64,000 nucleotides of DNA, taken from contig NZ_CP074436.1 in assembly GCF_016858305.2 (NCBI RefSeq), positions 3,058,001 through 3,122,000 on the forward strand. The letters are read 5' to 3'. The translations under genes and the position numbers were made by a program. A model generated the notes under the pieces. The model had not been told where the DNA came from. It worked only from the letters and a program-made list of their open reading frames with translations, and did not search any database. This DNA comes from Polaribacter sp. Q13 (lineage in GTDB: Bacteria; Bacteroidota; Bacteroidia; Flavobacteriales; Flavobacteriaceae). Below, in pieces: positions 1 through 64,000 of the stretch (the stretch's first letter is position 1; every line of letters begins with the position of its first letter).

Positions 1-99
1 TTCCTTCCATATTCAGGTCCTTTTGTAGGATTATTAGGTCTTGGAGCTGGAGGTCTTAAAAATCCAAGTGATATAACAATTATACAGCAAAATTCTTAA
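1..99 (+). CDS. C-terminal end of a protein, possibly another export precursor peptide (partial)
   Basis: The reading frame is open from the left edge and stops at 97-99. The 32 visible residues are rich in Gly, Leu and Pro, with GPFVGLLGLGAGG near the middle. The 23-base gap to the next gene resembles the gaps inside the precursor cluster (19 and 25 bases), so this may be the core region of a fourth NHLP-type precursor. The leader lies outside the window, so this is inference. It could equally be the tail of an unrelated protein. Confidence 0.5.
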   Translation, partial: FLPYSGPFVGLLGLGAGGLKNPSDITIIQQNS

Positions 100-122
100 T
101 ATAACTATTTAAAACCAAAATT

Positions 123-458
123 ATGGAAATTACAAAAGAACAGCAAGTATTACAACAAGTAATAAACGAAGCATGGGAAAATGCAGATTTTAAGAAAAAG
201 TTAATGGCAAACCCAGTAGATGCCATTGAAGAATTAACTGGCGAAAAATTAAACATCCCAGAAGGAAAAACCTTTGTGGTAAGAGACCAAACAGATGAAT
301 CTACTGTGTATATTAATATACCTGCAGAGCAGAAGTTAGAGGATGTAGAATTGAATGAAGAACAACTAGAAGCAGTTGCAGGTGGTTGTTGGGAACCTTA
401 TGGTCCAGGAAACGATTCTCCTTTAGATGGCTTAATAAAAACATTTTTACCAAAATAA
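123..458 (+). CDS. NHLP-leader precursor peptide 1 (putative RiPP/bacteriocin precursor)
   Basis: This 111-residue protein has the layout of the NHLP (nitrile hydratase alpha-like leader peptide) precursor family. A long helical acidic leader contains AWENADFKKKLMANP and a strand segment VYINIP, and ends in the double-glycine site EAVAGG. Cleavage after Gly-Gly would give an 88-residue leader and a 23-residue core starting with Cys-Trp and rich in Pro and Gly. The core is polar and unlike those of the next two precursors. The leader closely parallels theirs. The likely processing and export protein is the C39 ABC transporter at 1842-4097. Activity and any core modification are unknown. Confidence 0.85.
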   Translation: MEITKEQQVLQQVINEAWENADFKKKLMANPVDAIEELTGEKLNIPEGKTFVVRDQTDESTVYINIPAEQKLEDVELNEEQLEAVAGGCWEPYGPGNDSPLDGLIKTFLPK

Positions 459-477
459 TTTTAAAAAAAATACACGC

Positions 478-843
478 ATGAAAATTACATTAGAACAACA
501 AGAAAAAGGAAAAAAACTGCACCAAGAATTAGTGCAAAAAGCTTGGGAGAGTGCAACCTTTAAAGAGCAATTAATTAATAACCCAGAGATTGCTATTTCT
601 GAAGTTACAGGTGTTACTTCTAAGCTTATAGAAGACACTAAAATAGTGGTTGAAGATCAAACAGACTCAAATATTATTTATTTGAATATTCCTCAAAAAG
701 TGAATTTAGATGATTTTGAGTTGACTGAGGAGCAAATGGAAATGGTTGCAGGGGGAATACTTGTTTCTACAGCTTTAGCTTTAGCTGCTATTTATCTTAC
801 TTGTTTCGGAACGGGGGTAGCTGTATACGCTGCAACACATTAA
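478..843 (+). CDS. NHLP-leader precursor peptide 2 (hydrophobic core)
   Basis: A 121-residue precursor whose leader resembles the flanking precursors (AWESATFKEQLINNP, then IIYLNIP) and ends in MVAGG. The predicted core is 28 residues, very hydrophobic, with one Cys and a GTG step, so it could insert in membranes. It starts 19 bases after precursor 1 ends, consistent with one transcript. The family is known for leaders recycled from nitrile hydratase alpha subunits and cut by C39 peptidases. The biological activity of this core is not known. Confidence 0.85.
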   Translation: MKITLEQQEKGKKLHQELVQKAWESATFKEQLINNPEIAISEVTGVTSKLIEDTKIVVEDQTDSNIIYLNIPQKVNLDDFELTEEQMEMVAGGILVSTALALAAIYLTCFGTGVAVYAATH

Positions 844-868
844 ATAATAATTTTAAAAATAGATTAGA

Positions 869-1246
869 ATGAAAGTTACATTAGAGCAACAAGAGAATGG
901 ACAAGAGTTACTTCAAACATTAGTAACTAAAGCATGGGAAAGTAAAACTTTTAAAGAACAGTTAATTAAAAACCCAAAAACTACAATTGAAAGTGTTACA
1001 GGTGAAAAAATGAACTTAGTCGAAAACGAAAGATTAATTGTAGAGGATCAATCAAATACGGATATTATTTATTTAAATATTCCTCAAAAAATAAATTTAG
1101 AAAATTTTGAATTAACAGATGAACAATTAGAATTAGTATCGGGAGGTCTAATCATAACAGCACTAGCTTTAGCTGGTTATTGTTTATTGGGTCTTGCTAT
1201 TGGTGGAGCAGGTTATGGAGTATGCTCACTTATTGACCAAAGGTAG
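869..1246 (+). CDS. NHLP-leader precursor peptide 3 (hydrophobic, Gly-rich core)
   Basis: A 125-residue precursor with a 93-residue leader nearly identical in layout to precursor 2 (AWESKTFKEQLIKNP, IIYLNIP) ending in LVSGG. The predicted core has 32 residues, two Cys and small-residue steps such as GLAIGGAGYG. The shared leader length and the similar ALALA start of the core suggest it arose by duplication of precursor 2. The two could act as a pair. A short hairpin (CCATAAG/CTTATGG, 1263-1280) follows the gene, but it lacks a convincing T-tract. Confidence 0.85.
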   Translation: MKVTLEQQENGQELLQTLVTKAWESKTFKEQLIKNPKTTIESVTGEKMNLVENERLIVEDQSNTDIIYLNIPQKINLENFELTDEQLELVSGGLIITALALAGYCLLGLAIGGAGYGVCSLIDQR

Positions 1247-1439
1247 TACCAGGTTGTTTAGACCATAAGTATTCTTATGGAATTAGACATTATTTAAAAT
1301 AAACTTCCTCGACTCAAAGGTACGAGGTGTTAAACAGGAAAATTCCTTTTTTCATTTCGATGCAGAGCTTCGGAGAATTAAACCCAAAAATTAATTAAAT
1401 AGTTTCTCTATATACGAGAAATCATATATATATTTGCTT

Positions 1440-1637
1440 ATGAAGAATAAAAAAAATTTGTTACTTATTGGGATTTTTTTAATGCTTTTTGGAAATTTTT
1501 TTCTTTTATTTAAATATTATCTTATAAGTATATTTGTTTTTATTGCTGCAATAATGATACTTGTTATTTATATTTTCAGTAAAGCAAAGAATAAAAGTAA
1601 AGAAGGAATTGAAAAAAAAGATAAGAACACTCCTTAA
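1440..1637 (+). CDS. Small two-helix membrane protein, candidate immunity protein
   Basis: This 65-residue protein has two adjacent hydrophobic segments (about residues 6-25 and 28-48) and a Lys-rich tail. I do not recognise the family. The ATG at 1440 is preferred to a TTG two codons upstream. Its stop codon lies inside the terminator hairpin that closes this unit. The size, topology and position between bacteriocin-like precursors and their exporter fit an immunity or accessory protein, but that role is inferred from context only. Confidence 0.6.
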   Translation: MKNKKNLLLIGIFLMLFGNFFLLFKYYLISIFVFIAAIMILVIYIFSKAKNKSKEGIEKKDKNTP

Positions 1638-1657
1638 ACCTGGAGTGTTCTTTTTTT
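1623..1657 (+). terminator. Rho-independent terminator after the precursor cluster
   Basis: A perfect 11-bp stem (AAGAACACTCC with GGAGTGTTCTT), an 8-base loop and a run of seven T. The stop codon of the small membrane protein lies in the loop. It probably separates the precursor transcript from the exporter genes. Confidence 0.85.
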
Positions 1658-1811
1658 GATAAAAAATAACAACAATTTTTAATACCAATAGAGTGTTGCT
1701 TATCTAATAATTATTATAGTTTCTAGGTTTAATTCTTCAAAAATTATTACTCTTTTAAGTGCCTCAATAGACAGCTTTTTTGTTTTTATCATATGTTTAA
1801 AATAAAGCAAT

Positions 1812-1819
1812 TATATTTG
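1812..1819 (+). promoter_or_regulatory. Bacteroidota -7 box (TATATTTG) before the exporter gene
   Basis: TATATTTG matches TAnnTTTG, 22 bases before the ATG of the ABC transporter. No -33 TTTG is found at the usual spacing, so only the -7 element is supported. Confidence 0.4.
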
Positions 1820-1841
1820 ATTTTTTAGAATACTAAGTAAA

Positions 1842-4097
1842 ATGGCAAACTTTCCTCATTATAGACAATATGACAGTAAAGACTGTGGGCCTACTTGTTT
1901 AAAAATTATTGCCAAGCATTATAAAAAAACCATTGGCATAGAACAATTACGCAAACTGAGTGAAACTACAAGAGTAGGAAGTAGCTTGTTGGGTATTAGT
2001 GAAGCTGCAGAGCAATTGGGTTTTAGATCTTTAAATGTAAAAATTTCTTTAGAAAAATTATGCGAGGCACCTTTGCCTTGCATTTTACATTGGAATAAGA
2101 ACCATTATGTGGTGGTGTATAAAATTACGAATGAGAAATTACGAATTAGGAATACTAAGTTAGAAAGGAAAAATTATTTTAATAAACCTAAAAAACAATT
2201 GGTTTTTTATATTAGTGACCCTGCACACGGTATACTCAAGTATAACCAAACAGACTTTTTAAAACATTGGGTTGGTAACAATGCAAATGAAACTACAGAA
2301 GAGGGTGTTGCTTTATTATTAGAACCAACACCTAAATTTTATAAAGATACTTATGAAAAAGAAACTCCTTCTTTAGGGTTCTCTTTTTTATCTAAATACA
2401 TTTTTAAATACAAACGTTTTTTATGGCAGTTAGTTTTAGGACTATTAGCCGCAAGTTTGTTGCAAGTTTTGTTTCCTTTTTTAACCCAAAGTATTGTAGA
2501 TGTTGGTATTAAAAACCAAGACATCCATTTTATTTATTTAGTGTTATTTGCTCAATTGGCTTTGTTTTTAGGTAAAACAGCGTTAGAGGTTATCCGTAGT
2601 TGGATTTTATTACATCTAAGCGCCAGAATTAATATTTCATTAGTTTCAGATTTTTTTATCAAACTAATGAATTTACCAATTGCTTTTTTTGATACCCGGA
2701 TGACAGGCGATATCTTACAACGTATTAACGACCATAAACGTATAGAACGTATTTTAACCAATTCTTCTTTAAACGTATTATTTTCTATGGTTAATTTGGT
2801 GGTTTTTGGTTTTGTGTTGGCGTATTACAACCTGCAAATTTTCGGAATCTTTGTGGTGGGGAGTTTTTTGTATTTTTTATGGATTACGCTATTTCTAAAA
2901 AAACGACATGATTTAGATTACAAAAACTTTTCGCAAGTAAGTCAAGAGCAATCTAAGGTAATAGAACTTATAAACGGAATGCAAGAAATAAAACTGCATA
3001 ATGCCGAAAAACAAAAACGTTGGAGTTGGGAGTTTTTACAAGCACGTCTTTTTAAAATCTCTATAGAAGGTTTGGCTTTGGAGCAATACCAGAGTGTTGG
3101 GTCTGGTTTTATAAACGAATTAAAAAATATATTGATTACAGTATTGTCGGCTAAATTAGTAATTGATGGTGAAATTACTTTAGGTATGATGTTGGCAATT
3201 AGTTATATTGTTGGTCAATTAAATTCGCCTATTGCTCAATTGATTAATTTTGTGCGAGAAATTCAAGATGCAAAAATATCATTGAATCGTTTGTCAGAAA
3301 TTCATACCAAAGAAGATGAAGAACAACAAAATGTAGAAAAGATTACAGATATTGAAGAGAATGCTGCAATTACTTTGTCAAAAGTTTCCTTTAGATATAT
3401 TGGTTCAGAACAATTTGTTTTAAAAGATTTAGACGTGGTACTTCCTGCCAATAAAATTACAGCTATTGTGGGTGTTAGCGGAAGCGGGAAAACAACGCTT
3501 ATGAAATTGTTGTTAAAATTCTACGAACCCAATACAGGCGATATTAAATTAGGAAATCATGATTTAAAAAACGTTTCTCAAAAAGCCTGGAGAAATCAGT
3601 GTGGCGTGGTACTGCAAGAAGGATTTATTTTTAGCGATACAATTGCCAATAATATTGCGGTGGGTGTAGATGTTGTAGATAAACAAAAATTAGCACATGC
3701 AGTAGATGTTGCCAACATAAAAGAATTTATAGAGAGTTTACCTTTATCTTACAACACCAAAATAGGTATGGAAGGTGTGGGTTTAAGTACAGGTCAAAAA
3801 CAACGTTTACTAATTGCAAGAGCGGTGTATAAAAACCCCAATTTTTTATTTTTTGATGAAGCAACTTCGGCTCTAGATGCCAATAATGAAAAAGTAATTA
3901 TGGAGAAATTGAATACTTTTTTTGAGAATAAAACAGTTTTAGTGATTGCCCACAGACTAAGTACGGTAAAAAACGCAGATCAAATAGTTGTTTTAGACAA
4001 AGGAAAAATAGTTGAGGTTGGTAATCATCAATCTTTAATTAAAGACAAAGGAAATTATTATCATTTAGTAAAAAATCAATTAGAATTAGGAAACTAA
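1842..4097 (+). CDS. Peptidase-containing ABC transporter (C39 protease, double-glycine leader export)
   Basis: A 751-residue inner-membrane transporter that should cut Gly-Gly leaders and export the cores. An N-terminal C39 domain has Cys15 in the QYDSKDCGPTC motif, His88 and Asp126 as the likely triad. Transmembrane helices span about 190-460. The ATPase domain has Walker A GVSGSGKTT (about 545), signature LSTGQ (about 648), Walker B LFFDEATSALD (about 670) and the H-loop AHR. An unusual insert of about 25 residues (96-120) separates His88 from Asp126, and its DNA looks like an intergenic repeat. The gene lies 28 bases before the HlyD-like partner. Confidence 0.95.
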   Translation: MANFPHYRQYDSKDCGPTCLKIIAKHYKKTIGIEQLRKLSETTRVGSSLLGISEAAEQLGFRSLNVKISLEKLCEAPLPCILHWNKNHYVVVYKITNEKLRIRNTKLERKNYFNKPKKQLVFYISDPAHGILKYNQTDFLKHWVGNNANETTEEGVALLLEPTPKFYKDTYEKETPSLGFSFLSKYIFKYKRFLWQLVLGLLAASLLQVLFPFLTQSIVDVGIKNQDIHFIYLVLFAQLALFLGKTALEVIRSWILLHLSARINISLVSDFFIKLMNLPIAFFDTRMTGDILQRINDHKRIERILTNSSLNVLFSMVNLVVFGFVLAYYNLQIFGIFVVGSFLYFLWITLFLKKRHDLDYKNFSQVSQEQSKVIELINGMQEIKLHNAEKQKRWSWEFLQARLFKISIEGLALEQYQSVGSGFINELKNILITVLSAKLVIDGEITLGMMLAISYIVGQLNSPIAQLINFVREIQDAKISLNRLSEIHTKEDEEQQNVEKITDIEENAAITLSKVSFRYIGSEQFVLKDLDVVLPANKITAIVGVSGSGKTTLMKLLLKFYEPNTGDIKLGNHDLKNVSQKAWRNQCGVVLQEGFIFSDTIANNIAVGVDVVDKQKLAHAVDVANIKEFIESLPLSYNTKIGMEGVGLSTGQKQRLLIARAVYKNPNFLFFDEATSALDANNEKVIMEKLNTFFENKTVLVIAHRLSTVKNADQIVVLDKGKIVEVGNHQSLIKDKGNYYHLVKNQLELGN

Positions 4098-4125
4098 TAT
4101 TTAGTTAATAGTTGTAGTTAGCAGC

Positions 4126-5430
4126 ATGCCAGAAATAAAAAATGAACATATAGAACAATTAGAACTTCGAAGCGAAGAAGTACAAGAAATTCTAACGAAA
4201 GTACCAAGTTGGATGGTTCGTTGGGGAAATACACTTTTTTTGTTTTTAATTCTGATGCTTTTGTTAATGTCTTGGTTTATAAAATACCCAGATATTATTA
4301 TATCAGAAGCAATCATTACAACCGAAATTCCTCCCCAAAAAGAATATGCGAGAATTACAGGAAAAATTGACACACTTTTTATAATTGATGGGCAAAATGT
4401 TATTGAAAATGAACCTTTAGCTATCATTGAAAATACGGCTAATTATGAAGATGTATTCTTTTTAAAGGGGGTAATAGACACTATTAAAGTTCAAAAACAA
4501 AAATTTGTTTTCCCTATAGACAAATTACCTATTTTATTTTTGGGTGATATAGAGGCAAGTTATGCTTTGTTTGAAAATAATTATATTCAATATATTTTAA
4601 ACAAAGAATTAGATCCGTTTTCTAATGAAGCCATTGCGAATAAAATTACATCTTCAGAATTAAAACGAAGATTAATCAATTTACAAGCACAGAAATCATT
4701 AAATAGAAGAGAGTTAGCCTTTAAACAAAAAGATTTGGAGAGAAGTAAATCTCTTTTTGACAAAGGCGTTATTTCTGAAAAAGAATACGAAATAAAACAA
4801 TTAGAGTATTTGCAGGCAGAACGGAGTTTTAAAAATATGACTTCCGCTACTTCACAATTAAGAGAAGCCATTTCTGGGAATAAAAAAACCTCTAAAGGAA
4901 CAGAGATAGCTCGTATTAGAGAAGAAATGACTTTATTAAAAAATGTAATTCAGTCTTTTAATCAATTGAAGAAAAGTATTAAGGATTGGGAAATGAAATA
5001 TGTTTTAAGTTCTAAAATGAAAGGTAAAGTTTCTTTTTTAAATTACTGGAATAAAAACCAAACTGTAAATCAGGGAGATTTGGTTTTTACAATTATTCCC
5101 AATCAAACTTCTTCCTTTATAGCTAAACTAAAAACACCTGCTCAAAATTTAGGAAAAGTAAAAATAGGTCAAATAGTAAATGTTAAGCTGCAAAATTATC
5201 CAGATTATGAATTTGGAGTTTTAAAAGGAAAAGTAAACACAATTTCTGAAACCTCAAATAAAAATGGCTTTTATACCATTAAAGTTTCTTTGCCTGACAC
5301 ACTTATTACTTCCTACAATAAAGAAATAGTATTTAAACAAGAAATGCGAGGAACCGCAGAAATTATTACCGAAGATTTACGCTTAATTCAGCGTTTCTTT
5401 TATCAGTTTAATAAGATTCTTGAACGTTAA
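4126..5430 (+). CDS. HlyD family membrane fusion protein (export adaptor)
   Basis: A 434-residue periplasmic adaptor with a short cytoplasmic N-terminus, one membrane helix (about 36-52), a lipoyl-like half-motif near residues 70-100, a long coiled-coil region (about 190-285, containing LERSKSLFDKGVISEKEYE) and a C-terminal beta-barrel part. This is the order typical of HlyD proteins working with C39 ABC exporters. It directly follows the transporter. No TolC-like outer-membrane protein is present, so an unlinked one is presumably used. Confidence 0.92.
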   Translation: MPEIKNEHIEQLELRSEEVQEILTKVPSWMVRWGNTLFLFLILMLLLMSWFIKYPDIIISEAIITTEIPPQKEYARITGKIDTLFIIDGQNVIENEPLAIIENTANYEDVFFLKGVIDTIKVQKQKFVFPIDKLPILFLGDIEASYALFENNYIQYILNKELDPFSNEAIANKITSSELKRRLINLQAQKSLNRRELAFKQKDLERSKSLFDKGVISEKEYEIKQLEYLQAERSFKNMTSATSQLREAISGNKKTSKGTEIARIREEMTLLKNVIQSFNQLKKSIKDWEMKYVLSSKMKGKVSFLNYWNKNQTVNQGDLVFTIIPNQTSSFIAKLKTPAQNLGKVKIGQIVNVKLQNYPDYEFGVLKGKVNTISETSNKNGFYTIKVSLPDTLITSYNKEIVFKQEMRGTAEIITEDLRLIQRFFYQFNKILER

Positions 5431-5603
5431 GTTTAGATCTTTTAATTAAATATTATTCAATAATATGGTAAAAGCCTTTAAAAAGCTAAATATAGAATTG
5501 AATAATAAATTTTTGATAGTTCAGATTGTATAATTTAACCTACGTTAATAATATTAAATTAAATAAATAATAACTTGTTAGCCCTCTAGGTAGCCCTAAA
5601 AAT
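5431..5603. other. Non-coding gap after the export cassette
   Basis: AT-rich sequence with no convincing gene and no strong hairpin for the HlyD gene. Nothing further is recognisable. Confidence 0.5.
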
Positions 5604-5642
5604 TAAAAAACCCTTTAAAAACGATGTCTTTAAAGGGTTTTT
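5604..5642 (-). terminator. Terminator downstream of tRNA-Leu
   Basis: A 13-bp perfect stem (AAAACCCTTTAAA with TTTAAAGGGTTTT) lies 3 bases beyond the tRNA 3' end. On the minus strand it is followed by a T-run. Confidence 0.8.
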
Positions 5643-5644
5643 CG

Positions 5645-5726
5645 TACTCAAGGCGGGAATCGAACCCGCACTTCCGAAAAAACTGGATTTTGAATCCAGC
5701 GCGTCTACCAATTCCGCCACTTGAGC
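5645..5726 (-). tRNA. tRNA-Leu (anticodon CAA)
   Basis: An 82-nucleotide tRNA on the minus strand. The acceptor stem pairs GCTCAAG with CTTGAGT (first pair G-U), the discriminator base is A, and the T-arm contains GGTTCGATTCC. The anticodon stem CTGGA/TCCAG frames the loop TTCAAAA, giving anticodon CAA for leucine UUG codons. The variable arm is long, as in class II tRNAs. CCA is not encoded. A broken copy of its 5' part lies 310 bp away at 5988-6036, with a GIY-YIG gene between them. Confidence 0.95.
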
Positions 5727-5732
5727 ATTTAT
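5703..5732 (-). repeat. Direct repeat copy A (inside intact tRNA-Leu)
   Basis: A 30-bp stretch covering tRNA nucleotides 1-24 and six upstream bases. It is repeated exactly at 6013-6042, and the two copies flank the GIY-YIG gene. Confidence 0.9.
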
Positions 5733-5974
5733 TAGGAGTCTCGCAAAGAACGTAATTTTTCTTTTCCTATACCAGATTTCCAATACTTTTCTCTTACTCT
5801 TGCTTCAATTCTAGTTTTTACTTCTTCCACATAAATCAATTTAAAAGGAGCATAAAACTTTGTAGTTCTTTCTCTTAAACCATTATGTCTTTTTATTCTT
5901 TCGTTTAGGTTAGAAGTTAATCCAACATAAATATAATTTTTTGCAATACTAGAAATTGCATAAACGTAGAACAT
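5732..5974 (-). CDS. GIY-YIG nuclease family small protein
   Basis: An 80-residue single-domain protein. The motif pair is YVYAI...YIYVGLT, followed by the conserved Arg and His of NLNERIKRHN and a C-terminal EARVREKYWKSGIGKEK block. This matches the short UvrC-type GIY-YIG proteins common in Bacteroidota. The ATG at 5974 is chosen because the longer frame upstream runs through the tRNA relic and its palindrome and cannot be conserved protein. The gene ends 5 bases before the intact tRNA-Leu. Known relatives in group I introns and mobile elements cut DNA, so a role in placement at the tRNA is plausible but unproven. Confidence 0.9.
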   Translation of the reverse strand: MFYVYAISSIAKNYIYVGLTSNLNERIKRHNGLRERTTKFYAPFKLIYVEEVKTRIEARVREKYWKSGIGKEKLRSLRDS

Positions 5975-5987
5975 AGCTATTAATTTT

Positions 5988-6036
5988 AGCGCGCCTGCCT
6001 GTCGGCAGACAGGTCTACCAATTCCGCCACTTGAGC
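5988..6036 (-). pseudogene. Truncated tRNA-Leu relic with a 20-bp palindromic insertion
   Basis: On the minus strand the first 23 nucleotides match the intact tRNA-Leu. A 20-base palindrome-bearing insert follows (plus strand cctgcctgtcggcagacagg, 5994-6013), and then tRNA nucleotides 24-29 (cgcgct) before similarity ends. The interruption lies at the end of the D-arm. The copy cannot fold as a tRNA. Confidence 0.85.
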
Positions 6037-6042
6037 ATTTAT
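6013..6042 (-). repeat. Direct repeat copy B (tRNA relic)
   Basis: Exact 30-bp match to 5703-5732, in the same orientation. It marks the outer edge of the putative tRNA-associated element. Confidence 0.9.
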
Positions 6043-6141
6043 GAGGTTTTTGAAAAACAATCACCTTTTTTTTGATAGTAGCCTCTTCATTTAGAAACAC
6101 AAATTAAAGAGGACTGCAAATGTATAAAATTATTTTATTTT

Positions 6142-6175
6142 AAAGTCAATAAATATATTTCAAAGTCAATAAATA
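6142..6175 (+). repeat. Tandem 14-bp direct repeat upstream of prs
   Basis: AAAGTCAATAAATA occurs at 6142-6155 and again at 6162-6175, 20 bases apart (about two helical turns). It lies just upstream of the prs -7 box, so it could be a binding site. This is inference only. Confidence 0.6.
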
Positions 6176-6180
6176 AATTC

Positions 6181-6188
6181 TACTTTTG
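6181..6188 (+). promoter_or_regulatory. -7 box (TACTTTTG) for prs
   Basis: TACTTTTG matches the Bacteroidota TAnnTTTG element, 35 bases before the prs ATG. The same octamer precedes upp and actA. A clear -33 TTTG is missing. Confidence 0.55.
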
Positions 6189-6223
6189 TTATCTTACAAC
6201 AACACAACAAAAAAAACAACTAA

Positions 6224-7165
6224 ATGCCTACAAATCAGTTAGCACCAAAGCTATTTACCTGCAGACAAAGCTCAGTTTTAGCAGAGAAAATTGCAAAAGA
6301 ATACAATACTACCTTAGGAAAAGTGAAAACAACCTACTTTAGTGACGGAGAATTTCAGCCAGCTTTTGAAGAATCTGTTCGTGGAAGACGCGTTTTTATT
6401 ATAGGCTCTACATTTCCGAATGCAGACAATTTAATGGAGATGTTGTTGATGTGTGATGCTGCAAAAAGAGCATCAGCAAGACATATTACAGCTGTTATGC
6501 CTTATTTTGGTTGGGCAAGACAAGACAGAAAAGATCAGCCTAGAGTTGCTATTGGTGCAAAATTAGTAGCAAAACTTTTAGAATCTGCCGGAGCAACTAG
6601 AATTATGACGATGGATTTACATGCAGATCAAATTCAAGGTTTCTTTGAAAAACCAGTAGATCATCTGTTTGCGTCAACAATTTTTATGCCTTATATAGAA
6701 AGCTTAAAATTAGACAATTTAACAATTGCATCTCCAGATATGGGTGGTTCTAAAAGAGCGTATGCTTATTCTAAACATTTACATTCAGATGTTGTTATTT
6801 GTTATAAACAGCGTAAAAAAGCAAATGTAATAGGACACATGGAGTTAATTGGTGATGTAAAAGGAAAGAATGTGATTTTGGTAGATGACATGATTGATAC
6901 TGGAGGAACATTAGCACACGCTGCAAATTTAATGATGGAAAGAGGTGCTTTAAGTGTGAGAGCAATTTGTACGCATCCAATACTTTCTGGAGACGCTTAT
7001 GAGAAAATAGAAAACTCAGGATTAACAGAGTTAATTGTTTCAGACACAATTCCTTTGAAAAAGGCTACTTCTAAAATAAAAGTGGTATCTTGCGCGCCAT
7101 TATTTGCGGATGTTATGCATAAAGTGCAAGACAATACTTCAATTAGTGGAAAATTTTTAATGTAA
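6224..7165 (+). CDS. prs: Ribose-phosphate pyrophosphokinase
   Basis: A 313-residue cytoplasmic enzyme that makes PRPP from ribose 5-phosphate and ATP for nucleotide, His and Trp synthesis. The N-terminal CRQSSVLAEKIAKEY region, the catalytic loop near FGWARQDRKDQPR and the PRPP-binding loop VILVDDMIDTGGT are present. The length is normal. It is followed 21 bases later by rplY, a gene pair common in this phylum, so the two are probably co-transcribed. Confidence 0.97.
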   Translation: MPTNQLAPKLFTCRQSSVLAEKIAKEYNTTLGKVKTTYFSDGEFQPAFEESVRGRRVFIIGSTFPNADNLMEMLLMCDAAKRASARHITAVMPYFGWARQDRKDQPRVAIGAKLVAKLLESAGATRIMTMDLHADQIQGFFEKPVDHLFASTIFMPYIESLKLDNLTIASPDMGGSKRAYAYSKHLHSDVVICYKQRKKANVIGHMELIGDVKGKNVILVDDMIDTGGTLAHAANLMMERGALSVRAICTHPILSGDAYEKIENSGLTELIVSDTIPLKKATSKIKVVSCAPLFADVMHKVQDNTSISGKFLM

Positions 7166-7186
7166 ATAAATAATAGAAAAAAAGTA

Positions 7187-7795
7187 ATGAAATCAATTTC
7201 AATTAAAGGATCAAAAAGAGAAAGCGTAGGTAAAGTAGCAACTAAGGCCTTACGTAATGCTGGTATGGTTCCTTGCGTTATATACGGAGGAGAAAACCCA
7301 ATACATTTTTCAGCAGAAGAAAAAGCGTTTAAAAAGTTGGTATTCACTCCAAATGTGTATACAGCAAGTTTAGATATTGATGGTCAAAAAATTCCAGCAA
7401 TTTTACAAGACATTCAGTTTCACCCAGTAACAGACAAAATTATTCATGTAGATTTTTATCAATTATTTGATGATAAAGAAATTACAATGAAAATTCCTGT
7501 ACAATTAACTGGTACTTCTCCAGGAGTATTAAATGGTGGTTCTTTACGTTTTACAAACCGTAAATTAAGAGTAAAAGCATTACCTGCTAACTTACCAGAT
7601 TTTGTAACTGCAGATATTTCTAAATTAAAAATTGGAAGTAAACTAGTAGTAACTTCATTGGCAACAGAAGGGTATACGTTTATGCACCCAGACAATACAG
7701 TTGTTGTTCAGGTTAGAACTTCTAGAAATGCAAGTGTAGAAGAAGGAGAAGAAGAAGAAGAAGGAGCAGAAGCAACAGAAGCTGCAGCAGAATAA
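7187..7795 (+). CDS. rplY: 50S ribosomal protein L25/general stress protein Ctc
   Basis: A 202-residue long-form L25 (TL5/Ctc type) that binds 5S rRNA. The N-terminal L25 domain (about 1-90, with [13 protein letters not shown]) is followed by the TL5 beta domain (about 95-180). A highly acidic Glu/Ala tail (about 183-202) closes the protein, as in other Bacteroidota. It is likely co-transcribed with prs and is ended by a strong terminator at 7819-7850. Confidence 0.96.
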
Positions 7796-7818
7796 ATTTT
7801 ATTCAAAACATAAATTTC

Positions 7819-7850
7819 AAAAAGCGTTACAATTCTGTAACGCTTTTTTT
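7819..7850 (+). terminator. Terminator after prs-rplY
   Basis: A stem of AAAAGCGTTAC with GTAACGCTTTT around a 6-base loop, followed by a T-run. Confidence 0.88.
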
Positions 7851-7909
7851 ATGCTCTAAATTTATTATCATTGAATTTATTTTGAGGCTTATAATTATAT
7901 TTTGCAATC

Positions 7910-7917
7910 TAAATTTG
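7910..7917 (+). promoter_or_regulatory. -7 box (TAAATTTG) for pth
   Basis: TAAATTTG matches TAnnTTTG. A TTTG at 7881-7884 is 25 bases upstream, slightly beyond the usual spacing. It supports the upstream start of pth. Confidence 0.4.
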
Positions 7918-7941
7918 TATAATTCTTCTTATTTTTGAAGA

Positions 7942-8571
7942 ATGAAATTCAAAAACTTTTTTTCTAAAATAGTTGGTATAAAAGTTGAATATAAAGAAGA
8001 GTTGATGAAGAAATTTTTAATTATTGGTTTAGGTAATATTGGTGAAAAGTATGTAAATACGCGTCATAATATTGGGTTTAAAATTGTTGATGAAGTAGCA
8101 GAAGAGCACAACGTAACTTTTGAGACTGAAAAGCTTGGAGATGTAGCTACGTTTCGTTTTAAAGGAAGAACTTTTGTTTTGCTAAAGCCAAGTACATTTA
8201 TGAATTTAAGTGGTAAAGCAGTAAAGTATTGGATGGATAAAGAAAATATATCCGTAGAAAATATTTTAGTGGTTACAGATGATGTAAATATAGATTTTGG
8301 TGTTATCCGTGTAAAAGCAAAAGGTTCTGCTGGCGGACATAATGGACTTAAAGATATTCAAGAAAAGTTGAATTCGCAGCAATACGCTCGTTTTAGATTT
8401 GGTGTTGGTGGTAATTATAGTAGAGGTAGGCAAGTAGATTATGTACTTGGCGAGTGGAATAAAGAAGAAACCAGTGAGTTAATAGAGCGTTTGCCAACAT
8501 CAGCTAAAGTAATTACTTCTTTTGGTACTGCTGGCCTAAATAATACGATGAATACGTTTAACGGTAAGTAA
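7942..8571 (+). CDS. pth: Peptidyl-tRNA hydrolase
   Basis: Cleaves peptidyl-tRNA released from stalled ribosomes. The enzyme core starts at MKKFLIIGLGNIGEKY (residue 22) and carries the conserved Asn and catalytic His of NTRHNIGFK, then KPSTFMNLSGKAV and the substrate Asp in TDDVNIDFG. From the 7942 ATG the protein is 209 residues. An internal ATG at 8005 would give 188, close to the canonical size. Flavobacterial homologs often carry a short N-terminal extension, so 7942 is kept with modest confidence for the start. Confidence 0.95.
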   Translation: MKFKNFFSKIVGIKVEYKEELMKKFLIIGLGNIGEKYVNTRHNIGFKIVDEVAEEHNVTFETEKLGDVATFRFKGRTFVLLKPSTFMNLSGKAVKYWMDKENISVENILVVTDDVNIDFGVIRVKAKGSAGGHNGLKDIQEKLNSQQYARFRFGVGGNYSRGRQVDYVLGEWNKEETSELIERLPTSAKVITSFGTAGLNNTMNTFNGK

Positions 8572-8670
8572 TTCTTAAAAGTAGCTCCTTGTCAACCTGA
8601 ATTTATTTCAGGTTCTTATGGTTTTAATTATTATTGTATTAAAACTCTAAAATAAGGTTAGTGTTAAAAT

Positions 8671-8722
8671 AAACTTTAATAAAAAAGGTATCTATTTCTA
8701 GATACCTTTTTTATTAAAGTTT
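8671..8722. terminator. Bidirectional terminator with a perfect 24-bp stem
   Basis: The arms 8671-8694 and 8699-8722 are exact reverse complements around the loop TTTC. The ends are A/T-rich and the centre is GGTATCTA/TAGATACC. It lies between the converging pth and lipoprotein genes and can serve both. Confidence 0.9.
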
Positions 8723-8732
8723 ACTTACTTTT

Positions 8733-9239
8733 TTAATTTCTTTCTAAAGTAATGTCTGTAATAGAATCTATTCTAACGTCACCTGTTCCTTCAACTGTTT
8801 GTTTTAGTACCATTTTATCTTCATTAAAAGATTTAATATCAAAAGAACCACCAACAAAAGATCCGTCTTCAGAAGCTATAAGAGTAATTTTTTTATCTGT
8901 TGCGTTTAAAGAGTAATTTCCACTAGAAGTAATAATTTCTACATTTTGTTCACCTTTATTTGGTGTTAATATAAAGTTTCCATCAATGCTATATGTTCCA
9001 TCTGCTTTTAATTCTACAACTACTTTAAAAGTACTTCCTGTTTTTGTAGTTGTCGAAAGTGTAGATTCATTACCATTAGAAGCTGTTGCTATTTCTGTTT
9101 CTACAGATTTATAAGCTGTAAGGTTATAACTACCAACTAAATTGGTTGCTACTAACTCAAGAGAATTGTCATCGTCACTACTACAGCTTGTAATAGAGAT
9201 TGCGATAAATAATACTAAAATAGATTTTAATAATTTCAT
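8733..9239 (-). CDS. Lipocalin-like lipoprotein of unknown function
   Basis: A 168-residue putative lipoprotein. The signal peptide MKLLKSILVLFIAISITSC ends in a lipobox (Cys19), followed by SSDDD, a common export signal for Bacteroidota surface lipoproteins. The rest is beta-rich (VGSYNLTAYKS, ADGTYSIDGNF, LKQTVEG) and resembles DUF-type lipocalin-like domains. The ATG at 9239 is chosen over one 21 codons upstream because it starts the signal peptide and leaves room for a -7 box. Confidence 0.8.
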   Translation of the reverse strand: MKLLKSILVLFIAISITSCSSDDDNSLELVATNLVGSYNLTAYKSVETEIATASNGNESTLSTTTKTGSTFKVVVELKADGTYSIDGNFILTPNKGEQNVEIITSSGNYSLNATDKKITLIASEDGSFVGGSFDIKSFNEDKMVLKQTVEGTGDVRIDSITDITLERN

Positions 9240-9257
9240 AATATTTTGATTTTTGGG

Positions 9258-9265
9258 CAAATATA
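9258..9265 (-). promoter_or_regulatory. -7 box (TATATTTG) for the lipocalin-like lipoprotein
   Basis: On the minus strand TATATTTG lies 18 bases before the chosen ATG at 9239. It overlaps the region that the longer reading frame would translate, so it supports the shorter start. Confidence 0.4.
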
Positions 9266-9320
9266 AGCCATAATTTAAAATGGTACTATTAAAAAATAGC
9301 ACTTTTTTAAGTATAGAATG

Positions 9321-9770
9321 TTAATTTTCACTAGCATACCATTCTGCAAAGCTAGAATCTGTTTCTTGTAGTTTTATAGAATATAATTTGATGTTTTTTG
9401 GTAATCTATTTTTAATCTTTGCAGCAAAATCTATCACCATCATTTCACTTGTTGGCTGATAATCAACTAAAATAACATGATGATCTCTTGCCTGTAATTC
9501 TTTTGCTAACTCAATATGAGGTGTGTTTTTATTAAAAACCGTTGCGTGGTCAAAAATATCTACAACCTCTTCATTTACAATCTTTTTTAAATCACCAAAG
9601 TCAATCACCATACCAAATTTTACATTAGTATTGTCTTTAATTGGTTTTCCAGAAACAGTTACAGAAAGTTTGTAAGAATGTCCGTGAACGTTTTTACATT
9701 TTCCATCATAACCATATAAAGCATGGCCTGTTTCAAAACTGAATTGTTTTGTAATTCTAATTGTACTCAT
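9321..9770 (-). CDS. queD: 6-carboxytetrahydropterin synthase / 6-pyruvoyl-tetrahydropterin synthase family
   Basis: A 149-residue T-fold enzyme. The zinc-binding His residues sit in FETGHALYG and NVHGHSYKL, with the catalytic Cys in GKCKNVHGH. QueD converts dihydroneopterin triphosphate to 6-carboxytetrahydropterin for queuosine. PTPS relatives make pyruvoyl-tetrahydropterin. The Cys-(x)3-HGH arrangement fits QueD. No other queuosine gene is in the window, so the exact reaction is inferred from family. Confidence 0.9.
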   Translation of the reverse strand: MSTIRITKQFSFETGHALYGYDGKCKNVHGHSYKLSVTVSGKPIKDNTNVKFGMVIDFGDLKKIVNEEVVDIFDHATVFNKNTPHIELAKELQARDHHVILVDYQPTSEMMVIDFAAKIKNRLPKNIKLYSIKLQETDSSFAEWYASEN

Positions 9771-9875
9771 CTGTATTTTCTATTAGTTTGTCATTTCGAA
9801 ATAAGGAGCGATTTAGAAATCTAATTAATGTAAGATTTCTTCTCATTCGTTATTCGAAAGGATAAATCATTATAA
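9771..9875. repeat. Intergenic repeat-like sequence
   Basis: Contains GTCATTTCGAAATAAGGAG followed by AGAAATCT and TTCGTTATTCGAAAGG, a style of intergenic sequence often seen scattered in flavobacterial genomes. Similar text (GTCATTCCGAAATGAG) occurs at 18738. No gene is seen. Confidence 0.4.
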
Positions 9876-9959
9876 TTATCTTCTGTTTCTAAATTTGTTG
9901 TAAAAATAAACAATAACCAAAGCTATGGCCAATCCTAAAAATAAAAAATTTCCTCCCAT
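9876..9959 (-). CDS. 27-residue single-helix membrane miniprotein (hypothetical)
   Basis: A short open frame starts 15 bases after the GH3 gene stops. It encodes MGGN, a hydrophobic helix FLFLGLAIALVIVYFY and the positive tail NKFRNRR. The sharp helix plus positive-inside tail and the position at the end of an operon make a real small membrane protein plausible. No family is recognised, and it could be chance in AT-rich DNA. Confidence 0.4.
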   Translation of the reverse strand: MGGNFLFLGLAIALVIVYFYNKFRNRR

Positions 9960-9974
9960 TTTGTGTGTATTTTG

Positions 9975-11474
9975 TTACTCTTTAATTAAAAAATTATTTA
10001 AAACATCAGCAATTTTTCTATTATCAGATAATTGCGGAATCTTATTCTGTCCTCCAAATTTACCAATAGATTTCATATATTCATGAAAACCACCTTTTTT
10101 AACTTTTCTAATAATTAAAGGACGTAAAACTTTTCCTTCAATTAAGTCTATATAATAAATATTTTGAGCTTGCATAGATGCATCAATCTTAGCTGCAAAA
10201 GCCTCTAAATTTTCTGGCTCATTTTCAAACTCTATAAACCACTCATGATACGGCAAACCACTTTCCGGACTCACTTGTGGAGCTACAGTAAATTCACTAA
10301 TATTTATATTTGTACCTGTAATAGAGTCGTTTAATGCTTTTTCTACTTCTTTACCAATAACGTGTTCGCCAAAGGCGGATATAAAATGTTTTATTCTTCC
10401 GGTAACTTTAATTCTATAAGGTTTTGTTGATGTAAACTCTACGGTATCACCAATATTATAGCCCCAAAGACCTGCTGTAGTATTTAAAATGATGGCATAA
10501 TTAACGCCTATTTTTACCTCTTTTAAAGAAATTCGTGTTGGGTTATCATTAAAAAATTCATCCGCAGGAATAAACTCATAGAAAATACCAGAATCTAATT
10601 GCAATAACATTCCCTTTTCTGTTTGAGAATCTTGATATGCAATAAACCCTTCTGATGCAGGATATAATTCTATATAATCTATTTTTTTACCAATTAAACT
10701 TTCAAATTTGTTTTTATATGGTTCAAAATTTACGCCTCCGTAAATAAAGAAATTAAAATTTGGAAACAATTCTGAAACCGATTTACCTGTTTTTTCAATT
10801 AGTTTTTCGAAATACATTTGCACCCAAGAAGGAATTCCGCTAATTACAGACATGTCTTCATTAATGGTTTCTTCTACAATGGCATTTACTTTGGTATCCC
10901 AATCTTCTATGCAGTTGGTTTCCCAACTTGGTAACCTGTTTTTTAATAAGTATTGAGGTACATAATGCGCTACAATTCCACTTAATCTGCCTAGTTTTAC
11001 ACCATTTTTATCACTTAAAATAGGGCTTCCTTGTAAAAAAATCATTTTTCCATCAACAAAACTCGCGTCATTTTTTTCTTTAATATAAAATAACAGCGCA
11101 TTTCTAGCTGCTTTAATATGCGTAGGCATAGAATCTTTGGTAATCGGAATAAATTTTGCGCCAGAAGTTGTACCAGAAGTTTTTGCAAAATAAAGAGGTT
11201 TTCCGGTCCAAAGAACATCAGATTCACCAGCTACAATTCTATCTACATAAGGTCTTAATCCTTCGTAGTCAGTTACCTTAACTTCTTTTTTGAAATCATT
11301 ATAATTAGATATAGAAGAAAAATTATGATCTTTTCCAAAAGCAGTTTTACTTCCTACAGCAATTAAGTTTTTAAAAACTTTTTCTTGCGTTTTATGAGGG
11401 TTATTTGCCCATTTATAAACTTTCTTAGTTGCAATTTTAGCAAACGGAATTGCAAAAAGTGATTTGATACTCAT
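9975..11474 (-). CDS. GH3 family protein (acyl-acid-amido synthetase-like)
   Basis: A 499-residue member of the GH3 superfamily, named for plant auxin-responsive enzymes that adenylate acyl acids and join them to amino acids. Motifs include the phosphate-binding AKTSGTTSGAKFIP (about residues 107-120), LYPASEGFIAYQ and NTTAGLWGYNIGDTVEFT, all in family order. The substrate in Bacteroidota is unknown. Its ATG overlaps the stop of the upstream M23 peptidase gene (TAATG), suggesting translational coupling and a possible envelope link. Confidence 0.9.
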   Translation of the reverse strand: MSIKSLFAIPFAKIATKKVYKWANNPHKTQEKVFKNLIAVGSKTAFGKDHNFSSISNYNDFKKEVKVTDYEGLRPYVDRIVAGESDVLWTGKPLYFAKTSGTTSGAKFIPITKDSMPTHIKAARNALLFYIKEKNDASFVDGKMIFLQGSPILSDKNGVKLGRLSGIVAHYVPQYLLKNRLPSWETNCIEDWDTKVNAIVEETINEDMSVISGIPSWVQMYFEKLIEKTGKSVSELFPNFNFFIYGGVNFEPYKNKFESLIGKKIDYIELYPASEGFIAYQDSQTEKGMLLQLDSGIFYEFIPADEFFNDNPTRISLKEVKIGVNYAIILNTTAGLWGYNIGDTVEFTSTKPYRIKVTGRIKHFISAFGEHVIGKEVEKALNDSITGTNINISEFTVAPQVSPESGLPYHEWFIEFENEPENLEAFAAKIDASMQAQNIYYIDLIEGKVLRPLIIRKVKKGGFHEYMKSIGKFGGQNKIPQLSDNRKIADVLNNFLIKE

Positions 11475-12340
11475 TATTTAAAATCTATAAAATTTGTTGG
11501 GTTTACGGCATAACCACCGCTCCAGAGTTCAAAATGTAAATGTGGTCCTGTGGTTAATTCTCCCGTAGAACCTACGCTGGCAATTACTTCGCCAGATTTT
11601 ACAAAATCTCCTTGTTTTTTTAGTAAATTTCCATTGTGTTTGTATACAGAAATATAATCTTTAGCATGTTTTAAAATAATAACGTAACCTGTTTCTGTGG
11701 TCCAACCAGAAAAAATAACAGTACCATCTGCAGTTGCTTTAATTGGTGTACCTGTTTTTGCGGTAATATCTACGGCAAAATGCTTAGAGGTAGCGTCGAA
11801 ACCTTGAGAAATAGTACCGTTTAAAGGTGCAAAAAATACAATTTTAACATTGCTTTGAGCATTTTGTTCAATGGCAAAACGATTCTCACTTTCTACTTTT
11901 TCTCTAAATAAAGAGTCTTCTTTAGTAGCACTTAACGCACTTTCATCTATCAATCGATGTCTTGTTTCGTTTTGTATAGAATCGATGCTTTCAGGTTCAA
12001 TTTCACCTGTTAAAACAGGTTTTAATGCTTTTGTATAGTTTTCTAAAACAGTTAATTTAATTTTTAAAGAATCGGCTTCAAAAGTTAAATTGGCAGCCTT
12101 TCTTTTTAAAGAAGTAGAAGAGTAACCCGGAATATATTCTTTTAAGGGAGTAAAAGCAATTAATAAAATAGTACCAGCAATTAACAATATAGAGAAAAAT
12201 CCACCGAAAACAAATACATTTAATCTTGATAGTTTTAAAGAAAAACGCTCTTCAAAAGTGTCTTCATTTAAAACCACCAACCGGTATTTATCAGTTAGTT
12301 TTTGTTTAAGTTTTCCTTTCTTTTTATTCTTATTCCCCAC
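11474..12340 (-). CDS. M23 family metallopeptidase (LytM-type murein hydrolase or regulator)
   Basis: A 288-residue single-pass membrane protein with a Lys-rich cytoplasmic N-terminus, a membrane helix at about 43-66 and a periplasmic coiled segment. The C-terminal LytM domain (about 180-285) has the zinc ligands HFAVD and HLHFE, so it may be catalytically active on peptidoglycan cross-links. It overlaps the GH3 start by one base and lies 84 bases after nadD. Confidence 0.93.
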   Translation of the reverse strand: MGNKNKKKGKLKQKLTDKYRLVVLNEDTFEERFSLKLSRLNVFVFGGFFSILLIAGTILLIAFTPLKEYIPGYSSTSLKRKAANLTFEADSLKIKLTVLENYTKALKPVLTGEIEPESIDSIQNETRHRLIDESALSATKEDSLFREKVESENRFAIEQNAQSNVKIVFFAPLNGTISQGFDATSKHFAVDITAKTGTPIKATADGTVIFSGWTTETGYVIILKHAKDYISVYKHNGNLLKKQGDFVKSGEVIASVGSTGELTTGPHLHFELWSGGYAVNPTNFIDFK

Positions 12341-12424
12341 AAAAAATTATTTGATTTTTAATAAATATATAACGAAACCCTTATAGAAATTAGTATCTCT
12401 AATAGTGGTATAAATATAATTTAA

Positions 12425-13006
12425 TTATTTTCTATAAAAGTTCATTTCATCAACATATTCCCAAACCTCTTTAGATAAGAGAGGTTGTACGTTTTTTTGA
12501 TTTTTTATTCCGTTTCTAATCGCAGTAGAAGAAATCTGTACAATGGGTGCTTCTACTTTATGAATTTTAGGGTGATTTTTAAATTGATGCTCTACTTTTC
12601 CGTCAGCAATTCTTGGGTATACATAAATGTGATGATGCTCTAAAATAGTTTCATAATTTTTCCATTTATGCAGACTTTTTAAATTGTCTTCACCCATAAT
12701 TAAACAGAATTCTTTATCTGGATAATTTTCAGAAATATGAGCTAATGTATGAACAGTATAGTTGGGTTGTGGTAATTTAAACTCAATATTAGAAGGTTTA
12801 ATCTTCGGATAATTTTCTGTTGCTCTATAAGCCATTTCAAAACGATGATGATTGTCTAGTAAAGAGCTTTTCTTCTTAAAGGGATTATGTGGCGTTACAA
12901 CCATCCAAATTTCATCTAAATCTGCATATTCTACCATGTGATTGGCAATAATTAAATGCCCTATATGGATTGGGTTAAATGTACCAAAATATAAACCTAT
13001 TTTCAT
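12425..13006 (-). CDS. nadD: Nicotinate-nucleotide adenylyltransferase
   Basis: A 193-residue enzyme making deamido-NAD from nicotinate mononucleotide and ATP. The nucleotidyl-transferase signature GTFNPIHIGHLIIA, the HNPFKKK loop and the C-terminal ISSTAIRNGI motif are all present. It follows gmk by 31 bases on the same strand, in the yicC-gmk-nadD order frequent in flavobacteria. Confidence 0.97.
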   Translation of the reverse strand: MKIGLYFGTFNPIHIGHLIIANHMVEYADLDEIWMVVTPHNPFKKKSSLLDNHHRFEMAYRATENYPKIKPSNIEFKLPQPNYTVHTLAHISENYPDKEFCLIMGEDNLKSLHKWKNYETILEHHHIYVYPRIADGKVEHQFKNHPKIHKVEAPIVQISSTAIRNGIKNQKNVQPLLSKEVWEYVDEMNFYRK

Positions 13007-13037
13007 TTTTATGCTTTTCGCTGTTCGCCTTTTGCCT

Positions 13038-13619
13038 TTAGTTTAACTCTAAAAAATCACTCATTAAATCTTCTGCTTCTTGTAAAGCATCTTCTAAAAT
13101 GTAATTCTTTATAATTTTATCAAACTGTGGTGCGGTTGCTAATTCTACAGAAGCTTTTGCAATACGCATGTTTATTTTATCTTCACTTTCTGTAGAACGT
13201 TTTTTTAAACGAATTTTTAACTCATCTACACTTGGTGGTTTTACAAAAACAGACAATGTTTCGTTTGGGTATTTCTTTTTAATACGTAAGCCTCCAACTA
13301 CATCAATATCAAAAATAACATGTTTTTTTAACGCCCAAATGCGCTCAACTTCACTTTTTAAAGTGCCGTAAAAGTTATCTCTGTATACTTCTTCCCATTC
13401 TAAAAATTCATCAGCCTTAATTTTATCCTTAAATTCTCTTAGGTTGATGAAATAATAATCCTCTCCGTCTTTTTCTTCACCTCTAGGTTCTCTAGAAGTA
13501 GCAGAAATAGAAAATTCTAAATTAAATCTTTCTTGCTTTAATAAATGGCGTACAATAGTTGTTTTTCCTGAACCAGAAGGCGCCGAAAAGACGAATAATT
13601 TTCCTTTAAAATCTGACAT
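13038..13619 (-). CDS. gmk: Guanylate kinase
   Basis: A 193-residue enzyme that phosphorylates GMP to GDP. The P-loop FSAPSGSGKTTIV lies at residues 11-23. The GMP-binding region TSREPRGEEKDGEDYYF and the lid Arg residues (KRSTESEDKINMR) are intact. It is the second gene in yicC-gmk-nadD. Confidence 0.97.
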   Translation of the reverse strand: MSDFKGKLFVFSAPSGSGKTTIVRHLLKQERFNLEFSISATSREPRGEEKDGEDYYFINLREFKDKIKADEFLEWEEVYRDNFYGTLKSEVERIWALKKHVIFDIDVVGGLRIKKKYPNETLSVFVKPPSVDELKIRLKKRSTESEDKINMRIAKASVELATAPQFDKIIKNYILEDALQEAEDLMSDFLELN

Positions 13620-13714
13620 AAATTTTTAGTTTTTGTCATGCTGAACTTGTTTCAGCATCTTATCGTTAGAATATTGTAGAGAGCTACATGGTTTTTAAAA
13701 CCTTGCAGAAAACC
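13620..13714. repeat. Short intergenic repeat-like spacer (yicC-gmk)
   Basis: Contains GTCATGCTGAACTTG followed by TTTCAGCATCTT, giving a GCTGAA...TTCAGC inverted repeat, and further on a GGTTTTTAAAACC hairpin. It resembles scattered flavobacterial intergenic repeats. No gene is seen. Confidence 0.4.
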
Positions 13715-14581
13715 TTACAATACGTTTAAAATTTGCTCTTTAATTTGCTCTAATTCGTTTTTCATTTGAATTACTGCTTTTTGCATCGGGGCAAAATTAG
13801 CTTTAGAACCAGTAGTGTTTATTTCTCTACCCATTTCTTGCACTATAAAGCCTAATTTTTTACCATTAGAATCTTCAGACTCCATGGTTTGTAGGAAATA
13901 ATCTAAATGATTAGCCAAACGAACTTTCTCTTCATTAATATCTAATTTTTCTAGATAATAAATCAATTCTTGTTCAAAACGATTTTCATCAGTATCTACT
14001 TTTAAATCGTCTATAGCCTTTTTTAAACGTGTTCTTACGTTTTCTACTCTATCACCATCAAAAGCTTTTACTTCTTCTAAATATTTTTTGATATTGGCAA
14101 TTCTTTCTTTAAAATCTATTTCTAAAGAAGCAGCTTCATCAATTCTATATTGTACAATATCTTTAATAGCAATATCTACACTTTCGTTGATAAGATTCCA
14201 CTCGTTTTCATCTAATTCTTCACGTTCTGTTTTTAAAGCATCAGGCATTCTTACGGCCATTTTTAACAACTCAACATCATCAGAAGTACCAGTTTGTACA
14301 ACATTTCTTAGTTGTTGCATGTATTCTTTTACAACTCCGTGATTAATAGTAGTAGAAGTTTCATCTGCAGTCATTTCTACAAAAATTGAAAAATCTACTT
14401 TACCACGAACTAAAGCACTAGCCAATTTTTTACGAACTGCCAATTCTTTTTCTTTGTAATAAGAAGGAATACGAACGTTTAAATCGAGATTTTTACTGTT
14501 TAAAGATTTAATTTCTATGGTTACTTTTTTTGTAGGTAATTGTAATACAGACTTACCATAACCAGTCATAGATTGAATCAT
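13715..14581 (-). CDS. yicC: YicC family endoribonuclease
   Basis: A 288-residue protein with the N-terminal signature MIQSMTGYGKS and a C-terminal DUF1732 part (GKKLGFIVQEMGREINTTGSKA) typical of YicC. E. coli YicC is reported to be an endoribonuclease acting on small RNAs. The gene precedes gmk, a classic conserved neighbourhood. Confidence 0.95.
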   Translation of the reverse strand: MIQSMTGYGKSVLQLPTKKVTIEIKSLNSKNLDLNVRIPSYYKEKELAVRKKLASALVRGKVDFSIFVEMTADETSTTINHGVVKEYMQQLRNVVQTGTSDDVELLKMAVRMPDALKTEREELDENEWNLINESVDIAIKDIVQYRIDEAASLEIDFKERIANIKKYLEEVKAFDGDRVENVRTRLKKAIDDLKVDTDENRFEQELIYYLEKLDINEEKVRLANHLDYFLQTMESEDSNGKKLGFIVQEMGREINTTGSKANFAPMQKAVIQMKNELEQIKEQILNVL

Positions 14582-14617
14582 AAAAGGTACATTTTATTTG
14601 AAAGGCAAATATAGTTT

Positions 14618-15547
14618 TTATTTAGCAGAATTTTCTACTTGCTTGGTTACTAAATACACGCCAGAAAAGATAAGTAATGTAGCACTAATTTTCACAAAGT
14701 TTAAAGAGTCGCTACCCACAATTAATGCAAAAATAGTTGCAATTACTGGTTGTAAATAAATAAAAACACTTACAGTTGTTGGTTTTAATTTTGATAAACC
14801 ATATAAGTTGAAAAGATAGGTGATGCAAGAGGTGAAGACAACTACGTAGCCAATATTCCAATAAATGTTTGTAGGCATTTCTTGCCATTTGACAGCAGTT
14901 AATTCGTTGTAACCAAAAGGAATTGTAAAAATTAGTCCAAATAAGTATAACCATTTTACCAGAACTATTGGATGGTATTTTGCAGTTAAATTTTTAGAAA
15001 TCACTAAATATAGTCCATAAGAAGCAGCATTTACAAATACTAAAAAATTACCCCAATTGCTGTTAGTAGCATTTGTGTCTGATGAATTACCATACGTAAT
15101 TAGTAAAACGGTACCTATTAAACCGATGATAACTCCTACAATTCTTTGTTTACCAATTGCTTTTCGTATTAATATACTAGAGAAAATTAGCACCAAAATA
15201 GGAGAGGTAACCATCATTACAGAAGCGCTAATAGGAGTAGTTAGGCTTAATCCTTTAAAAAAGGAAAGCATATTTAAACCAACTCCAAAAAAGGAAGCCA
15301 AAAGTATTTTTAGATAATCTTCTTTTTCTATTTTTTGTGAGGTAATAAACAAGCCAAGAATCCAGAAAATAGTAGTTGCTCCAAGAACTCTTATTAAAAT
15401 AAAACCAAATGGTTTTACATAGATGGGCATTACTTCTTTGGCAATCGTATAATTAAGTCCGTAAATTAATGTAGCTATAGAAACAGCAATTAATGCTAAT
15501 GTTCTTTGATTTATTTTCAATATTAAAATTCTAAAATGAGCAAGCAA
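14618..15547 (-). CDS. EamA/DMT family transporter
   Basis: About 309 residues with ten hydrophobic helices in two EamA repeats (the first begins at ATLIYGLNYTIAKE, the second at GNFLVFVNAASYGLYLV). Such proteins export metabolites, but the substrate cannot be read from sequence. The start is uncertain: a TTG at 15520 (MKINQRT...) is a good alternative to the ATG at 15547 because homologs usually begin near that point. Confidence 0.9.
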   Translation of the reverse strand: MLAHFRILILKINQRTLALIAVSIATLIYGLNYTIAKEVMPIYVKPFGFILIRVLGATTIFWILGLFITSQKIEKEDYLKILLASFFGVGLNMLSFFKGLSLTTPISASVMMVTSPILVLIFSSILIRKAIGKQRIVGVIIGLIGTVLLITYGNSSDTNATNSNWGNFLVFVNAASYGLYLVISKNLTAKYHPIVLVKWLYLFGLIFTIPFGYNELTAVKWQEMPTNIYWNIGYVVVFTSCITYLFNLYGLSKLKPTTVSVFIYLQPVIATIFALIVGSDSLNFVKISATLLIFSGVYLVTKQVENSAK

Positions 15548-15576
15548 AGTTGAGGATAAATTTTAATTTATAGCAC

Positions 15577-15611
15577 AAAAAAAGAGTTTCAAATTTTTTT
15601 GAAACTCTTTT
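15577..15611 (-). terminator. Terminator after the BON-LysM gene
   Basis: A 14-bp perfect stem (AAAAGAGTTTCAAA with TTTGAAACTCTTTT) and a minus-strand T-run, 25 bases beyond the stop codon. Confidence 0.88.
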
Positions 15612-15635
15612 AAAGTTGGTTGGTTGATTTTGAAA

Positions 15636-16106
15636 TTAATCCACTAAAGGTGGTATTCTTAAAACTTGACCAGGATAAATTTTATCTGGATGCGATAACA
15701 TAGGTTTGTTAGCTTCAAAAATTACAGGGTATTTCATTGCGTTACCATAATAAGTTTTTGCAATTTTACCTAAAGTATCTCCGCTTTCTACTGTGTGAAA
15801 TTGAGCCATTGCAGCCTCTTCAATAACTTCTACTTCTGCAACAGTTAAGTTGTCTTCTACAGATGCAACACCATTGGTGTTACCTACTACTAAAACTACT
15901 TTTTCTTTGGTAGCTAAATCTGCAGTTTCTCCCCAAAGTTTTACAGCATCATCTTCTACTTCAATAGATAAGTCTGTAACCTCTAAATCTAAAGCCGCAA
16001 TAGCGTTTCTTAATTGGCCAGATTTGTCAGCATTTTCTTCCTCTGTAGTTTTTCCAATACCGAAAACTTTTGCTCCAGCATTTTTAATGAATGAAAAAAT
16101 TCCCAT
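15636..16106 (-). CDS. BON and LysM domain protein (YgaU/Kbp-like)
   Basis: A 156-residue protein that starts MGIFSFIKNAGAKVFG, exactly the YgaU/Kbp type N-terminus. A BON domain spans about 28-95 (VEVEDDAVKLWGETADL..ASVEDNL), and a LysM domain about 103-153 (HTVESGDTLGKIAKTYYGN..IYPGQVLRIP). E. coli Kbp is a cytoplasmic potassium-binding protein, and the absence of a signal peptide agrees. The ATG at 16106 is preferred to one 18 codons upstream that adds unrelated residues. Confidence 0.92.
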   Translation of the reverse strand: MGIFSFIKNAGAKVFGIGKTTEEENADKSGQLRNAIAALDLEVTDLSIEVEDDAVKLWGETADLATKEKVVLVVGNTNGVASVEDNLTVAEVEVIEEAAMAQFHTVESGDTLGKIAKTYYGNAMKYPVIFEANKPMLSHPDKIYPGQVLRIPPLVD

Positions 16107-16177
16107 TTTTTTAAATGTTTTTGTTAAAATTTTAATTTTTTGTACTGATGCAAGATACAAATTTTAGACAATTGTTT

Positions 16178-16185
16178 TACTTTTG
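16178..16185 (+). promoter_or_regulatory. -7 box (TACTTTTG) for upp
   Basis: TACTTTTG matches TAnnTTTG, 19 bases before the upp ATG at 16205. It lies inside a longer reading frame starting at 16148, which supports the shorter start. Confidence 0.5.
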
Positions 16186-16204
16186 TTTCCAAAAAAATAT
16201 CAAA

Positions 16205-16858
16205 ATGATTATTCATTACCTACAAGAAAAGAATTCTATACTTAATAAGTTCATCGCTGAAATTAGAGATGTAAATATTCAAAAAGACTCCCTTCGTTTT
16301 AGAAGAAATATTGAGAGGATAGGTGAAGTTCTGGGGTATGAATTAAGTAAAAATCTTTCTTATGCAGATGTGTCTGTTAAAACTCCTTTAGGTGAAGAAA
16401 TAGTGCAACTATCTAATAATGATGTTGTTCTGTGTTCAATTTTAAGAGCAGGTTTACCTCTGCATCAAGGGCTATTAAACTATTTTGATGATGCAGAAAA
16501 TGCTTTTATCTCTGCGTATCGTCGTCATCCAAATAACGATGCAGAATTCGAAATTGTGGTAGAATATTTTGCAGCACCATCTGTAGAAAATAAAACATTA
16601 TTATTAGCAGACCCAATGTTGGCAACAGGCCAATCTTTAGTTTCTGTTTATGAGGCAATAAAAAAACAAGGAATCCCCAAAGAAATTCATATTGTAGTGG
16701 TGATTGCTTCTAAAGAAGGAATAGAATTTATTAAAGATAAATTTCCAGAAAACACCCATTTATGGATCGCTGCTATTGATGATAAACTAAATAGTAAAGG
16801 GTATATAGTTCCTGGTTTAGGAGATGCAGGCGATTTAGCTTTTGGATCTAAATTATGA
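16205..16858 (+). CDS. upp: Uracil phosphoribosyltransferase
   Basis: A 217-residue salvage enzyme making UMP from uracil and PRPP. The PRPP loop LLADPMLATGQSLVSVY and the C-terminal uracil-binding GYIVPGLGDAGDLAFG are intact. The ATG at 16205 matches the family N-terminus (IIHYLQEKNSILNKF). Its last six bases overlap the end of the convergent DUF6427 gene, so there is no room for a terminator between them. Confidence 0.96.
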   Translation: MIIHYLQEKNSILNKFIAEIRDVNIQKDSLRFRRNIERIGEVLGYELSKNLSYADVSVKTPLGEEIVQLSNNDVVLCSILRAGLPLHQGLLNYFDDAENAFISAYRRHPNNDAEFEIVVEYFAAPSVENKTLLLADPMLATGQSLVSVYEAIKKQGIPKEIHIVVVIASKEGIEFIKDKFPENTHLWIAAIDDKLNSKGYIVPGLGDAGDLAFGSKL

Positions 16859-17782
16859 TAAGAAAAAAGTTAGAATTGTTCCTATTAATAACAATACTGC
16901 TAAAATATTTTTAACCATCATTTTTTCAATAACTTCAAATCCATTTGCAATAATTATGGATGTTGGAACCAATAAAAAAATAATTTCCGATCCATCCTTT
17001 TTAGGTATAAGTAAAGCAAAAACTACCGCAATAATTGAGTTTATAATTAAAAGTATCCAACTCTTTTTAAAAGAATTGTTTACAGATAATGCTTTCGGAG
17101 ATTTTAAGAAAATAGCACATATAGTTAATAAAAGAATCGTTCCAGAAATCCAAATAGTGCTATCTTTTGCATAAATAAGTACGTTATTTATTTTATTAAA
17201 AATAAATAATTGATGAGATTCTTCCATAGAATCGTTCCAAAATAAGTATGCAAAATAGATTATTAAGGGTGAAATAAACCCAATAATTGGAGTTAATAAA
17301 GTGTGAAATGAAACTTTTTTCCGCAATAAAATAGCAGCATAAATTAAGAAGATAAAAACCAAGGTAAAGGGTTCCAGAATAAAAAGAACACCCAACCAAA
17401 AACCACTGTCAAATAATTTCTGAATTACCTTTTTAGGAGAACGTAAACTATATATTTTTCTTAAAAAAAGAAGGTAAATTATTAGCATTATAAAGGTTTT
17501 AAGCTCAAGTAGCTTAGGAATAAAAAGTATGGTTGCTAATACATAAATGAAGAAAGCATAAGAATGATCAAAAGTTAGTTTGTTTTTTGAAATAATAAAA
17601 TTAAAAAAGAAAAAAACAATCAAAAAAAGCAATAAAAAAGAGAGGTTTTCTAGTGCACTTAACCAAGTAAAAGCGTCTGTAAAAAAGCTAGAAAAAATAG
17701 TAATTAAAAAGAAGCAAAAAAACAGCCCTAAATAGCTGATAAAATTGATTGGTTTAGATTTCTCTAAAAAATTGGCTAGCAT
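16853..17782 (-). CDS. DUF6427 family multi-pass membrane protein
   Basis: A 309-residue, highly hydrophobic protein with about nine membrane helices. The N-terminus MLANFLEKSKPINF is typical of the flavobacterial DUF6427 family, which usually sits beside upp and trmB as here. Function unknown. It overlaps upp tail-to-tail by six bases. Confidence 0.85.
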   Translation of the reverse strand: MLANFLEKSKPINFISYLGLFFCFFLITIFSSFFTDAFTWLSALENLSFLLLFLIVFFFFNFIISKNKLTFDHSYAFFIYVLATILFIPKLLELKTFIMLIIYLLFLRKIYSLRSPKKVIQKLFDSGFWLGVLFILEPFTLVFIFLIYAAILLRKKVSFHTLLTPIIGFISPLIIYFAYLFWNDSMEESHQLFIFNKINNVLIYAKDSTIWISGTILLLTICAIFLKSPKALSVNNSFKKSWILLIINSIIAVVFALLIPKKDGSEIIFLLVPTSIIIANGFEVIEKMMVKNILAVLLLIGTILTFFLS

Positions 17783-17823
17783 GGTTTCTTTTGTTATTTT
17801 TGCAGCGTAAAGATAATTAAGTT

Positions 17824-18045
17824 ATGATAGCAAGCAATATTTTTAGACTGATTGGTAGTTTATTTACTGATTTTTTATTCCTACCTTTTAACTGGTTACG
17901 CACAAGTGTAGCACAAGCAGATTTAGGTTGGTGGATTTCTAATGCAGTAAACTGGGGTTTTCTAGTAGTTTTATTATGCTTATTAGCATATTGGATGAAA
18001 GAATCTCTTAAGTTTAAGAGAGAAGGAACAGAAGATAAAGCTTAA
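17824..18045 (+). CDS. Small membrane protein, DUF6341-like
   Basis: A 73-residue protein with a hydrophobic N-terminus and a clear helix GFLVVLLCLLAYWM (about 48-61), then a charged tail ending REGTEDKA. It resembles a flavobacterial family found between DUF6427 and trmB. The family name is from memory and only moderately certain. Divergent from DUF6427 and 9 bases before trmB, so probably co-transcribed with trmB. Confidence 0.75.
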   Translation: MIASNIFRLIGSLFTDFLFLPFNWLRTSVAQADLGWWISNAVNWGFLVVLLCLLAYWMKESLKFKREGTEDKA

Positions 18046-18054
18046 AATAATAAC

Positions 18055-18726
18055 TTGGGAAGCAAAAACAAACTAAAACGTTTCAAAGAAAATGAAACGT
18101 TTAAAAATGTCATTCAGCCAACTAGAGAAGAAGTTGTAACAGAATTCTCTTATAAAGGTAAATGGCATTCTTTTTTTGGTAACAACAATCCTATTGTTGT
18201 AGAGTTAGGGTGTGGTAAAGGAGAATATACCATTGCTTTGGCTAGAAAAAATCCGAATAAAAATTATATTGGTATCGATATTAAAGGCGCTCGCTTTTGG
18301 AGAGGCGCAAAAACTGCAATAGAAGAAAATCTAGATAATGTAGCTTTTGTAAGAACTCAAATAGAGTTGGTCGATTTTATTTTTGCAGAAAATGAAGTTT
18401 CAGAAATTTGGATTACGTTCCCAGATCCTCAAATAAAATTTCAGCGTACAAAACATAGGATGACTAATGCTAGTTTTATGAAAAAATACCATCATATTCT
18501 TAATGAAGATGGTATCATGAATCTAAAAACAGATTCAGAATTTATGCATGGTTATACTTTAGGTTTATTGCATGGAGAAGGCCATGAAATTTTATATGCA
18601 AACCATACTGTGTATAAAAATGAAGGCGCACCAAAAGAAGTTACAGAAACTCAAACTTTTTACGAAAAGCAATATTTAGAAGTAGATAAACCTATTACCT
18701 ACATAAAATTTAGATTAAAGTATTAG
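18055..18726 (+). CDS. trmB: tRNA (guanine-N7-)-methyltransferase
   Basis: A 223-residue SAM-dependent enzyme forming m7G46 in tRNA. The SAM-binding motif VVELGCGKGEYTIALA, the Asp of IGIDIKGARFW and the TrmB signature FPDPQIKFQRTKHR are present. Translation appears to begin at a TTG codon giving MGSKNKLKRFKENETF, the conserved N-terminus. No ATG lies nearby. Confidence 0.95.
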   Translation: MGSKNKLKRFKENETFKNVIQPTREEVVTEFSYKGKWHSFFGNNNPIVVELGCGKGEYTIALARKNPNKNYIGIDIKGARFWRGAKTAIEENLDNVAFVRTQIELVDFIFAENEVSEIWITFPDPQIKFQRTKHRMTNASFMKKYHHILNEDGIMNLKTDSEFMHGYTLGLLHGEGHEILYANHTVYKNEGAPKEVTETQTFYEKQYLEVDKPITYIKFRLKY

Positions 18727-18968
18727 GTTACGCATGCTGTCATTCCGAAATGAGTCTTTTCGGCGATTGAGGAATCTCATTGCAGCATAATTGTTAATGT
18801 TCGTTTTCAACTCCGTGAATGGCTGTTTTACTCCGTGAAACTCTGTGTAATAACTTTGCACCACAGTCATCAGTGATAATCCGTGAAATCTGTGTCTTTT
18901 TTTTGAAGCCTCCGAGTACCTCTTTGTTATCTCTGCGAAACTCCGTGTAATAATGCTACCTTCACAAC
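18727..18968. repeat. Intergenic region filled with degenerate repeats
   Basis: About 240 bp without a gene. It starts with a GTCATTCCGAAATGAG motif with GGAATCTCATTGCAGC. Several variants of CTCCGTGAAACTCTGTGTAA follow (near 18811, 18832, 18880 and 18938), in the style of scattered Bacteroidota intergenic repeats. They are the same-strand, imperfect and unevenly spaced. Confidence 0.6.
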
Positions 18969-19301
18969 GTGAAAGAATCCGATAATTTTTTTGATAAAGT
19001 TTACAAAGTCGCTCGACTAATTCCGTATGGTAGAGTTACCAGTTATGGCGCAATTGCCACGTATTTAGGAGCAGCAAGATCTGCAAGAATGGTAGGTTGG
19101 GCCATGAATAAAGCTCATAATTTAGACGATGTTCCTGCACATAGAGTAGTAAATAGAAAAGGATTACTTACAGGTAAGCATCATTTTGATGGTACAAACC
19201 TAATGCAACAATTACTAGAAAATGAAGGAATTATGGTTGTAGAAAATCAAATTCAAGACTTAGAAAAGGTGTTTTGGAATCCTATAGAAGAATTGTCTTA
19301 G
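18969..19301 (+). CDS. MGMT-family alkyltransferase-like protein (ATL, no catalytic Cys)
   Basis: A 110-residue DNA-binding domain of the O6-alkylguanine-DNA alkyltransferase family. The helix-turn-helix RVTSYGAIATYLG and the Arg finger region ARSARMVGWAMN are intact. The active-site motif reads PAHRVVN, with Ala where MGMT has Cys (PCHRV). It should therefore bind but not repair alkylguanine, as ATL proteins do, flagging lesions for nucleotide excision repair. A GTG start gives MKESDNFFDKVY, consistent with homologs. Confidence 0.92.
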   Translation: MKESDNFFDKVYKVARLIPYGRVTSYGAIATYLGAARSARMVGWAMNKAHNLDDVPAHRVVNRKGLLTGKHHFDGTNLMQQLLENEGIMVVENQIQDLEKVFWNPIEELS

Positions 19302-19438
19302 TTTTTCTAAACCTATCTAAGATTTATCAATAATTACAAAACCATTGGTGCAATTTGTCAAATTCGTGTCTATAATATCCAACTATCAGAACATAAATAA
19401 TCATAATCTACAAACTTTCTATTCTAATCCGTAAAACG

Positions 19439-19446
19439 TATATTTG
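19439..19446 (+). promoter_or_regulatory. -7 box (TATATTTG) for mrp
   Basis: TATATTTG matches TAnnTTTG and covers the TTG that would start a longer mrp frame at 19444. This argues for the downstream GTG start at 19471. Confidence 0.5.
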
Positions 19447-19470
19447 CAAGTAAGATTAAATAAAAATAAA

Positions 19471-20604
19471 GTGAGTTTTAAGAAACAAGATATATACAAG
19501 GCATTAGAAACAATTACAGCTCCCGGAGAAGGTAAAAGTTTAATAGAAAACAACAATGTAACAAATGTAGTTACTTTTGGAAATGATGTTGAAATAGATG
19601 TTACCATTAGTAACCCTACTTTACAAGCAAAAAAGAAGATTGAAACGGAGATTGCCAAGGCAATTAAAACCCATGTTGGAGAAGAAATTAATGTAAAAAT
19701 ACATTTAAAAGTAGAAAAGCCTGTAGCAAAAGTAAATCCAAACCAAATTAAAGGAAAAGCAATTCCTAATATTAAAAATATTATTGCAATTGCATCTGGT
19801 AAAGGAGGCGTTGGTAAATCTACAATAACATCAAATACAGCAATTTCTTTAGCAAAAATGGGCTTTAACGTTGGGGTTTTAGATGCCGATGTTTACGGGC
19901 CATCACAACACATCATGTTCGATGTAGAAAAAGCAAAACCACTTTCTGTACAAGTAGATGGTCGTTCTAAAATGAAACCCGTAGAAAACTACGGAGTAAA
20001 ATTATTGTCTTTAGGGTTTTTTACAAATCCAGATCAAGCAGTAATTTGGAGAGGGCCAATGGCGTCAAAAGCATTAAATCAATTAATTTTTGATGCAGAT
20101 TGGGGAGAATTAGATTTTTTATTAATCGATTTACCTCCAGGAACAGGAGATGTACATTTATCAATAGTACAAGCATTACCAATTAACGGAGCAGTTGTGG
20201 TAAGTACACCGCAAAACATCGCATTAGCAGATGCTAAAAAAGGTGTAGCAATGTTTCAACAAGAAAATATTAATGTACCTGTTTTAGGGATCATAGAAAA
20301 TATGGCATATTTTACACCAGAAGAATTGCCAGACAATAAATATTATATCTTTGGTAAAGACGGAGCAAAAAATTTAGCAACAGATATTAATACCAAGTTT
20401 TTAGGAGAAATTCCTTTAGTGCAAAGTATTCGTGAATCTGGAGACGTTGGGCATCCGGTAGCTTTACAAAACGGAACTGTTTTAGAAAAAGCTTTTAATG
20501 ATATTACCAAAGAAATGGTTTCAGAATTATTAAAAAGAAATGCAGATTTACCGCCAACAGAAGTAGTTAGAATTACAACCATGAGTGGTTGTAGTACAAA
20601 ATAA
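19471..20604 (+). CDS. apbC: Mrp/NBP35 family Fe-S cluster carrier ATPase
   Basis: A 377-residue protein. An N-terminal DUF59/MIP18-like domain (about 1-90, KALETITAPGEGKSLIE) is joined to a P-loop ATPase with the deviant Walker A SGKGGVGKSTITSN. It carries or inserts Fe-S clusters into apo-proteins. GTG at 19471 (SFKKQDIYKALE) is preferred to TTG at 19444 because the latter lies in a promoter box. A NifU-like scaffold gene follows 10 bases later. Confidence 0.94.
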   Translation: MSFKKQDIYKALETITAPGEGKSLIENNNVTNVVTFGNDVEIDVTISNPTLQAKKKIETEIAKAIKTHVGEEINVKIHLKVEKPVAKVNPNQIKGKAIPNIKNIIAIASGKGGVGKSTITSNTAISLAKMGFNVGVLDADVYGPSQHIMFDVEKAKPLSVQVDGRSKMKPVENYGVKLLSLGFFTNPDQAVIWRGPMASKALNQLIFDADWGELDFLLIDLPPGTGDVHLSIVQALPINGAVVVSTPQNIALADAKKGVAMFQQENINVPVLGIIENMAYFTPEELPDNKYYIFGKDGAKNLATDINTKFLGEIPLVQSIRESGDVGHPVALQNGTVLEKAFNDITKEMVSELLKRNADLPPTEVVRITTMSGCSTK

Positions 20605-20614
20605 ATTTGATTTT

Positions 20615-20851
20615 ATGACAGCACAAGAAACATTAAATAATGTTGAAAAAGCATTAGATGAAATTCGTCCTTTTTTAATAAGCGACGGAGGTAATATCAA
20701 ACTACTTTCTATAGAAGAATCTATAGTAAGAGTACAATTAGAAGGTGCTTGTACAGGATGTTCTGTAAATCAAATGACCTTAAAAAACGGGGTAGAAGCA
20801 ACTATTAAAAAGTATGCGCCACAAATTATTGAAGTGATAAATGTAGCGTAA
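20615..20851 (+). CDS. NifU C-terminal domain Fe-S scaffold protein
   Basis: A 78-residue single-domain NifU-C/NfuA-like protein with the cluster-binding Cys-x2-Cys in GACTGCSVNQMTLKNGVE. The ATG at 20615 (TAQETLNNVEKAL) is the natural start. A longer frame would overlap mrp. With mrp just upstream it forms an Fe-S maturation pair. Confidence 0.94.
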   Translation: MTAQETLNNVEKALDEIRPFLISDGGNIKLLSIEESIVRVQLEGACTGCSVNQMTLKNGVEATIKKYAPQIIEVINVA

Positions 20852-20893
20852 ACTGATAAAAATCAGTTTTTAAACATTTGTAAAAATATAATT

Positions 20894-20990
20894 TTGGGCG
20901 TTACCTAAAAAGGTCGGGCTTTTCGCACTCGCTTTTTTTACTCGAAAAAAGTAAAAAAGGGCTCAAACAAGTGCTTCAATCCCTAACGCG
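20894..20990 (+). repeat. Dispersed intergenic repeat, copy 1
   Basis: A roughly 97-bp block starting TTGGGCGTTACC, then GGTCGGGCTTTTCGC, and ending TTCAATCCCTAACGCG. A diverged copy in reverse orientation lies at 44244-44320 and shares the ends and the GGGCTTT core. It has no coding potential. Confidence 0.75.
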
Positions 20991-21069
20991 CTCATCAGCA
21001 TAAAAAATAAATAGCGTTATAAAGAACCAAGTAATTTGCTTAAATAAGCAGAATGCTTGGTTTTTTAAA

Positions 21070-22149
21070 ATGATAAAATTAAAGAAACTAAAAGTGATTA
21101 CAACAGATATCTTAATTATTGGTGCTGGTCCAACAGGATTATTCACCGTTTTCGAAGCAGGTTTATTAAAATTACGTTGTCATTTAATAGATGCATTGCC
21201 ACAAGCAGGCGGACAATGTTCTGAAATTTATCCGAAGAAACCTATTTATGATATTCCTGCATATCCAGAAATTTTAGCGGGCGATTTAACCTACAAACTA
21301 ATGGAACAAATTAAACAATTTGAACCAGGTTTTACACTAGGAGAGCGCGCAGAAACCATAGACAAGCAAGAAGATGGTTCTTTTATTGTAACTACCAATA
21401 AAGGTACAAAACATCAGGCTAAAATAGTAGCTATTGCTGGTGGTTTAGGTTCTTTTGAGCCAAGGAAACCGCCAATTCCTAATATTACAGATTTCGAAGA
21501 CAAAGGAGTAGAATACATTATTAGAGATCCAGAATTTTACAGAAATAAAAAAGTAGTTATTTCTGGTGGTGGAGATTCTGCCTTAGATTGGTCTATATTT
21601 TTAACAGATGTAGCTTCTTCAGTAACATTAATACATAGAAGAAACGAATTTAGAGGGGCTTTAGATTCTGTAGAAAAAGTACAAGAATTAAAAGACGCTG
21701 GTAAAATTACCATGATTACGCCTGCAGAAGTTAAAGGAATTGTGGGTACAGATAAAGTAACCGGAGTTTCGGTTGTTAAAAAAGGAGAGGAACCTTTTAT
21801 CGTGGAAACAGATCATTTTATTCCTCTTTTTGGTTTATCACCAAAACTAGGTCCAATTGCAAATTGGGGATTAGAAATAGAAAAAAATGCTATTAAAGTT
21901 GATAATTCTTTAGATTATCAAACTAATATTCCAGGAATTTATGCCATTGGAGATGTAAATATCTATCCAGGAAAATTAAAGTTGATTTTATGTGGTTTTC
22001 ATGAGGCAACCTTAATGTGTCAAAGTGCGTATCAAAGAATTTATCCAGATAAAAAATATGTAATGAAATACACAACAGTGGGTGGTGTAGAAGGTTTTGA
22101 TGGAACTAAAAAAGAAGCGCCAAAAGCCGTTATAAAAAAGATAGAGTAA
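21070..22149 (+). CDS. Ferredoxin/flavodoxin-NADP reductase (thioredoxin reductase-like FNR)
   Basis: A 359-residue flavoprotein with the FAD-binding IIGAGPTGLFTVFEAG, QAGGQCSEIYP and the NADP-binding VISGGGDSALDWS. It lacks the CxxC redox motif of thioredoxin reductase, which fits the YumC/type-2 FNR family. It moves electrons between NADPH and ferredoxin or flavodoxin. Downstream of the Fe-S genes and ended by a hairpin at 22204-22238. Confidence 0.93.
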   Translation: MIKLKKLKVITTDILIIGAGPTGLFTVFEAGLLKLRCHLIDALPQAGGQCSEIYPKKPIYDIPAYPEILAGDLTYKLMEQIKQFEPGFTLGERAETIDKQEDGSFIVTTNKGTKHQAKIVAIAGGLGSFEPRKPPIPNITDFEDKGVEYIIRDPEFYRNKKVVISGGGDSALDWSIFLTDVASSVTLIHRRNEFRGALDSVEKVQELKDAGKITMITPAEVKGIVGTDKVTGVSVVKKGEEPFIVETDHFIPLFGLSPKLGPIANWGLEIEKNAIKVDNSLDYQTNIPGIYAIGDVNIYPGKLKLILCGFHEATLMCQSAYQRIYPDKKYVMKYTTVGGVEGFDGTKKEAPKAVIKKIE

Positions 22150-22203
22150 TCAATGTGTCATTCTAAACTTGTTAGAATCTCATTTTATAAATAACTAAAT
22201 CAG

Positions 22204-22238
22204 CCCCTTTAGGTTTCAAAAACCAGAAGGGGTTTTTT
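22204..22238 (+). terminator. Terminator after the FNR gene
   Basis: Stem CCCCTTT...AAGGGG with inner pairing GGTTT/AAACC, then six T. Confidence 0.8.
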
Positions 22239-22541
22239 AGTATTCTTTTTATCTTAGTTAATAGGAGTAAAATAGTAATGATAACAAAATTGCACTCTAT
22301 TTTATTTGATTGTTAATATTTTTTAAAATTTATGTAACAAAATACCTTTTTAGGTTACTAATAGGTAAACTCAGTAATTTTTAATGCTATATTTTTTATC
22401 AATTAAAGGTTAAAATCAATTTATAAAAGCACATTTATAAAAGTTGATTTTCATAAAATTGAGTTTCTCTTTATATTGGTGGAATAACGTGGTTATTCAG
22501 TCATTTTTTTTTATATTTAATCTCTTTTAAAACGAACACCT
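22239..22541 (+). promoter_or_regulatory. Upstream region of the NfeD-flotillin operon with a palindrome
   Basis: No gene. At 22482-22498 is a perfect inverted repeat GAATAAC-GTG-GTTATTC, 43 bases before the nfeD ATG. Further up, TTTATAAAAG occurs twice (about 22421 and 22435), flanked by ATCAA and TTGAT. The palindrome may be an operator, but no regulator is identified. Confidence 0.5.
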
Positions 22542-23114
22542 ATGATGGAATGGTTTCAGGAATTAACTGCTTTTCAAAAAACGTATTGGATAATTACAAG
22601 TATTTCTACCTTTATGTTTTTGTTGGTCTTAATAACTACAATATTTGGTGCAGATACAGATGATATTGGCGATGTAGATGCAGAGATTGATGCGGATACC
22701 GGTGCAGGATTTCAATTTTTTACCTTGAAAAACTTAGTCGCATTTTTTACTATTTTCGGATGGAGTGGAATTTCAAGTATCGATGCCGGAAATTCAAAAC
22801 CTACCACTATTATTATTTCACTTCTTTGTGGTTTAGCAATGATGTTTGTAATGGCAGCAATGTTTTATTACATCAGTAAATTAACCTCTAGCGGAACTTT
22901 AAAAATGAAAAATGCTTTAAATGCTATTGGAGAAGTGTATTTAACCGTGGGGGCAAATAGGTCTAAAATTGGAAAAGTACAAGTAAAAGTACAAGGAGCT
23001 TTAAGAGAATTAGAAGCTTTAACAGATTATAATGAAGACTTAAAACAAGGAAATGTTATAAAAGTAATTGAAGTAACAAACAATGGAATATTAATAATAG
23101 AACCTCAAAAATAA
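22542..23114 (+). CDS. NfeD/YuaF-like membrane protein with OB-fold
   Basis: A 190-residue protein with an N-terminal helix (about 14-36), an acidic loop (ADTDDIGDVDAEIDAD), two more helices (about 65-110) and a C-terminal OB-like domain (about 120-190, IGEVYLTVG..). This is the YuaF type of NfeD protein. The flotillin gene follows 12 bases later, the usual partner. Together they organise membrane microdomains. In Bacillus the pair is part of envelope-stress responses. Confidence 0.85.
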   Translation: MMEWFQELTAFQKTYWIITSISTFMFLLVLITTIFGADTDDIGDVDAEIDADTGAGFQFFTLKNLVAFFTIFGWSGISSIDAGNSKPTTIIISLLCGLAMMFVMAAMFYYISKLTSSGTLKMKNALNAIGEVYLTVGANRSKIGKVQVKVQGALRELEALTDYNEDLKQGNVIKVIEVTNNGILIIEPQK

Positions 23115-23126
23115 ATAAAAAATACT

Positions 23127-24575
23127 ATGCAAAATTTTATAACATTACAAATTGAATCCTTTGGTGCATTGCCAGTAATTGCTTTTGCTATTTTAGCAAT
23201 TATAATTGTGTTTGTCACTTTGGTAAAACGATATAAAAGATGTCCTTCAGACAGAATTTTGGTGGTTTATGGAAAAGTTGGAGGAGGAGAATCTGCCAAA
23301 TGTATTCATGGTGGTGCTGCATTTATTTTTCCTGTAATTCAAGATTATCAATTTTTAGATTTAACACCAATTTCTATAGAAGTAAATTTGGTAAACGCCC
23401 TTTCTAAGCAAAACATTCGTGTAAATGTACCTTCTAGATTTACTATTGGGGTTTCTACAGAGCCAGGAATTATGCAAAATGCTGCAGAAAGATTGTTAGG
23501 TTTAGATCAAGATAGCATTCAAGATCTAGCTCAAGAAATTATATTTGGTCAGTTACGTTTGGTAGTGGCTTCTATGGATATTGAAGAAATTAATAATGAC
23601 AGAGATAAGTTTTTGACGAATATTTCTCAATCTGTAGAAACTGAGTTAAAGAAAGTAGGTTTAAAATTAATCAACGTAAATATTACAGATATTGTTGATG
23701 AATCTGGTTATATAGAAGCACTTGGTAAAGAAGCTGCAGCACACGCAATTAACGCAGCACGTAAATCTGTAGCAGAAAAAAATAGAGATGGTTCTATTGG
23801 AGAAGCAAATGCAGTACAAGATGAAAGAACGCAGGTTGCAGCAGCAAATGCACAAGCAGTAGCTGGAGAAAATACCGCAAAAATTAATGTAGCCAATTCA
23901 GATTCTTTAAGAAGACAAAGAGAGGCGGAAGCGGAGCGTACAGCAATTGCATCAGAAAAAGTACAAACAGCAAACGCATTAAAAGAGTCTTATGCGGCAG
24001 AGCAAGAAGCAGAAGTTGCAAGAGCAGAAAGAGAACGTTCTTCTCAATTAGCAGATATTATTGTACCTGCAGAAATAGATAAACGTAAAGTAGAAATAGA
24101 TGCAGAAGCAAGAGCAGAAAATATTAGAAGAATTGCAAAAGGAGAAGCGGATGCAATTTTGTTTAAAGCACAAGCAGAAGCGCAAGGTTTATTTGAAGTT
24201 TTAACAAAACAAGCACAAGGTTTAGATCAAATAGTAAAAGCGGCAGGAAATGATTCTCAAAATGCTGCATTGTTATTAATTGCAGATAAATTACCAGAAT
24301 TGGTAAAAATACAAGCAGAAGCTATTAAAAATATTAAGATTGATAAAGTAACTGTTTGGGAAAATGGAGGGGGTGCAGATGGTAAGACATCAACGTCTAA
24401 CTTTATTTCTGGTATGTATAAAGCAGTGCCACCATTACAAGAAATGTTTAATATGGCTGGTATGGAGTTGCCAAGTTATTTAAAAGGAAAAGATATTTCT
24501 GCTGAAGATGTTAAAGAAATTGTAGAGGCAGCCGAGGTTATTGAACCTAAAGGAGATTTACCGTCTAAAAAATAA
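23127..24575 (+). CDS. Flotillin family protein (SPFH domain)
   Basis: A 482-residue membrane-anchored scaffold. One N-terminal helix (about 14-32) leads into an SPFH domain (about 40-225) with RVNVPSRFTIGVSTEPG. A long Ala/Glu-rich coiled coil follows (about 225-370, EAERTAIASEKVQTAN), then a flotillin C-terminal part. It matches the YuaG/FloT/YqiK group. It works with the NfeD-like protein encoded just upstream. Confidence 0.94.
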   Translation: MQNFITLQIESFGALPVIAFAILAIIIVFVTLVKRYKRCPSDRILVVYGKVGGGESAKCIHGGAAFIFPVIQDYQFLDLTPISIEVNLVNALSKQNIRVNVPSRFTIGVSTEPGIMQNAAERLLGLDQDSIQDLAQEIIFGQLRLVVASMDIEEINNDRDKFLTNISQSVETELKKVGLKLINVNITDIVDESGYIEALGKEAAAHAINAARKSVAEKNRDGSIGEANAVQDERTQVAAANAQAVAGENTAKINVANSDSLRRQREAEAERTAIASEKVQTANALKESYAAEQEAEVARAERERSSQLADIIVPAEIDKRKVEIDAEARAENIRRIAKGEADAILFKAQAEAQGLFEVLTKQAQGLDQIVKAAGNDSQNAALLLIADKLPELVKIQAEAIKNIKIDKVTVWENGGGADGKTSTSNFISGMYKAVPPLQEMFNMAGMELPSYLKGKDISAEDVKEIVEAAEVIEPKGDLPSKK

Positions 24576-24617
24576 GTGTTCTAATAAACGAGCATATTCT
24601 ATTCATATAATTTTTAT

Positions 24618-24654
24618 AAAACCACCATTCATTTATTTTGAATGGTGGTTTTTC
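24618..24654 (+). terminator. Terminator after the flotillin gene
   Basis: Stem AAACCACCATTC with GAATGGTGGTTT around an A/T loop, then T-run. Confidence 0.85.
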
Positions 24655-24794
24655 TTTGTTTGATAACAATTTGTTTTCCTTTTATTGGTTTTAAAGTACT
24701 GCATATTAAATAATTATTAAATTGAATATGACGGTATATGATATAATTTTTGTTTGTTGTAGATTGCAAGTCTAAATCAAATATTTCCTTAACA

Positions 24795-24950
24795 ATGAAA
24801 GCTTGTCCAAAGTGTAAATCTAAATCAAACCATAGAATGAAGAGAGGTGCATTTATAAGATTAATACCAGGTACAAAAGCTTATGCTTGCGATAAGTGTA
24901 ATACAGAGTATACTTGGTTTTCTTTTATCAATCGTTCTTTTAAAATATAA
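24795..24950 (+). CDS. 51-residue zinc-ribbon protein, copy 1
   Basis: Starts MKACPKCKSKSNHR and contains a second Cys pair in YACDKCNTEY, so Cys4/Cys7 and Cys32/Cys35 can bind one zinc. The end is YTWFSFINRS plus three residues. An ATG at 24795 is chosen by exact alignment with the tandem copy at 25201. A longer TTG frame is not supported. It has its own terminator. Function unknown. The aromatic, basic surface could suit nucleic-acid binding, but that is inference. Confidence 0.8.
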   Translation: MKACPKCKSKSNHRMKRGAFIRLIPGTKAYACDKCNTEYTWFSFINRSFKI

Positions 24951-24955
24951 AAATA

Positions 24956-24987
24956 CCCTTACAATAATAACATTGTGAGGGTTTTTT
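24956..24987 (+). terminator. Terminator after zinc-ribbon copy 1
   Basis: Stem CCCTTACAAT with ATTGTGAGGG (one G-T pair), a 6-base loop and six T. Confidence 0.82.
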
Positions 24988-25200
24988 ATGAACTGTTATG
25001 TAAATTAAATAGTACTTTTATTTACAGGAAGCAGTAAATAAATTAGTAGGAGTAAAGTTTTTTTTAATTAATCTATACTAGTAAAAGTATAAAAGATAGA
25101 TGCATTAACAAATATAGAGCATATAAATTAGTTAATTTAGAGTAGCTTTAATGTGTTGTAAATATTTATATTTCAACACTCTAACTCTAAACTATAAATT

Positions 25201-25356
25201 ATGAAAGCTTGTCCAAGATGTAATTCTGTGTCTAGGCATAGAGAAAAAAGAAAATTTATTATTAGGTTAATACCAGGAACTAAGACATATGGTTGTAATA
25301 ATTGCTATACGTATTATACTTGGTTTTCTTTTATCAATCGTTCTTTAAGAGTGTAA
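25201..25356 (+). CDS. 51-residue zinc-ribbon protein, copy 2
   Basis: Starts MKACPRCNSVSRHREKRK and shares length (51), both Cys pairs (Cys4/Cys7, Cys32/Cys35), the centre IRLIPGTK and the end YTWFSFINRS with copy 1, with no gap in alignment. It lies about 250 bp after copy 1 with its own upstream region and a terminator, so it is probably expressed separately. The family is not recognised beyond being a zinc ribbon. Confidence 0.8.
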   Translation: MKACPRCNSVSRHREKRKFIIRLIPGTKTYGCNNCYTYYTWFSFINRSLRV

Positions 25357-25392
25357 AAAAAAGCCTCACTTTTTATAAAAGTGAGGCTTTTT
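25357..25392. terminator. Bidirectional terminator between zinc-ribbon copy 2 and rseP
   Basis: Stem AAAAAGCCTCACTTTT with AAAAGTGAGGCTTTTT and a 3-base loop. It serves the convergent genes on both sides. Confidence 0.88.
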
Positions 25393-25414
25393 GGTTTCTT
25401 ATGTTTTGTTTACT

Positions 25415-26761
25415 TTACTTAAACAATCTAAATATATCGTTTCCGTTAGCGAAAAGTAATAAGGCTATTAATAAAATAAAACCTGTTACTTGTGCGTATT
25501 CTAAAAATTTATCTCCTGGTTTTTTACCTGTAATCATTTCCCAAAGGGTAAAAACTACGTGTCCACCATCTAAAGCTGGTATTGGTAAAAGGTTCATAAA
25601 ACCTAACATAATAGATAAGAATGCTGTAATGTTCCAGAAGGTTTCTGCGCTCCATTCCGAAGGGAAAATACTTCCTATAGAAATAAAACCACCTAAACCT
25701 TTATAAGCTCCTGTGCTTGGGTTAAAAATTTTCTTTAATTGTTTTATGTAGTCTGTAAGTGTTTTTACAGATTTGTTCCATCCTGCAGGAATTGCTTGTG
25801 CAAAAGAATACTCAATATTAGCTAACTTGTAATAACCTAGTCGTTCTAAATCTTTAGAAGGTAATTGGCCTAAACTAAGGCCTAATTTTCCTTCATTAGT
25901 AACTTTTACGGCTACGTCTTTTGTTTCTGATCCTCTTTTTACAGTTAATTTTATATCTTGATTTTTAAATTTATCTAAAGGAGCTTTAGCTTCATCAAAA
26001 TATTTTATTGCATCTCCGTTAATAGAAACAACAATATCATTTGGTTTTAAATCAGAATTTATATTAGGTGAATCTGCAGAAACAGCACCAATAACAAAGG
26101 GATATCTAGGGAGTACAATTAACCCAGCATCTTTACCTCTATCTACTAGTTGAGAGATGAAATCTTCAGGAATTACTTTGTCAATAATTTTCCCATTTCT
26201 TTCTATTTGAAAATTATTTCCGTTTACAAAGCCTAAAGTTAATTCATTAAACTTTTTAATTTTTTCACCATCAATCGTCAATACTTTATCTCCGGTTTGT
26301 AAACCTAGATTTATTGCCAAAGAATCTTGTACCCAAACTCCGTCTGTTACGTTTTCATTTGGTAGAAATTTTTCTCCGTAGGTATACATTAACATAATGT
26401 AAATAAATATCCCTAATACAAAATTCACAAAAACTCCACCTAGCATAATTATTAAACGTTGCCATGCAGGTTTAGATCGGAATTCCCAAGGTTGTGGAGG
26501 TAAAGCCATCTGTTCGGTATCCATACTTTCATCTATCATACCAGATATTTTTACATATCCACCTAAAGGAATCCAGCCAATACCATAAACGGTATCACCA
26601 ATTTTTTTCTTAAAGATTGAGAATTTATAATCGAAGAATAAGTAGAATTTTTCTACTCTCGTTTTAAACAATTTTGCAGGTATAAAGTGCCCTAGCTCGT
26701 GCAATACAATCAATAAAGATAAACTTAAAATAAATTGCGATGCTTTTATTAATATTTCCAT
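25415..26761 (-). CDS. rseP: Site-2 protease, RIP metalloprotease RseP
   Basis: A 448-residue intramembrane zinc protease. HELGH (residues 21-25) in the first membrane helix and NLLPIPALDGGH near the C-terminus form the active site. One or two PDZ-like regions lie between (about 130-330). It cleaves membrane-anchored anti-sigma factors and signal-peptide remnants. The length is normal for Bacteroidota. Confidence 0.96.
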   Translation of the reverse strand: MEILIKASQFILSLSLLIVLHELGHFIPAKLFKTRVEKFYLFFDYKFSIFKKKIGDTVYGIGWIPLGGYVKISGMIDESMDTEQMALPPQPWEFRSKPAWQRLIIMLGGVFVNFVLGIFIYIMLMYTYGEKFLPNENVTDGVWVQDSLAINLGLQTGDKVLTIDGEKIKKFNELTLGFVNGNNFQIERNGKIIDKVIPEDFISQLVDRGKDAGLIVLPRYPFVIGAVSADSPNINSDLKPNDIVVSINGDAIKYFDEAKAPLDKFKNQDIKLTVKRGSETKDVAVKVTNEGKLGLSLGQLPSKDLERLGYYKLANIEYSFAQAIPAGWNKSVKTLTDYIKQLKKIFNPSTGAYKGLGGFISIGSIFPSEWSAETFWNITAFLSIMLGFMNLLPIPALDGGHVVFTLWEMITGKKPGDKFLEYAQVTGFILLIALLLFANGNDIFRLFK

Positions 26762-26906
26762 TCAGTGTTAAATCATAATTAAAATAGTGGCAAATGTACG
26801 TTTTTAAAGAGAGTTGCAAAAGAACAAATTGAGCTACCTTTTTATTTTAACAAAGATTTTGGGTAGTATTTACTTTTATTAGCTTTTCTAAGGGGTTTTT
26901 AAGTCG

Positions 26907-26914
26907 TAAATTTG
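26907..26914 (+). promoter_or_regulatory. -7 box (TAAATTTG) for the SCO gene
   Basis: TAAATTTG matches TAnnTTTG, 18 bases before the ATG. No clear -33 box is seen. Confidence 0.4.
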
Positions 26915-26932
26915 TACTTATAAAATTATTTT

Positions 26933-27613
26933 ATGGAGTTCAAATTCTTTAAAAAATCGTTGCCAACTCTTATTTTTTTAGTAGTTTTTTCGGCAATTTC
27001 ACTTCCCGTATTTTATCATTTACTAAAGGTTGATAATCGCCTTAAAATTTATAACCCCGTAGATGTAAACCCGAGGTTGGTAGATGAAAGTATGTTGCAT
27101 ATTCAAAAAAACCACACCGTCGCAGATTTTAAATTGATCAACCAAAATGGAAAAACCATTACAAATGATGATTATAAGGATAAAATTTACATAGCAGATT
27201 TCTTTTTTACCCGTTGCCAAACTATTTGTATTGCCATGGCTTATAATATGAGTGAGTTGCAGGAATATTATAAAAATGATACGGATATTTTGTTTTTGTC
27301 TCATTCTGTAACCCCAGTAATTGATAGCGTTTCAGTATTAAGAGCCTATGCAGATAGAAAAGGTGTTATAGATGGAAAATGGAATGTTACTACAGGACCT
27401 AAAAAACATATTTATGAGCTTGCCAGAAAAAGTTATTTCGCTGTAACAGATGAAGGTACTGGAGACGAAAATGATTTTATACATACAGAACAATTTGTTT
27501 TGGTGGATAAAGAAAGACGTATTAGAGGATATTACGATGGTACAGAGAAAAAAGACATGGAAAAGCTAAAAAAAGATATTGTTTTGTTAAAAGAAGAATA
27601 TGCTTCCAAATAA
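26933..27613 (+). CDS. SCO1/SenC family copper chaperone
   Basis: A 226-residue membrane-anchored thioredoxin-fold protein. A helix at about 11-28 is followed by the copper-binding Cys-x3-Cys in FTRCQTIC and the distant His in NDFIHTEQF. SCO proteins deliver copper to the CuA site of cytochrome c oxidase, and coxB/coxA are encoded later in this window. The feo promoter begins just after its stop. Confidence 0.93.
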   Translation: MEFKFFKKSLPTLIFLVVFSAISLPVFYHLLKVDNRLKIYNPVDVNPRLVDESMLHIQKNHTVADFKLINQNGKTITNDDYKDKIYIADFFFTRCQTICIAMAYNMSELQEYYKNDTDILFLSHSVTPVIDSVSVLRAYADRKGVIDGKWNVTTGPKKHIYELARKSYFAVTDEGTGDENDFIHTEQFVLVDKERRIRGYYDGTEKKDMEKLKKDIVLLKEEYASK

Positions 27614-27614
27614 C

Positions 27615-27646
27615 TTGTTTAGAATGATTCTAAATGAGTATATTTG
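27615..27646 (+). promoter_or_regulatory. feo promoter with a palindromic operator
   Basis: TTG (27615-27617) and TATATTTG (27639-27646) are 21 bases apart, a good Bacteroidota promoter. The perfect 17-base palindrome TTTAGAATGATTCTAAA fills 27618-27634 between them. A repressor bound there would block RNA polymerase. The context (iron uptake) suggests a Fur- or DtxR-type iron regulator. Confidence 0.75.
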
Positions 27647-27664
27647 CCTTCCAAATAAAATTCA

Positions 27665-27895
27665 TTGAGCACAATAGCCACATTACGTAAGGGAGAGATA
27701 GGATATATTTCTGAAGAGTCTTTAGATTTTATTCCTTTAAAGTTGTTAGAAATGGGCTGTCTACCTGGGGCAGAGGTTCAGTTGGTTCAAATAGCGCCTT
27801 TAAAGGATCCTATATATATATGTGTAAATGGAAGCCATTTGGCAATAAGAAAAGAAACAGCTGCTAAAATTCGAATACTTAAAGTCCATTTATAA
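27665..27895 (+). CDS. feoA: Ferrous iron transport protein A
   Basis: A 76-residue SH3-like protein that assists FeoB. KLLEMGCLPGAEVQLVQIAP is typical of the family. A TTG start is used (no in-frame ATG suits), 19 bases downstream of the -7 box. Its stop overlaps the feoB start (TAATG). Confidence 0.93.
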   Translation: MSTIATLRKGEIGYISEESLDFIPLKLLEMGCLPGAEVQLVQIAPLKDPIYICVNGSHLAIRKETAAKIRILKVHL

Positions 27896-30006
27896 TGTCT
27901 AAAAACGATATAAAAGTTGCTTTAATAGGGAACCCAAACACTGGGAAAACCTCTCTTTTTAACCAACTTACAGGTTTAAACCAAAAAGTTGGTAATTATC
28001 CTGGAATTACGGTTGATAAAAAAGAAGGTATTAGTAAATTATCTGCTACACAAAATGCTATTATAACAGATTTACCTGGTACTTACAGCATAAACCCTAC
28101 TTCTATGGACGAAAGTATTGTTTTAAAAACACTACTTAAAAAGGACATAAAAGAATCTCCAGATGTTATATTGGTGGTTGCAGATGTAGAAAATTTAAAA
28201 AGAAACTTACTGCTTTTCTCTCAAATTAAAGATTTAGAAATTCCAACGGTTTTGGCAATCAATATGGTTGACCAAATGAACAGAAAAGGAATTACTATTG
28301 ATTTATCATTATTAAAAAAGGAGTTAAATACAGAAGTCGTTTTAATAAGTGCCAGAAAAAATGAAGGTATAAATGATGTAAAAGCAGCAATTATTCGATG
28401 TCATGTTGCAGCAAAAGCATCTCCTTTATGTGGTATTAATCATCAGATTGATCCAGATTATTTTGATAAGTTAAAAGAAATTAGCCCTAATTATTCTTTG
28501 TATGAATTATGGTTGATGGTAACACAGAATAATTATCCAGACACCATTTCATCAGTAGAAAAACAAAAGCTTCTTAGTTTTAAAAAGGATGTTTCTAAGT
28601 TAAAGAAATATCAACATAAAGAAACCATATATCGTTATCAAGAAATTAATAAAATTCTTAAAAAGACCTATATAGTTGATAAAACAAAAGCCAAAGACCT
28701 ACGTGGTAGATTAGATAGAGTTTTTACACATAAATTTTTCGGGTACTTTTTCTTTGTGTTCTTATTGTTGGTGATTTTTCAATCTGTTTTCGATTGGGCT
28801 TCGGTACCAATGGATTTTATAGATACTACTTTTGCTGAGATTGCCGATTTTACAAAAAGTAATTTACCAAGCGGGGTACTTACAGATTTATTAACAGAAG
28901 GAATTATTCCTGGTATAGGTGGGGTATTAATCTTTATTCCACAAATTGCTATTTTGTTTCTATTTATTTCGGTATTAGAAGAAACTGGGTATATGAGCCG
29001 CGTAGTATTTTTAATGGATAAAATTATGCGACGTTTTGGTATGAACGGTAAAAGTGTAATTCCATTAATTTCTGGTACCGCTTGTGCTATTCCTGCAATT
29101 ATGGCAACTAGAACAATTGCTAGTTGGAAAGAGCGCTTAATAACCATTTTAGTAGTGCCTTTTACTACCTGTTCTGCACGTTTACCAATTTATGCAATTT
29201 TAATTTCGTTGATAATTCCTAGTAAAAAAATATTTGGATTTTTAAATTTACAAGGTTTAGTGCTCTTGTCATTATATGCTTTGGGGTTTGCAACGGCAGT
29301 GATAGCTGCGTATATTTTACATAAAACTTTAAAGATAAAAACGAAGTCTTTTTTTGTGGTAGAGATGCCTAATTACAAGTTACCTTCAGTAAAAAATGTA
29401 TTTTTTGAAGTGGTAGAAAAAACAAAATCATTTGTTTTTGAAGCAGGAAAAATCATTTTAGCCTTGTCTATTGTTTTATGGTTTTTAGCATCTAACGGAC
29501 CAAGTTCTTTTGATGATGCCGAAAAAAATACTATTGAAAAAGTGGCGAATCAAAATTTATCAGACCAAGAGTTACAACAAAAAGTAGCTTCTGCAAGATT
29601 AGAAAGTTCTTATATTGGTGTTTTAGGGAAAACAATTGAACCGGCAATTAGACCATTAGGGTATGATTGGAAAATAGGAATTGCTCTAATAACATCTTTT
29701 GCTGCCAGAGAAGTTTTTGTAGGTACTTTAGCTACTATTTATAGTGTAGAAGCAGATGATGAAAATACATCTACGATTAAAGAAAAGATGAGGTCTGAAA
29801 TAAATCCAGATACTGGAGAAAAAAGATTTAATTTTCCTGTAGGAATGTCTTTAATGGTTTTTTATGCCTTTGCAATGCAATGTATGGCAACTTTAGCCAT
29901 TGTTAAACGTGAAACCAAGTCTTGGAAATGGCCGTTAATTCAGTTGTTTGGTATGGGCTTTTTAGCTTATATGGCTTCGTTTATAACCTATCAAATTTTA
30001 AGTTAA
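27895..30006 (+). CDS. feoB: Ferrous iron transporter FeoB
   Basis: A 703-residue inner-membrane Fe(II) transporter. The cytoplasmic G domain has G1 GNPNTGKTS (about 12-20), the G3 motif DLPGT and G4 NMVD. A helical insertion domain follows, then the membrane part with two gate repeats, including SGTACAIPAIMATRTI and PFTTCSARLPIYAIL. The length is normal. It overlaps feoA and the next small gene by one base each, so the three form a tight operon. Confidence 0.97.
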   Translation: MSKNDIKVALIGNPNTGKTSLFNQLTGLNQKVGNYPGITVDKKEGISKLSATQNAIITDLPGTYSINPTSMDESIVLKTLLKKDIKESPDVILVVADVENLKRNLLLFSQIKDLEIPTVLAINMVDQMNRKGITIDLSLLKKELNTEVVLISARKNEGINDVKAAIIRCHVAAKASPLCGINHQIDPDYFDKLKEISPNYSLYELWLMVTQNNYPDTISSVEKQKLLSFKKDVSKLKKYQHKETIYRYQEINKILKKTYIVDKTKAKDLRGRLDRVFTHKFFGYFFFVFLLLVIFQSVFDWASVPMDFIDTTFAEIADFTKSNLPSGVLTDLLTEGIIPGIGGVLIFIPQIAILFLFISVLEETGYMSRVVFLMDKIMRRFGMNGKSVIPLISGTACAIPAIMATRTIASWKERLITILVVPFTTCSARLPIYAILISLIIPSKKIFGFLNLQGLVLLSLYALGFATAVIAAYILHKTLKIKTKSFFVVEMPNYKLPSVKNVFFEVVEKTKSFVFEAGKIILALSIVLWFLASNGPSSFDDAEKNTIEKVANQNLSDQELQQKVASARLESSYIGVLGKTIEPAIRPLGYDWKIGIALITSFAAREVFVGTLATIYSVEADDENTSTIKEKMRSEINPDTGEKRFNFPVGMSLMVFYAFAMQCMATLAIVKRETKSWKWPLIQLFGMGFLAYMASFITYQILS

Positions 30007-30119
30007 TGCAAGAAATTATAGCATACATATTAGTTGTAGTAGCCGTTGCTTTTTTGGTGAGAAAATATATTTTCCCTTCTAAGAAAAAGAAAGGGTGTAG
30101 TTCGGGTTGTGGTTGTTAA
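30006..30119 (+). CDS. FeoB-associated Cys-rich membrane protein
   Basis: A 37-residue protein with one helix (about 4-23) and a cytoplasmic tail KKKKGCSSGCGC. This matches the small Cys-rich membrane proteins often encoded after feoB. The ATG overlaps the feoB stop (TAATG). A longer frame inside feoB is not real. The Cys tail may bind iron or a cluster, which is inference. Confidence 0.85.
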   Translation: MQEIIAYILVVVAVAFLVRKYIFPSKKKKGCSSGCGC

Positions 30120-30164
30120 AAATTCTTTAACACAAAATTAGGATTTTCACTGTGTAAGGTTTTT

Positions 30165-30172
30165 TATTTTTG
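30165..30172 (+). promoter_or_regulatory. -7 box (TATTTTTG) for the DUF2911 gene
   Basis: TATTTTTG matches TAnnTTTG, 36 bases before the ATG. No -33 box is clear. Confidence 0.4.
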
Positions 30173-30208
30173 ATGACTGATTTTTAAATCATATCTTAAA
30201 ATATAAAA

Positions 30209-30784
30209 ATGAAGAAAACAATTTTATCCTTTGCCGTTTTTGCAATCACCATTATTTCAGCAACAAACACTTTCGCTCAAAAATTCCCAAGATTAGACGT
30301 AAGTCCTATGGATGCTGCTTCCTATCCATCTGATTGGAGAAATTCTGATAAACTAGTAAAAGTAATTTATAGTAGACCACAATTAAAAGGAAGAGAATTG
30401 TCTTCTTTAGCGGCGGTTTCTGATAAAGGTGTGTGGAGAACAGGTGCTAATGAAGCTTCTGAAATTACTTTTTTTAAAGATGTTTTATTTGGTGGGAAAA
30501 AAGTAAAAGCGGGTACTTATACTTTATTTACGATTCCTTCAGAAAAAGAATGGACTTTCATTTTAAGTGCTGTTAGAAACGTTTGGGGTCATTATACATA
30601 TGACAAGAAAGATGATGTTCTTAGAGTATCTGGTAAAGTTTCTGAAGCAGAAAAACCTATTGAGTCTTTTTCAATTGTTTTTAATGAAAATAAGGATGAT
30701 TTGGTTACTATGTATTTAGGTTGGGGAAATACAGTGGTTTCTGTGCCTTTACAAGAAGTAGATTTAGAAGCGCAAGGAAAATAA
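30209..30784 (+). CDS. DUF2911 domain secreted protein
   Basis: A 191-residue protein with a Sec signal peptide (MKKTILSFAVFAITIISAT..TFA, cut near residue 23). The mature part has VKVIYSRPQLKGRE, WRTGANEASEITF and KKVKAGTYTLFTIP, the DUF2911 pattern. Periplasmic or secreted. Function unknown. Confidence 0.9.
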   Translation: MKKTILSFAVFAITIISATNTFAQKFPRLDVSPMDAASYPSDWRNSDKLVKVIYSRPQLKGRELSSLAAVSDKGVWRTGANEASEITFFKDVLFGGKKVKAGTYTLFTIPSEKEWTFILSAVRNVWGHYTYDKKDDVLRVSGKVSEAEKPIESFSIVFNENKDDLVTMYLGWGNTVVSVPLQEVDLEAQGK

Positions 30785-30861
30785 GAATTCTTTTTAGAAC
30801 CTTAATCATTAGTGGTTTAGAGTTTTTGCTTAGCTATGTAGAGTTTTAAATATATTATATT

Positions 30862-30919
30862 AAAAAGCTTCAAATTTTTCACTATCTAAATACAGATGGT
30901 AAAAAATTTGAAGCTTTTT
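30862..30919. terminator. Bidirectional terminator between DUF2911 and SPOR genes
   Basis: An 18-bp perfect stem (AAAAAGCTTCAAATTTTT and its complement) around a 22-base interior. Confidence 0.85.
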
Positions 30920-30942
30920 CAATTACTTTTAATATAGTCTCT

Positions 30943-31311
30943 TTACTTGCCCATTGGAATCACTATAATTCCAGAGAATTTTTCTTGAAATTTCACTATA
31001 TCTTTATCTGCTTCTAACTTTGTTTTATAATTACCCACATGTACTTTCCAATCGGGTGCTTTGTACACTAGTTTAGAGAAGTTTTCTGGAAACTCTACTT
31101 TAAAACGAGCTATAATGCTTCTTGCTTTAGATTCATTTCCATTATAAAGTTGAATTCTATAACCAAATCCGTAGGTACTATTAAAACTTCTTTTTTTAGA
31201 AATTATACTTTTAATTTCTGCAGTTTCATTTGTTTTATTCTGAGAGAAAGAAGTGTAACTTGTTGTTAATAAAACAATCAAAAACGAGAGTACTGTAAAT
31301 TTACTTTTCAT
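30943..31311 (-). CDS. SPOR domain secreted protein
   Basis: A 122-residue protein with a signal peptide (MKSKFTVLSFLIVLLTTSYT) and a C-terminal SPOR-like domain (about 50-120; GFGYRIQLYNG.. and WKVHVGNYKTKLEAD). SPOR domains bind denuded septal peptidoglycan. The ATG at 31311 starts the signal peptide and is preferred to one 7 codons upstream. Confidence 0.85.
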   Translation of the reverse strand: MKSKFTVLSFLIVLLTTSYTSFSQNKTNETAEIKSIISKKRSFNSTYGFGYRIQLYNGNESKARSIIARFKVEFPENFSKLVYKAPDWKVHVGNYKTKLEADKDIVKFQEKFSGIIVIPMGK

Positions 31312-31436
31312 GCCTAATTTAATTTTGTACAAAAATAACGACTAGTTTAGGAATAAATTAGTGAAACCTCTTATTTAGAATAATTATAAATTAAGTTTAA
31401 CATTCTTTTAGCTTTTCAAACTTTAGGAAGAAGTAG

Positions 31437-31444
31437 TACTTTTG
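31437..31444 (+). promoter_or_regulatory. -7 box (TACTTTTG) for the act-cox operon
   Basis: TACTTTTG matches TAnnTTTG, 61 bases before the actA ATG. It is probably the main promoter of the eight-gene respiratory operon. Confidence 0.5.
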
Positions 31445-31505
31445 TCAAACGGAAAAAAATGACTTTTATCATTTTATATTAGATATTTTTAAACAAAGTT
31501 TAAAT

Positions 31506-32807
31506 ATGAAAAGTGTAGAATTGCACAATAGACTAACCACATTACTTTTAAAAAGTATTACTTTTCTCCTAATTTTTGCATTTAGCGTGTCTGCTTATTC
31601 TCAAGATATAGATGAAGCTCGTCAAAAAGAAGGAAAAAAATTATTTAAATCTTTATGTGCTTCTTGTCACAAGTTAGATAAGAAATTAGTAGGCCCTGCT
31701 TTAGGTGGTGTTGAAGAAAGAAGAGAGAATGATTGGTTAAAATCTTGGATTAAAAATAATGCCGAGTTTAGAGCTTCAGGAGATAAAGATGCAAATGCAA
31801 TCTTTGATGAGTACAAAGGTGCTGCAATGACTGCTTTTCCTCAATTATCAGATCAAAATATAGATGACCTTTTATATTACACCACGGTAGGTGAGTTAAA
31901 AAAGGTAGAAGCTGTTGCGAGTGCTACTGCTAATACTTCTACTGCAGCTGCTCCGGGTTGGTTAATATACATATTAGCAGGTGCAATTATTGTTGCTTTT
32001 TTAATGATTGCTAGTTTGTTAAAACAGGTAAGTGAATTAAAAGGGAATACTGTACCAGGAGAAGATTCTAATCTTAAAAGAGATTTACATGAACTTTGGG
32101 CAGGTTTAAAACAAAATACATTCTTAAAAGTGTTATCAACCATATTTTTATTATTGGTTGGCGCATATTTGTTTTTCGGAACCTTATTTAAAGTAGGTGT
32201 AGATGAAGGATATCAACCAATACAGCCAATTGCATTTTCTCACAAAATACATGCGGGAGATAATAAAATAGATTGTCAATATTGTCATTCATCAGCAAAA
32301 CATAGTAAAACATCTGGTATTCCATCTGTTAATGTTTGTATGAATTGTCATAAAAATATTTCTGAAGTTGCAGATGATACTGTTGTAGAATTAGAAGATG
32401 GACTTGTTCTTGGAAAAGAAGAGTTAGATCTTGAGATTGCAAAAGTATACAAAGCTGCTGGTTGGGATGCTGATAATTTAGAGTATACGGGTGAAACAGC
32501 TCCTATTAAATGGGTAAGAGTTCATAATTTACCAGATTTCGTTTACTACAATCACTCACAACACGTTACGGTTGCAGGGGTAGCATGTCAAAAATGTCAT
32601 GGTCCTGTAGAAGAAATGGAAGAAGTATATCAATACTCTCCATTAACAATGGGTTGGTGTATCGATTGTCATAAACAAACTAAAGTGGATTTAAAAGGTA
32701 ATGATTATTACAAAAAAATTCATGAAGATTTGGCAAAGAAATACAACGTAGATCAGGTTACCATTTCACAATTGGGAGGTAAAGAGTGTGGTAAATGTCA
32801 CTACTAA
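31506..32807 (+). CDS. actA: Alternative complex III subunit A, multihaem cytochrome c with fused N-terminal cytochrome domain
   Basis: A 433-residue protein with six CxxCH haem sites. After a signal peptide comes a class I cytochrome c domain (CASCH, about residue 49), then two membrane helices (about 152-170 and 210-230), then the ActA part with CQYCH, CMNCH, CQKCH, CIDCH and CGKCH. ActA passes electrons from the quinol-oxidising complex towards the oxidase. It leads the operon. Confidence 0.93.
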   Translation: MKSVELHNRLTTLLLKSITFLLIFAFSVSAYSQDIDEARQKEGKKLFKSLCASCHKLDKKLVGPALGGVEERRENDWLKSWIKNNAEFRASGDKDANAIFDEYKGAAMTAFPQLSDQNIDDLLYYTTVGELKKVEAVASATANTSTAAAPGWLIYILAGAIIVAFLMIASLLKQVSELKGNTVPGEDSNLKRDLHELWAGLKQNTFLKVLSTIFLLLVGAYLFFGTLFKVGVDEGYQPIQPIAFSHKIHAGDNKIDCQYCHSSAKHSKTSGIPSVNVCMNCHKNISEVADDTVVELEDGLVLGKEELDLEIAKVYKAAGWDADNLEYTGETAPIKWVRVHNLPDFVYYNHSQHVTVAGVACQKCHGPVEEMEEVYQYSPLTMGWCIDCHKQTKVDLKGNDYYKKIHEDLAKKYNVDQVTISQLGGKECGKCHY

Positions 32808-32891
32808 TCAAAAAGAATTAAAAATTAAAAGATTAAGAGACTGAATGTTTTTTTAGTTTTCAATCTTTCAATCATTAAATAAAAAGTATAA

Positions 32892-35800
32892 ATGGCTTCA
32901 GACAAAAAATACTGGCAAAGTGTTGAGGAACTTAAAGGTAGTTCTATTGTTGAAACGTTAAGTAAAAACGAATTTGTAGAAGAACTTCCTACAGATGAGT
33001 TTTTAGGTGATAAAGAAACTTTAGAGAATTCTTCTACTTCGCGTAGAGACTTTTTAAAATATGTTGGTTTTACTACAGCTGCTGCTTCTTTAGCCGCTTG
33101 TGAAGGACCGGTTAGAAAGGCTATTCCTTATGTTGTAAAACCAGACGATATAACTCTTGGAGTTGCAGATTGGTATGCAACATCTATGGCAGATGGATAC
33201 GATTTTGCAAATGTGTTGGTTAAAACACGTGAAGGTCGTCCTATTCAAATAATGCCAAATAAAGAAGCAAACGGAACAACTAGTGCAAGAGTGCAAGCTG
33301 CTGTTCTTTCTTTATATGATGAAAAATTACGTTTAAAAGAACCTCAAGATAAAGAGTCTTTCTTAACTTGGGCAGATGCTGATGCTAAAATTGGTGCAAA
33401 ATTAAACGAATTAAAAGAAGCAAATAAACCTGTTGTGTTATTAACAGGTACAATGGCTAGTCCATCTACAGATAAAATTATTGAAGGATTTATTGCGGCA
33501 AATCCAAATGTAAAACATGTGGTTTACGATGCGGTTTCAGAATCTGGAGCGGCAGATGCTTTTATGGCAATGTACGGTAGACGTGTATTACCAAATTATC
33601 ATTTAGAAAATGCAAAAACAATTGTTTCTTTTGGTGCAGATTTTCTTGGAGATTTCCACGGAGGTTTAGAAAAGCAATACATTGCTGGTAGAAAACCAGA
33701 AAAAGGATTCATGTCTTACCATGTACAGGTAGAGAGTAATATGTCTTTAACAGGTGCTAATTCTGATAAAAGAGTGGTTGTAAAACCTTCTGATCAGGTA
33801 TTTGCATTGTTAAATTTATACAACGCTATTACAGGAGCTAACGTTTCTTCTAAAGCAACTTCTATAGATGCAACAATTAAAGTACTTGCCTCAGATTTAA
33901 AGAAAGCGGGTTCTAAAGGTGTTGTGTTAATAGGTTTAAATGATAAAAATGCACAACTAATTGCTTTGGCAATTAACAAAGCATTAAATAGTGAAATTAT
34001 TGATACAACAAATACGCTAAACATCCGTAAAGGAAATGATGCAGAAGTTGCTCAATTAGTTTCAGATATGAAAGCTGGTAAAATTGCAGGTTTAATAGCT
34101 TACAATGTAGACCCTATTTATTCATTATCAAACGCAGCAGATTTCTCTGAGGGATTAGAGAAATTAGAAATTTCAGTTGCATTGTCTACAGAAAATAGTA
34201 GTACAGCGGCTGCTATGGATTTTGCATTGCCAATGGCACACTTTTTAGAATCTTGGGGAGATACTCAATTCGATGAAGTAACGTATGGTTTAATGCAACC
34301 AACAATTCAACCATTATTTAATACACGTCAGTTTCAAGATACGTTATTAAAATGGTCTGGAGATACTACAAAATATTACGATTATTTAAAAACGTATGCT
34401 ACTACCAATGTTTTAGGTGGAAGCTCTTGGAATAAAGCTTTACATAACGGTTTCTTTACAAAAGAAGCAGTTGTTTCTGAGGCTACTTTAGCTGAAGTAT
34501 CTATTTCTGATGCTGCATCTAAACTTTCTAGTGCATCTAAACAAGCTGCTGGTTTTGAATTAAACTTATATACTAAAACAGGTTTAGGAGACGGTAAACA
34601 AGCAAACAATCCTTGGTTGCAAGAATTTCCAGATCCTATTACAAGAGCTTCTTGGGATAATTACTTAATGATGTCTATGGCAGATGCCAGAGAATTAGGT
34701 TTTTCTAATCCTATAAAAGATAATGGAGCTATCAATGGAGATTATGCCAAAGTAACAGTTAATGGTGTTGATGTTGTTGTTCCGGTTATGGTGCAACCTG
34801 GTCAGGCTATCGGTTCTGTAGGTTTAGCTTTAGGTTATGGTAAAACTTTTGGTTTAAAAGAAGAAATGCAAGTTGGTGTTAATGCTTATCCATTATATGC
34901 TAACGGAAACAATATACAATACGGAGTTACTATAGAAAAAGTATCTGGGACACATAAATTTGCTTGTACACAAGTACAAAAAACAATTGCTGGTCGTCAT
35001 GATATCTTAAAAGTAGCTTCTTTAAAAGAGGTAGTAAGTAGTGCAGATCCAAAAGAGTCTTGGAACAAACCTGCTTTTGTATCTTATGATCATAAAGAAG
35101 TTGAAGCAAATACCATAGATTTATGGGATGAGCATAATAGAGAATTAGGACATCATTTTAATTTATCTATAGATTTATCATCTTGTACTGGTTGTGGTGC
35201 GTGTGTAGTTGCTTGTCATGTAGAGAACAATGTACCTGTAGTAGGGAAAAGAGAAGTAAGAGTTGGTAGAGATATGCATTGGTTGCGTATCGATAGATAC
35301 TATTCTTCTGAAATTGCAACTCGAGAGGAAGCAAAAGCGCAGGGCTTAAGTGGAGGAGACTTGTATAAAGCTATAGAAACTGAAGCAGAAAATCCAGAGG
35401 TTACTTTTCAACCAATGATGTGTCAGCACTGTAATCATGCTCCTTGTGAGACGGTTTGTCCAGTTGCAGCAACATCTCATGGTCGTCAAGGGCAAAACCA
35501 AATGGCATATAACAGATGTGTGGGTACAAGATATTGTGCAAACAACTGTCCGTATAGAGTTCGTCGTTTTAATTGGTTTCAATATCCAAATAACAATGAG
35601 TTTGATTTCAATATGAATAATGACTACGGTAAAATGGTGTTAAACCCAGATGTTGTGGTTCGTTCTAGAGGAGTTATGGAAAAATGTTCTATGTGTATTC
35701 AAATGACACAAGCAACTATTTTAAAAGCTAAGAAAGAAGGAAGAGCAGTAAATACAGATGAGTTTGAAACAGCTTGTTCATCAGCTTGTACAACTGGAGC

Positions 35801-35945
35801 TATGGTTTTTGGAGATGTTAACAATAAGGAAGATGAAGTTGCTGCTTTAGCTGCAGATGACAGATCTTACCACGTGTTAGATTACCTACAGACCAAACCT
35901 AATGTAGTATATCAAGTAAAAGTTAGAAATACAAACGAAGCGTAA
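32892..35945 (+). CDS. actB: Alternative complex III subunit B, Fe-S/molybdopterin-like protein
   Basis: A 1017-residue protein. A Tat-type signal (TSRRDFLKYVGFTTAAASLAAC, residues about 48-69) is followed by a molybdopterin-oxidoreductase-like domain that in this family lacks the cofactor. The C-terminal ferredoxin part (about 750-1000) has CTGCGACVVAC, CQHCNHAPCETVC, CVGTRYCANNC and CSMCIQ, enough for four clusters. It is a fusion of the two parts, as usual in alternative complex III. A short A/T-rich repeat-like spacer separates it from actA. Confidence 0.94.
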   Translation: MASDKKYWQSVEELKGSSIVETLSKNEFVEELPTDEFLGDKETLENSSTSRRDFLKYVGFTTAAASLAACEGPVRKAIPYVVKPDDITLGVADWYATSMADGYDFANVLVKTREGRPIQIMPNKEANGTTSARVQAAVLSLYDEKLRLKEPQDKESFLTWADADAKIGAKLNELKEANKPVVLLTGTMASPSTDKIIEGFIAANPNVKHVVYDAVSESGAADAFMAMYGRRVLPNYHLENAKTIVSFGADFLGDFHGGLEKQYIAGRKPEKGFMSYHVQVESNMSLTGANSDKRVVVKPSDQVFALLNLYNAITGANVSSKATSIDATIKVLASDLKKAGSKGVVLIGLNDKNAQLIALAINKALNSEIIDTTNTLNIRKGNDAEVAQLVSDMKAGKIAGLIAYNVDPIYSLSNAADFSEGLEKLEISVALSTENSSTAAAMDFALPMAHFLESWGDTQFDEVTYGLMQPTIQPLFNTRQFQDTLLKWSGDTTKYYDYLKTYATTNVLGGSSWNKALHNGFFTKEAVVSEATLAEVSISDAASKLSSASKQAAGFELNLYTKTGLGDGKQANNPWLQEFPDPITRASWDNYLMMSMADARELGFSNPIKDNGAINGDYAKVTVNGVDVVVPVMVQPGQAIGSVGLALGYGKTFGLKEEMQVGVNAYPLYANGNNIQYGVTIEKVSGTHKFACTQVQKTIAGRHDILKVASLKEVVSSADPKESWNKPAFVSYDHKEVEANTIDLWDEHNRELGHHFNLSIDLSSCTGCGACVVACHVENNVPVVGKREVRVGRDMHWLRIDRYYSSEIATREEAKAQGLSGGDLYKAIETEAENPEVTFQPMMCQHCNHAPCETVCPVAATSHGRQGQNQMAYNRCVGTRYCANNCPYRVRRFNWFQYPNNNEFDFNMNNDYGKMVLNPDVVVRSRGVMEKCSMCIQMTQATILKAKKEGRAVNTDEFETACSSACTTGAMVFGDVNNKEDEVAALAADDRSYHVLDYLQTKPNVVYQVKVRNTNEA

Positions 35946-36015
35946 GAAAATTTAAAATTCAAAGTTTAAAATCTTTGAAAGTTTAAAAACTATAAATAAA
36001 CTAAGTAATAAAAAT

Positions 36016-37470
36016 ATGTCTCATTACGAAGCACCCATAAGGGAACCTTTAGTATTAGGTGATAAAAGTTATCACGATATTACAGAAGACATTGCAAAGC
36101 CTATTGAAGGAGCTGCAAATAAAAACTGGTACATCGCGTTTTATATTTCTTTAGCAGGTATGCTATGGGGATTTGGATGTATTTTTTACACCGTAGGAAC
36201 CGGTATTGGAGTTTGGGGATTGAACAAGAACATTGGATGGGCTTGGGATATTACAAACTTTGTATGGTGGGTTGGTATCGGTCACGCAGGAACATTAATT
36301 TCTGCTGTACTTTTACTATTCCGTCAAAAATGGAGAATGGCAATTAATCGTTCTGCAGAAGCAATGACAATTTTCGCCGTTTTTCAGGCAGGATTGTTTC
36401 CTATTATTCACATGGGTAGACCATGGAATGGGTATTGGGTATTGCCAATGCCGAATCAATTTGGTTCTTTGTGGGTAAACTTTAACTCACCATTATTATG
36501 GGATGTTTTTGCAATATCAACGTATTTATCTGTATCGTTAGTTTTCTGGTGGACAGGTTTATTACCAGATTTTGCAATGATTAGAGATAGAGCTGTGAAG
36601 CCTTTTCAAAAGAAAATATATGCTTTGTTATCTTTCGGTTGGTCCGGTAGAGCAAAAGATTGGCAACGTTTTGAAGAAGTATCTTTGGTTCTTGCCGGTT
36701 TAGCAACACCATTAGTACTTTCTGTACACACAATTGTATCTATGGATTTTGCTACTTCTATTAACCCAGGATGGCACTCAACTATTTTTCCTCCTTATTT
36801 CGTGGCAGGAGCAATCTTTTCTGGATTTGCAATGGTACAAACGTTATTAGGAATTATGAGAAAGGTTACGAATTTAGAAGACTACATTACACGTATGCAT
36901 ATTGAATATATGAATATGGTAATTATCTTAACAGGTGGTATAGTCGCTGTAGCGTATGCAACAGAGTTCTTTATTGCTTGGTATACAGGTTCACCTTACG
37001 AAAATTATACATATTTATCTGTAGGTGCAGCAACTGGTCCTTATGCTTGGGCATTCTGGTCGCTGATTATATTTAATATTATTACACCTCAGTTACTTTG
37101 GATTAAGAAATTTAGAAGAAGTTTTATAATTACTTTTATTATTTCTATCGCCATTAATATTGGTATGTGGTTTGAACGTTTCGATATTATTGCAATTGTA
37201 TTAAGTAAAGGTCATTTACCATCTACATGGTGGCGTTTTGAACCTACGTTTGTAGATGTTGGTATTTTTGTAGGAACAATAGGATTCTTTGGTGTATTAT
37301 TTTTATTATATGCAAGAACATTCCCAGTTATTGCACAAGCGGAAGTAAAAACAATTTTAAAATCTTCTGGTGAATTTTACAAGAAGAGAAGAGAACAAGG
37401 TATACCAACTAAGCCAGCTATTAATGTAGCAAACGCAGCAGGTACAACTGATAAATCTAATAAAGAATAA
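36016..37470 (+). CDS. actC: Alternative complex III subunit C, NrfD-like quinol-binding membrane protein
   Basis: A 484-residue protein with about ten membrane helices of the NrfD/PsrC type. It begins with a polar segment (PIREPLVLGDKSYHDIT) and has WWVGIGHAGTLISAVLLLFRQ, the conserved region near the quinol site. It anchors ActB and oxidises quinol in the membrane. The next gene follows after 2 bases. Confidence 0.95.
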   Translation: MSHYEAPIREPLVLGDKSYHDITEDIAKPIEGAANKNWYIAFYISLAGMLWGFGCIFYTVGTGIGVWGLNKNIGWAWDITNFVWWVGIGHAGTLISAVLLLFRQKWRMAINRSAEAMTIFAVFQAGLFPIIHMGRPWNGYWVLPMPNQFGSLWVNFNSPLLWDVFAISTYLSVSLVFWWTGLLPDFAMIRDRAVKPFQKKIYALLSFGWSGRAKDWQRFEEVSLVLAGLATPLVLSVHTIVSMDFATSINPGWHSTIFPPYFVAGAIFSGFAMVQTLLGIMRKVTNLEDYITRMHIEYMNMVIILTGGIVAVAYATEFFIAWYTGSPYENYTYLSVGAATGPYAWAFWSLIIFNIITPQLLWIKKFRRSFIITFIISIAINIGMWFERFDIIAIVLSKGHLPSTWWRFEPTFVDVGIFVGTIGFFGVLFLLYARTFPVIAQAEVKTILKSSGEFYKKRREQGIPTKPAINVANAAGTTDKSNKE

Positions 37471-37472
37471 TT

Positions 37473-38000
37473 ATGGAATCATCAAAAGTTATTCACGCAT
37501 TTTATAATGATGACGAAGTTCTAATGGACGCAGTGAAAGCTGTAAAAGCAGAACATCTTCATATAGAAGAAGTATTTTGTCCTTTTCCTGTACATGGTTT
37601 AGACAAAGCAATGGGATTAGCACCAACAAGATTGGCAATTACTGCATTTTTATACGGAATTGTAGGATTATCATTTGCAATTTGGATGACTAATTACATG
37701 ATGATTCAAGATTGGCCGCAAGATATTGGTGGTAAGCCTAACTTTTCTTGGTGGGCTAATATGCCAGCATTTGTACCAATTTTGTTTGAATTAACAGTGT
37801 TTTTTGCAGCCCATTTAATGGTAATTACTTTTTATATGAGGAGTAGAATATGGCCATTTAAAGAAGCTGAAAATCCTGACCCAAGAACTACAGATGATCA
37901 TTTTTTAATGGAAATACCTGTAAATAATAATGAAGCTAAGATTACTGCTTTATTAGCAAAAACAGGAGCTGTAGAAATTAATGTAGTAGACAAGCACTAA
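37473..38000 (+). CDS. actD: Alternative complex III subunit D (DUF3341)
   Basis: A 175-residue protein with a cytoplasmic N-terminal alpha/beta part (VIHAFYNDDEVLMDAVKAVK) and two membrane helices (about 54-73 and 96-118). DUF3341 proteins are ActD. It is 2 bases after actC and 10 before actE. Confidence 0.94.
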   Translation: MESSKVIHAFYNDDEVLMDAVKAVKAEHLHIEEVFCPFPVHGLDKAMGLAPTRLAITAFLYGIVGLSFAIWMTNYMMIQDWPQDIGGKPNFSWWANMPAFVPILFELTVFFAAHLMVITFYMRSRIWPFKEAENPDPRTTDDHFLMEIPVNNNEAKITALLAKTGAVEINVVDKH

Positions 38001-38010
38001 TATATAGATA

Positions 38011-38553
38011 ATGAAGAATTTTAAATTAATTATCGCTTTATTTACTCTTACAAGTATCATTTCTTGTAATGATAAACGAACGCCTCAATTACAATATATG
38101 CCAGATATGTATGTGTCTGTACCTTATGATGTAAATGGTGCTAAAAGTATTGATGGAGAACCTGTAAACCGAGAGCCAGTTGCTGGAACAATTCCAAGAG
38201 GTGGTCATCCGGCATATGATATTCCTAATACTAATGAAGGTTATGAGTTGGCAAAAGCAACAGGAACAAATCCGTTAGAGGCTACTGAAGAGAATTTAGC
38301 AAACGGAAAAGCGATGTACGATATTTACTGTATATCTTGTCATGGAAAAAAAGGTGATGGAAATGGAGTTTTATCTCAAAGAGATAAATTTTCAGGTATT
38401 CCAAACTATAAAGATAGAGATATTAACGCAGGTAGTATTTATTTTGTAATTATGCACGGTAAAAACTTAATGGGTTCACATGCATCTCAAACAACGTACA
38501 CAGAACGTTGGCAGATAGTACAATACGTAGAAAAATTACGTTCAGAATTATAA
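38011..38553 (+). CDS. actE: Alternative complex III subunit E, monohaem cytochrome c lipoprotein
   Basis: A 180-residue lipoprotein (lipobox SIISC, Cys at about 19) with one haem motif CISCHGKKGDGNG at about 108 and an axial Met candidate in IMHGKNLMGSH. ActE carries electrons on the periplasmic face. Confidence 0.93.
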   Translation: MKNFKLIIALFTLTSIISCNDKRTPQLQYMPDMYVSVPYDVNGAKSIDGEPVNREPVAGTIPRGGHPAYDIPNTNEGYELAKATGTNPLEATEENLANGKAMYDIYCISCHGKKGDGNGVLSQRDKFSGIPNYKDRDINAGSIYFVIMHGKNLMGSHASQTTYTERWQIVQYVEKLRSEL

Positions 38554-38580
38554 TTTCAATAAGAAAGAATACGAAAAGAT

Positions 38581-40017
38581 ATGTATCAATTCTCAGGTAA
38601 ATTAAAAACATTCTCATTAGCACTAATACTTGTTGGTTTAGTGGGAATTGGTTATGGTTTTTATTCAGCACCTAAAACGGTAGAAGAAGCTAAAGAAATT
38701 ATTTCACATCAAGAAGCACATGGCGATAGTCATGCTACTTCACATGAGGAAGTTAAAGTTGATGAACATCATAGTTCAGAAGCTGTTGAAACTCATGGTG
38801 CAGTGGCAGAAACTCATGCTTCAGCAGATGCTCATGGTGAACATCATGATGATGCACATGCAGAACATGTTTTACATCAATTAAAAAATAAGCCTTGGTC
38901 GGCATTATATGTATCGTTATTTTTCTTTTTAGGAATAACGTTATTAGTATTGGCTTTTTATGCGATTCAAAGAGTTGCTCAAGCAGGTTGGTCTATTTTA
39001 CTTTTTAGAGTAATGGAAGCAATAACAGCTAATTTAGTACCAACATCTATTGTAATGTTAATAGTTATTGGTTCGGCGGTTATGCATTGGAATCACATGT
39101 TCCCTTGGATGGCAGAAGGTACTTTTGATCCTACAAGTCCTAATTATGATCCTATTATAGATGGTAAATCTTGGTGGATTAATCTTCCAGGGTGGGCTAT
39201 TAGAAGTGTTGTCTATTTAGCAATATGGAATGCATATAGATGGTTTATCCGTAGAAACTCTATTAAAGAAGATACGGTTAATGATAATCATAAAACATAT
39301 AAGTTAAGTTATAACGTTTCTGTAGGTTTTATATTCTTATTTATGATTACAGAAACTTTAATGTCTTGGGATTGGATTATGGGTCTAGACCCTCACTGGT
39401 TCTCTACATTATTTGGATGGTATGTATTGGCTAGTTTACTAGTAAGTGCATTAACTGTAATTGCATTTGTAACAATTTACTTACGATCTAAAGGTGCTTT
39501 ACCTGGTGTAAATGATAGTCATATTCACGATTTAGCGAAATACATGTTTGGTTTTTCTATCTTTTGGACCTATTTATGGTTTGCACAATTTATGTTAATT
39601 TGGTATGCAGATATTCCAGAGGAAACTACATACTTTGCAATGAGATTTAATGAATACAATTTACCGTTCTTGGCAATGGTAGTTATGAACTTTGTTTTTC
39701 CTATATTGCTATTGTTAAATAGTGACTTTAAAAGTATTCCTTGGTTTGTAGTTATTGGAGGTGTTGTTATCCTTTTAGGTCATTATATAGATATTTTTGT
39801 AATGGTAATGCCTGCTACGGTAGGTGCTCAATGGTCATTTGGAATTCCTGAAATTGGTTCGTTATTGTTCTTCTTAGGAATCTTTATTTATGCTACATTT
39901 AGTGCATTCGCAAAAGCAAATCCAATACCAACAGGAAATCCATTCTTAGAAGAAAGTGAACATTATCACTATTATAATATTGAACACAGAGGTGAAGGTT
40001 CAGGAGATCATCATTAA
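38581..40017 (+). CDS. actF: Alternative complex III subunit F, membrane protein
   Basis: A 478-residue protein with about ten helices, related to ActC. Between helix 1 and 2 lies a His/Asp/Glu-rich stretch (about residues 41-98, many HGD, HHDDAH runs) that could bind metal ions or is simply a flexible loop. The remainder includes TETLMSWDWIMGLDPHW, a conserved ActF region. Confidence 0.93.
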   Translation: MYQFSGKLKTFSLALILVGLVGIGYGFYSAPKTVEEAKEIISHQEAHGDSHATSHEEVKVDEHHSSEAVETHGAVAETHASADAHGEHHDDAHAEHVLHQLKNKPWSALYVSLFFFLGITLLVLAFYAIQRVAQAGWSILLFRVMEAITANLVPTSIVMLIVIGSAVMHWNHMFPWMAEGTFDPTSPNYDPIIDGKSWWINLPGWAIRSVVYLAIWNAYRWFIRRNSIKEDTVNDNHKTYKLSYNVSVGFIFLFMITETLMSWDWIMGLDPHWFSTLFGWYVLASLLVSALTVIAFVTIYLRSKGALPGVNDSHIHDLAKYMFGFSIFWTYLWFAQFMLIWYADIPEETTYFAMRFNEYNLPFLAMVVMNFVFPILLLLNSDFKSIPWFVVIGGVVILLGHYIDIFVMVMPATVGAQWSFGIPEIGSLLFFLGIFIYATFSAFAKANPIPTGNPFLEESEHYHYYNIEHRGEGSGDHH

Positions 40018-40055
40018 TATATAATTTAAATCAAAACAATTAAGACGAGATAAAT

Positions 40056-41063
40056 ATGCTAGCTCTATTTTATATTTTTATAGCTGTTGCAATCGGTGTA
40101 AGTTTCTGGCAAATAACCAGAATAATGAACTTAAGAAGCGTAATTGCTACTGATAAGGACAATGCTACTCAAGGTAGAAATGCCATTTACTTTATGGTAT
40201 TCTTATATGCAATGATGATTTATTGCTTAATTTTTATGAATGTTGTTTTATTACCAGAGTCTGCTACCTATGAAGGGGAGCATGACGATAACCTTTTTGA
40301 TATTACATTTTGGTTAATAGGTATAGTACAATTTTTAATGCAATTCATCCTTTTCTATTTTACTTTTAAATATAAAGGTGAAAAAGGTAAAAAAGCAAAA
40401 TTCTATTCAGATAGCCATAAATTAGAAGCTATTTGGACTATTACTCCAGCTGTAGTATTAGTTGTTTTAATAGGTTACGGATTATGGCAATGGAATAACG
40501 TAATGGATTTATCTGATTTAGAAGATCCTGTTGTTATAGAAGTATATGCACAACAGTTTAGATGGGATGCACGTTATGCAGGTGAGGATAACACACTTGG
40601 GTTAGGTAATGTAAATTACATCAAGGGTATTAACACATTGGGTGTTGATATGACAGACAAAAATGCACAAGACGATAAACAAGTAACTGAATTGTATTTG
40701 CCGAAGGGTAGAAAGGTTCATTTCAAATTTCGTTCGCAAGACGTACTTCACTCAGCATTTATGCCTCACTTTAGAGCACAAATGAACTGTGTTCCTGGTA
40801 TGGTTACTCAATTTGGTTTTACACCTAAGTACACAACCGAAGAAATGAGACAACAGTCTGAAGTTATAGAAAAAACTGCAGGAATTAATAAAATAAGAAA
40901 AGCCAAAGGAGAAGATCCTTATGTGTTTGATTATTTATTATTATGTAATAAAATTTGTGGTGCTTCTCACTATAACATGCAAATGAAAATTACAGTTGTA
41001 GAGCCAGCAGAATATGAGAAATGGATTGCAGAGCAACCTACGTTAGCATCAGTTATTAAATAA
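40056..41063 (+). CDS. coxB: Cytochrome c oxidase subunit II
   Basis: A 335-residue subunit with three N-terminal helices and a CuA cupredoxin domain. Ligands are His in QDVLHSAFMPHF and the Cys/Cys/His/Met set in CNKICGASHYNMQM. It accepts electrons from a cytochrome, probably ActA/ActE, and passes them to subunit I. It follows actF directly. Confidence 0.95.
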   Translation: MLALFYIFIAVAIGVSFWQITRIMNLRSVIATDKDNATQGRNAIYFMVFLYAMMIYCLIFMNVVLLPESATYEGEHDDNLFDITFWLIGIVQFLMQFILFYFTFKYKGEKGKKAKFYSDSHKLEAIWTITPAVVLVVLIGYGLWQWNNVMDLSDLEDPVVIEVYAQQFRWDARYAGEDNTLGLGNVNYIKGINTLGVDMTDKNAQDDKQVTELYLPKGRKVHFKFRSQDVLHSAFMPHFRAQMNCVPGMVTQFGFTPKYTTEEMRQQSEVIEKTAGINKIRKAKGEDPYVFDYLLLCNKICGASHYNMQMKITVVEPAEYEKWIAEQPTLASVIK

Positions 41064-41099
41064 TTATAATTAAAAAATACACTACAAATTAATAAGATT

Positions 41100-42881
41100 A
41101 TGTCAGAACATCATCATAAAGAAACATTTGTAACAAAATATATTTTTAGTCAAGATCACAAAATGATTTCTAAGCAGTTCCTAGTAACTGGTATGTTTAT
41201 GGGAATTATTGGGGTGTTAATGTCTATGTTATTTCGTATACAAATAGCGTGGCCAGAACAATCATTCTCTATTGTTGAGGCATTTTTAGGTCATCATCAA
41301 ACGGATGGAATAATGGATCCAGATATGTACTTAGCATTGGTAACAATACATGGTACTATAATGGTGTTTTTTGTATTAACTGCGGGTTTAAGTGGTACTT
41401 TTTCAAATTTATTAATTCCATTGCAAATTGGTGCTAGAGATATGGCTTCTGGTTTCTTAAATATGGTTTCATACTGGTTATTCTTTTTATCAAGTGTAAT
41501 CATGGTGTTTTCTTTATTTCTTGAAGCAGGACCAGCATCTGCAGGGTGGACTATTTATCCACCATTAAGTGCTTTACCACAAGCAATTCCAGGTTCTGGA
41601 ATGGGTATGACCTTATGGTTGGTTTCTATTGCAATCTTTATTGCTTCTTCTTTAATTGGATCTTTAAACTATATAGTTACTGTATTTAATTTAAGAACAA
41701 AAGGAATGAAAATGACTAGATTGCCTTTAACAATTTGGGCTTTCTTTATTACCGCAGTTATTGGGTTAGTTTCTTTCCCAGTATTATTATCTGCAGCGTT
41801 ATTATTGATTTTTGATAGAAGTTTTGGAACTTCATTTTATTTATCAGATATCTTTATTTCTGGAGAAGTTTTACATTACCAAGGTGGATCACCAGTATTA
41901 TTTGAACACTTATTTTGGTTCTTAGGTCACCCGGAAGTATATATTGTAATTTTACCTGCAATGGGTATTGTTTCTGAAATTTTAGCGATTAATTCTCGTA
42001 AACCTATTTTTGGTTACCGTGCAATGATTGGTTCTATTATAGCAATTGCGTTTTTATCTACGATTGTTTGGGGACACCACATGTTTGTTTCTGGTATGAA
42101 TCCTTTCTTAGGTTCTGTATTTACGTTTACAACTTTATTAATTGCAATACCTTCTGCAGTTAAATCTTTTAACTGGGTTACTACCTTATGGAAAAGTAAT
42201 CTGCAGTTAAACCCAGCCACGTTATTTTCTATCGGATTAGTTTCTACGTTTATAACAGGAGGTTTAACAGGAATCGTTTTAGGAGATTCTGCATTAGATA
42301 TTAATGTGCATGATACTTATTTTGTAATAGCGCATTTTCACTTGGTAATGGGAGTATCTGCAATTTTTGGGATGTTTGCTGGTGTATATCACTGGTTTCC
42401 TAAAATGTACGGTAGAATGATGAATAAAACATTAGGATATTGGCACTTTTGGTTAAGCATTATTTGTGCTTATGGAGTTTTCTGGCCAATGCACTTTATC
42501 GGGTTAGCTGGTTTGCCTAGAAGATATTATACAAATACTAATTTCCCTATGTTTGATGATTTGTCTGACATTAATAAAGTGATTACATTATTTGCTTTAG
42601 TGGGTGGTGTTGCACAATTGTTCTTTCTTGCAAATTTCTTTATCTCTATTTATAGAGGGAAAGTAGCAACTCAGAATCCTTGGAAAGCAAATTCTTTAGA
42701 ATGGACAACTCCAGTAGAACATGTTCATGGAAACTGGCCAGGGAAGTTACCTGAGGTTCATAGATGGGCGTATGACTATAGTAAACGTGTTGATGCTGAT
42801 GATGATGATAGTGATTATCTACACGGTCAAGATTACGTTTTACAAACCGTACCTTTATTAGAGGGTGAAGAGCCTTCTTAG
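41100..42881 (+). CDS. coxA: Cytochrome c oxidase subunit I
   Basis: A 593-residue haem-copper oxidase with about twelve helices. Haem a ligand His in TIHGTIMVFF, CuB ligands in GHPEVYIVILPAMG and WGHHMF, and haem a3/a His in HDTYFVIAHFHLVMG are present. The HPEVY motif and the Tyr crosslink site place it in the A-type proton-pumping group. It ends the act-cox operon, and a strong terminator follows. Confidence 0.97.
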   Translation: MSEHHHKETFVTKYIFSQDHKMISKQFLVTGMFMGIIGVLMSMLFRIQIAWPEQSFSIVEAFLGHHQTDGIMDPDMYLALVTIHGTIMVFFVLTAGLSGTFSNLLIPLQIGARDMASGFLNMVSYWLFFLSSVIMVFSLFLEAGPASAGWTIYPPLSALPQAIPGSGMGMTLWLVSIAIFIASSLIGSLNYIVTVFNLRTKGMKMTRLPLTIWAFFITAVIGLVSFPVLLSAALLLIFDRSFGTSFYLSDIFISGEVLHYQGGSPVLFEHLFWFLGHPEVYIVILPAMGIVSEILAINSRKPIFGYRAMIGSIIAIAFLSTIVWGHHMFVSGMNPFLGSVFTFTTLLIAIPSAVKSFNWVTTLWKSNLQLNPATLFSIGLVSTFITGGLTGIVLGDSALDINVHDTYFVIAHFHLVMGVSAIFGMFAGVYHWFPKMYGRMMNKTLGYWHFWLSIICAYGVFWPMHFIGLAGLPRRYYTNTNFPMFDDLSDINKVITLFALVGGVAQLFFLANFFISIYRGKVATQNPWKANSLEWTTPVEHVHGNWPGKLPEVHRWAYDYSKRVDADDDDSDYLHGQDYVLQTVPLLEGEEPS

Positions 42882-42925
42882 GATTAAATAGATATCATTT
42901 AACTATATTTAAATGATCTTATTAT

Positions 42926-42963
42926 AAAAAAAACCAGTGAAATTATTTCACTGGTTTTTTTTG
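42926..42963 (+). terminator. Terminator of the act-cox operon
   Basis: Stem AAAAACCAGTGAAA with TTTCACTGGTTTTT, a short loop and a long T-run. Confidence 0.9.
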
Positions 42964-43198
42964 TCTTATAAGTAGATTTAATTTTGGTTGAAGGACAAAT
43001 CTATGATGTATTCAACTTTATTTTTTAGTTTAATAGTATTTGTAGGATGTATTGTTTCTTGGTGTTTGTTCTCTTGCTATTTAGGAAGTATCAGAATAGG
43101 TAGTATGGAGCTTTATTGGCCTTAATTATGCATTTTAAACAACTTTGTATGTAAGAATAGTATTATTGTGTATACTTCTAATTTGGTTACGTTTATGC
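42964..43198. other. Non-coding gap between coxA and LysE gene
   Basis: Only a 40-codon frame (43003-43125, hydrophobic, three Cys and a late Trp-Pro end) is open here. It lacks promoter or family support and is not called. No repeat was recognised. Confidence 0.4.
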
Positions 43199-43864
43199 TT
43201 AATTTATAAGTTGATCTATTTTATCATTAGGTATAAATCCCTTAAGCATCAAAAATACACCACAAACTACTAAAATTATTCCCATTATTCTCTTTAACCT
43301 GTAGATTACCAAAGGTGTCATTTTATTTTTGAGTTGTTTGGCTAATAAAATTTTTCCTAAATCTGTAATTGCATATCCTAATATTACGGTAGCAAAGTAC
43401 CAAAAGATACTATTTGGTTTCATTTTTAAAGTGGGCCCTACTAAAAGAACAGTTCCTAGCCAAAAGGCTAAAACACCTATGTTTATAAAATTCAAGAAAT
43501 AACCTTTAAAAAATAGTTTGATATAATTATTTTGAATGGGAACTTCAATGGTTTCAGCAGAGGCTAGTGCTTCTTTTTTGTTCTGTTTATCAAAGTAGGT
43601 AATAAGTCCGTATATGATTAATACTAATCCGCCAATGAAAAAAAGTCTTGGGTCATCCTTTATTTTCTCTAAAAACGACCTACTTCCAAAATAGGCGATT
43701 AATATAAACGTAATATCACCTAAAATTACGCCAAGATCGAAAGCAATGGCTGCTCTTGCACCTTTTAAAATACTGGTTTGAATAAGCATAAAAAAAACAG
43801 GTCCTATCATAAAAGCCATGAAAAATCCTATTAAAAAAGCATTCTTAAAATCGTAAATATCCAT
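43199..43864 (-). CDS. LysE family transporter
   Basis: A 221-residue protein with six helices and the N-terminal LysE pattern AFLIGFFMAFMIGPVFFMLIQTSI. It probably exports amino acids or related metabolites. The substrate is unknown. It is a single gene, on the opposite strand to the oxidase operon. Confidence 0.9.
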   Translation of the reverse strand: MDIYDFKNAFLIGFFMAFMIGPVFFMLIQTSILKGARAAIAFDLGVILGDITFILIAYFGSRSFLEKIKDDPRLFFIGGLVLIIYGLITYFDKQNKKEALASAETIEVPIQNNYIKLFFKGYFLNFINIGVLAFWLGTVLLVGPTLKMKPNSIFWYFATVILGYAITDLGKILLAKQLKNKMTPLVIYRLKRIMGIILVVCGVFLMLKGFIPNDKIDQLIN

Positions 43865-44243
43865 TCTATAAAGATAATTGTTTAATTAGGATTTACCAAT
43901 TATGAATTTTTTAAAAATGAGGATAACGAGTTTTATTGTTGATTGAATTTTACGAGATTTAATTATAGAAATTCTATGTTTTCATCTAATTTTATCAGTG
44001 TGACTTTAAGTAAAATCTCATAAAGAGTTTTAATTTGGTGTTTTCATTATTATGGGACTTCTCGCTACGTGTGAAGCGACACTCTTTAGTTTTTTGTGGT
44101 TTTTTTACCTAGTTTTAGCTTTTCTACGCTAACATAAATCACAAAAAGTTTTTAATAGTCTTATTTTCTGAGGTATGTGATCGTTCTGTGTTCGGAGTGA
44201 CAACAGTCATGGAGATTTTAGTATTTTGGATATAACGAAAACT

Positions 44244-44320
44244 CGCGTTAGGGATTGAAATGACATCCTTTTTGATTTTTCGGCAAAAAGATATAATGGA
44301 AAGCCCGCTCGAACGCCCAA
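44244..44320 (-). repeat. Dispersed intergenic repeat, copy 2
   Basis: On the minus strand it starts TTGGGCGTTCGAGCGGGCTT and ends TTTCAATCCCTAACGCG, matching the ends of copy 1 at 20894-20990. The middle is diverged and shorter (77 versus 97 bp). Confidence 0.75.
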
Positions 44321-44351
44321 AAAATAGCAATGGATTTAATAATGTACGATA

Positions 44352-44378
44352 CCTACAAGGTTTTGGAAACCTTGTAGG
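44352..44378. repeat. Perfect hairpin CCTACAAGGTTT / AAACCTTGTAGG
   Basis: A 12-bp stem around the loop TGG with no T-tract on the plus strand, 38 bases beyond the end of the PaaE-like gene (minus strand). It resembles scattered flavobacterial palindromes and may act as a weak terminator. Confidence 0.7.
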
Positions 44379-44415
44379 ATAATTACTCGATTAAGTAATT
44401 TATTAGTTATACATT

Positions 44416-45462
44416 TTAAACATCATCAAAATCAATAGAGATTTTTGAAGTTGTTGGATATGCCTGACAAGCTAACACCAAACCTTCTTCTATCTCACTG
44501 TCTGATAAAATAGAGTTCTTAACCATTATTGCGTTTCCTTCTGTAACTTTACACATACAAGTGCTGCAAACTCCACCTTGACAAGAATATGGAGCGTCTA
44601 AATTATTACGCAAACTAGCAGATAAAATATCATCTGTTTGGTTCATTGTAAAAGTGGTTTCTTCATCATCTAATAGCACCGTAATTTCTGTGGTACCTTC
44701 TTTAATTTCAGAAACAGCTTCTTCATCTACAGAAGCGGTAAATAATTCGAAATGAATATTTTTATCTGTAAAACCACGTTCTTTTAGTGTTGCAGAAACT
44801 TCATTAATCATGCTTTCTGGTCCACATAAATAGGCAGCATCAAAAGAAGTGCTTTTGTAACTATTGTTGATGTAAAAATTGGTGTGTGCTTTATCTATTC
44901 TACCAAATAAAGAACCTTCTAGTTGTTCTCTACTACAAATATAATGTAAGTTAAAACGATCTGGATTTACCTCTTTTAAAGCATCTAATTCTGCTTTAAA
45001 AATAGTGTCTGCAACTGTTTTATTTCCATAGATTAAAGTGAAAGTAGACGAAGTTTCGTTTTCTAAAACATCTTTAACCATAGATAGAATTGGTGTAATA
45101 CCAGATCCTGCAGCAAAAGCGATGTATTTTTTATTTGGTTTAGGTAGTAATATAAATTTACCCTCTGGTTCAGAAATTTCAATAAAATTCCCTTCTTTTA
45201 ATTCTGTAGTTGCGTACGTAGAAAAAAGACCATTTTCTACCGCCTTAATAGCCACTTTTAAATAGCGATCACTAGGCGAAGAACAGATAGAATAGGCTCT
45301 TCTAACTTCTTTACCGTTAATGGTTTTTTTAAGTGTTAAGTATTGCCCCGCGTGAAATGCAAAGTTAGATTTTAGGTTTCCGGGTATTTTAAATACAAGA
45401 GAAACCGCATCTGCGGTTTCTCTTATTACTTCTTGGATATTTATTTTATGAAATGTTGACAT
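44416..45462 (-). CDS. PaaE-like ferredoxin-NAD(P)H oxidoreductase
   Basis: A 348-residue modular reductase with an FAD domain (about 1-105; RRAYSICSSPSD), an NAD domain (about 108-235; FAAGSGITPILSMV) and a C-terminal plant-type 2Fe-2S domain (about 258-348; YSCQGGVCSTCMCKV). This order matches PaaE of phenylacetyl-CoA epoxidase, but no paaABCD genes are near, so another oxygenase partner or a general electron-transfer role is possible. It follows asd by 10 bases. Confidence 0.9.
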   Translation of the reverse strand: MSTFHKINIQEVIRETADAVSLVFKIPGNLKSNFAFHAGQYLTLKKTINGKEVRRAYSICSSPSDRYLKVAIKAVENGLFSTYATTELKEGNFIEISEPEGKFILLPKPNKKYIAFAAGSGITPILSMVKDVLENETSSTFTLIYGNKTVADTIFKAELDALKEVNPDRFNLHYICSREQLEGSLFGRIDKAHTNFYINNSYKSTSFDAAYLCGPESMINEVSATLKERGFTDKNIHFELFTASVDEEAVSEIKEGTTEITVLLDDEETTFTMNQTDDILSASLRNNLDAPYSCQGGVCSTCMCKVTEGNAIMVKNSILSDSEIEEGLVLACQAYPTTSKISIDFDDV

Positions 45463-45472
45463 TACATGTATT

Positions 45473-46462
45473 TTACACCAAATTATTCGCTATTAAATAT
45501 TCGGCAATTTGTATTGTATTTGTAGCAGCACCTTTACGTAGGTTATCTGCAACTATCCACAAATTTAAGGTATTTTCTTGAGATTCATCCCTTCTAATTC
45601 GTCCAACAAACACTTCATCTTTATCATGTGCATTTATTGCCATCGGGTATACGTTATTTGCCAAATCATCTTCTACAATAACACCTTCCGTTTCGCTTAA
45701 TATTTTACGAACTTCATCTAAATCAAAATCATTTTCAAACTGTACATTTACAGCTTCAGAATGTCCACCAGCAGTAGGAATTCTAACAGCAGTAGCTGTA
45801 ACAGAAAAAGAATCATCACGTAAAATTTTCTTTGGTTCTTTTACTAATTTCATTTCTTCTTTTGTGTATCCGTTTTCTAAAAAAACATCACAATGAGGAA
45901 TTGCATTTCTACCAATTTTATGTGGATAAGCCATTTCACCATCAATACCAGCCTCTTCGTTATCTAATTGCTGCACTGCTTTTACTCCAGAACCAGAAAC
46001 AGATTGATACGTAGAAATAACTACACGTTTCATTTTATATTTTAAATGTAACGGAGATAAAACTGCTACTAACTGAATTGTAGAACAGTTTGGGTTTGCA
46101 ATAATTTTATCGTCTTTTGTTAAAACATCACCGTTAATTTCTGGTACCACTAATTTCTTAGTAGGATCCATTCTCCAGGCAGAAGAATTATCTATAACTG
46201 TTGTACCAACTTCAGCAAATTTTGGTGCCCATTCTAAAGAAGTATCTCCGCCTGCAGAAAATAAAGCAATATCTGGCTTCATTTTTACAGCGTCTTCTAA
46301 GGTTACTACGGTATATTCTTTTCCTTTATATGTTAATTTCTTTCCAGCAGATCTTGCAGATGCTACAGGAATTAATTCCGTTATAGGTAAATTACGTTCT
46401 TCTAATACTTTAAACATTACTGTGCCCACCATTCCAGTTGCACCTACTACAGCTATTTTCAT
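45473..46462 (-). CDS. asd: Aspartate-semialdehyde dehydrogenase
   Basis: A 329-residue enzyme reducing aspartyl phosphate for Lys, Met and Thr synthesis and for diaminopimelate in the cell wall. The NADP-binding GATGMVGTVMF, active-site NPNCSTIQLV (Cys) and substrate His in IPTAGGHSEAV are present. It is the first gene of a two-gene unit with the PaaE-like reductase. Confidence 0.97.
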   Translation of the reverse strand: MKIAVVGATGMVGTVMFKVLEERNLPITELIPVASARSAGKKLTYKGKEYTVVTLEDAVKMKPDIALFSAGGDTSLEWAPKFAEVGTTVIDNSSAWRMDPTKKLVVPEINGDVLTKDDKIIANPNCSTIQLVAVLSPLHLKYKMKRVVISTYQSVSGSGVKAVQQLDNEEAGIDGEMAYPHKIGRNAIPHCDVFLENGYTKEEMKLVKEPKKILRDDSFSVTATAVRIPTAGGHSEAVNVQFENDFDLDEVRKILSETEGVIVEDDLANNVYPMAINAHDKDEVFVGRIRRDESQENTLNLWIVADNLRKGAATNTIQIAEYLIANNLV

Positions 46463-46694
46463 CGCCTAAAAATTTAATATTAAATTGAGTTGCAAATATC
46501 TTAAAAATAATAATTATATAAATCACTTAATTCCTTATAAATCAACCAAAGTTTAAAATTGAATCACAAATTTTTCTAATGTTTAAATTTAAACAAGTTG
46601 ATGTAAAATTATAATGCAGAGTCTTTAATGTTATAAAATATAATGCTAGTATTTAAAAAAGAGGGGGGTAGTTATCTTTTATTTTAACTTCTAA

Positions 46695-47471
46695 TTATTC
46701 TTTACCAAATAGGTATCCATAAGGGAGTCCTACAAAAAGTGCCCCACCAACAATATTACCTAAGGTAGCAGGAATTAGATTTTTAAAGATAAATGTAGTC
46801 CAAGTTATATCAGCACCTTCAAAAATTGCAAGTGGAATAAAATACATGTTGGCAATACTATGTTCAAATCCTATAGCAACAAAAGCCATTACAGGCAACC
46901 AAATTGCAAATATTTTTCCTACCGTATCTTTGGCTGACATACCTTGCCAAATAGCTAAACATACTAACCAGTTAGCACCTATACCTTTTATAAAAGTTAC
47001 TAAAAAAGTATGACTCGTTTTTCCGATTGCAATATTGTAAACCGAATCTATATAAGGAGAAGTGTGTACAATATGTGTTAGATATGTAATTACGTATGCA
47101 AGAAAAAGTGCACCTACAAAATTACCTGAATAAACTAATCCCCAATTTTTGAGCATATCAGAAATGGGTTGTTTTTTTCTTAAAAGGTTGGGTATAAAGT
47201 AAGCGTTGTTTCCTGTAAAAAGTTCTGCACCAACAACTACAACAAGTATTAGTCCGATAGGAAAAGTAGCACCAAACAGAAACTTAACCAATCCTGGGTT
47301 GTTGGCTGCTATTTCTGGAGATCCTCCTGCCACAATAATAGCAAGTAATCCTCCAAATGCTACATAGGCTCCTGCTAAAATTGCAAGAATAAATGTTTTA
47401 CTTATTTTATATTTTCCTTTGTTTATGGCCATTTGGCTTACAAGGGTTATAACTTCTTTTGGGGTATTCAT
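46695..47471 (-). CDS. focA: Formate/nitrite transporter (FocA type)
   Basis: A 258-residue pentameric channel protein with six helices. FNT motifs include GGLLAIIVAGG, the FTGNNAYF loop and a C-terminal LGNIVGGALFVG. The location 34 bases after pflA points to formate export during pyruvate fermentation rather than nitrite. Confidence 0.93.
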   Translation of the reverse strand: MNTPKEVITLVSQMAINKGKYKISKTFILAILAGAYVAFGGLLAIIVAGGSPEIAANNPGLVKFLFGATFPIGLILVVVVGAELFTGNNAYFIPNLLRKKQPISDMLKNWGLVYSGNFVGALFLAYVITYLTHIVHTSPYIDSVYNIAIGKTSHTFLVTFIKGIGANWLVCLAIWQGMSAKDTVGKIFAIWLPVMAFVAIGFEHSIANMYFIPLAIFEGADITWTTFIFKNLIPATLGNIVGGALFVGLPYGYLFGKE

Positions 47472-47505
47472 TAGTTTTTAATGTAGAATTTTAATCAATT
47501 AGGTT

Positions 47506-48237
47506 CTAATTGATCTTTACTTTTTTAAAATAGTTACTTAAAATATTGGATGCTTCTTCTAACTCTTCTTTAGTGTTTTCTCTTGCATCTTTCAGTTCAT
47601 AGTCCCAACCTAAGGCTTCCCATTTATGGATGCCTAATTTATGGTAAGGTTGTAACTCTATTTGTTCTATAGTTTGGTAGTCTTTAAAATGACTTCCTAA
47701 TTGATGTAATAATTCAGGCGTATTAGTAATACCGGGGATTAAAACATAACGTAGCCACATTTTTTTACCAGATTTTTCTCTGTGTTTCGCAAAATTAAAG
47801 GTAGTTTCTTTGTTTCTTTTACCAGTAATTTTTTGAAATCCTTCTTCAGTCATATGCTTTATATCAAGCATTACTAAATCTGCATAATCATCTATTAACT
47901 CAATAACAGGATGATTTAACATTCTTCCATTAGTATCTATATTGGTGTTAATTCCTTCTTCTTTTAATCTTTTAAAGAAAGGAATAAGGTTATGGGCCTG
48001 TAACAATGGTTCTCCACCAGAAACAGTAACGCCTCCTTTTTCGCCAAAATAAGATTTCATTTTTATGGCTCTTTGTACTAAATCTTCAATAGCATGTTCT
48101 TCGCCTCCGTGAGTATCAATGGTATCGGGGTTATGGCAGTAAAGGCATTTTAATTTACAACCTTGTAAAAAAATAACCATTCTAATTCCGGGTCCGTCGT
48201 GAGTGCCAAAAGACTCAATTGAATGGACATTTAATAT
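47506..48237 (-). CDS. pflA: Pyruvate formate-lyase activating enzyme, apparent ATA start
   Basis: A radical SAM enzyme that makes the glycyl radical on PflB. The radical SAM motif is CKLKCLYC. The conserved N-terminal part SIESFGTHDGPGIRM is in frame upstream of the first ATG (48180), but no in-frame ATG, GTG or TTG precedes it. The codon where homologs would begin (ILNVHSIESF) is ATA at 48235-48237, giving 243 residues, the usual size. An ATG at 48228-48230 is out of frame. Either a rare ATA start is used or the base is an error. Confidence 0.88.
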   Translation of the reverse strand: MLNVHSIESFGTHDGPGIRMVIFLQGCKLKCLYCHNPDTIDTHGGEEHAIEDLVQRAIKMKSYFGEKGGVTVSGGEPLLQAHNLIPFFKRLKEEGINTNIDTNGRMLNHPVIELIDDYADLVMLDIKHMTEEGFQKITGKRNKETTFNFAKHREKSGKKMWLRYVLIPGITNTPELLHQLGSHFKDYQTIEQIELQPYHKLGIHKWEALGWDYELKDARENTKEELEEASNILSNYFKKVKIN

Positions 48238-48282
48238 GTTTTCTAAAGTTTTAATTGCGCTAAAATTTAAGTGAATAAAAAA

Positions 48283-48320
48283 AGGGGATTTAAAAAATAT
48301 GGTTACTTTTTAAATCCCCT
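48283..48320 (-). terminator. Terminator-like hairpin between pflB and pflA
   Basis: A 14-bp perfect stem (minus strand AGGGGATTTAAAAA with TTTTTAAATCCCCT) followed by seven T. It should stop part of the transcripts after pflB and so lower pflA and focA expression relative to pflB. Confidence 0.85.
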
Positions 48321-48339
48321 AATAAATACATAAAAAGGA

Positions 48340-50595
48340 CTACATAGATTCGTGGAACGAACGTGAAATAACTTCCATTTGTTGTTCTCTTGTTAATCGA
48401 ATAAAATTAACAGCATATCCAGAAACTCTAATCGTTAATTGGGGATGATTTTCTGGATGCTCCATAGCATCTAATAAAGTTTCTTTGTCTAAAACATTTA
48501 CATTAAGGTGTTGTGCTCCGTGCTCAAAATAACCAGTTAAAGTAGCAGCTAAATTGTCTATTCTTTCTTCTTCTGTAGCTCCTAAAGATTTAGGAACAAT
48601 AGAAAATGTATTAGAAATTCCGTCTTGAGAATCTTTATAATCTATTTTTGCTACTGAATTTAAAGAAGCAATTGCACCATTTGAGTCACGCCCATGCATT
48701 GGGTTTGCTCCAGGAGCAAAAGCTACACCTAAAGCTCTACCATCTGGTGTTGCTCCGGTTTTTTTACCATATACAACATTAGATGTAATTGTTAATACAG
48801 ACATTGTTGCATCTGCATCTTTATAAACTTTTAATTTTTTAAGTTCGTTATTAAAGTCTTCAACACCATTATGAGCAAAAATATCTACTCTATCGTCATC
48901 ATTTCCATATTTAGGAAATTCTCCTTCAATCTTAAAATCTACAGTTAAACCTGCTTCATTTCTAATAGGTTTTACTTTTGCATATTTAATTGCAGATAAA
49001 GAATCTGCTACAATAGATAAACCTGCAATACCATAAGCGATATTAATTTGTGGGTTGGTATCAATTAAAGCCATTTGAGCTTTTTCGTAGTAGTATTTAT
49101 CATGCATGTAATGAATAATGTTCATGGCATCATTATACACACGAGCAACCTGTTTCATAGCAATTTTAAAGTTTGCCATTACTTTATCAAAGTCTAAATA
49201 CTCATCATTATTAGCTTCAATACCATCAACCATTTGAGTTCCTGTGATTTCACATTTTCCTCCGTTAATAGCTAATAATAAGGTTTTTGCTAAGTTTGTT
49301 CTTGCGCCAAAAAACTGAATTTGTTTTCCTATTTCTTGGTAAGAAACACAACAAGCAATTCCGTAATCATCAGAACCTCTTAAAGTTCTCATTAAGTCAT
49401 CATTTTCAAATTGAATAGATGAAGTATCGATGGCAACTTTAGAACAGTATTTTCTGAAATTTTCTGGCAACATTGGCGACCATAAAACAGTAATATTTGG
49501 TTCTGGTGATGGGCCTAGGTTGTATAAAGTATGTAAGAAACGGAAAGCTGTTTTAGTTACTTTAGAACGTCCATCATTTAACATACCACCAATTGCTTCA
49601 GTTACCCAAGTTGGGTCTCCAGCAAAAATATCATCATAAGCAGCCATTCTTAAATGACGTACCATTCTTAGTTTCATCACAAACTGATCTATATATTCTT
49701 GTGCTTCAACTTCAGTAATTGCTCCACTTTGTAAATCTCTTTCAATATAAATATCTAAGAAAGTAGACACATTACCTAAAGACATTGCAGCTCCATCTTG
49801 CTCTTTTACAGCAGCTAAATACGCCATATATGTCCATTGTACTGCTTCTTGTGCAGTTTCTGCAGGTCTATTTAATTCTAAATTGTAATGATTACCCATT
49901 ACAATCATTTCTTTTAATGCTTTTATTTGTTCAGAAACTTCTTCTCTTAAACGAATAACAGCATCTGTCATTGGTCCTTCAATATTTGCTAAATCGTATT
50001 TTTTAACTTCAATTAATTTGTCAATTCCGTATAAAGCAACACGTCTATAATCACCAATTATTCTACCACGAGCATAATTATCTGGCAATCCTGTTAAAAA
50101 ACCTAAAGATCTAAATTTTTTAATTTCTGCATTATAAGCAGAAAAAACACCATCATTATGAGTTTTTACATATTTGCTAAATAATGTATTAATATCTTCA
50201 CTAGGTTTTAAACCTTGTTCTTCTAATGCTTTTTGAACTACTTTGTAACCCCCAAACGGTTTCATAGCTCTTTTTAAAAGTGTATCAGTTTGTAAACCAA
50301 CAATTACTTCGTTTTCTTTGTCGATGTAACCTGCAGCAAAATTCATAACACCAGAAATAGTTTCAGTATCCACAGAGTGAACTCCACCATTTTTTCTTTC
50401 AACTTCAGTTTCTTTTTTACAAACTTCCCAAAGTTTTTGAGTTTTATTACTGATACCAACTAAAAATTTGTCATCACCATAATAAGAAACAATGTTTTTT
50501 ATAACAAAATCTCTAACGTTAATAGATGTGTTCCAAACTCCTTTTTTAAATTCAGCTGTTGTAGGCCTTTCTATGATTAATTCTTCAATTTGCAT
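48340..50595 (-). CDS. pflB: Pyruvate formate-lyase (formate acetyltransferase)
   Basis: A 751-residue glycyl radical enzyme splitting pyruvate with CoA to acetyl-CoA and formate. The active-site Cys pair lies in [12 protein letters not shown], and the glycyl radical loop [12 protein letters not shown] is close to the C-terminus. The start at 50595 ([15 protein letters not shown]) is preferred to an ATG at 50640, because the latter lies inside the promoter -7 box. It shows fermentative ability in an otherwise respiring organism. Confidence 0.96.
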
Positions 50596-50637
50596 TCCTC
50601 TATGTTTTATGTTTTTATGTATTCCTTTATGATATTG

Positions 50638-50666
50638 CAAATATAACTCTATATGTAGTTTTCAAA
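50638..50666 (-). promoter_or_regulatory. Promoter of pflB (TTTG-N17-TATATTTG)
   Basis: On the minus strand TTTG (50666-50663) and TATATTTG (50645-50638) are 17 bases apart, a full Bacteroidota promoter. The ATG at 50640 falls within the -7 box, so pflB must begin at 50595. Confidence 0.7.
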
Positions 50667-50785
50667 ATATGATATAAGTTAGGTTTTACTATTATTAAAG
50701 AAAACGATATAGTTTTTAATTATCTGTAAATAAGATAGTTGGGTTTTATTTTTTGTTTAGTAAAAACCTTTTTAAGGAAATTAAC

Positions 50786-50793
50786 TACATTTG
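50786..50793 (+). promoter_or_regulatory. -7 box (TACATTTG) for trhO
   Basis: TACATTTG matches TAnnTTTG, 33 bases before the trhO ATG. The nearest TTTG lies too far upstream to be a -33 box. Confidence 0.45.
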
Positions 50794-50826
50794 CAAAAAT
50801 ATTTAGTTTAACCTAATTAGTATAGC

Positions 50827-51858
50827 ATGCAACTGTACAATAAGTTAAGCGCCATAGAACGCGCTGCATTAATAGATGAGGCTGGTAAAGACCGCCTCAC
50901 AATTTCTTTCTATCAATATTTTAAGATAGAAAACCCACAATTATTTAGAGATAAGTTATTCTTAGAATGGAATGAACTCGATGTTTTAGGTCGAATTTAT
51001 GTTTCTTACGAAGGAATTAACGCTCAATTATCTGTTCCATCAGAAAACTTTTATGCTTTAAAAGATCAATTAGACAGTATTTCTTTTTTGAAAGATATTC
51101 GTTTAAATGTTGCTGTAGAGCAAGACAATAAGTCGTTTTTAAAGCTGAAAGTAAAAGTGAGAAACAAAATTGTTGCCGATGGTTTAAATGACGAAACTTT
51201 TGATGTAACAGCCAAAGGAGTTCATTTAAATGCGCAGGAATTCAACGAAATGTTAGCAAACCCAGATACGGTTTGTGTAGATATGCGTAACCATTATGAA
51301 AGTGAAATTGGTCATTTTGATGGTGCTGTAACTCCAGATGTAGATACCTTTAGAGATTCTCTAGATATTATAGAAGAAGATTTAAAAGACAATAAAGAAG
51401 ACAAAAACTTATTAATGTATTGTACTGGCGGAATCCGTTGCGAAAAAGCATCTGCCTATTACAAGCACAAAGGTTTTAAAAACGTTTTTCAATTAGAAGG
51501 CGGAATTATAGAATACACACGTCAGGTAAAAGAAGAAGGTATAGAGAATAAATTTATCGGTAAGAATTTTGTTTTTGATCATAGAAGAGCAGAACGTATT
51601 ACGGACGATGTGGTTTCTAATTGTCATCAATGTGGCAAACCTTGTGATACACATACAAATTGTGCTAATGAAGCATGTCATTTATTATTTATTCAGTGTG
51701 ATGAATGTGCAGAAGCTACAGAAAATACTTGTTCTACAGATTGCCAAGAAATAATTCAATTGTCTTTTGAAGAACAAAAAGAATTAAGAAAGGGAAAAGG
51801 AAATAGTAATAAGATTTTTAAAAAAGGACGTTCAGAAGTTCTAAAATTCAAAAAATAA
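50827..51858 (+). CDS. trhO: tRNA uridine(34) hydroxylase TrhO (rhodanese type)
   Basis: A 343-residue enzyme forming 5-hydroxyuridine at tRNA position 34 with O2. It has an N-terminal acylphosphatase-like part (about 1-100), a rhodanese domain with active Cys in LMYCTGGIRCEKA, and a C-terminal Cys-rich zinc part (CHQCGKPCDTHTNC and later Cys pairs). It is followed after 4 bases by trhP, the oxygen-independent route to the same base. Confidence 0.93.
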   Translation: MQLYNKLSAIERAALIDEAGKDRLTISFYQYFKIENPQLFRDKLFLEWNELDVLGRIYVSYEGINAQLSVPSENFYALKDQLDSISFLKDIRLNVAVEQDNKSFLKLKVKVRNKIVADGLNDETFDVTAKGVHLNAQEFNEMLANPDTVCVDMRNHYESEIGHFDGAVTPDVDTFRDSLDIIEEDLKDNKEDKNLLMYCTGGIRCEKASAYYKHKGFKNVFQLEGGIIEYTRQVKEEGIENKFIGKNFVFDHRRAERITDDVVSNCHQCGKPCDTHTNCANEACHLLFIQCDECAEATENTCSTDCQEIIQLSFEEQKELRKGKGNSNKIFKKGRSEVLKFKK

Positions 51859-51862
51859 AATC

Positions 51863-53110
51863 ATGCAAAAAATCGAATTAATGGCGCCTGCAGGTAATTT
51901 TGAGTCTATGCAAGCTGCCTTAGATAATGGTTGTGATTCTATTTATTTTGGAGTAGAGCAACTAAATATGCGAGCAAGAGCATCTATCAATTTTACTTTA
52001 GATGATTTAGAAGAAATTTCTAAAAGATGTTCAGAAAAAAATGTGAGAACGTATCTTACATTAAATACCATTATTTATGATCATGATTTATCAATAGTAA
52101 AAACATTGATAAAACGTGCAAAAGAGGCAAATATTACGGCGGTAATTGCTATGGATCAAGCGGTGATTTCTATGGCGAGAGAACAGCAAATGGAAGTTCA
52201 TATTTCTACACAAATCAACATAACTAATATAGAAACGGTTAAGTTTTACGCACTTTTTGCTGATACAATTGTTTTAAGTAGAGAGTTGAGTTTACGTCAA
52301 GTAAAAAAGATTACAGAAGCTATAGAAAAAGAGCAAGTAAAAGGCCCTTCTGGTAAATTAGTAGAAGTAGAGATTTTTGGTCATGGAGCTTTATGTATGG
52401 CGGTTTCTGGTAAATGTTATATGAGTTTACATTCGCATAATTCATCTGCAAATAGAGGTGCTTGCAAACAGAATTGCAGAAAAAAATATACCGTTATCGA
52501 TCAAGAAACTGGTTTTGAAATGGAATTGGATAATGAGTATATTATGTCTCCAAAAGACTTGTGTACAATTGATTTTTTAGACCAAGTTGCAGATGCCGGA
52601 ATTAAAGTTTTAAAAATCGAAGGTAGGGGAAGAGCGCCAGAATATGTAGCTAAAGTAATTAAGTGCTACAGAGATGCTATTGATAGTTTGACAAACGGAA
52701 CTTACGATAAAGAGAAAGTAATTTCTTGGATGCAAGAACTAGAGAAAGTCTACAATCGTGGTTTTTGGAATGGCTATTATTTAGGTCAGAAATTAGGAGA
52801 ATGGAGTAAAGAATCTGGTTCTCATGCAACGCAAAAGAAAGTTTATTTAGGAAAAGGTGAACATTATTTTGACAAAGCAAAAATTGGTCAGTTTAAAATT
52901 GATGCCTATGATGTTGCTTTAGGTGATACCATTTTAATAACTGGCCCAACAACAGGTGCACAAGAAATGGAAGTAAAGCAAATGTTTGTAAATGATAAAC
53001 CTGCAGAAAAAGCAACCAAAGGAGACGAAGTTACCATGAAGTTAGATTTTAAAATTAGAAGAAGCGATAAGTTGTATAAGATTGTAAAAACGGAATTCGC
53101 AGAAAACTAA
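51863..53110 (+). CDS. trhP: U32 family peptidase-like tRNA hydroxylation protein TrhP
   Basis: A 415-residue U32 protein (YegQ type). MAPAGNFESMQAALDNGCDSIYFG opens the TIM-like domain, and the family signature with its Cys residues is in GHGALCMAVSGKCYMS and GACKQNCRKKY. E. coli TrhP makes 5-hydroxyuridine from prephenate and carries an Fe-S cluster. A ferredoxin gene overlaps its last base, suggesting a joint redox role. Confidence 0.92.
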   Translation: MQKIELMAPAGNFESMQAALDNGCDSIYFGVEQLNMRARASINFTLDDLEEISKRCSEKNVRTYLTLNTIIYDHDLSIVKTLIKRAKEANITAVIAMDQAVISMAREQQMEVHISTQINITNIETVKFYALFADTIVLSRELSLRQVKKITEAIEKEQVKGPSGKLVEVEIFGHGALCMAVSGKCYMSLHSHNSSANRGACKQNCRKKYTVIDQETGFEMELDNEYIMSPKDLCTIDFLDQVADAGIKVLKIEGRGRAPEYVAKVIKCYRDAIDSLTNGTYDKEKVISWMQELEKVYNRGFWNGYYLGQKLGEWSKESGSHATQKKVYLGKGEHYFDKAKIGQFKIDAYDVALGDTILITGPTTGAQEMEVKQMFVNDKPAEKATKGDEVTMKLDFKIRRSDKLYKIVKTEFAEN

Positions 53111-53340
53111 TGGTAGTAATTACTTTACAAAGAAACAAATGCATTGGTTGTAATTACTGTGTAGAATTAGCACCTAGTCAGTTTCAAATGTCAAAAAAGG
53201 ATGGGAAATCGGTTTTGTTACATTCAATAGAAAAAAAAGGATTTTTCACTATTAAATCTTTTGATGAATCTATTTTTGATTCTTCTAACGAGGCAAAAAA
53301 GGCTTGTCCTGTTAAGATAATTGAAGTGAAGCAGATTTAA
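53110..53340 (+). CDS. Small 4Fe-4S ferredoxin
   Basis: A 76-residue ferredoxin with CIGCNYC near the N-terminus and the fourth Cys in KKACPVKII, enough for one 4Fe-4S cluster. Its ATG overlaps the trhP stop (TAATG). It likely supplies electrons to an Fe-S enzyme, most simply TrhP, but this is inferred from position. Confidence 0.92.
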   Translation: MVVITLQRNKCIGCNYCVELAPSQFQMSKKDGKSVLLHSIEKKGFFTIKSFDESIFDSSNEAKKACPVKIIEVKQI

Positions 53341-53360
53341 AAACTAAATATAAAATCATA

Positions 53361-53389
53361 AAAGACCTCAGAAATGAGGTCTTTTTTTT
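53361..53389 (+). terminator. Terminator after the trhO-trhP-ferredoxin operon
   Basis: Stem AAAGACCTCA with TGAGGTCTTT, loop GAAA and a long T-run. Confidence 0.9.
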
Positions 53390-53712
53390 ATTAAAAAAAC
53401 TCAATTTTTACCCAAATTCTAATTCAATCTCTACAAATTCTAAAGTCAGTAAAATTTAAAAAAGTTTTCAATTTACCTTTGAAGTATCATTAAATAAAAA
53501 AGTAGTTATGTTAACTTTCTTAAACCTATTTTTTCATTCTACGAGAATGCGTATATTTACGAATTAGAGAAGATTAGGCTGTGTATGTTCATTAGTCTGA
53601 TAATCAATTTATAAACCAAGAGGTTTTTAGGATTTATAGCGAGGTTTTTAGTGGATTTGCTGCTAAGAATAAACTTTAAAAGACTATCAACTATAAAAAT
53701 ATATATACTTAC
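53390..53712. other. Non-coding region upstream of ricT
   Basis: A/T-rich, with no gene and no repeat recognised. Several weak -7-like strings occur (for example TATATTTA near 53550), but none forms a full promoter. Confidence 0.4.
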
Positions 53713-55224
53713 ATGGCATGTGGAAGTTGTGGTACAACAGAAAATGGAGTACCAAAAGGTTGCAAGAGTAATGGTAATTGTGGGTCAGGAACCTGCGGAA
53801 GTGGTAGTAATAAACTAGCCGTTTTTGATTGGTTGTCTAACATGACCTTACCAAGTGGACAAGAAAGATTCAATATTTTTGAAGTCCGTTTTAAAAATGG
53901 AAGAAAACATTTTTATACAAACCCAGAAAATTTACCCATAACAATGGGAGATATTGTGGCGGTAGAAGGATCTCCAGGACATGATATTGGTACGGTTTCT
54001 TTGGCAGGAGAATTGGTAAAAGTGCAAATGAAGAAGCACAAAATTACTGCAGATCATGAAGATGTAAAGAAAATTTACAGAAAAGCGAGTCAGAGAGATA
54101 TCGATATATGGCAGCAAGCAAGAGGTAAAGAAGAAGAAACTCAGAAAAAAGGAAGAGAAATTTTAGGTCGTTTAGGTTTGCAAATGAAATTGTCTGATGT
54201 AGAATATCAAGGTGATGGAAATAAAGCAACCTTCTATTATACGGCAGATACTAGAGTAGATTTTAGACAATTAATTAGAGATTTGGCAAGTGCGTTTTCT
54301 ATTCGTGTAGAAATGAAACAAGTAGGTGCAAGACAAGAAGCTGCTCGTTTAGGAGGTGTAGGTTCTTGCGGTAGAGAGTTATGTTGTTCTACTTGGTTAA
54401 CCGATTTTAGAAAAGTAACAACTTCTGCGGCTCGTTATCAACAATTATCTTTAAACCCGCTAAAATTAGCAGGTCAATGTGGTAAATTAAAATGTTGTTT
54501 AAATTTTGAATTAGACACCTATTTAGATGCCTTAAAATCATTTCCGAAACAAGATTTGGTGCTAAAAACAGAAAAAGGAGATGCTGTTTTTGTAAAGATG
54601 GATATTTTTAAAAACCATCTTTGGTATACTTATAAAGAGGAACGTTTTAAATGGTTTAGACTTACGTTAGAGCAGGTTTTAGAAATAATTGCACTCAATA
54701 AAAATAATGAGAAATCTATTTCGTTAGAAGAGTATGAAGCGGATGTAGAAATCCCTGTAAAAGTAGATTTCGAGGATGCAGTTGGGCAAGATAGTTTAAC
54801 ACGATTTGATGCTCCAAAAACAAGCAATCGTAATCGAAATAGCAGAAATAGAAATAAGAAAAAACCAGCGGTAGCTGCTAATGTGAATAGTAAGCCAGGG
54901 GCTAAGGTGAATCCAAATCAGAAACCAAACCCAAATCAAAAGCCGAACCCAAATCAAAAAAGAAAGCCACAGGTTAAGAAACAACCGAATACAAATCCTA
55001 ATCAAAAACCGAAGGCTAAACCAAACCCTAACCAAAACCCTAACCAAAATCCGAACCAAAACGTTCAGAAAAAGCCTAGGCCTCAACGTAAACCTAGACC
55101 AAAACCTCCGGGAGATGTAAATAAGCCAGAAGGTGAAGTTAAAAAGGTGAATAAGCCAAAAAGAAATAATAGAAACCGTAATAACAACAAACCAAAAAAT
55201 GATGACAATTCTGAAAAGAAATAA
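53713..55224 (+). CDS. ricT: PSP1/RicT family protein with an Asn-Pro-Lys-Gln repeat tail
   Basis: A 503-residue protein. A Gly/Cys-rich N-terminus (MACGSCGTTENG, CGSGTCGSG) precedes the PSP1 domain (about 45-270), with the Cys motifs CGRELCCS and CGKLKCCL that hold an Fe-S cluster in Bacillus RicT (YaaT). From about residue 375 the chain becomes disordered with repeated NPNQKP units, then basic Arg/Lys/Pro stretches. It overlaps gldH by 26 bases. Confidence 0.9.
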   Translation: MACGSCGTTENGVPKGCKSNGNCGSGTCGSGSNKLAVFDWLSNMTLPSGQERFNIFEVRFKNGRKHFYTNPENLPITMGDIVAVEGSPGHDIGTVSLAGELVKVQMKKHKITADHEDVKKIYRKASQRDIDIWQQARGKEEETQKKGREILGRLGLQMKLSDVEYQGDGNKATFYYTADTRVDFRQLIRDLASAFSIRVEMKQVGARQEAARLGGVGSCGRELCCSTWLTDFRKVTTSAARYQQLSLNPLKLAGQCGKLKCCLNFELDTYLDALKSFPKQDLVLKTEKGDAVFVKMDIFKNHLWYTYKEERFKWFRLTLEQVLEIIALNKNNEKSISLEEYEADVEIPVKVDFEDAVGQDSLTRFDAPKTSNRNRNSRNRNKKKPAVAANVNSKPGAKVNPNQKPNPNQKPNPNQKRKPQVKKQPNTNPNQKPKAKPNPNQNPNQNPNQNVQKKPRPQRKPRPKPPGDVNKPEGEVKKVNKPKRNNRNRNNNKPKNDDNSEKK

Positions 55225-55693
55225 TTTTTCAATTGTTCTAGTAATTCTTTTTTTGATGTTTTCTTGTGATGATAAATCCGATTTTAATCAATATAAATCA
55301 ATTGACGCAAAAGGTTGGAAAGCCAATGATAATGTGTCTTTTGAGTTTGATGTAAAAGATACGATTTCACCGAAAAATCTATTTATCAATATTAGAAATA
55401 ATAATGAGTATAGTTTTAGTAATTTGTATGTGATTACAGAACTTATTTTTCCAAATGAAACCGTTGTTGTAGATACTTTACAATACGAAATGGCAGATAA
55501 AAGAGGGAAGTTTTTAGGTGATGGTTTTACCGAAATTAAAGAAAATAAGTTATTTTATAAAGAAAAAAAAGTATTTCCAATTTCTGGGAAATATAGGTTT
55601 AATGTGCGTCATGCAATGCGTAAAAATGGCAATGTGAAACCTATTGAGTTTTTAAAAGGAATTCAAGATGTTGGTTTTAGTATCGAAAATTAG
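55199..55693 (+). CDS. gldH: Gliding motility lipoprotein GldH
   Basis: A 164-residue lipoprotein (lipobox FLMFSCDD, Cys at about 23) with SIDAKGWKANDNVSFEFDV and FRFNVRHAMRKN-type signatures of GldH. GldH is needed for gliding and works with the type IX secretion machinery in Flavobacterium. It starts inside the end of ricT, as in related genomes. Confidence 0.92.
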   Translation: MMTILKRNNFSIVLVILFLMFSCDDKSDFNQYKSIDAKGWKANDNVSFEFDVKDTISPKNLFINIRNNNEYSFSNLYVITELIFPNETVVVDTLQYEMADKRGKFLGDGFTEIKENKLFYKEKKVFPISGKYRFNVRHAMRKNGNVKPIEFLKGIQDVGFSIEN

Positions 55694-55764
55694 ATAAGGT
55701 TCCCGTCTAAAAGGGAAAAACAAATTAATGAAATCTCAACAATGTTGAGAAATAGTTTTTTATT

Positions 55765-58029
55765 ATGACACAAAAGAAAACAACAAGTTTTAAAAAATAT
55801 ATTAAATGGTTTTGGTTGCTAGTTCTTGGCGGATTTGCAGCTATACTATTGTTATTTTTAATAGCTTCTTGGGGAGGTTTAGGAAAGTTACCAACCTTTG
55901 AGGAGTTAGAAAATCCAGAAAATAATTTAGCTACAGAAATTATTTCTTCAGATGGTAAAACCTTAGGGAAATACGCTACAGAAAACAGAACACCTATAAA
56001 GTTTAAAGATTTGCCAGAAAATTTGGTAAAGGCACTAGTTGCAACAGAAGACGAACGTTTTTTTGAGCACTCTGGAATTGATTTTAAAGGAACAGCAAGA
56101 GCTGTTTTAAAACCAGGAAGTGGAGGAGCAAGTACTTTAACACAGCAATTAGCCAAAATGTTATTTACCGGTAGAGCCTCTAGAAATATCTTTTTAAGAA
56201 TCGGTCAAAAAGTAAAAGAATGGGTAGTTGCTATAAAATTAGAAAGACAATATACCAAAAATGAGATTTTAACCATGTACTTAAACAAGTACGATTTTTT
56301 AAACCAAGCTGTAGGTATTCGTTCTGCTGCACGTATTTATTTTGGTAAAGAACCAAAAGAATTAGAGGTTCAAGAATCTGCTATGCTAATAGGGATGTTA
56401 AAAAATTCATCATTATATAACCCTTTAAGAAGAGCAGAACGCGTAAAAAATCGTAGAAATGTTGTACTGAAGCAAATGAATCGTAGCGAGTTTATTTCTA
56501 TGCAACAAAAAGATTCTTTACAACAATTAGATTTAGGTTTAGATATTCATAAAGAAGGGCATAGTGATGGTTCTGCAACTTATTTTAGAACGTATTTACA
56601 AAAATATTTAAGAAAATGGGTACAAGAAAACCCAAAGCCAAATGGAGAAGAGTATAATATTTTTAGAGATGGTTTAAAGATTTATGTAACCATAGACTCT
56701 AGAATGCAAAAATATGCAGAAGAAGCTATTGATGAGCATATGTCTAATTTGCAAAGCTATTTCTTTAAAGAACAAGAGAGAAATAAAACAGCTCCTTTTT
56801 ACGACTTAGAACAATCGGAAATTAATACGATTTTAGAAAGAGCTAAGAAAAATTCTGATAGATATAAAAGATTAAAAATTGCTGGAAAATCTAGCAAGTA
56901 TATTGATGAAGTTTTCAAAACAAAAACAAAAATGAGTGTTTTTTCTTGGAAAGGTGATATTGATACCATTATGTCTCCAATAGATTCTGTAAGATATTAT
57001 AAATACTTTTTACGTTCTGGATTGTTATCTATAGAACCACAATCTGGTCATATTAAAGCTTGGGTTGGTGGTATAGATAATAAACACTTTAAATATGATG
57101 CAGTTGCACAGCAAAAAAGACAAGTAGGTTCTACTTTTAAACCGTTTGTATATGCTACAGCAATTAATCAATTAAAATTATCTCCATGTGATGAATTTCC
57201 TAATATTCCGTACACAATTCCAAAGGGAAAATACGGAATCCCAAAAGCATGGACACCAGAAAATGCTAGTAAAAAGTATGGAGGAATGCTAACCTTAAAA
57301 GATGGTTTAGCAGGTTCTGTAAATACAATGTCTGTAAGATTAATAGATATGGTTGGCCCAGAAAATGTTGTTCGTTTGGCAAAATCTGCAGGAATAGAAA
57401 GTAAAATTGAAGCAAACCCTTCTATAGCTTTAGGTGCCGTAGATTTATCGTTATTAGAAATGGTAAGTGCCTATTCTACTTTTGCAAACCAAGGTTTAAG
57501 AGTTTCTCCAATGATCTTAACAAGAATAGAAGATAAAAACGGAACTGTTTTACAAGAATTTACTCCAGAAACTAAAGAGGTTTTAAGTGAAGAATCTGCC
57601 TATGTAGTGTTAGATTTATTAAAAGGAGTTACGCAGTCTGGTTCTGGAGTTCGTTTACGTTTACCTTGGGCAAAGCCAGGTTATGTTACGGGATATCCTT
57701 ATAAATTTACAAACCCTATAGCAGGTAAAACAGGAACTACTCAAAATCAATCAGACGGTTGGTTTATGGGAATAGTACCTAATTTAGCAACAGGAGTTTG
57801 GACTGGTGGAGAGGATAGAGCAACCCATTTTGCAGGTATTGCAAAAGGGCAAGGAGCAACGATGTCTTTACCATCTTGGGCGTTATATATGCAAAAATGT
57901 TATGCAGATAAAACTTTAAATATCAGTAAAGAAGATTTTGAAAAACCAGAAAATTTATCAATCAATATTAATTGTGATGAAAAATCTGATGAAAAAGATA
58001 GCCCCATAGAGGAAGATACCGATTTTTAA
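55765..58029 (+). CDS. Class A penicillin-binding protein (PBP1A type)
   Basis: A 754-residue bifunctional peptidoglycan synthase. It has a membrane helix (about 16-36), a glycosyltransferase domain (about 60-240) with ATEDERFFEHSGIDFKG, and a transpeptidase domain (about 420-700) with the active Ser in GSTFKPF, the SVN motif and KTGTT. The length is normal. It follows gldH by about 70 bases. Confidence 0.95.
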   Translation: MTQKKTTSFKKYIKWFWLLVLGGFAAILLLFLIASWGGLGKLPTFEELENPENNLATEIISSDGKTLGKYATENRTPIKFKDLPENLVKALVATEDERFFEHSGIDFKGTARAVLKPGSGGASTLTQQLAKMLFTGRASRNIFLRIGQKVKEWVVAIKLERQYTKNEILTMYLNKYDFLNQAVGIRSAARIYFGKEPKELEVQESAMLIGMLKNSSLYNPLRRAERVKNRRNVVLKQMNRSEFISMQQKDSLQQLDLGLDIHKEGHSDGSATYFRTYLQKYLRKWVQENPKPNGEEYNIFRDGLKIYVTIDSRMQKYAEEAIDEHMSNLQSYFFKEQERNKTAPFYDLEQSEINTILERAKKNSDRYKRLKIAGKSSKYIDEVFKTKTKMSVFSWKGDIDTIMSPIDSVRYYKYFLRSGLLSIEPQSGHIKAWVGGIDNKHFKYDAVAQQKRQVGSTFKPFVYATAINQLKLSPCDEFPNIPYTIPKGKYGIPKAWTPENASKKYGGMLTLKDGLAGSVNTMSVRLIDMVGPENVVRLAKSAGIESKIEANPSIALGAVDLSLLEMVSAYSTFANQGLRVSPMILTRIEDKNGTVLQEFTPETKEVLSEESAYVVLDLLKGVTQSGSGVRLRLPWAKPGYVTGYPYKFTNPIAGKTGTTQNQSDGWFMGIVPNLATGVWTGGEDRATHFAGIAKGQGATMSLPSWALYMQKCYADKTLNISKEDFEKPENLSININCDEKSDEKDSPIEEDTDF

Positions 58030-58120
58030 TCTGAGCTAAATTTACTTTCAGCCATATTTTTATGTAGATTAATAAAAGGTTGCCTCGAGACTAATCGATA
58101 AGTTCTAAAACAATAACATT

Positions 58121-58822
58121 ATGATCAATAAAAAAGTAAATAACGTACAAGATGCTTTACATGGTGTTAAAAATGGAATGACTTTTATGTTGGGTGGATT
58201 TGGTTTATGTGGAATTCCAGAAAATGCTATTGCTGAATTGGTGAAACTAGATGTTAGAGAGGTTACTTGTATTTCTAACAATGCAGGTGTAGATGATTTT
58301 GGTTTGGGATTATTGCTTCAAAATAAACAAATCAAAAAAATGATTTCTTCTTATGTAGGAGAAAATGATGAGTTCGAAAGACAAATGTTATCTGGAGAAT
58401 TAGAGGTCGAGTTAACTCCGCAAGGAACATTAGCAGAAAAGTGTAGAGCTGCACAAGCAGGTTTTCCTGCTTTTTACACACCTGCAGGTTACGGAACAGA
58501 AGTGGCCGAAGGAAAAGAAACTAGAGAGTTTGATGGAAAAATGTATGTATTAGAACCTGCTTTTAAAGCAGATTTTGCATTTGTAAAAGCATGGAAAGGA
58601 GATGCTGCCGGTAATTTAATTTTTAAAGGTACTTCTAGAAATTTTAATCCTAATATGTGTGGAGCCGCAACAATTACAGTGGCAGAGGTAGAGGAAATGG
58701 TTGAAGTTGGAGAATTAGATCCAAATAATATTCATATTCCCGGAATATTTGTACAACGTATTTTTCAAGGAAAGGATTATGAAAAGAGAATTGAACAACG
58801 AACTATAAGACAAAACGAATAG
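58121..58822 (+). CDS. scoA: 3-oxoacid CoA-transferase subunit A
   Basis: A 233-residue subunit with the CoA-transferase A signature [15 protein letters not shown] and an oxyanion-hole region near TPAGYGTE. With subunit B it transfers CoA from succinyl-CoA to acetoacetate or similar acids. Subunit B starts 2 bases later. Confidence 0.95.
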
Positions 58823-58824
58823 TT

Positions 58825-59481
58825 ATGGCTTTAGATAAGAATGGTATTGCAAAAAGAATAGCACAAGAAATCCAAAATGGGTTTTACGTGAACTTAGGTA
58901 TTGGTATTCCAACGTTAGTTGCAAATTATGTAGGTGAAGATATAGAGGTTGAGTTTCAAAGTGAAAATGGTGTTCTAGGCATGGGACCTTTTCCTTTTGA
59001 AGGGCAAGAAGATGCAGATATTATTAATGCAGGGAAACAAACGATTACAACAATGCCTGGAGCAAGTTTTTTCGATTCTGCTATGAGCTTTGCAATGATT
59101 AGAGGTAAACATGTAGATTTAACTATTTTAGGAGCTATGGAAGTTGCAGAAAATGGAGACATTGCTAACTGGAAAATTCCTGGTAAAATGGTAAAAGGAA
59201 TGGGAGGAGCAATGGATTTAGTAGCTTCTGCAGAAAATATTATCGTTGCCATGATGCATACCAATAAACATGGGGAATCTAAAATTTTAAAACAATGTTC
59301 TTTGCCTTTAACAGGTGTAGGTTGTGTTACAAAAGTAGTGACAAATTTGGCGCTTCTAGAAATAAAGGATAATGTGTTTCATTTATTAGAAAGAGCTCCT
59401 GGAGTAACTGTTGATGAAATTAAAAAAGCAACAGAAGGAACGTTGGTTGTAAATGGAGAAATCCCAGAAATGAATATTTAA
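58825..59481 (+). CDS. scoB: 3-oxoacid CoA-transferase subunit B
   Basis: A 218-residue subunit carrying the catalytic Glu in FQSENGVLGMGPF. VNLGIGIPTLVANYV is the usual N-terminal motif. It forms a complex with ScoA. The next gene starts 1 base after its stop, so a small membrane protein is probably co-transcribed. Confidence 0.95.
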   Translation: MALDKNGIAKRIAQEIQNGFYVNLGIGIPTLVANYVGEDIEVEFQSENGVLGMGPFPFEGQEDADIINAGKQTITTMPGASFFDSAMSFAMIRGKHVDLTILGAMEVAENGDIANWKIPGKMVKGMGGAMDLVASAENIIVAMMHTNKHGESKILKQCSLPLTGVGCVTKVVTNLALLEIKDNVFHLLERAPGVTVDEIKKATEGTLVVNGEIPEMNI

Positions 59482-59482
59482 A

Positions 59483-59710
59483 ATGAAGTTATTTAAGAAA
59501 ACATATTGGTTAATTTATCCGATTATTATCGTGCTGTTTATGTTGATTTTTGATCAATTTTATAAAACAGATAGCCTTCCTTTAAAAGCGGGTATTTGTG
59601 CTGTTTTAGCTTTTATGATATCGCCAAGAAAAAAAATAATTATAACTCAAACTGGAAAGAAAAAACAAATTACTTGGCTCTTTTTAAAGAATCCTATTTT
59701 TTTAGATTAA
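59483..59710 (+). CDS. 75-residue membrane protein, paralog 1
   Basis: Two hydrophobic helices (about 8-24 and 34-46) with ISPRKK and a TQTGKK loop, ending FLKNPIFLD. Function unknown. It aligns without gaps to the frame at 59732-59959, so the two are tandem duplicates. The normal ATG start follows scoB. Confidence 0.8.
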   Translation: MKLFKKTYWLIYPIIIVLFMLIFDQFYKTDSLPLKAGICAVLAFMISPRKKIIITQTGKKKQITWLFLKNPIFLD

Positions 59711-59731
59711 AATAGAAAAATTAATATTGGA

Positions 59732-59959
59732 ATAGAATATCTTGCGAAAAAACTAGGTTTAGTAATCTTCTTTTTAACAATTGTTTTTATTGCAATATTA
59801 GATTTTGGCTTTAAAATTGATAGTGCAATTATGAGAATAATTATTGCAGTACCTTTAGCTGTCGTTTTATCACCAAGAAAAAATAAGATTAGTACACAAA
59901 CAGGTTCTAAGACCCAATTTACTGGGTTCTTGTTAAAGAATCTAATAATTATAGAATAA
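59732..59959 (+). CDS. 75-residue membrane protein, paralog 2, apparent ATA start
   Basis: In the same frame as paralog 1 and of exactly the same length (75). It aligns gap-free: KIDS against KTDS, LSPRKN against ISPRKK, TQTGSK against TQTGKK, FLLKN against LFLKN. The position of Met1 is ATA (59732). No in-frame ATG, GTG or TTG lies nearer the start than Met34. It is either translated from ATA or a pseudogene that lost its start. Confidence 0.65.
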   Translation: MEYLAKKLGLVIFFLTIVFIAILDFGFKIDSAIMRIIIAVPLAVVLSPRKNKISTQTGSKTQFTGFLLKNLIIIE

Positions 59960-60007
59960 TAATAAAACTAAAGTGTTTTCCTTTTTTGGGAAAATAAAAA
60001 AGCATAT

Positions 60008-60769
60008 ATGAAGATATTATCATACAACGTAAACGGAATTAGAGCCGCCTTAAAAAAGGGTTTTTTAGAATGGTTAGAGGCAGCAAATCCAGATGTAATT
60101 TGTATACAAGAAACCAAAGCACATAAAGAACAATTAGATCTTACGGATTTTGAAAATGCGGGATATCCATATCATTATTGGTTTTCTGCACAGAAAAAAG
60201 GGTACTCTTCGGTAGCTATTTTTTGTAAAGAAAAACCAAATCATGTAGAATACGGTACCGGAATAGAATCAATGGATTTTGAAGGTAGAAATTTACGTGT
60301 AGATTTTGATAATGTTTCTGTAATGAGCTTGTATTTACCTTCTGGCACAAATTCTGAAAGATTAGATTTTAAGTTTAAATACATGGATGAATTTCAAGAA
60401 TACATCAATAATTTAAAACAAGAAATCCCAAACTTAGTGATCTGTGGCGATTATAATATTTGTCATGAAGAAATTGATATTCACAACCCAAAAATGAAAG
60501 GCGTTTCGGGCTTTTTACCAGAAGAAAGAACTTGGATTGGTGAGTTTATTAAGAGCGGATTTATAGATAGTTTTCGTTTTTTAAATCAAGAGAAACAAGA
60601 ATATTCTTGGTGGAGTTATAGAGCAAATTCTAGAGCTAATAATAAAGGTTGGCGTTTAGATTATGCCATGGTATCAGAACCTTTAAAAGATAAAATTTCT
60701 AGGGCATATATTTTACCAGAAGCAAAACATTCTGACCATTGCCCAATTGCAGTAGAACTTAGTTTATAA
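60008..60769 (+). CDS. xth: Exodeoxyribonuclease III
   Basis: A 253-residue AP endonuclease/3' exonuclease for base-excision repair. Catalytic motifs: Asn7 in SYNVNGIRAA, Glu in CIQETKA, Asp-Asn in GDYNICH, and the final SDHCPIAVEL His. The length is normal. Confidence 0.96.
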   Translation: MKILSYNVNGIRAALKKGFLEWLEAANPDVICIQETKAHKEQLDLTDFENAGYPYHYWFSAQKKGYSSVAIFCKEKPNHVEYGTGIESMDFEGRNLRVDFDNVSVMSLYLPSGTNSERLDFKFKYMDEFQEYINNLKQEIPNLVICGDYNICHEEIDIHNPKMKGVSGFLPEERTWIGEFIKSGFIDSFRFLNQEKQEYSWWSYRANSRANNKGWRLDYAMVSEPLKDKISRAYILPEAKHSDHCPIAVELSL

Positions 60770-60810
60770 TAAAATATCTTGTTTAGTACAGTAGAACCCT
60801 AAAATAACAC

Positions 60811-62100
60811 ATGAAGAAACTATTTATATTCATCCTATTAACAAGTACTGTCTTTTCGCAAGAGAAAAAAGACACCTTATTTATTGCTCAAGATTCTATA
60901 ATAGAATCAAACAATCAATTTTTGTTTTCCGACGCTGATTTAGATTTAATTGATAGTTTATTGGTAGATCAAAAATTTCAATCTGCTTTGGTAGATTCTT
61001 TAAGTTATATAATTAACGATAAAGATATTATTGGCAATACAGATACGGCTTTAAGTACAGATTTATTAAAGGTTAGACTGTCTAATTTAAATGATAAAAC
61101 GCCTTTTAATTTAGCTTTTAATCCATCGTTAGAAAAAGTAATAAACAGTTATTTATTGTATCGTAAAAGATACTATCCAGGTTTAATGGCAAAAGCAAAA
61201 TATTATTTCCCCGTGTTTGAGCAATATCTAGATCAATATGATATTCCGTTAGAAATGAAATATTTGGCAATTGTAGAGTCTGCTTTAAGACCTCAAATTA
61301 AATCTAGAGTTGGTGCTACTGGTTTGTGGCAATTTATGTACGGTACTGGTATTCAGTTCGATTTAAAAGTAAGTTCTTATGTAGATGAGCGCCAAGATCC
61401 TGTAAAAGCAACTATAGCAGCTTGTAAATATTTAAGCGAGTTATTTACTCTTTTTGGTGATTGGGATTTAGCGCTAGCTGCCTATAATTCTGGCCCGGGA
61501 AATGTAAGAAAAGCTATAAAAAGATCTGGAGGATATAAAAATTATTGGAATATAAGACCTTATTTACCAAGGGAAACTGCAGATTATGTGCCTGCTTTTT
61601 ATGCAACTATGTATATTTTTGAATATGCAAATGAGCATAATATTTATTCTGAATTACCAAAGTTCTTCAACTTTCAGACAGATACCATTCAAATAAAAAG
61701 AACCATTAGTTTCGATCAAATTTCAGAGAAAATAGATGTGGATGAAGATATTTTGTCAGAATTAAACCCATCTTATAAATTAGATATTATTCCGTTTATA
61801 AAAGATAGAAAATATGCTTTAAGGTTACCGAGTGATAAGATTATTGAATTTTTAGATAAAGAAAAAGAAATTTATGCTTTGGCAGATACAGATGATGCAC
61901 AAAGAGAGAAACCTTTACCTAAATATTTTGAAATGGACCAACGTGTTCGTTACAAAGTAAGAAGTGGAGATTTTTTAGGTAAAATTGCAAATAAATTTGG
62001 TGTACGTGTAAGTGATCTTAAACGTTGGAATAGTTTAAAAACAAGCCGATTAAAAATAGGTCAGAGATTGTCTGTTTATCCAAAGAAATTAGGGAAATAG
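60811..62100 (+). CDS. Membrane-bound lytic murein transglycosylase D-like protein
   Basis: A 429-residue secreted enzyme. A signal peptide (residues 1-16, ending VFS) is followed by the SLT domain (about 145-260) with catalytic Glu in AIVESALRP and GATGLWQFM. One LysM domain closes the protein (about 380-426; YKVRSGDFLGKIANKFGV). It cuts peptidoglycan glycan strands. Confidence 0.93.
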   Translation: MKKLFIFILLTSTVFSQEKKDTLFIAQDSIIESNNQFLFSDADLDLIDSLLVDQKFQSALVDSLSYIINDKDIIGNTDTALSTDLLKVRLSNLNDKTPFNLAFNPSLEKVINSYLLYRKRYYPGLMAKAKYYFPVFEQYLDQYDIPLEMKYLAIVESALRPQIKSRVGATGLWQFMYGTGIQFDLKVSSYVDERQDPVKATIAACKYLSELFTLFGDWDLALAAYNSGPGNVRKAIKRSGGYKNYWNIRPYLPRETADYVPAFYATMYIFEYANEHNIYSELPKFFNFQTDTIQIKRTISFDQISEKIDVDEDILSELNPSYKLDIIPFIKDRKYALRLPSDKIIEFLDKEKEIYALADTDDAQREKPLPKYFEMDQRVRYKVRSGDFLGKIANKFGVRVSDLKRWNSLKTSRLKIGQRLSVYPKKLGK

Positions 62101-62283
62101 TTTGTTGTTAAAGAAAAAATAAAGAAGTAAAACTTACCATAAAAGATACCTAAAAAAACATTTTTAAATTTTTCTTTGAAAAAATAATAATTTTCCTGAA
62201 AAATATTTGAAAGTGGAACAATATTTGAAATGCTAAAGAATTAAAACCCATAACTAAACTAAATTACTTTAAAAGCTAAACCC

Positions 62284-63270
62284 ATGAAAAAAATATATCT
62301 ATTATTTTCTCTTGCATTTTTTATATTATCGTGTGATAATGGTAAAGATAAAATTATTTTACAATCGTCTGTTGGTAAGGTAAATAAAGTAATGGTGATT
62401 ACTAAGGCGAGTGATTGGGCTGGCGATATTGGAAAAGAAATTAGAAACTCTTTTGGAGAATTAATGGTGGGTTTACCACAACCAGAATCTCTTTTATCAG
62501 TTTCTCAAGTAGCGCCAAATGGTTTTGGTAAAATGATGAAGGTTGCTAGAAATATTATGATTATTGGGGTTTCAGATGAAGCGCAATTTTATGTAAAAAA
62601 TAATGTGTATGCGCAGCCACAAACTATTGTGTATGTGTACGGAAAAGATAGAGAAGATGTTGTAAAAATGTTTAAAAAGCACGAGAAAGAAATTATTAAA
62701 ACGTTTTTAGACTCTGATGCTTCAATGCTTCAGAATTTGTTTGCAAAGGATAAATTAGATGATACTCAGTTTAAAACATTACAAAATTTAGGAATTTCTT
62801 TAACCATTAGCAATAAATTTAATTTGGTAGATGATACTGGAGATTTTTTGTGGTTGCGCCAACATTTGTCTAGTGGAATTGCAAAAACAGGAAGTAATAA
62901 TATTTTAGTATATTCAGTTCCTTTAGAGGATGAAACACAGGTTGCTGATAGCATTGTTTCTGTTAGAAACAAAATTGGAAAAAAACATATTCCTGGTTCA
63001 GACCCAAAAACAATGTATATGATTACAGAAAAAGCGTATACTCCTTTTACTTTTGACGCCGTTATAGATGGAAAAAAAGCTTATGAAACTCGTGGGAAAT
63101 GGGAAGTAAAAAATGATTTTATGGCAGGACCTTTTTTAAACTACACCGTAGTTGATAAAAAGAACAATAGATTAATTATTTTTGAGGGGTTTACGTATGC
63201 ACCTTCGGTGAATAAAAGAGCATTTTTATTTGAGTTAGAGGCAATTGGAAAATCTATGAAGATTCAATAA
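62284..63270 (+). CDS. DUF4837 family lipoprotein
   Basis: A 328-residue lipoprotein (MKKIYLLFSLAFFILSC, Cys17) of the Bacteroidota DUF4837 family. Recognisable parts are VMVITKASDWAGDIGKEIR and FMAGPFLNYTVVDKKNNRL. Function unknown. A terminator follows. Confidence 0.88.
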   Translation: MKKIYLLFSLAFFILSCDNGKDKIILQSSVGKVNKVMVITKASDWAGDIGKEIRNSFGELMVGLPQPESLLSVSQVAPNGFGKMMKVARNIMIIGVSDEAQFYVKNNVYAQPQTIVYVYGKDREDVVKMFKKHEKEIIKTFLDSDASMLQNLFAKDKLDDTQFKTLQNLGISLTISNKFNLVDDTGDFLWLRQHLSSGIAKTGSNNILVYSVPLEDETQVADSIVSVRNKIGKKHIPGSDPKTMYMITEKAYTPFTFDAVIDGKKAYETRGKWEVKNDFMAGPFLNYTVVDKKNNRLIIFEGFTYAPSVNKRAFLFELEAIGKSMKIQ

Positions 63271-63287
63271 AAAAACTTTATAAGTAT

Positions 63288-63323
63288 AAAAAAATCCGAA
63301 AGCATTTGCTTTCGGATTTTTTT
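63288..63323. terminator. Bidirectional terminator between DUF4837 and trpS genes
   Basis: A 17-bp perfect stem (63288-63304 with 63307-63323), core ATCCGAAAGCA/TGCTTTCGGAT, with A/T ends on both sides. Confidence 0.9.
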
Positions 63324-63383
63324 ATGGAATTCAATCAACATTTATTTCATAATTGAAAAGAATTCTCACATATTTTTATGCTG

Positions 63384-64000
63384 TTAGTAACCAATTTTAG
63401 CTCTTACTCTTTTTAGAACTCCATTAGCAACAACAGTTGCTTTTTCTGCTCCAATTTTTAAAGCCTCATCAAGTTCATGCTTATTTTCCATATAATGATT
63501 GTAGCGGTCTCTTATTGGAGAAAACTGCTCAACAATCAATTCATATAAAGCTTGTTTTGCATGTCCGTAGCCATAATTTCCACCTTCGTAATTTGCTCTC
63601 ATGGTTGCAGTTTGTGCTTCGGTTGCTAATAATTTATACAAAGCAAAAACATTATCTGTATCTGGGTTTTTAGGATCTTCTAAACCTAAACTATCTGTTT
63701 TAATAGACATTACTTGTTTTCTTAACTTTTTGTCTGGTAAGAAAATATTGATAAGATTATTTCTAGATTTACTCATTTTTTCACCATCAATTCCGGGAAC
63801 TAACTTAGTGTTTTCTTGTATTCCTGGTTGTGGCGGAACCAACGTTTCTCCCACAATATTGTTAAATCTATTAGCAACATCACGTGTCATTTCTAAATGC
63901 TGTAATTGATCTTTACCTACAGGTACAATTTCTGCATCATACAATAAAATGTCTGCAGCCATTAACATTGGGTACGTAAATAAACCGGCATTAACATCAC
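63384..64000 (-). CDS. trpS: Tryptophan-tRNA ligase (5' end outside window)
   Basis: The C-terminal 205 residues of a class I aminoacyl-tRNA synthetase. Reading from the right edge the frame is DVNAGLFTYPMLMAADILLYD, matching TrpS, then GKDQLQHLEMTRD and the KMSKS loop GEKMSKSRNN. The rest of the catalytic domain lies beyond 64000. The stop at 63384 is normal. Confidence 0.95.
   Translation of the reverse strand, partial: DVNAGLFTYPMLMAADILLYDAEIVPVGKDQLQHLEMTRDVANRFNNIVGETLVPPQPGIQENTKLVPGIDGEKMSKSRNNLINIFLPDKKLRKQVMSIKTDSLGLEDPKNPDTDNVFALYKLLATEAQTATMRANYEGGNYGYGHAKQALYELIVEQFSPIRDRYNHYMENKHELDEALKIGAEKATVVANGVLKRVRAKIGY

Follow-up and report, generated by a model that had tools for sequence, protein, structure and literature searches.

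Alpha, beta and the small two-TM gene behind them (Table 1) have, as read from the sequence, the anatomy of a class IIb two-peptide bacteriocin unit whose peptides carry NHLP leaders. We lean, if only slightly, towards the interpretation that this three-gene unit encodes NHLP-led partner peptides that are exported unmodified and permeabilize membranes, together with a two-TM protein that protects the producer. The unit lies near the start of the window, i.e., the 64,000-nucleotide stretch of the genome of Polaribacter sp. Q13 (G000) that was analyzed. The window start cuts a peptide-export locus of about 32 kb, and the visible part is its 3' end. Seven further NHLP genes, one of them interrupted, an NHLM exporter, a DUF7005 HExxH protein, two cyclases, and a split LanB are encoded upstream of the window.

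Table 1. Features at the 3' end of the peptide-export locus (positions in the window).
Feature	Position	Strand	Remarks
Fourth NHLP precursor, C-terminal end, core NVFLPYSGPFVGLLGLGAGGLKNPSDITIIQQNS	1..99	+	start at genome 3057731, outside the window
NHLP precursor, 111 aa, core CWEPYGPGNDSPLDGLIKTFLPK	123..458	+	TIGR03793 55.3 bits
NHLP precursor alpha, 121 aa, hydrophobic core ILVSTALALAAIYLTCFGTGVAVYAATH	478..843	+	TIGR03793 49.8 bits
NHLP precursor beta, 125 aa, hydrophobic core LIITALALAGYCLLGLAIGGAGYGVCSLIDQR, GxxxG x2	869..1246	+	TIGR03793 48.1 bits
Small two-TM protein, putative immunity protein; 67 aa when read from TTG, in-frame ATG at 1440	1434..1637	+	
Terminator-like hairpin (1623-1652) and T-run, closes the three-gene unit	1623..1660	+	
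C39 peptidase ABC transporter, non-NHLM type, second exporter	1842..4097	+	
HlyD-type adaptor, partner of the C39 transporter	4126..5430	+	

The earlier note on this DNA had described at least three double-glycine NHLP precursors beside a C39 ABC transporter and an HlyD adaptor, and this was borne out by three complete ORFs and the tail of a fourth. The leader search with TIGR03793 that it had suggested yielded 11 matches in the whole genome, nine of them above the curated cut-off of 50.9 bits, and none in the 14 control genomes. The 111-aa precursor is above this cut-off, while alpha and beta are slightly below it (E = 1.0e-12 and 3.4e-12) and align to profile positions 3-77 of 77. The calculated monoisotopic masses of the unmodified cores are 2809.51 Da (alpha), 3177.73 Da (beta), and 2546.25 Da (111-aa precursor). 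The two-TM ORF and the hairpin had been missed in the earlier note.

Alpha and beta are adjacent, different GG-leader precursors with cores of 28 and 32 residues, respectively, which belong to two separate core families. The last two cores are both hydrophobic in 14 of 20 arrays. When 33 cores were counted regardless of their kinship, 30 GxxxG motifs were observed versus 12.1 after shuffling (0 of 2,000 shuffles). The beta core contains two of these motifs, and the alpha core contains no strict GxxxG, only GxxxG-like motifs recognized by eye. A two-TM gene follows in 14 of 16 arrays; G013, L036, L067, and L048, whose arrays lack such a hydrophobic pair, were outside the manual check. A two-TM ORF was found in none of 88 control gaps. 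The product of the two-TM gene of the window matches that of L056 17730-17897 (phmmer, E = 3.4e-7), and it may protect the producer, which makes it a putative immunity protein. The combination of pair and two-TM protein occurs in several lineages of Bacteroidota. DUF4135 adjoins 10 of the 14 pair arrays, and in one genome the three-gene unit is present and profile searches gave no match to LanB, LanC, DUF4135, or YcaO. The bacteriocin profile PF10439 matched the two precursors of the pair weakly (E = 0.007 and 0.016; 16.8 and 15.6 bits, cut-off 27.1).

The proposed course of events is as follows. The shared NHLP leaders would bring the alpha and beta precursors to the upstream NHLM exporter, where the C39 domain would cleave after GG and the cores, which differ from one another and are conserved, hydrophobic, and Gly-zipper-like, would be released from the cell. 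Both cores would meet in the target membrane, their helices would pack via GxxxG-type motifs, and the membrane would be permeabilized, while the two-TM protein would shield the producer. No ring-forming modification would be needed.

The NHLM exporter is located 9-17 kb upstream and comprises C39/ABC1, ABC2, HlyD, TolC, and a cNMP-binding protein. The region from genome position 3042900 to 3049302 exceeds the NHLM cut-offs for TIGR03796 (1051.5/853.3 bits), TIGR03797 (868.4/709.4 bits), and TIGR03794 (233.1/156.2 bits, obtained with 367 of the 420 aa of HlyD). The C39 ABC transporter of the window, in contrast, reaches only 422.1 bits with TIGR03796 (cut-off 853.3). Orthologues of the C39/HlyD pair of the window with 72-73% identity are present in six genomes of the same genus that are devoid of NHLP matches (G028, G020, G002, G022, G003, G027) and, on a separate contig, in G035, and three genomes of the same order contain orthologues with 66-67% identity. 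All seven same-genus pairs are situated among GG peptides with short leaders, most of which contain Cys. The one order-level case that was inspected, in G037, adjoins LanB-like genes by eye, and homologues near LanB are also found in L108 and L117. The earlier note had counted the C39/HlyD pair of the window as part of the NHLP system. This assignment is weak because an NHLM-specific exporter is encoded upstream and because the orthologues reside in other GG-peptide arrays; as the default NHLP exporter the pair is ruled out by the TIGR03796 score and by the same orthologues. Whether the C39 transporter of the window has a role in NHLP export is uncertain.

The claim that tailoring enzymes are absent holds for the five profiled ORFs of positions 1-5430, none of which is a RiPP enzyme (alpha, beta, and the two-TM ORF were compared with Pfam, the C39 transporter and the adaptor with Pfam and NCBIfam), in part because the window edge cuts the locus. 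It does not hold for the locus as a whole. A split class-I-type dehydratase LanB (PF04738 and PF14028) is encoded 20-23 kb upstream of the window (genome 3035245-3038345), and the DUF7005 protein is a constant part of the locus; a locus without any enzyme is ruled out. Therefore, inspection of the upstream DNA partly confirmed the objection that the earlier note had raised against itself, namely, an adjacent tailoring enzyme. Its two options, modifying genes upstream and export of unmodified cores, each retain a part of their ground. LanB and DUF7005 speak for the former. However, LanB has its own short precursor, and the genome contains a single match to PF04738 and none to LanC (PF05147), LanM/DUF4135 (PF13575), or YcaO (PF02624); thus the combination of LanB and LanC that defines class I lanthipeptides is incomplete, and the enzymes of class II lanthipeptides (LanM/DUF4135) and of TOMMs (YcaO) were not found in the genome. 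The export of unmodified cores is favored by the likeness of the pair, with the immunity-like protein behind it, to a two-peptide bacteriocin of the unmodified kind. Among 235 unassigned ORFs of at least 200 aa in the fetched loci, three contain a CxxxCxxC motif (L075, L082).

It seems unlikely that the split LanB acts on the NHLP cores and that these leave the cell in dehydrated form (Dha/Dhb); lanthionine rings would not be expected in such a product because no LanC was found in the genome. This possibility is nourished by the presence of LanB close to the cassette in 9 of the 21 genomes that were searched and by its synteny in relatives, with LanB_N/LanB_C divergent from the AraC gene of the cassette in G000, G035, G354, G356, and G361 and located at a contig end in G351. 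However, a peptide of 45-72 aa is encoded between the S9 and the TPR-AraC gene at all six LanB loci examined. Its leader in Polaribacter sp. Q13, LSLEKFQISKI with GG at the end, fits LxLxKx5L, the leader motif of Bacteroidetes class I LanAs (PMC7268733), with I replacing the last L. In addition, three genomes that carry the cassette (G013, G359) or its 3' part (G355) gave no LanB match. DUF7005 is a possible, though not a probable, true tailoring or processing enzyme, which would be zincin-like and would hydrolyze or oxidize cores or leaders. Even with E values up to 10 allowed, it matched nothing in NCBIfam, not even TIGR04267; PDB sequences gave no match at E up to 1, and in a Foldseek comparison with the PDB nothing scored under E = 0.001 and zincins were no better than unrelated folds. 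None of 198 genomes contained a relative usable for a profile comparison of TIGR04267 and DUF7005, and the literature search revealed no publication on DUF7005. Alternatively, the protein may merely help export or degrade peptides.

A pair of a peptide and a TPR-cyclase is another constant part of the locus, and the locus might mainly serve signaling, with the TPR-adenylate cyclase sensing exported NHLP peptides and export being gated by cAMP through the cNMP-binding protein. We regard this as doubtful. Sensing would have to be postulated, the periplasmic location and the adenine specificity of the cyclase are presumed from the sequence by eye, and this explanation, while compatible with the bacteriocin interpretation, accounts for one peptide per locus and leaves the pair unexplained. 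A candidate partner core for the TPR-cyclase is GTLPPAVQGITSSLNGVELSE. Both ideas can be joined in a self-contained peptide-sensing secretion module, in which a conserved NHLP peptide would be exported and sensed by its partner TPR-adenylate cyclase in the periplasm, cAMP would open the NHLM exporter via the cNMP protein, and a swappable 3' cargo, here the NHLP-led two-peptide bacteriocin and its two-TM immunity protein, would be fired into neighbors; as a whole this is rather improbable. If true, Bacteroidota would possess a bacteriocin launcher that is gated by cAMP and under quorum control. No literature was found that links cyclic nucleotides and adenylate cyclases to NHLP ABC transporters or describes the peptide/TPR-cyclase pair. 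That the precursors of the window are functionless, decaying leftovers is very hard to believe: an in-frame TAA interrupts one upstream copy (genome 3040202-3040540), but the other 10 NHLP genes (of 11 in total) are intact, leaders, GG sites, and the terminal unit are conserved, and spacings are mostly short.

If the two-peptide interpretation is true, plain two-peptide bacteriocins are also among the cargoes of the NHLP leader and its export platform, and the pair offers directly testable peptides and candidate immunity genes within Bacteroidota. NHLP leaders have usually been taken as signs of modified RiPP precursors, and their best partner is the exporter, not a tailoring enzyme, according to the description of the family (Haft, 2010; PMC2887384). 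No description of an NHLP-led unmodified peptide pair was present among the literature matches listed, which mostly covered papers outside subscription, and the searches retrieved no relevant paper on class IIb GxxxG bacteriocins in flavobacteria and none joining Bacteroidetes lanthipeptides, NHLP, and a dehydratase.

Four known systems can be compared with the locus. The module of LanB_N, LanB_C, TPR-AraC, S9, and short precursor partially fits the Bacteroidetes class I lanthipeptide clusters described in PMC7268733, which names pinensins as the only lanthipeptides isolated from Bacteroidetes as of 2020. However, the genome has no LanC match, and the NHLP precursors carry another leader. Tandem pairs of NHLP-related precursors are shared with NHLP-Burk (TIGR03795), for which a two-peptide product has been proposed (PMC2887384), but those are TOMM precursors of Burkholderia, and no YcaO was found here. 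The NHLP/NHLM systems (TIGR03793/03794/03796/03797) have the leader family, the GG site, multiple paralogous precursors, and the exporter pair with HlyD in common with the locus. In contrast to their hypervariable cores, those of the terminal pair stay conserved from lineage to lineage, a small two-TM protein follows them, DUF7005 and cyclases are part of the locus, and no TOMM or LanM enzyme was found in it. From class IIb bacteriocins such as plantaricin S, carnobacteriocin XY, and lactococcin G the putative bacteriocin unit differs in its nitrile-hydratase-like leader of about 90 aa, its Gram-negative host, and TolC-type export, while it shares with them a pair of neighboring GG-leader precursors whose cores are short and hydrophobic, GxxxG or GxxxG-like motifs, a small downstream TM immunity-like gene, and a C39 exporter in the locus.

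The last two NHLP precursors of the window (leaders nitrile-hydratase-like, ending in GG; alpha and beta in the table) have hydrophobic cores, as have their counterparts in 14 of 20 NHLP arrays, and are followed by a small two-TM gene. An ORF of 50-83 aa with two predicted TM segments lies behind the pair in 14 of 16 arrays, the 16 being the 14 pair arrays plus L032 and L085, where just a single terminal core qualifies as hydrophobic; the exceptions are L032, with a one-TM ORF only, and L035, almost without a gap. An automatic rule retrieved such an ORF in 13/14 pair gaps versus 1/89 other same-strand gaps (250-1100 bases), and the sole control positive, in L042, is identical with the pair gap of G035, which leaves a corrected control of 0/88. 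The window protein matches its counterpart in L056 (phmmer E 3.4e-7); the remaining proteins share the architecture and show sequence likeness within subgroups. A terminator-like hairpin (1623-1652) overlaps the 3' end of the two-TM gene.

The earlier note had correctly observed NHLP precursors, a C39 exporter and an HlyD adaptor together at the window start. The TIGR03793 search it proposed gave 11 matches in the source genome (a single contig of 4.42 Mb), 9 above the curated cut-off and all within 3039.7-3059.2 kb. Its statement that the cassette lacks a tailoring enzyme was partly an effect of the window edge: reading and profile-searching 3025-3063 kb of the genome revealed a split LanB and DUF7005 upstream. 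Genome-wide, LanB has this single match, and LanC, DUF4135 and YcaO have none. The 51-aa GG peptide upstream has an S/T-rich tail, EMNKSITSSDFSQSF, and reached 26.8 bits against the CTB family bacteriocins, below the cut-off of 32.

Features of the window start and of the upstream locus (genome positions from 3031033 onwards; single numbers as reported)
Feature	Position	Strand	Basis or remark
Fourth NHLP precursor, end of gene	1-99		ORF list, sequence
NHLP precursor, complete	123-458		ORF list, sequence
NHLP precursor, complete (alpha)	478-843		ORF list, sequence
NHLP precursor, complete (beta)	869-1246		ORF list, sequence
Small two-TM ORF	1434-1637		ORF list, sequence
C39 ABC transporter	1842-4097		ORF list, sequence, profiles
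HlyD-type adaptor	4126-5430		ORF list, sequence, profiles
tRNA-Leu(caa)	5644-5726	-	
S9 peptidase	3031033	-	
TPR-AraC	3033552	-	
LanB_C	3035245-3036108	-	
LanB_N	3036108-3038345	-	
AraC regulator	3038686	+	read, profiled
51-aa GG peptide	3039481-3039636	+	between AraC and first NHLP
NHLP	3039697	+	
NHLP copy	3040202-3040540 (L021 15202-15540)	+	interrupted by in-frame TAA
cNMP-binding protein	3040779	+	TIGR03896 115.6 bits, below cut-off 161
TolC	3041310	+	
NHLM HlyD	3042900	+	
NHLM ABC1	3044171	+	
NHLM ABC2	3046387	+	
DUF7005	3049309	+	
GAF/PAS/cyclase	3050436	+	
DUF3667-like gene	3052642	-	
NHLPs	3053449, 3053802	+	
TPR-cyclase	3054151	+	
NHLPs	3056589 into window	+	

LanB matched in 18 of 21 cassette-bearing genomes searched, a set that leaves out one further locus (L035), and lies near the cassette in 9 of the 21. 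An S9/TPR-AraC/LanB_C/LanB_N module diverges from the cassette's AraC in G000 (the source genome), G035, G354, G356 and G361; in G351 the contig ends after the same module, AraC and a single NHLP. LanB is also near in G366, G358 and G363, in the last as one protein of 1024 aa. All six module loci carry a short peptide gene (45-72 aa) between S9 and TPR-AraC, which in G000 encodes MRTKCENKTIENKLSLEKFQISKISNPQFILGGGDDDPIKTTPTIIDDANN. For Bacteroidetes class I precursors, the available text of PMC7268733 gives the leader motif LxLxKx5L and a GG ending, and LSLEKFQISKI of the G000 peptide fits it, with the final L replaced by I. The likeliest partner of the module LanB is thus the short peptide; it possibly acts on NHLPs as well.

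DUF4135 stands beside 10 of the 14 pair arrays and is missing beside those of G000, G035, L037 and L056; in this count the L046 array and DUF4135 share another small contig, and L035 has a truncated similar ORF. LanB, DUF4135, LanC and YcaO had no match in the assembly of G359 (the genome of L056; completeness not stated), which bears the pair, and therefore the pair can occur in their absence. Cores with Cys make up a larger share where DUF4135 is present (29/70) than where it is missing (4/24; G000, G035, L037, L056 and L085, L067 being left out). Other 3' cargo is found in G013, of the same genus as G000 and G035, and in L048: these arrays end in WFV...GDGDPG-type cores, accompanied by a DUF4135 protein of 618-650 aa and a membrane-like protein of 287-294 aa. 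For the window's two terminal precursors, the earlier guess of an unmodified, bacteriocin-like type is the favoured interpretation.

In NHLM cassettes, DUF4135 proteins of 483-637 aa without a LANC domain match occur in G013 (719484-721340), L032, L033, L036, L039 and L054, and are apparently LanM-type dehydratases without a cyclase domain. UDPGT matches (glycosyltransferase-like; L034, L047) and JmjC-type proteins (L026, L033, L035, L099, L101) in or beside such cassettes are possible further tailoring enzymes.

DUF7005 as a probe yielded 56 loci, which were searched with G000 proteins, taking best hits with E ≤ 1e-4. In 48 of them ABC1 and ABC2 are present, the cNMP protein in 46, NHLPs in 37 and the TPR-cyclase in 16, including a weak hit in L078; LanB was found in none (0/56) inside 10 kb flanks, and LanB modules emerged only with extended flanks. 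Among 295 genomes of the class, 7 contain NHLM ABC2, and DUF7005, which adjoins it, is present in 5 of these and in none of the other genomes. H236, E237, H240, H255-D256-E257 and A260-D261-Y262 are invariant in 41 aligned homologues, an arrangement that resembles HExxH...ExxxD of gluzincins. The AlphaFold model is confident (pLDDT 93) and matches solved structures weakly; the top rows include the zincin peptidases DPP III (4.1), collagenase G (3.5) and Dcp (3.2), and unrelated folds reach similar scores. No literature using the term DUF7005 was found; HEXXH enzymes acting on NHLP-type precursors are described in the available text of PMC12636437. In two Flavobacterium loci (L071, L073) an NHLP lies beside DUF7005, and the surrounding 10 kb show no exporter. 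Close by are genes that by eye look ThiF-like, GNAT-like and LuxR-like; comparable genes also flank the cassette in G367 and L106.

The window C39 transporter scores far under the NHLM cut-off. At 72-73% identity, orthologues are encoded in six genomes of the same genus that lack NHLP matches, and in G035 on another contig; there they stand among short-leader GG peptides, mostly Cys-containing. Such peptides were not seen beside C39/HlyD in G000. In L108, L117 and, by eye, L137, LanB has a homologue of the C39/HlyD pair, or of its C39 protein, in its neighbourhood. The window exporter may have been adopted by the NHLP array, or may work for the short LanB peptide. Loci L130-L136 of the same flavobacterial genus have MKKxILNLGK...GG peptide arrays, mostly Cys-containing, around C39/HlyD orthologues, and a recurrent protein of ~530 aa. 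Beyond the adaptor, 28 bases of the tRNA-Leu 5' end and flank (5704-5731) are repeated exactly at 6014-6041. Between the two copies lies the greater part of a small ORF (5732-6100), by eye similar to a GIY-YIG nuclease, and the stretch 5644-6041 may contain a mobile insertion.

In the available text of Haft et al. (2010; PMC2887384), NHLPs are tracked by their exporter, not by tailoring enzymes, and read as precursors of modified peptides; the region before GG is likened to class II bacteriocin leaders, and Burkholderia NHLP-type genes occur as tandem pairs. No description of an NHLP-led unmodified peptide pair was found in the literature searched. By gene content, the window's pair and two-TM gene have parts like those of class IIb two-peptide bacteriocins. 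According to the accessible portions of PMC6957408 and PMC6382864, these consist of a pair of precursors, each with an N-terminal leader, carry GxxxG motifs and come with TM immunity proteins. In some cases the immunity protein measures just 42-55 aa, and the gene for that of 42 aa directly follows its pair; most others are longer, with at least four predicted TM segments.
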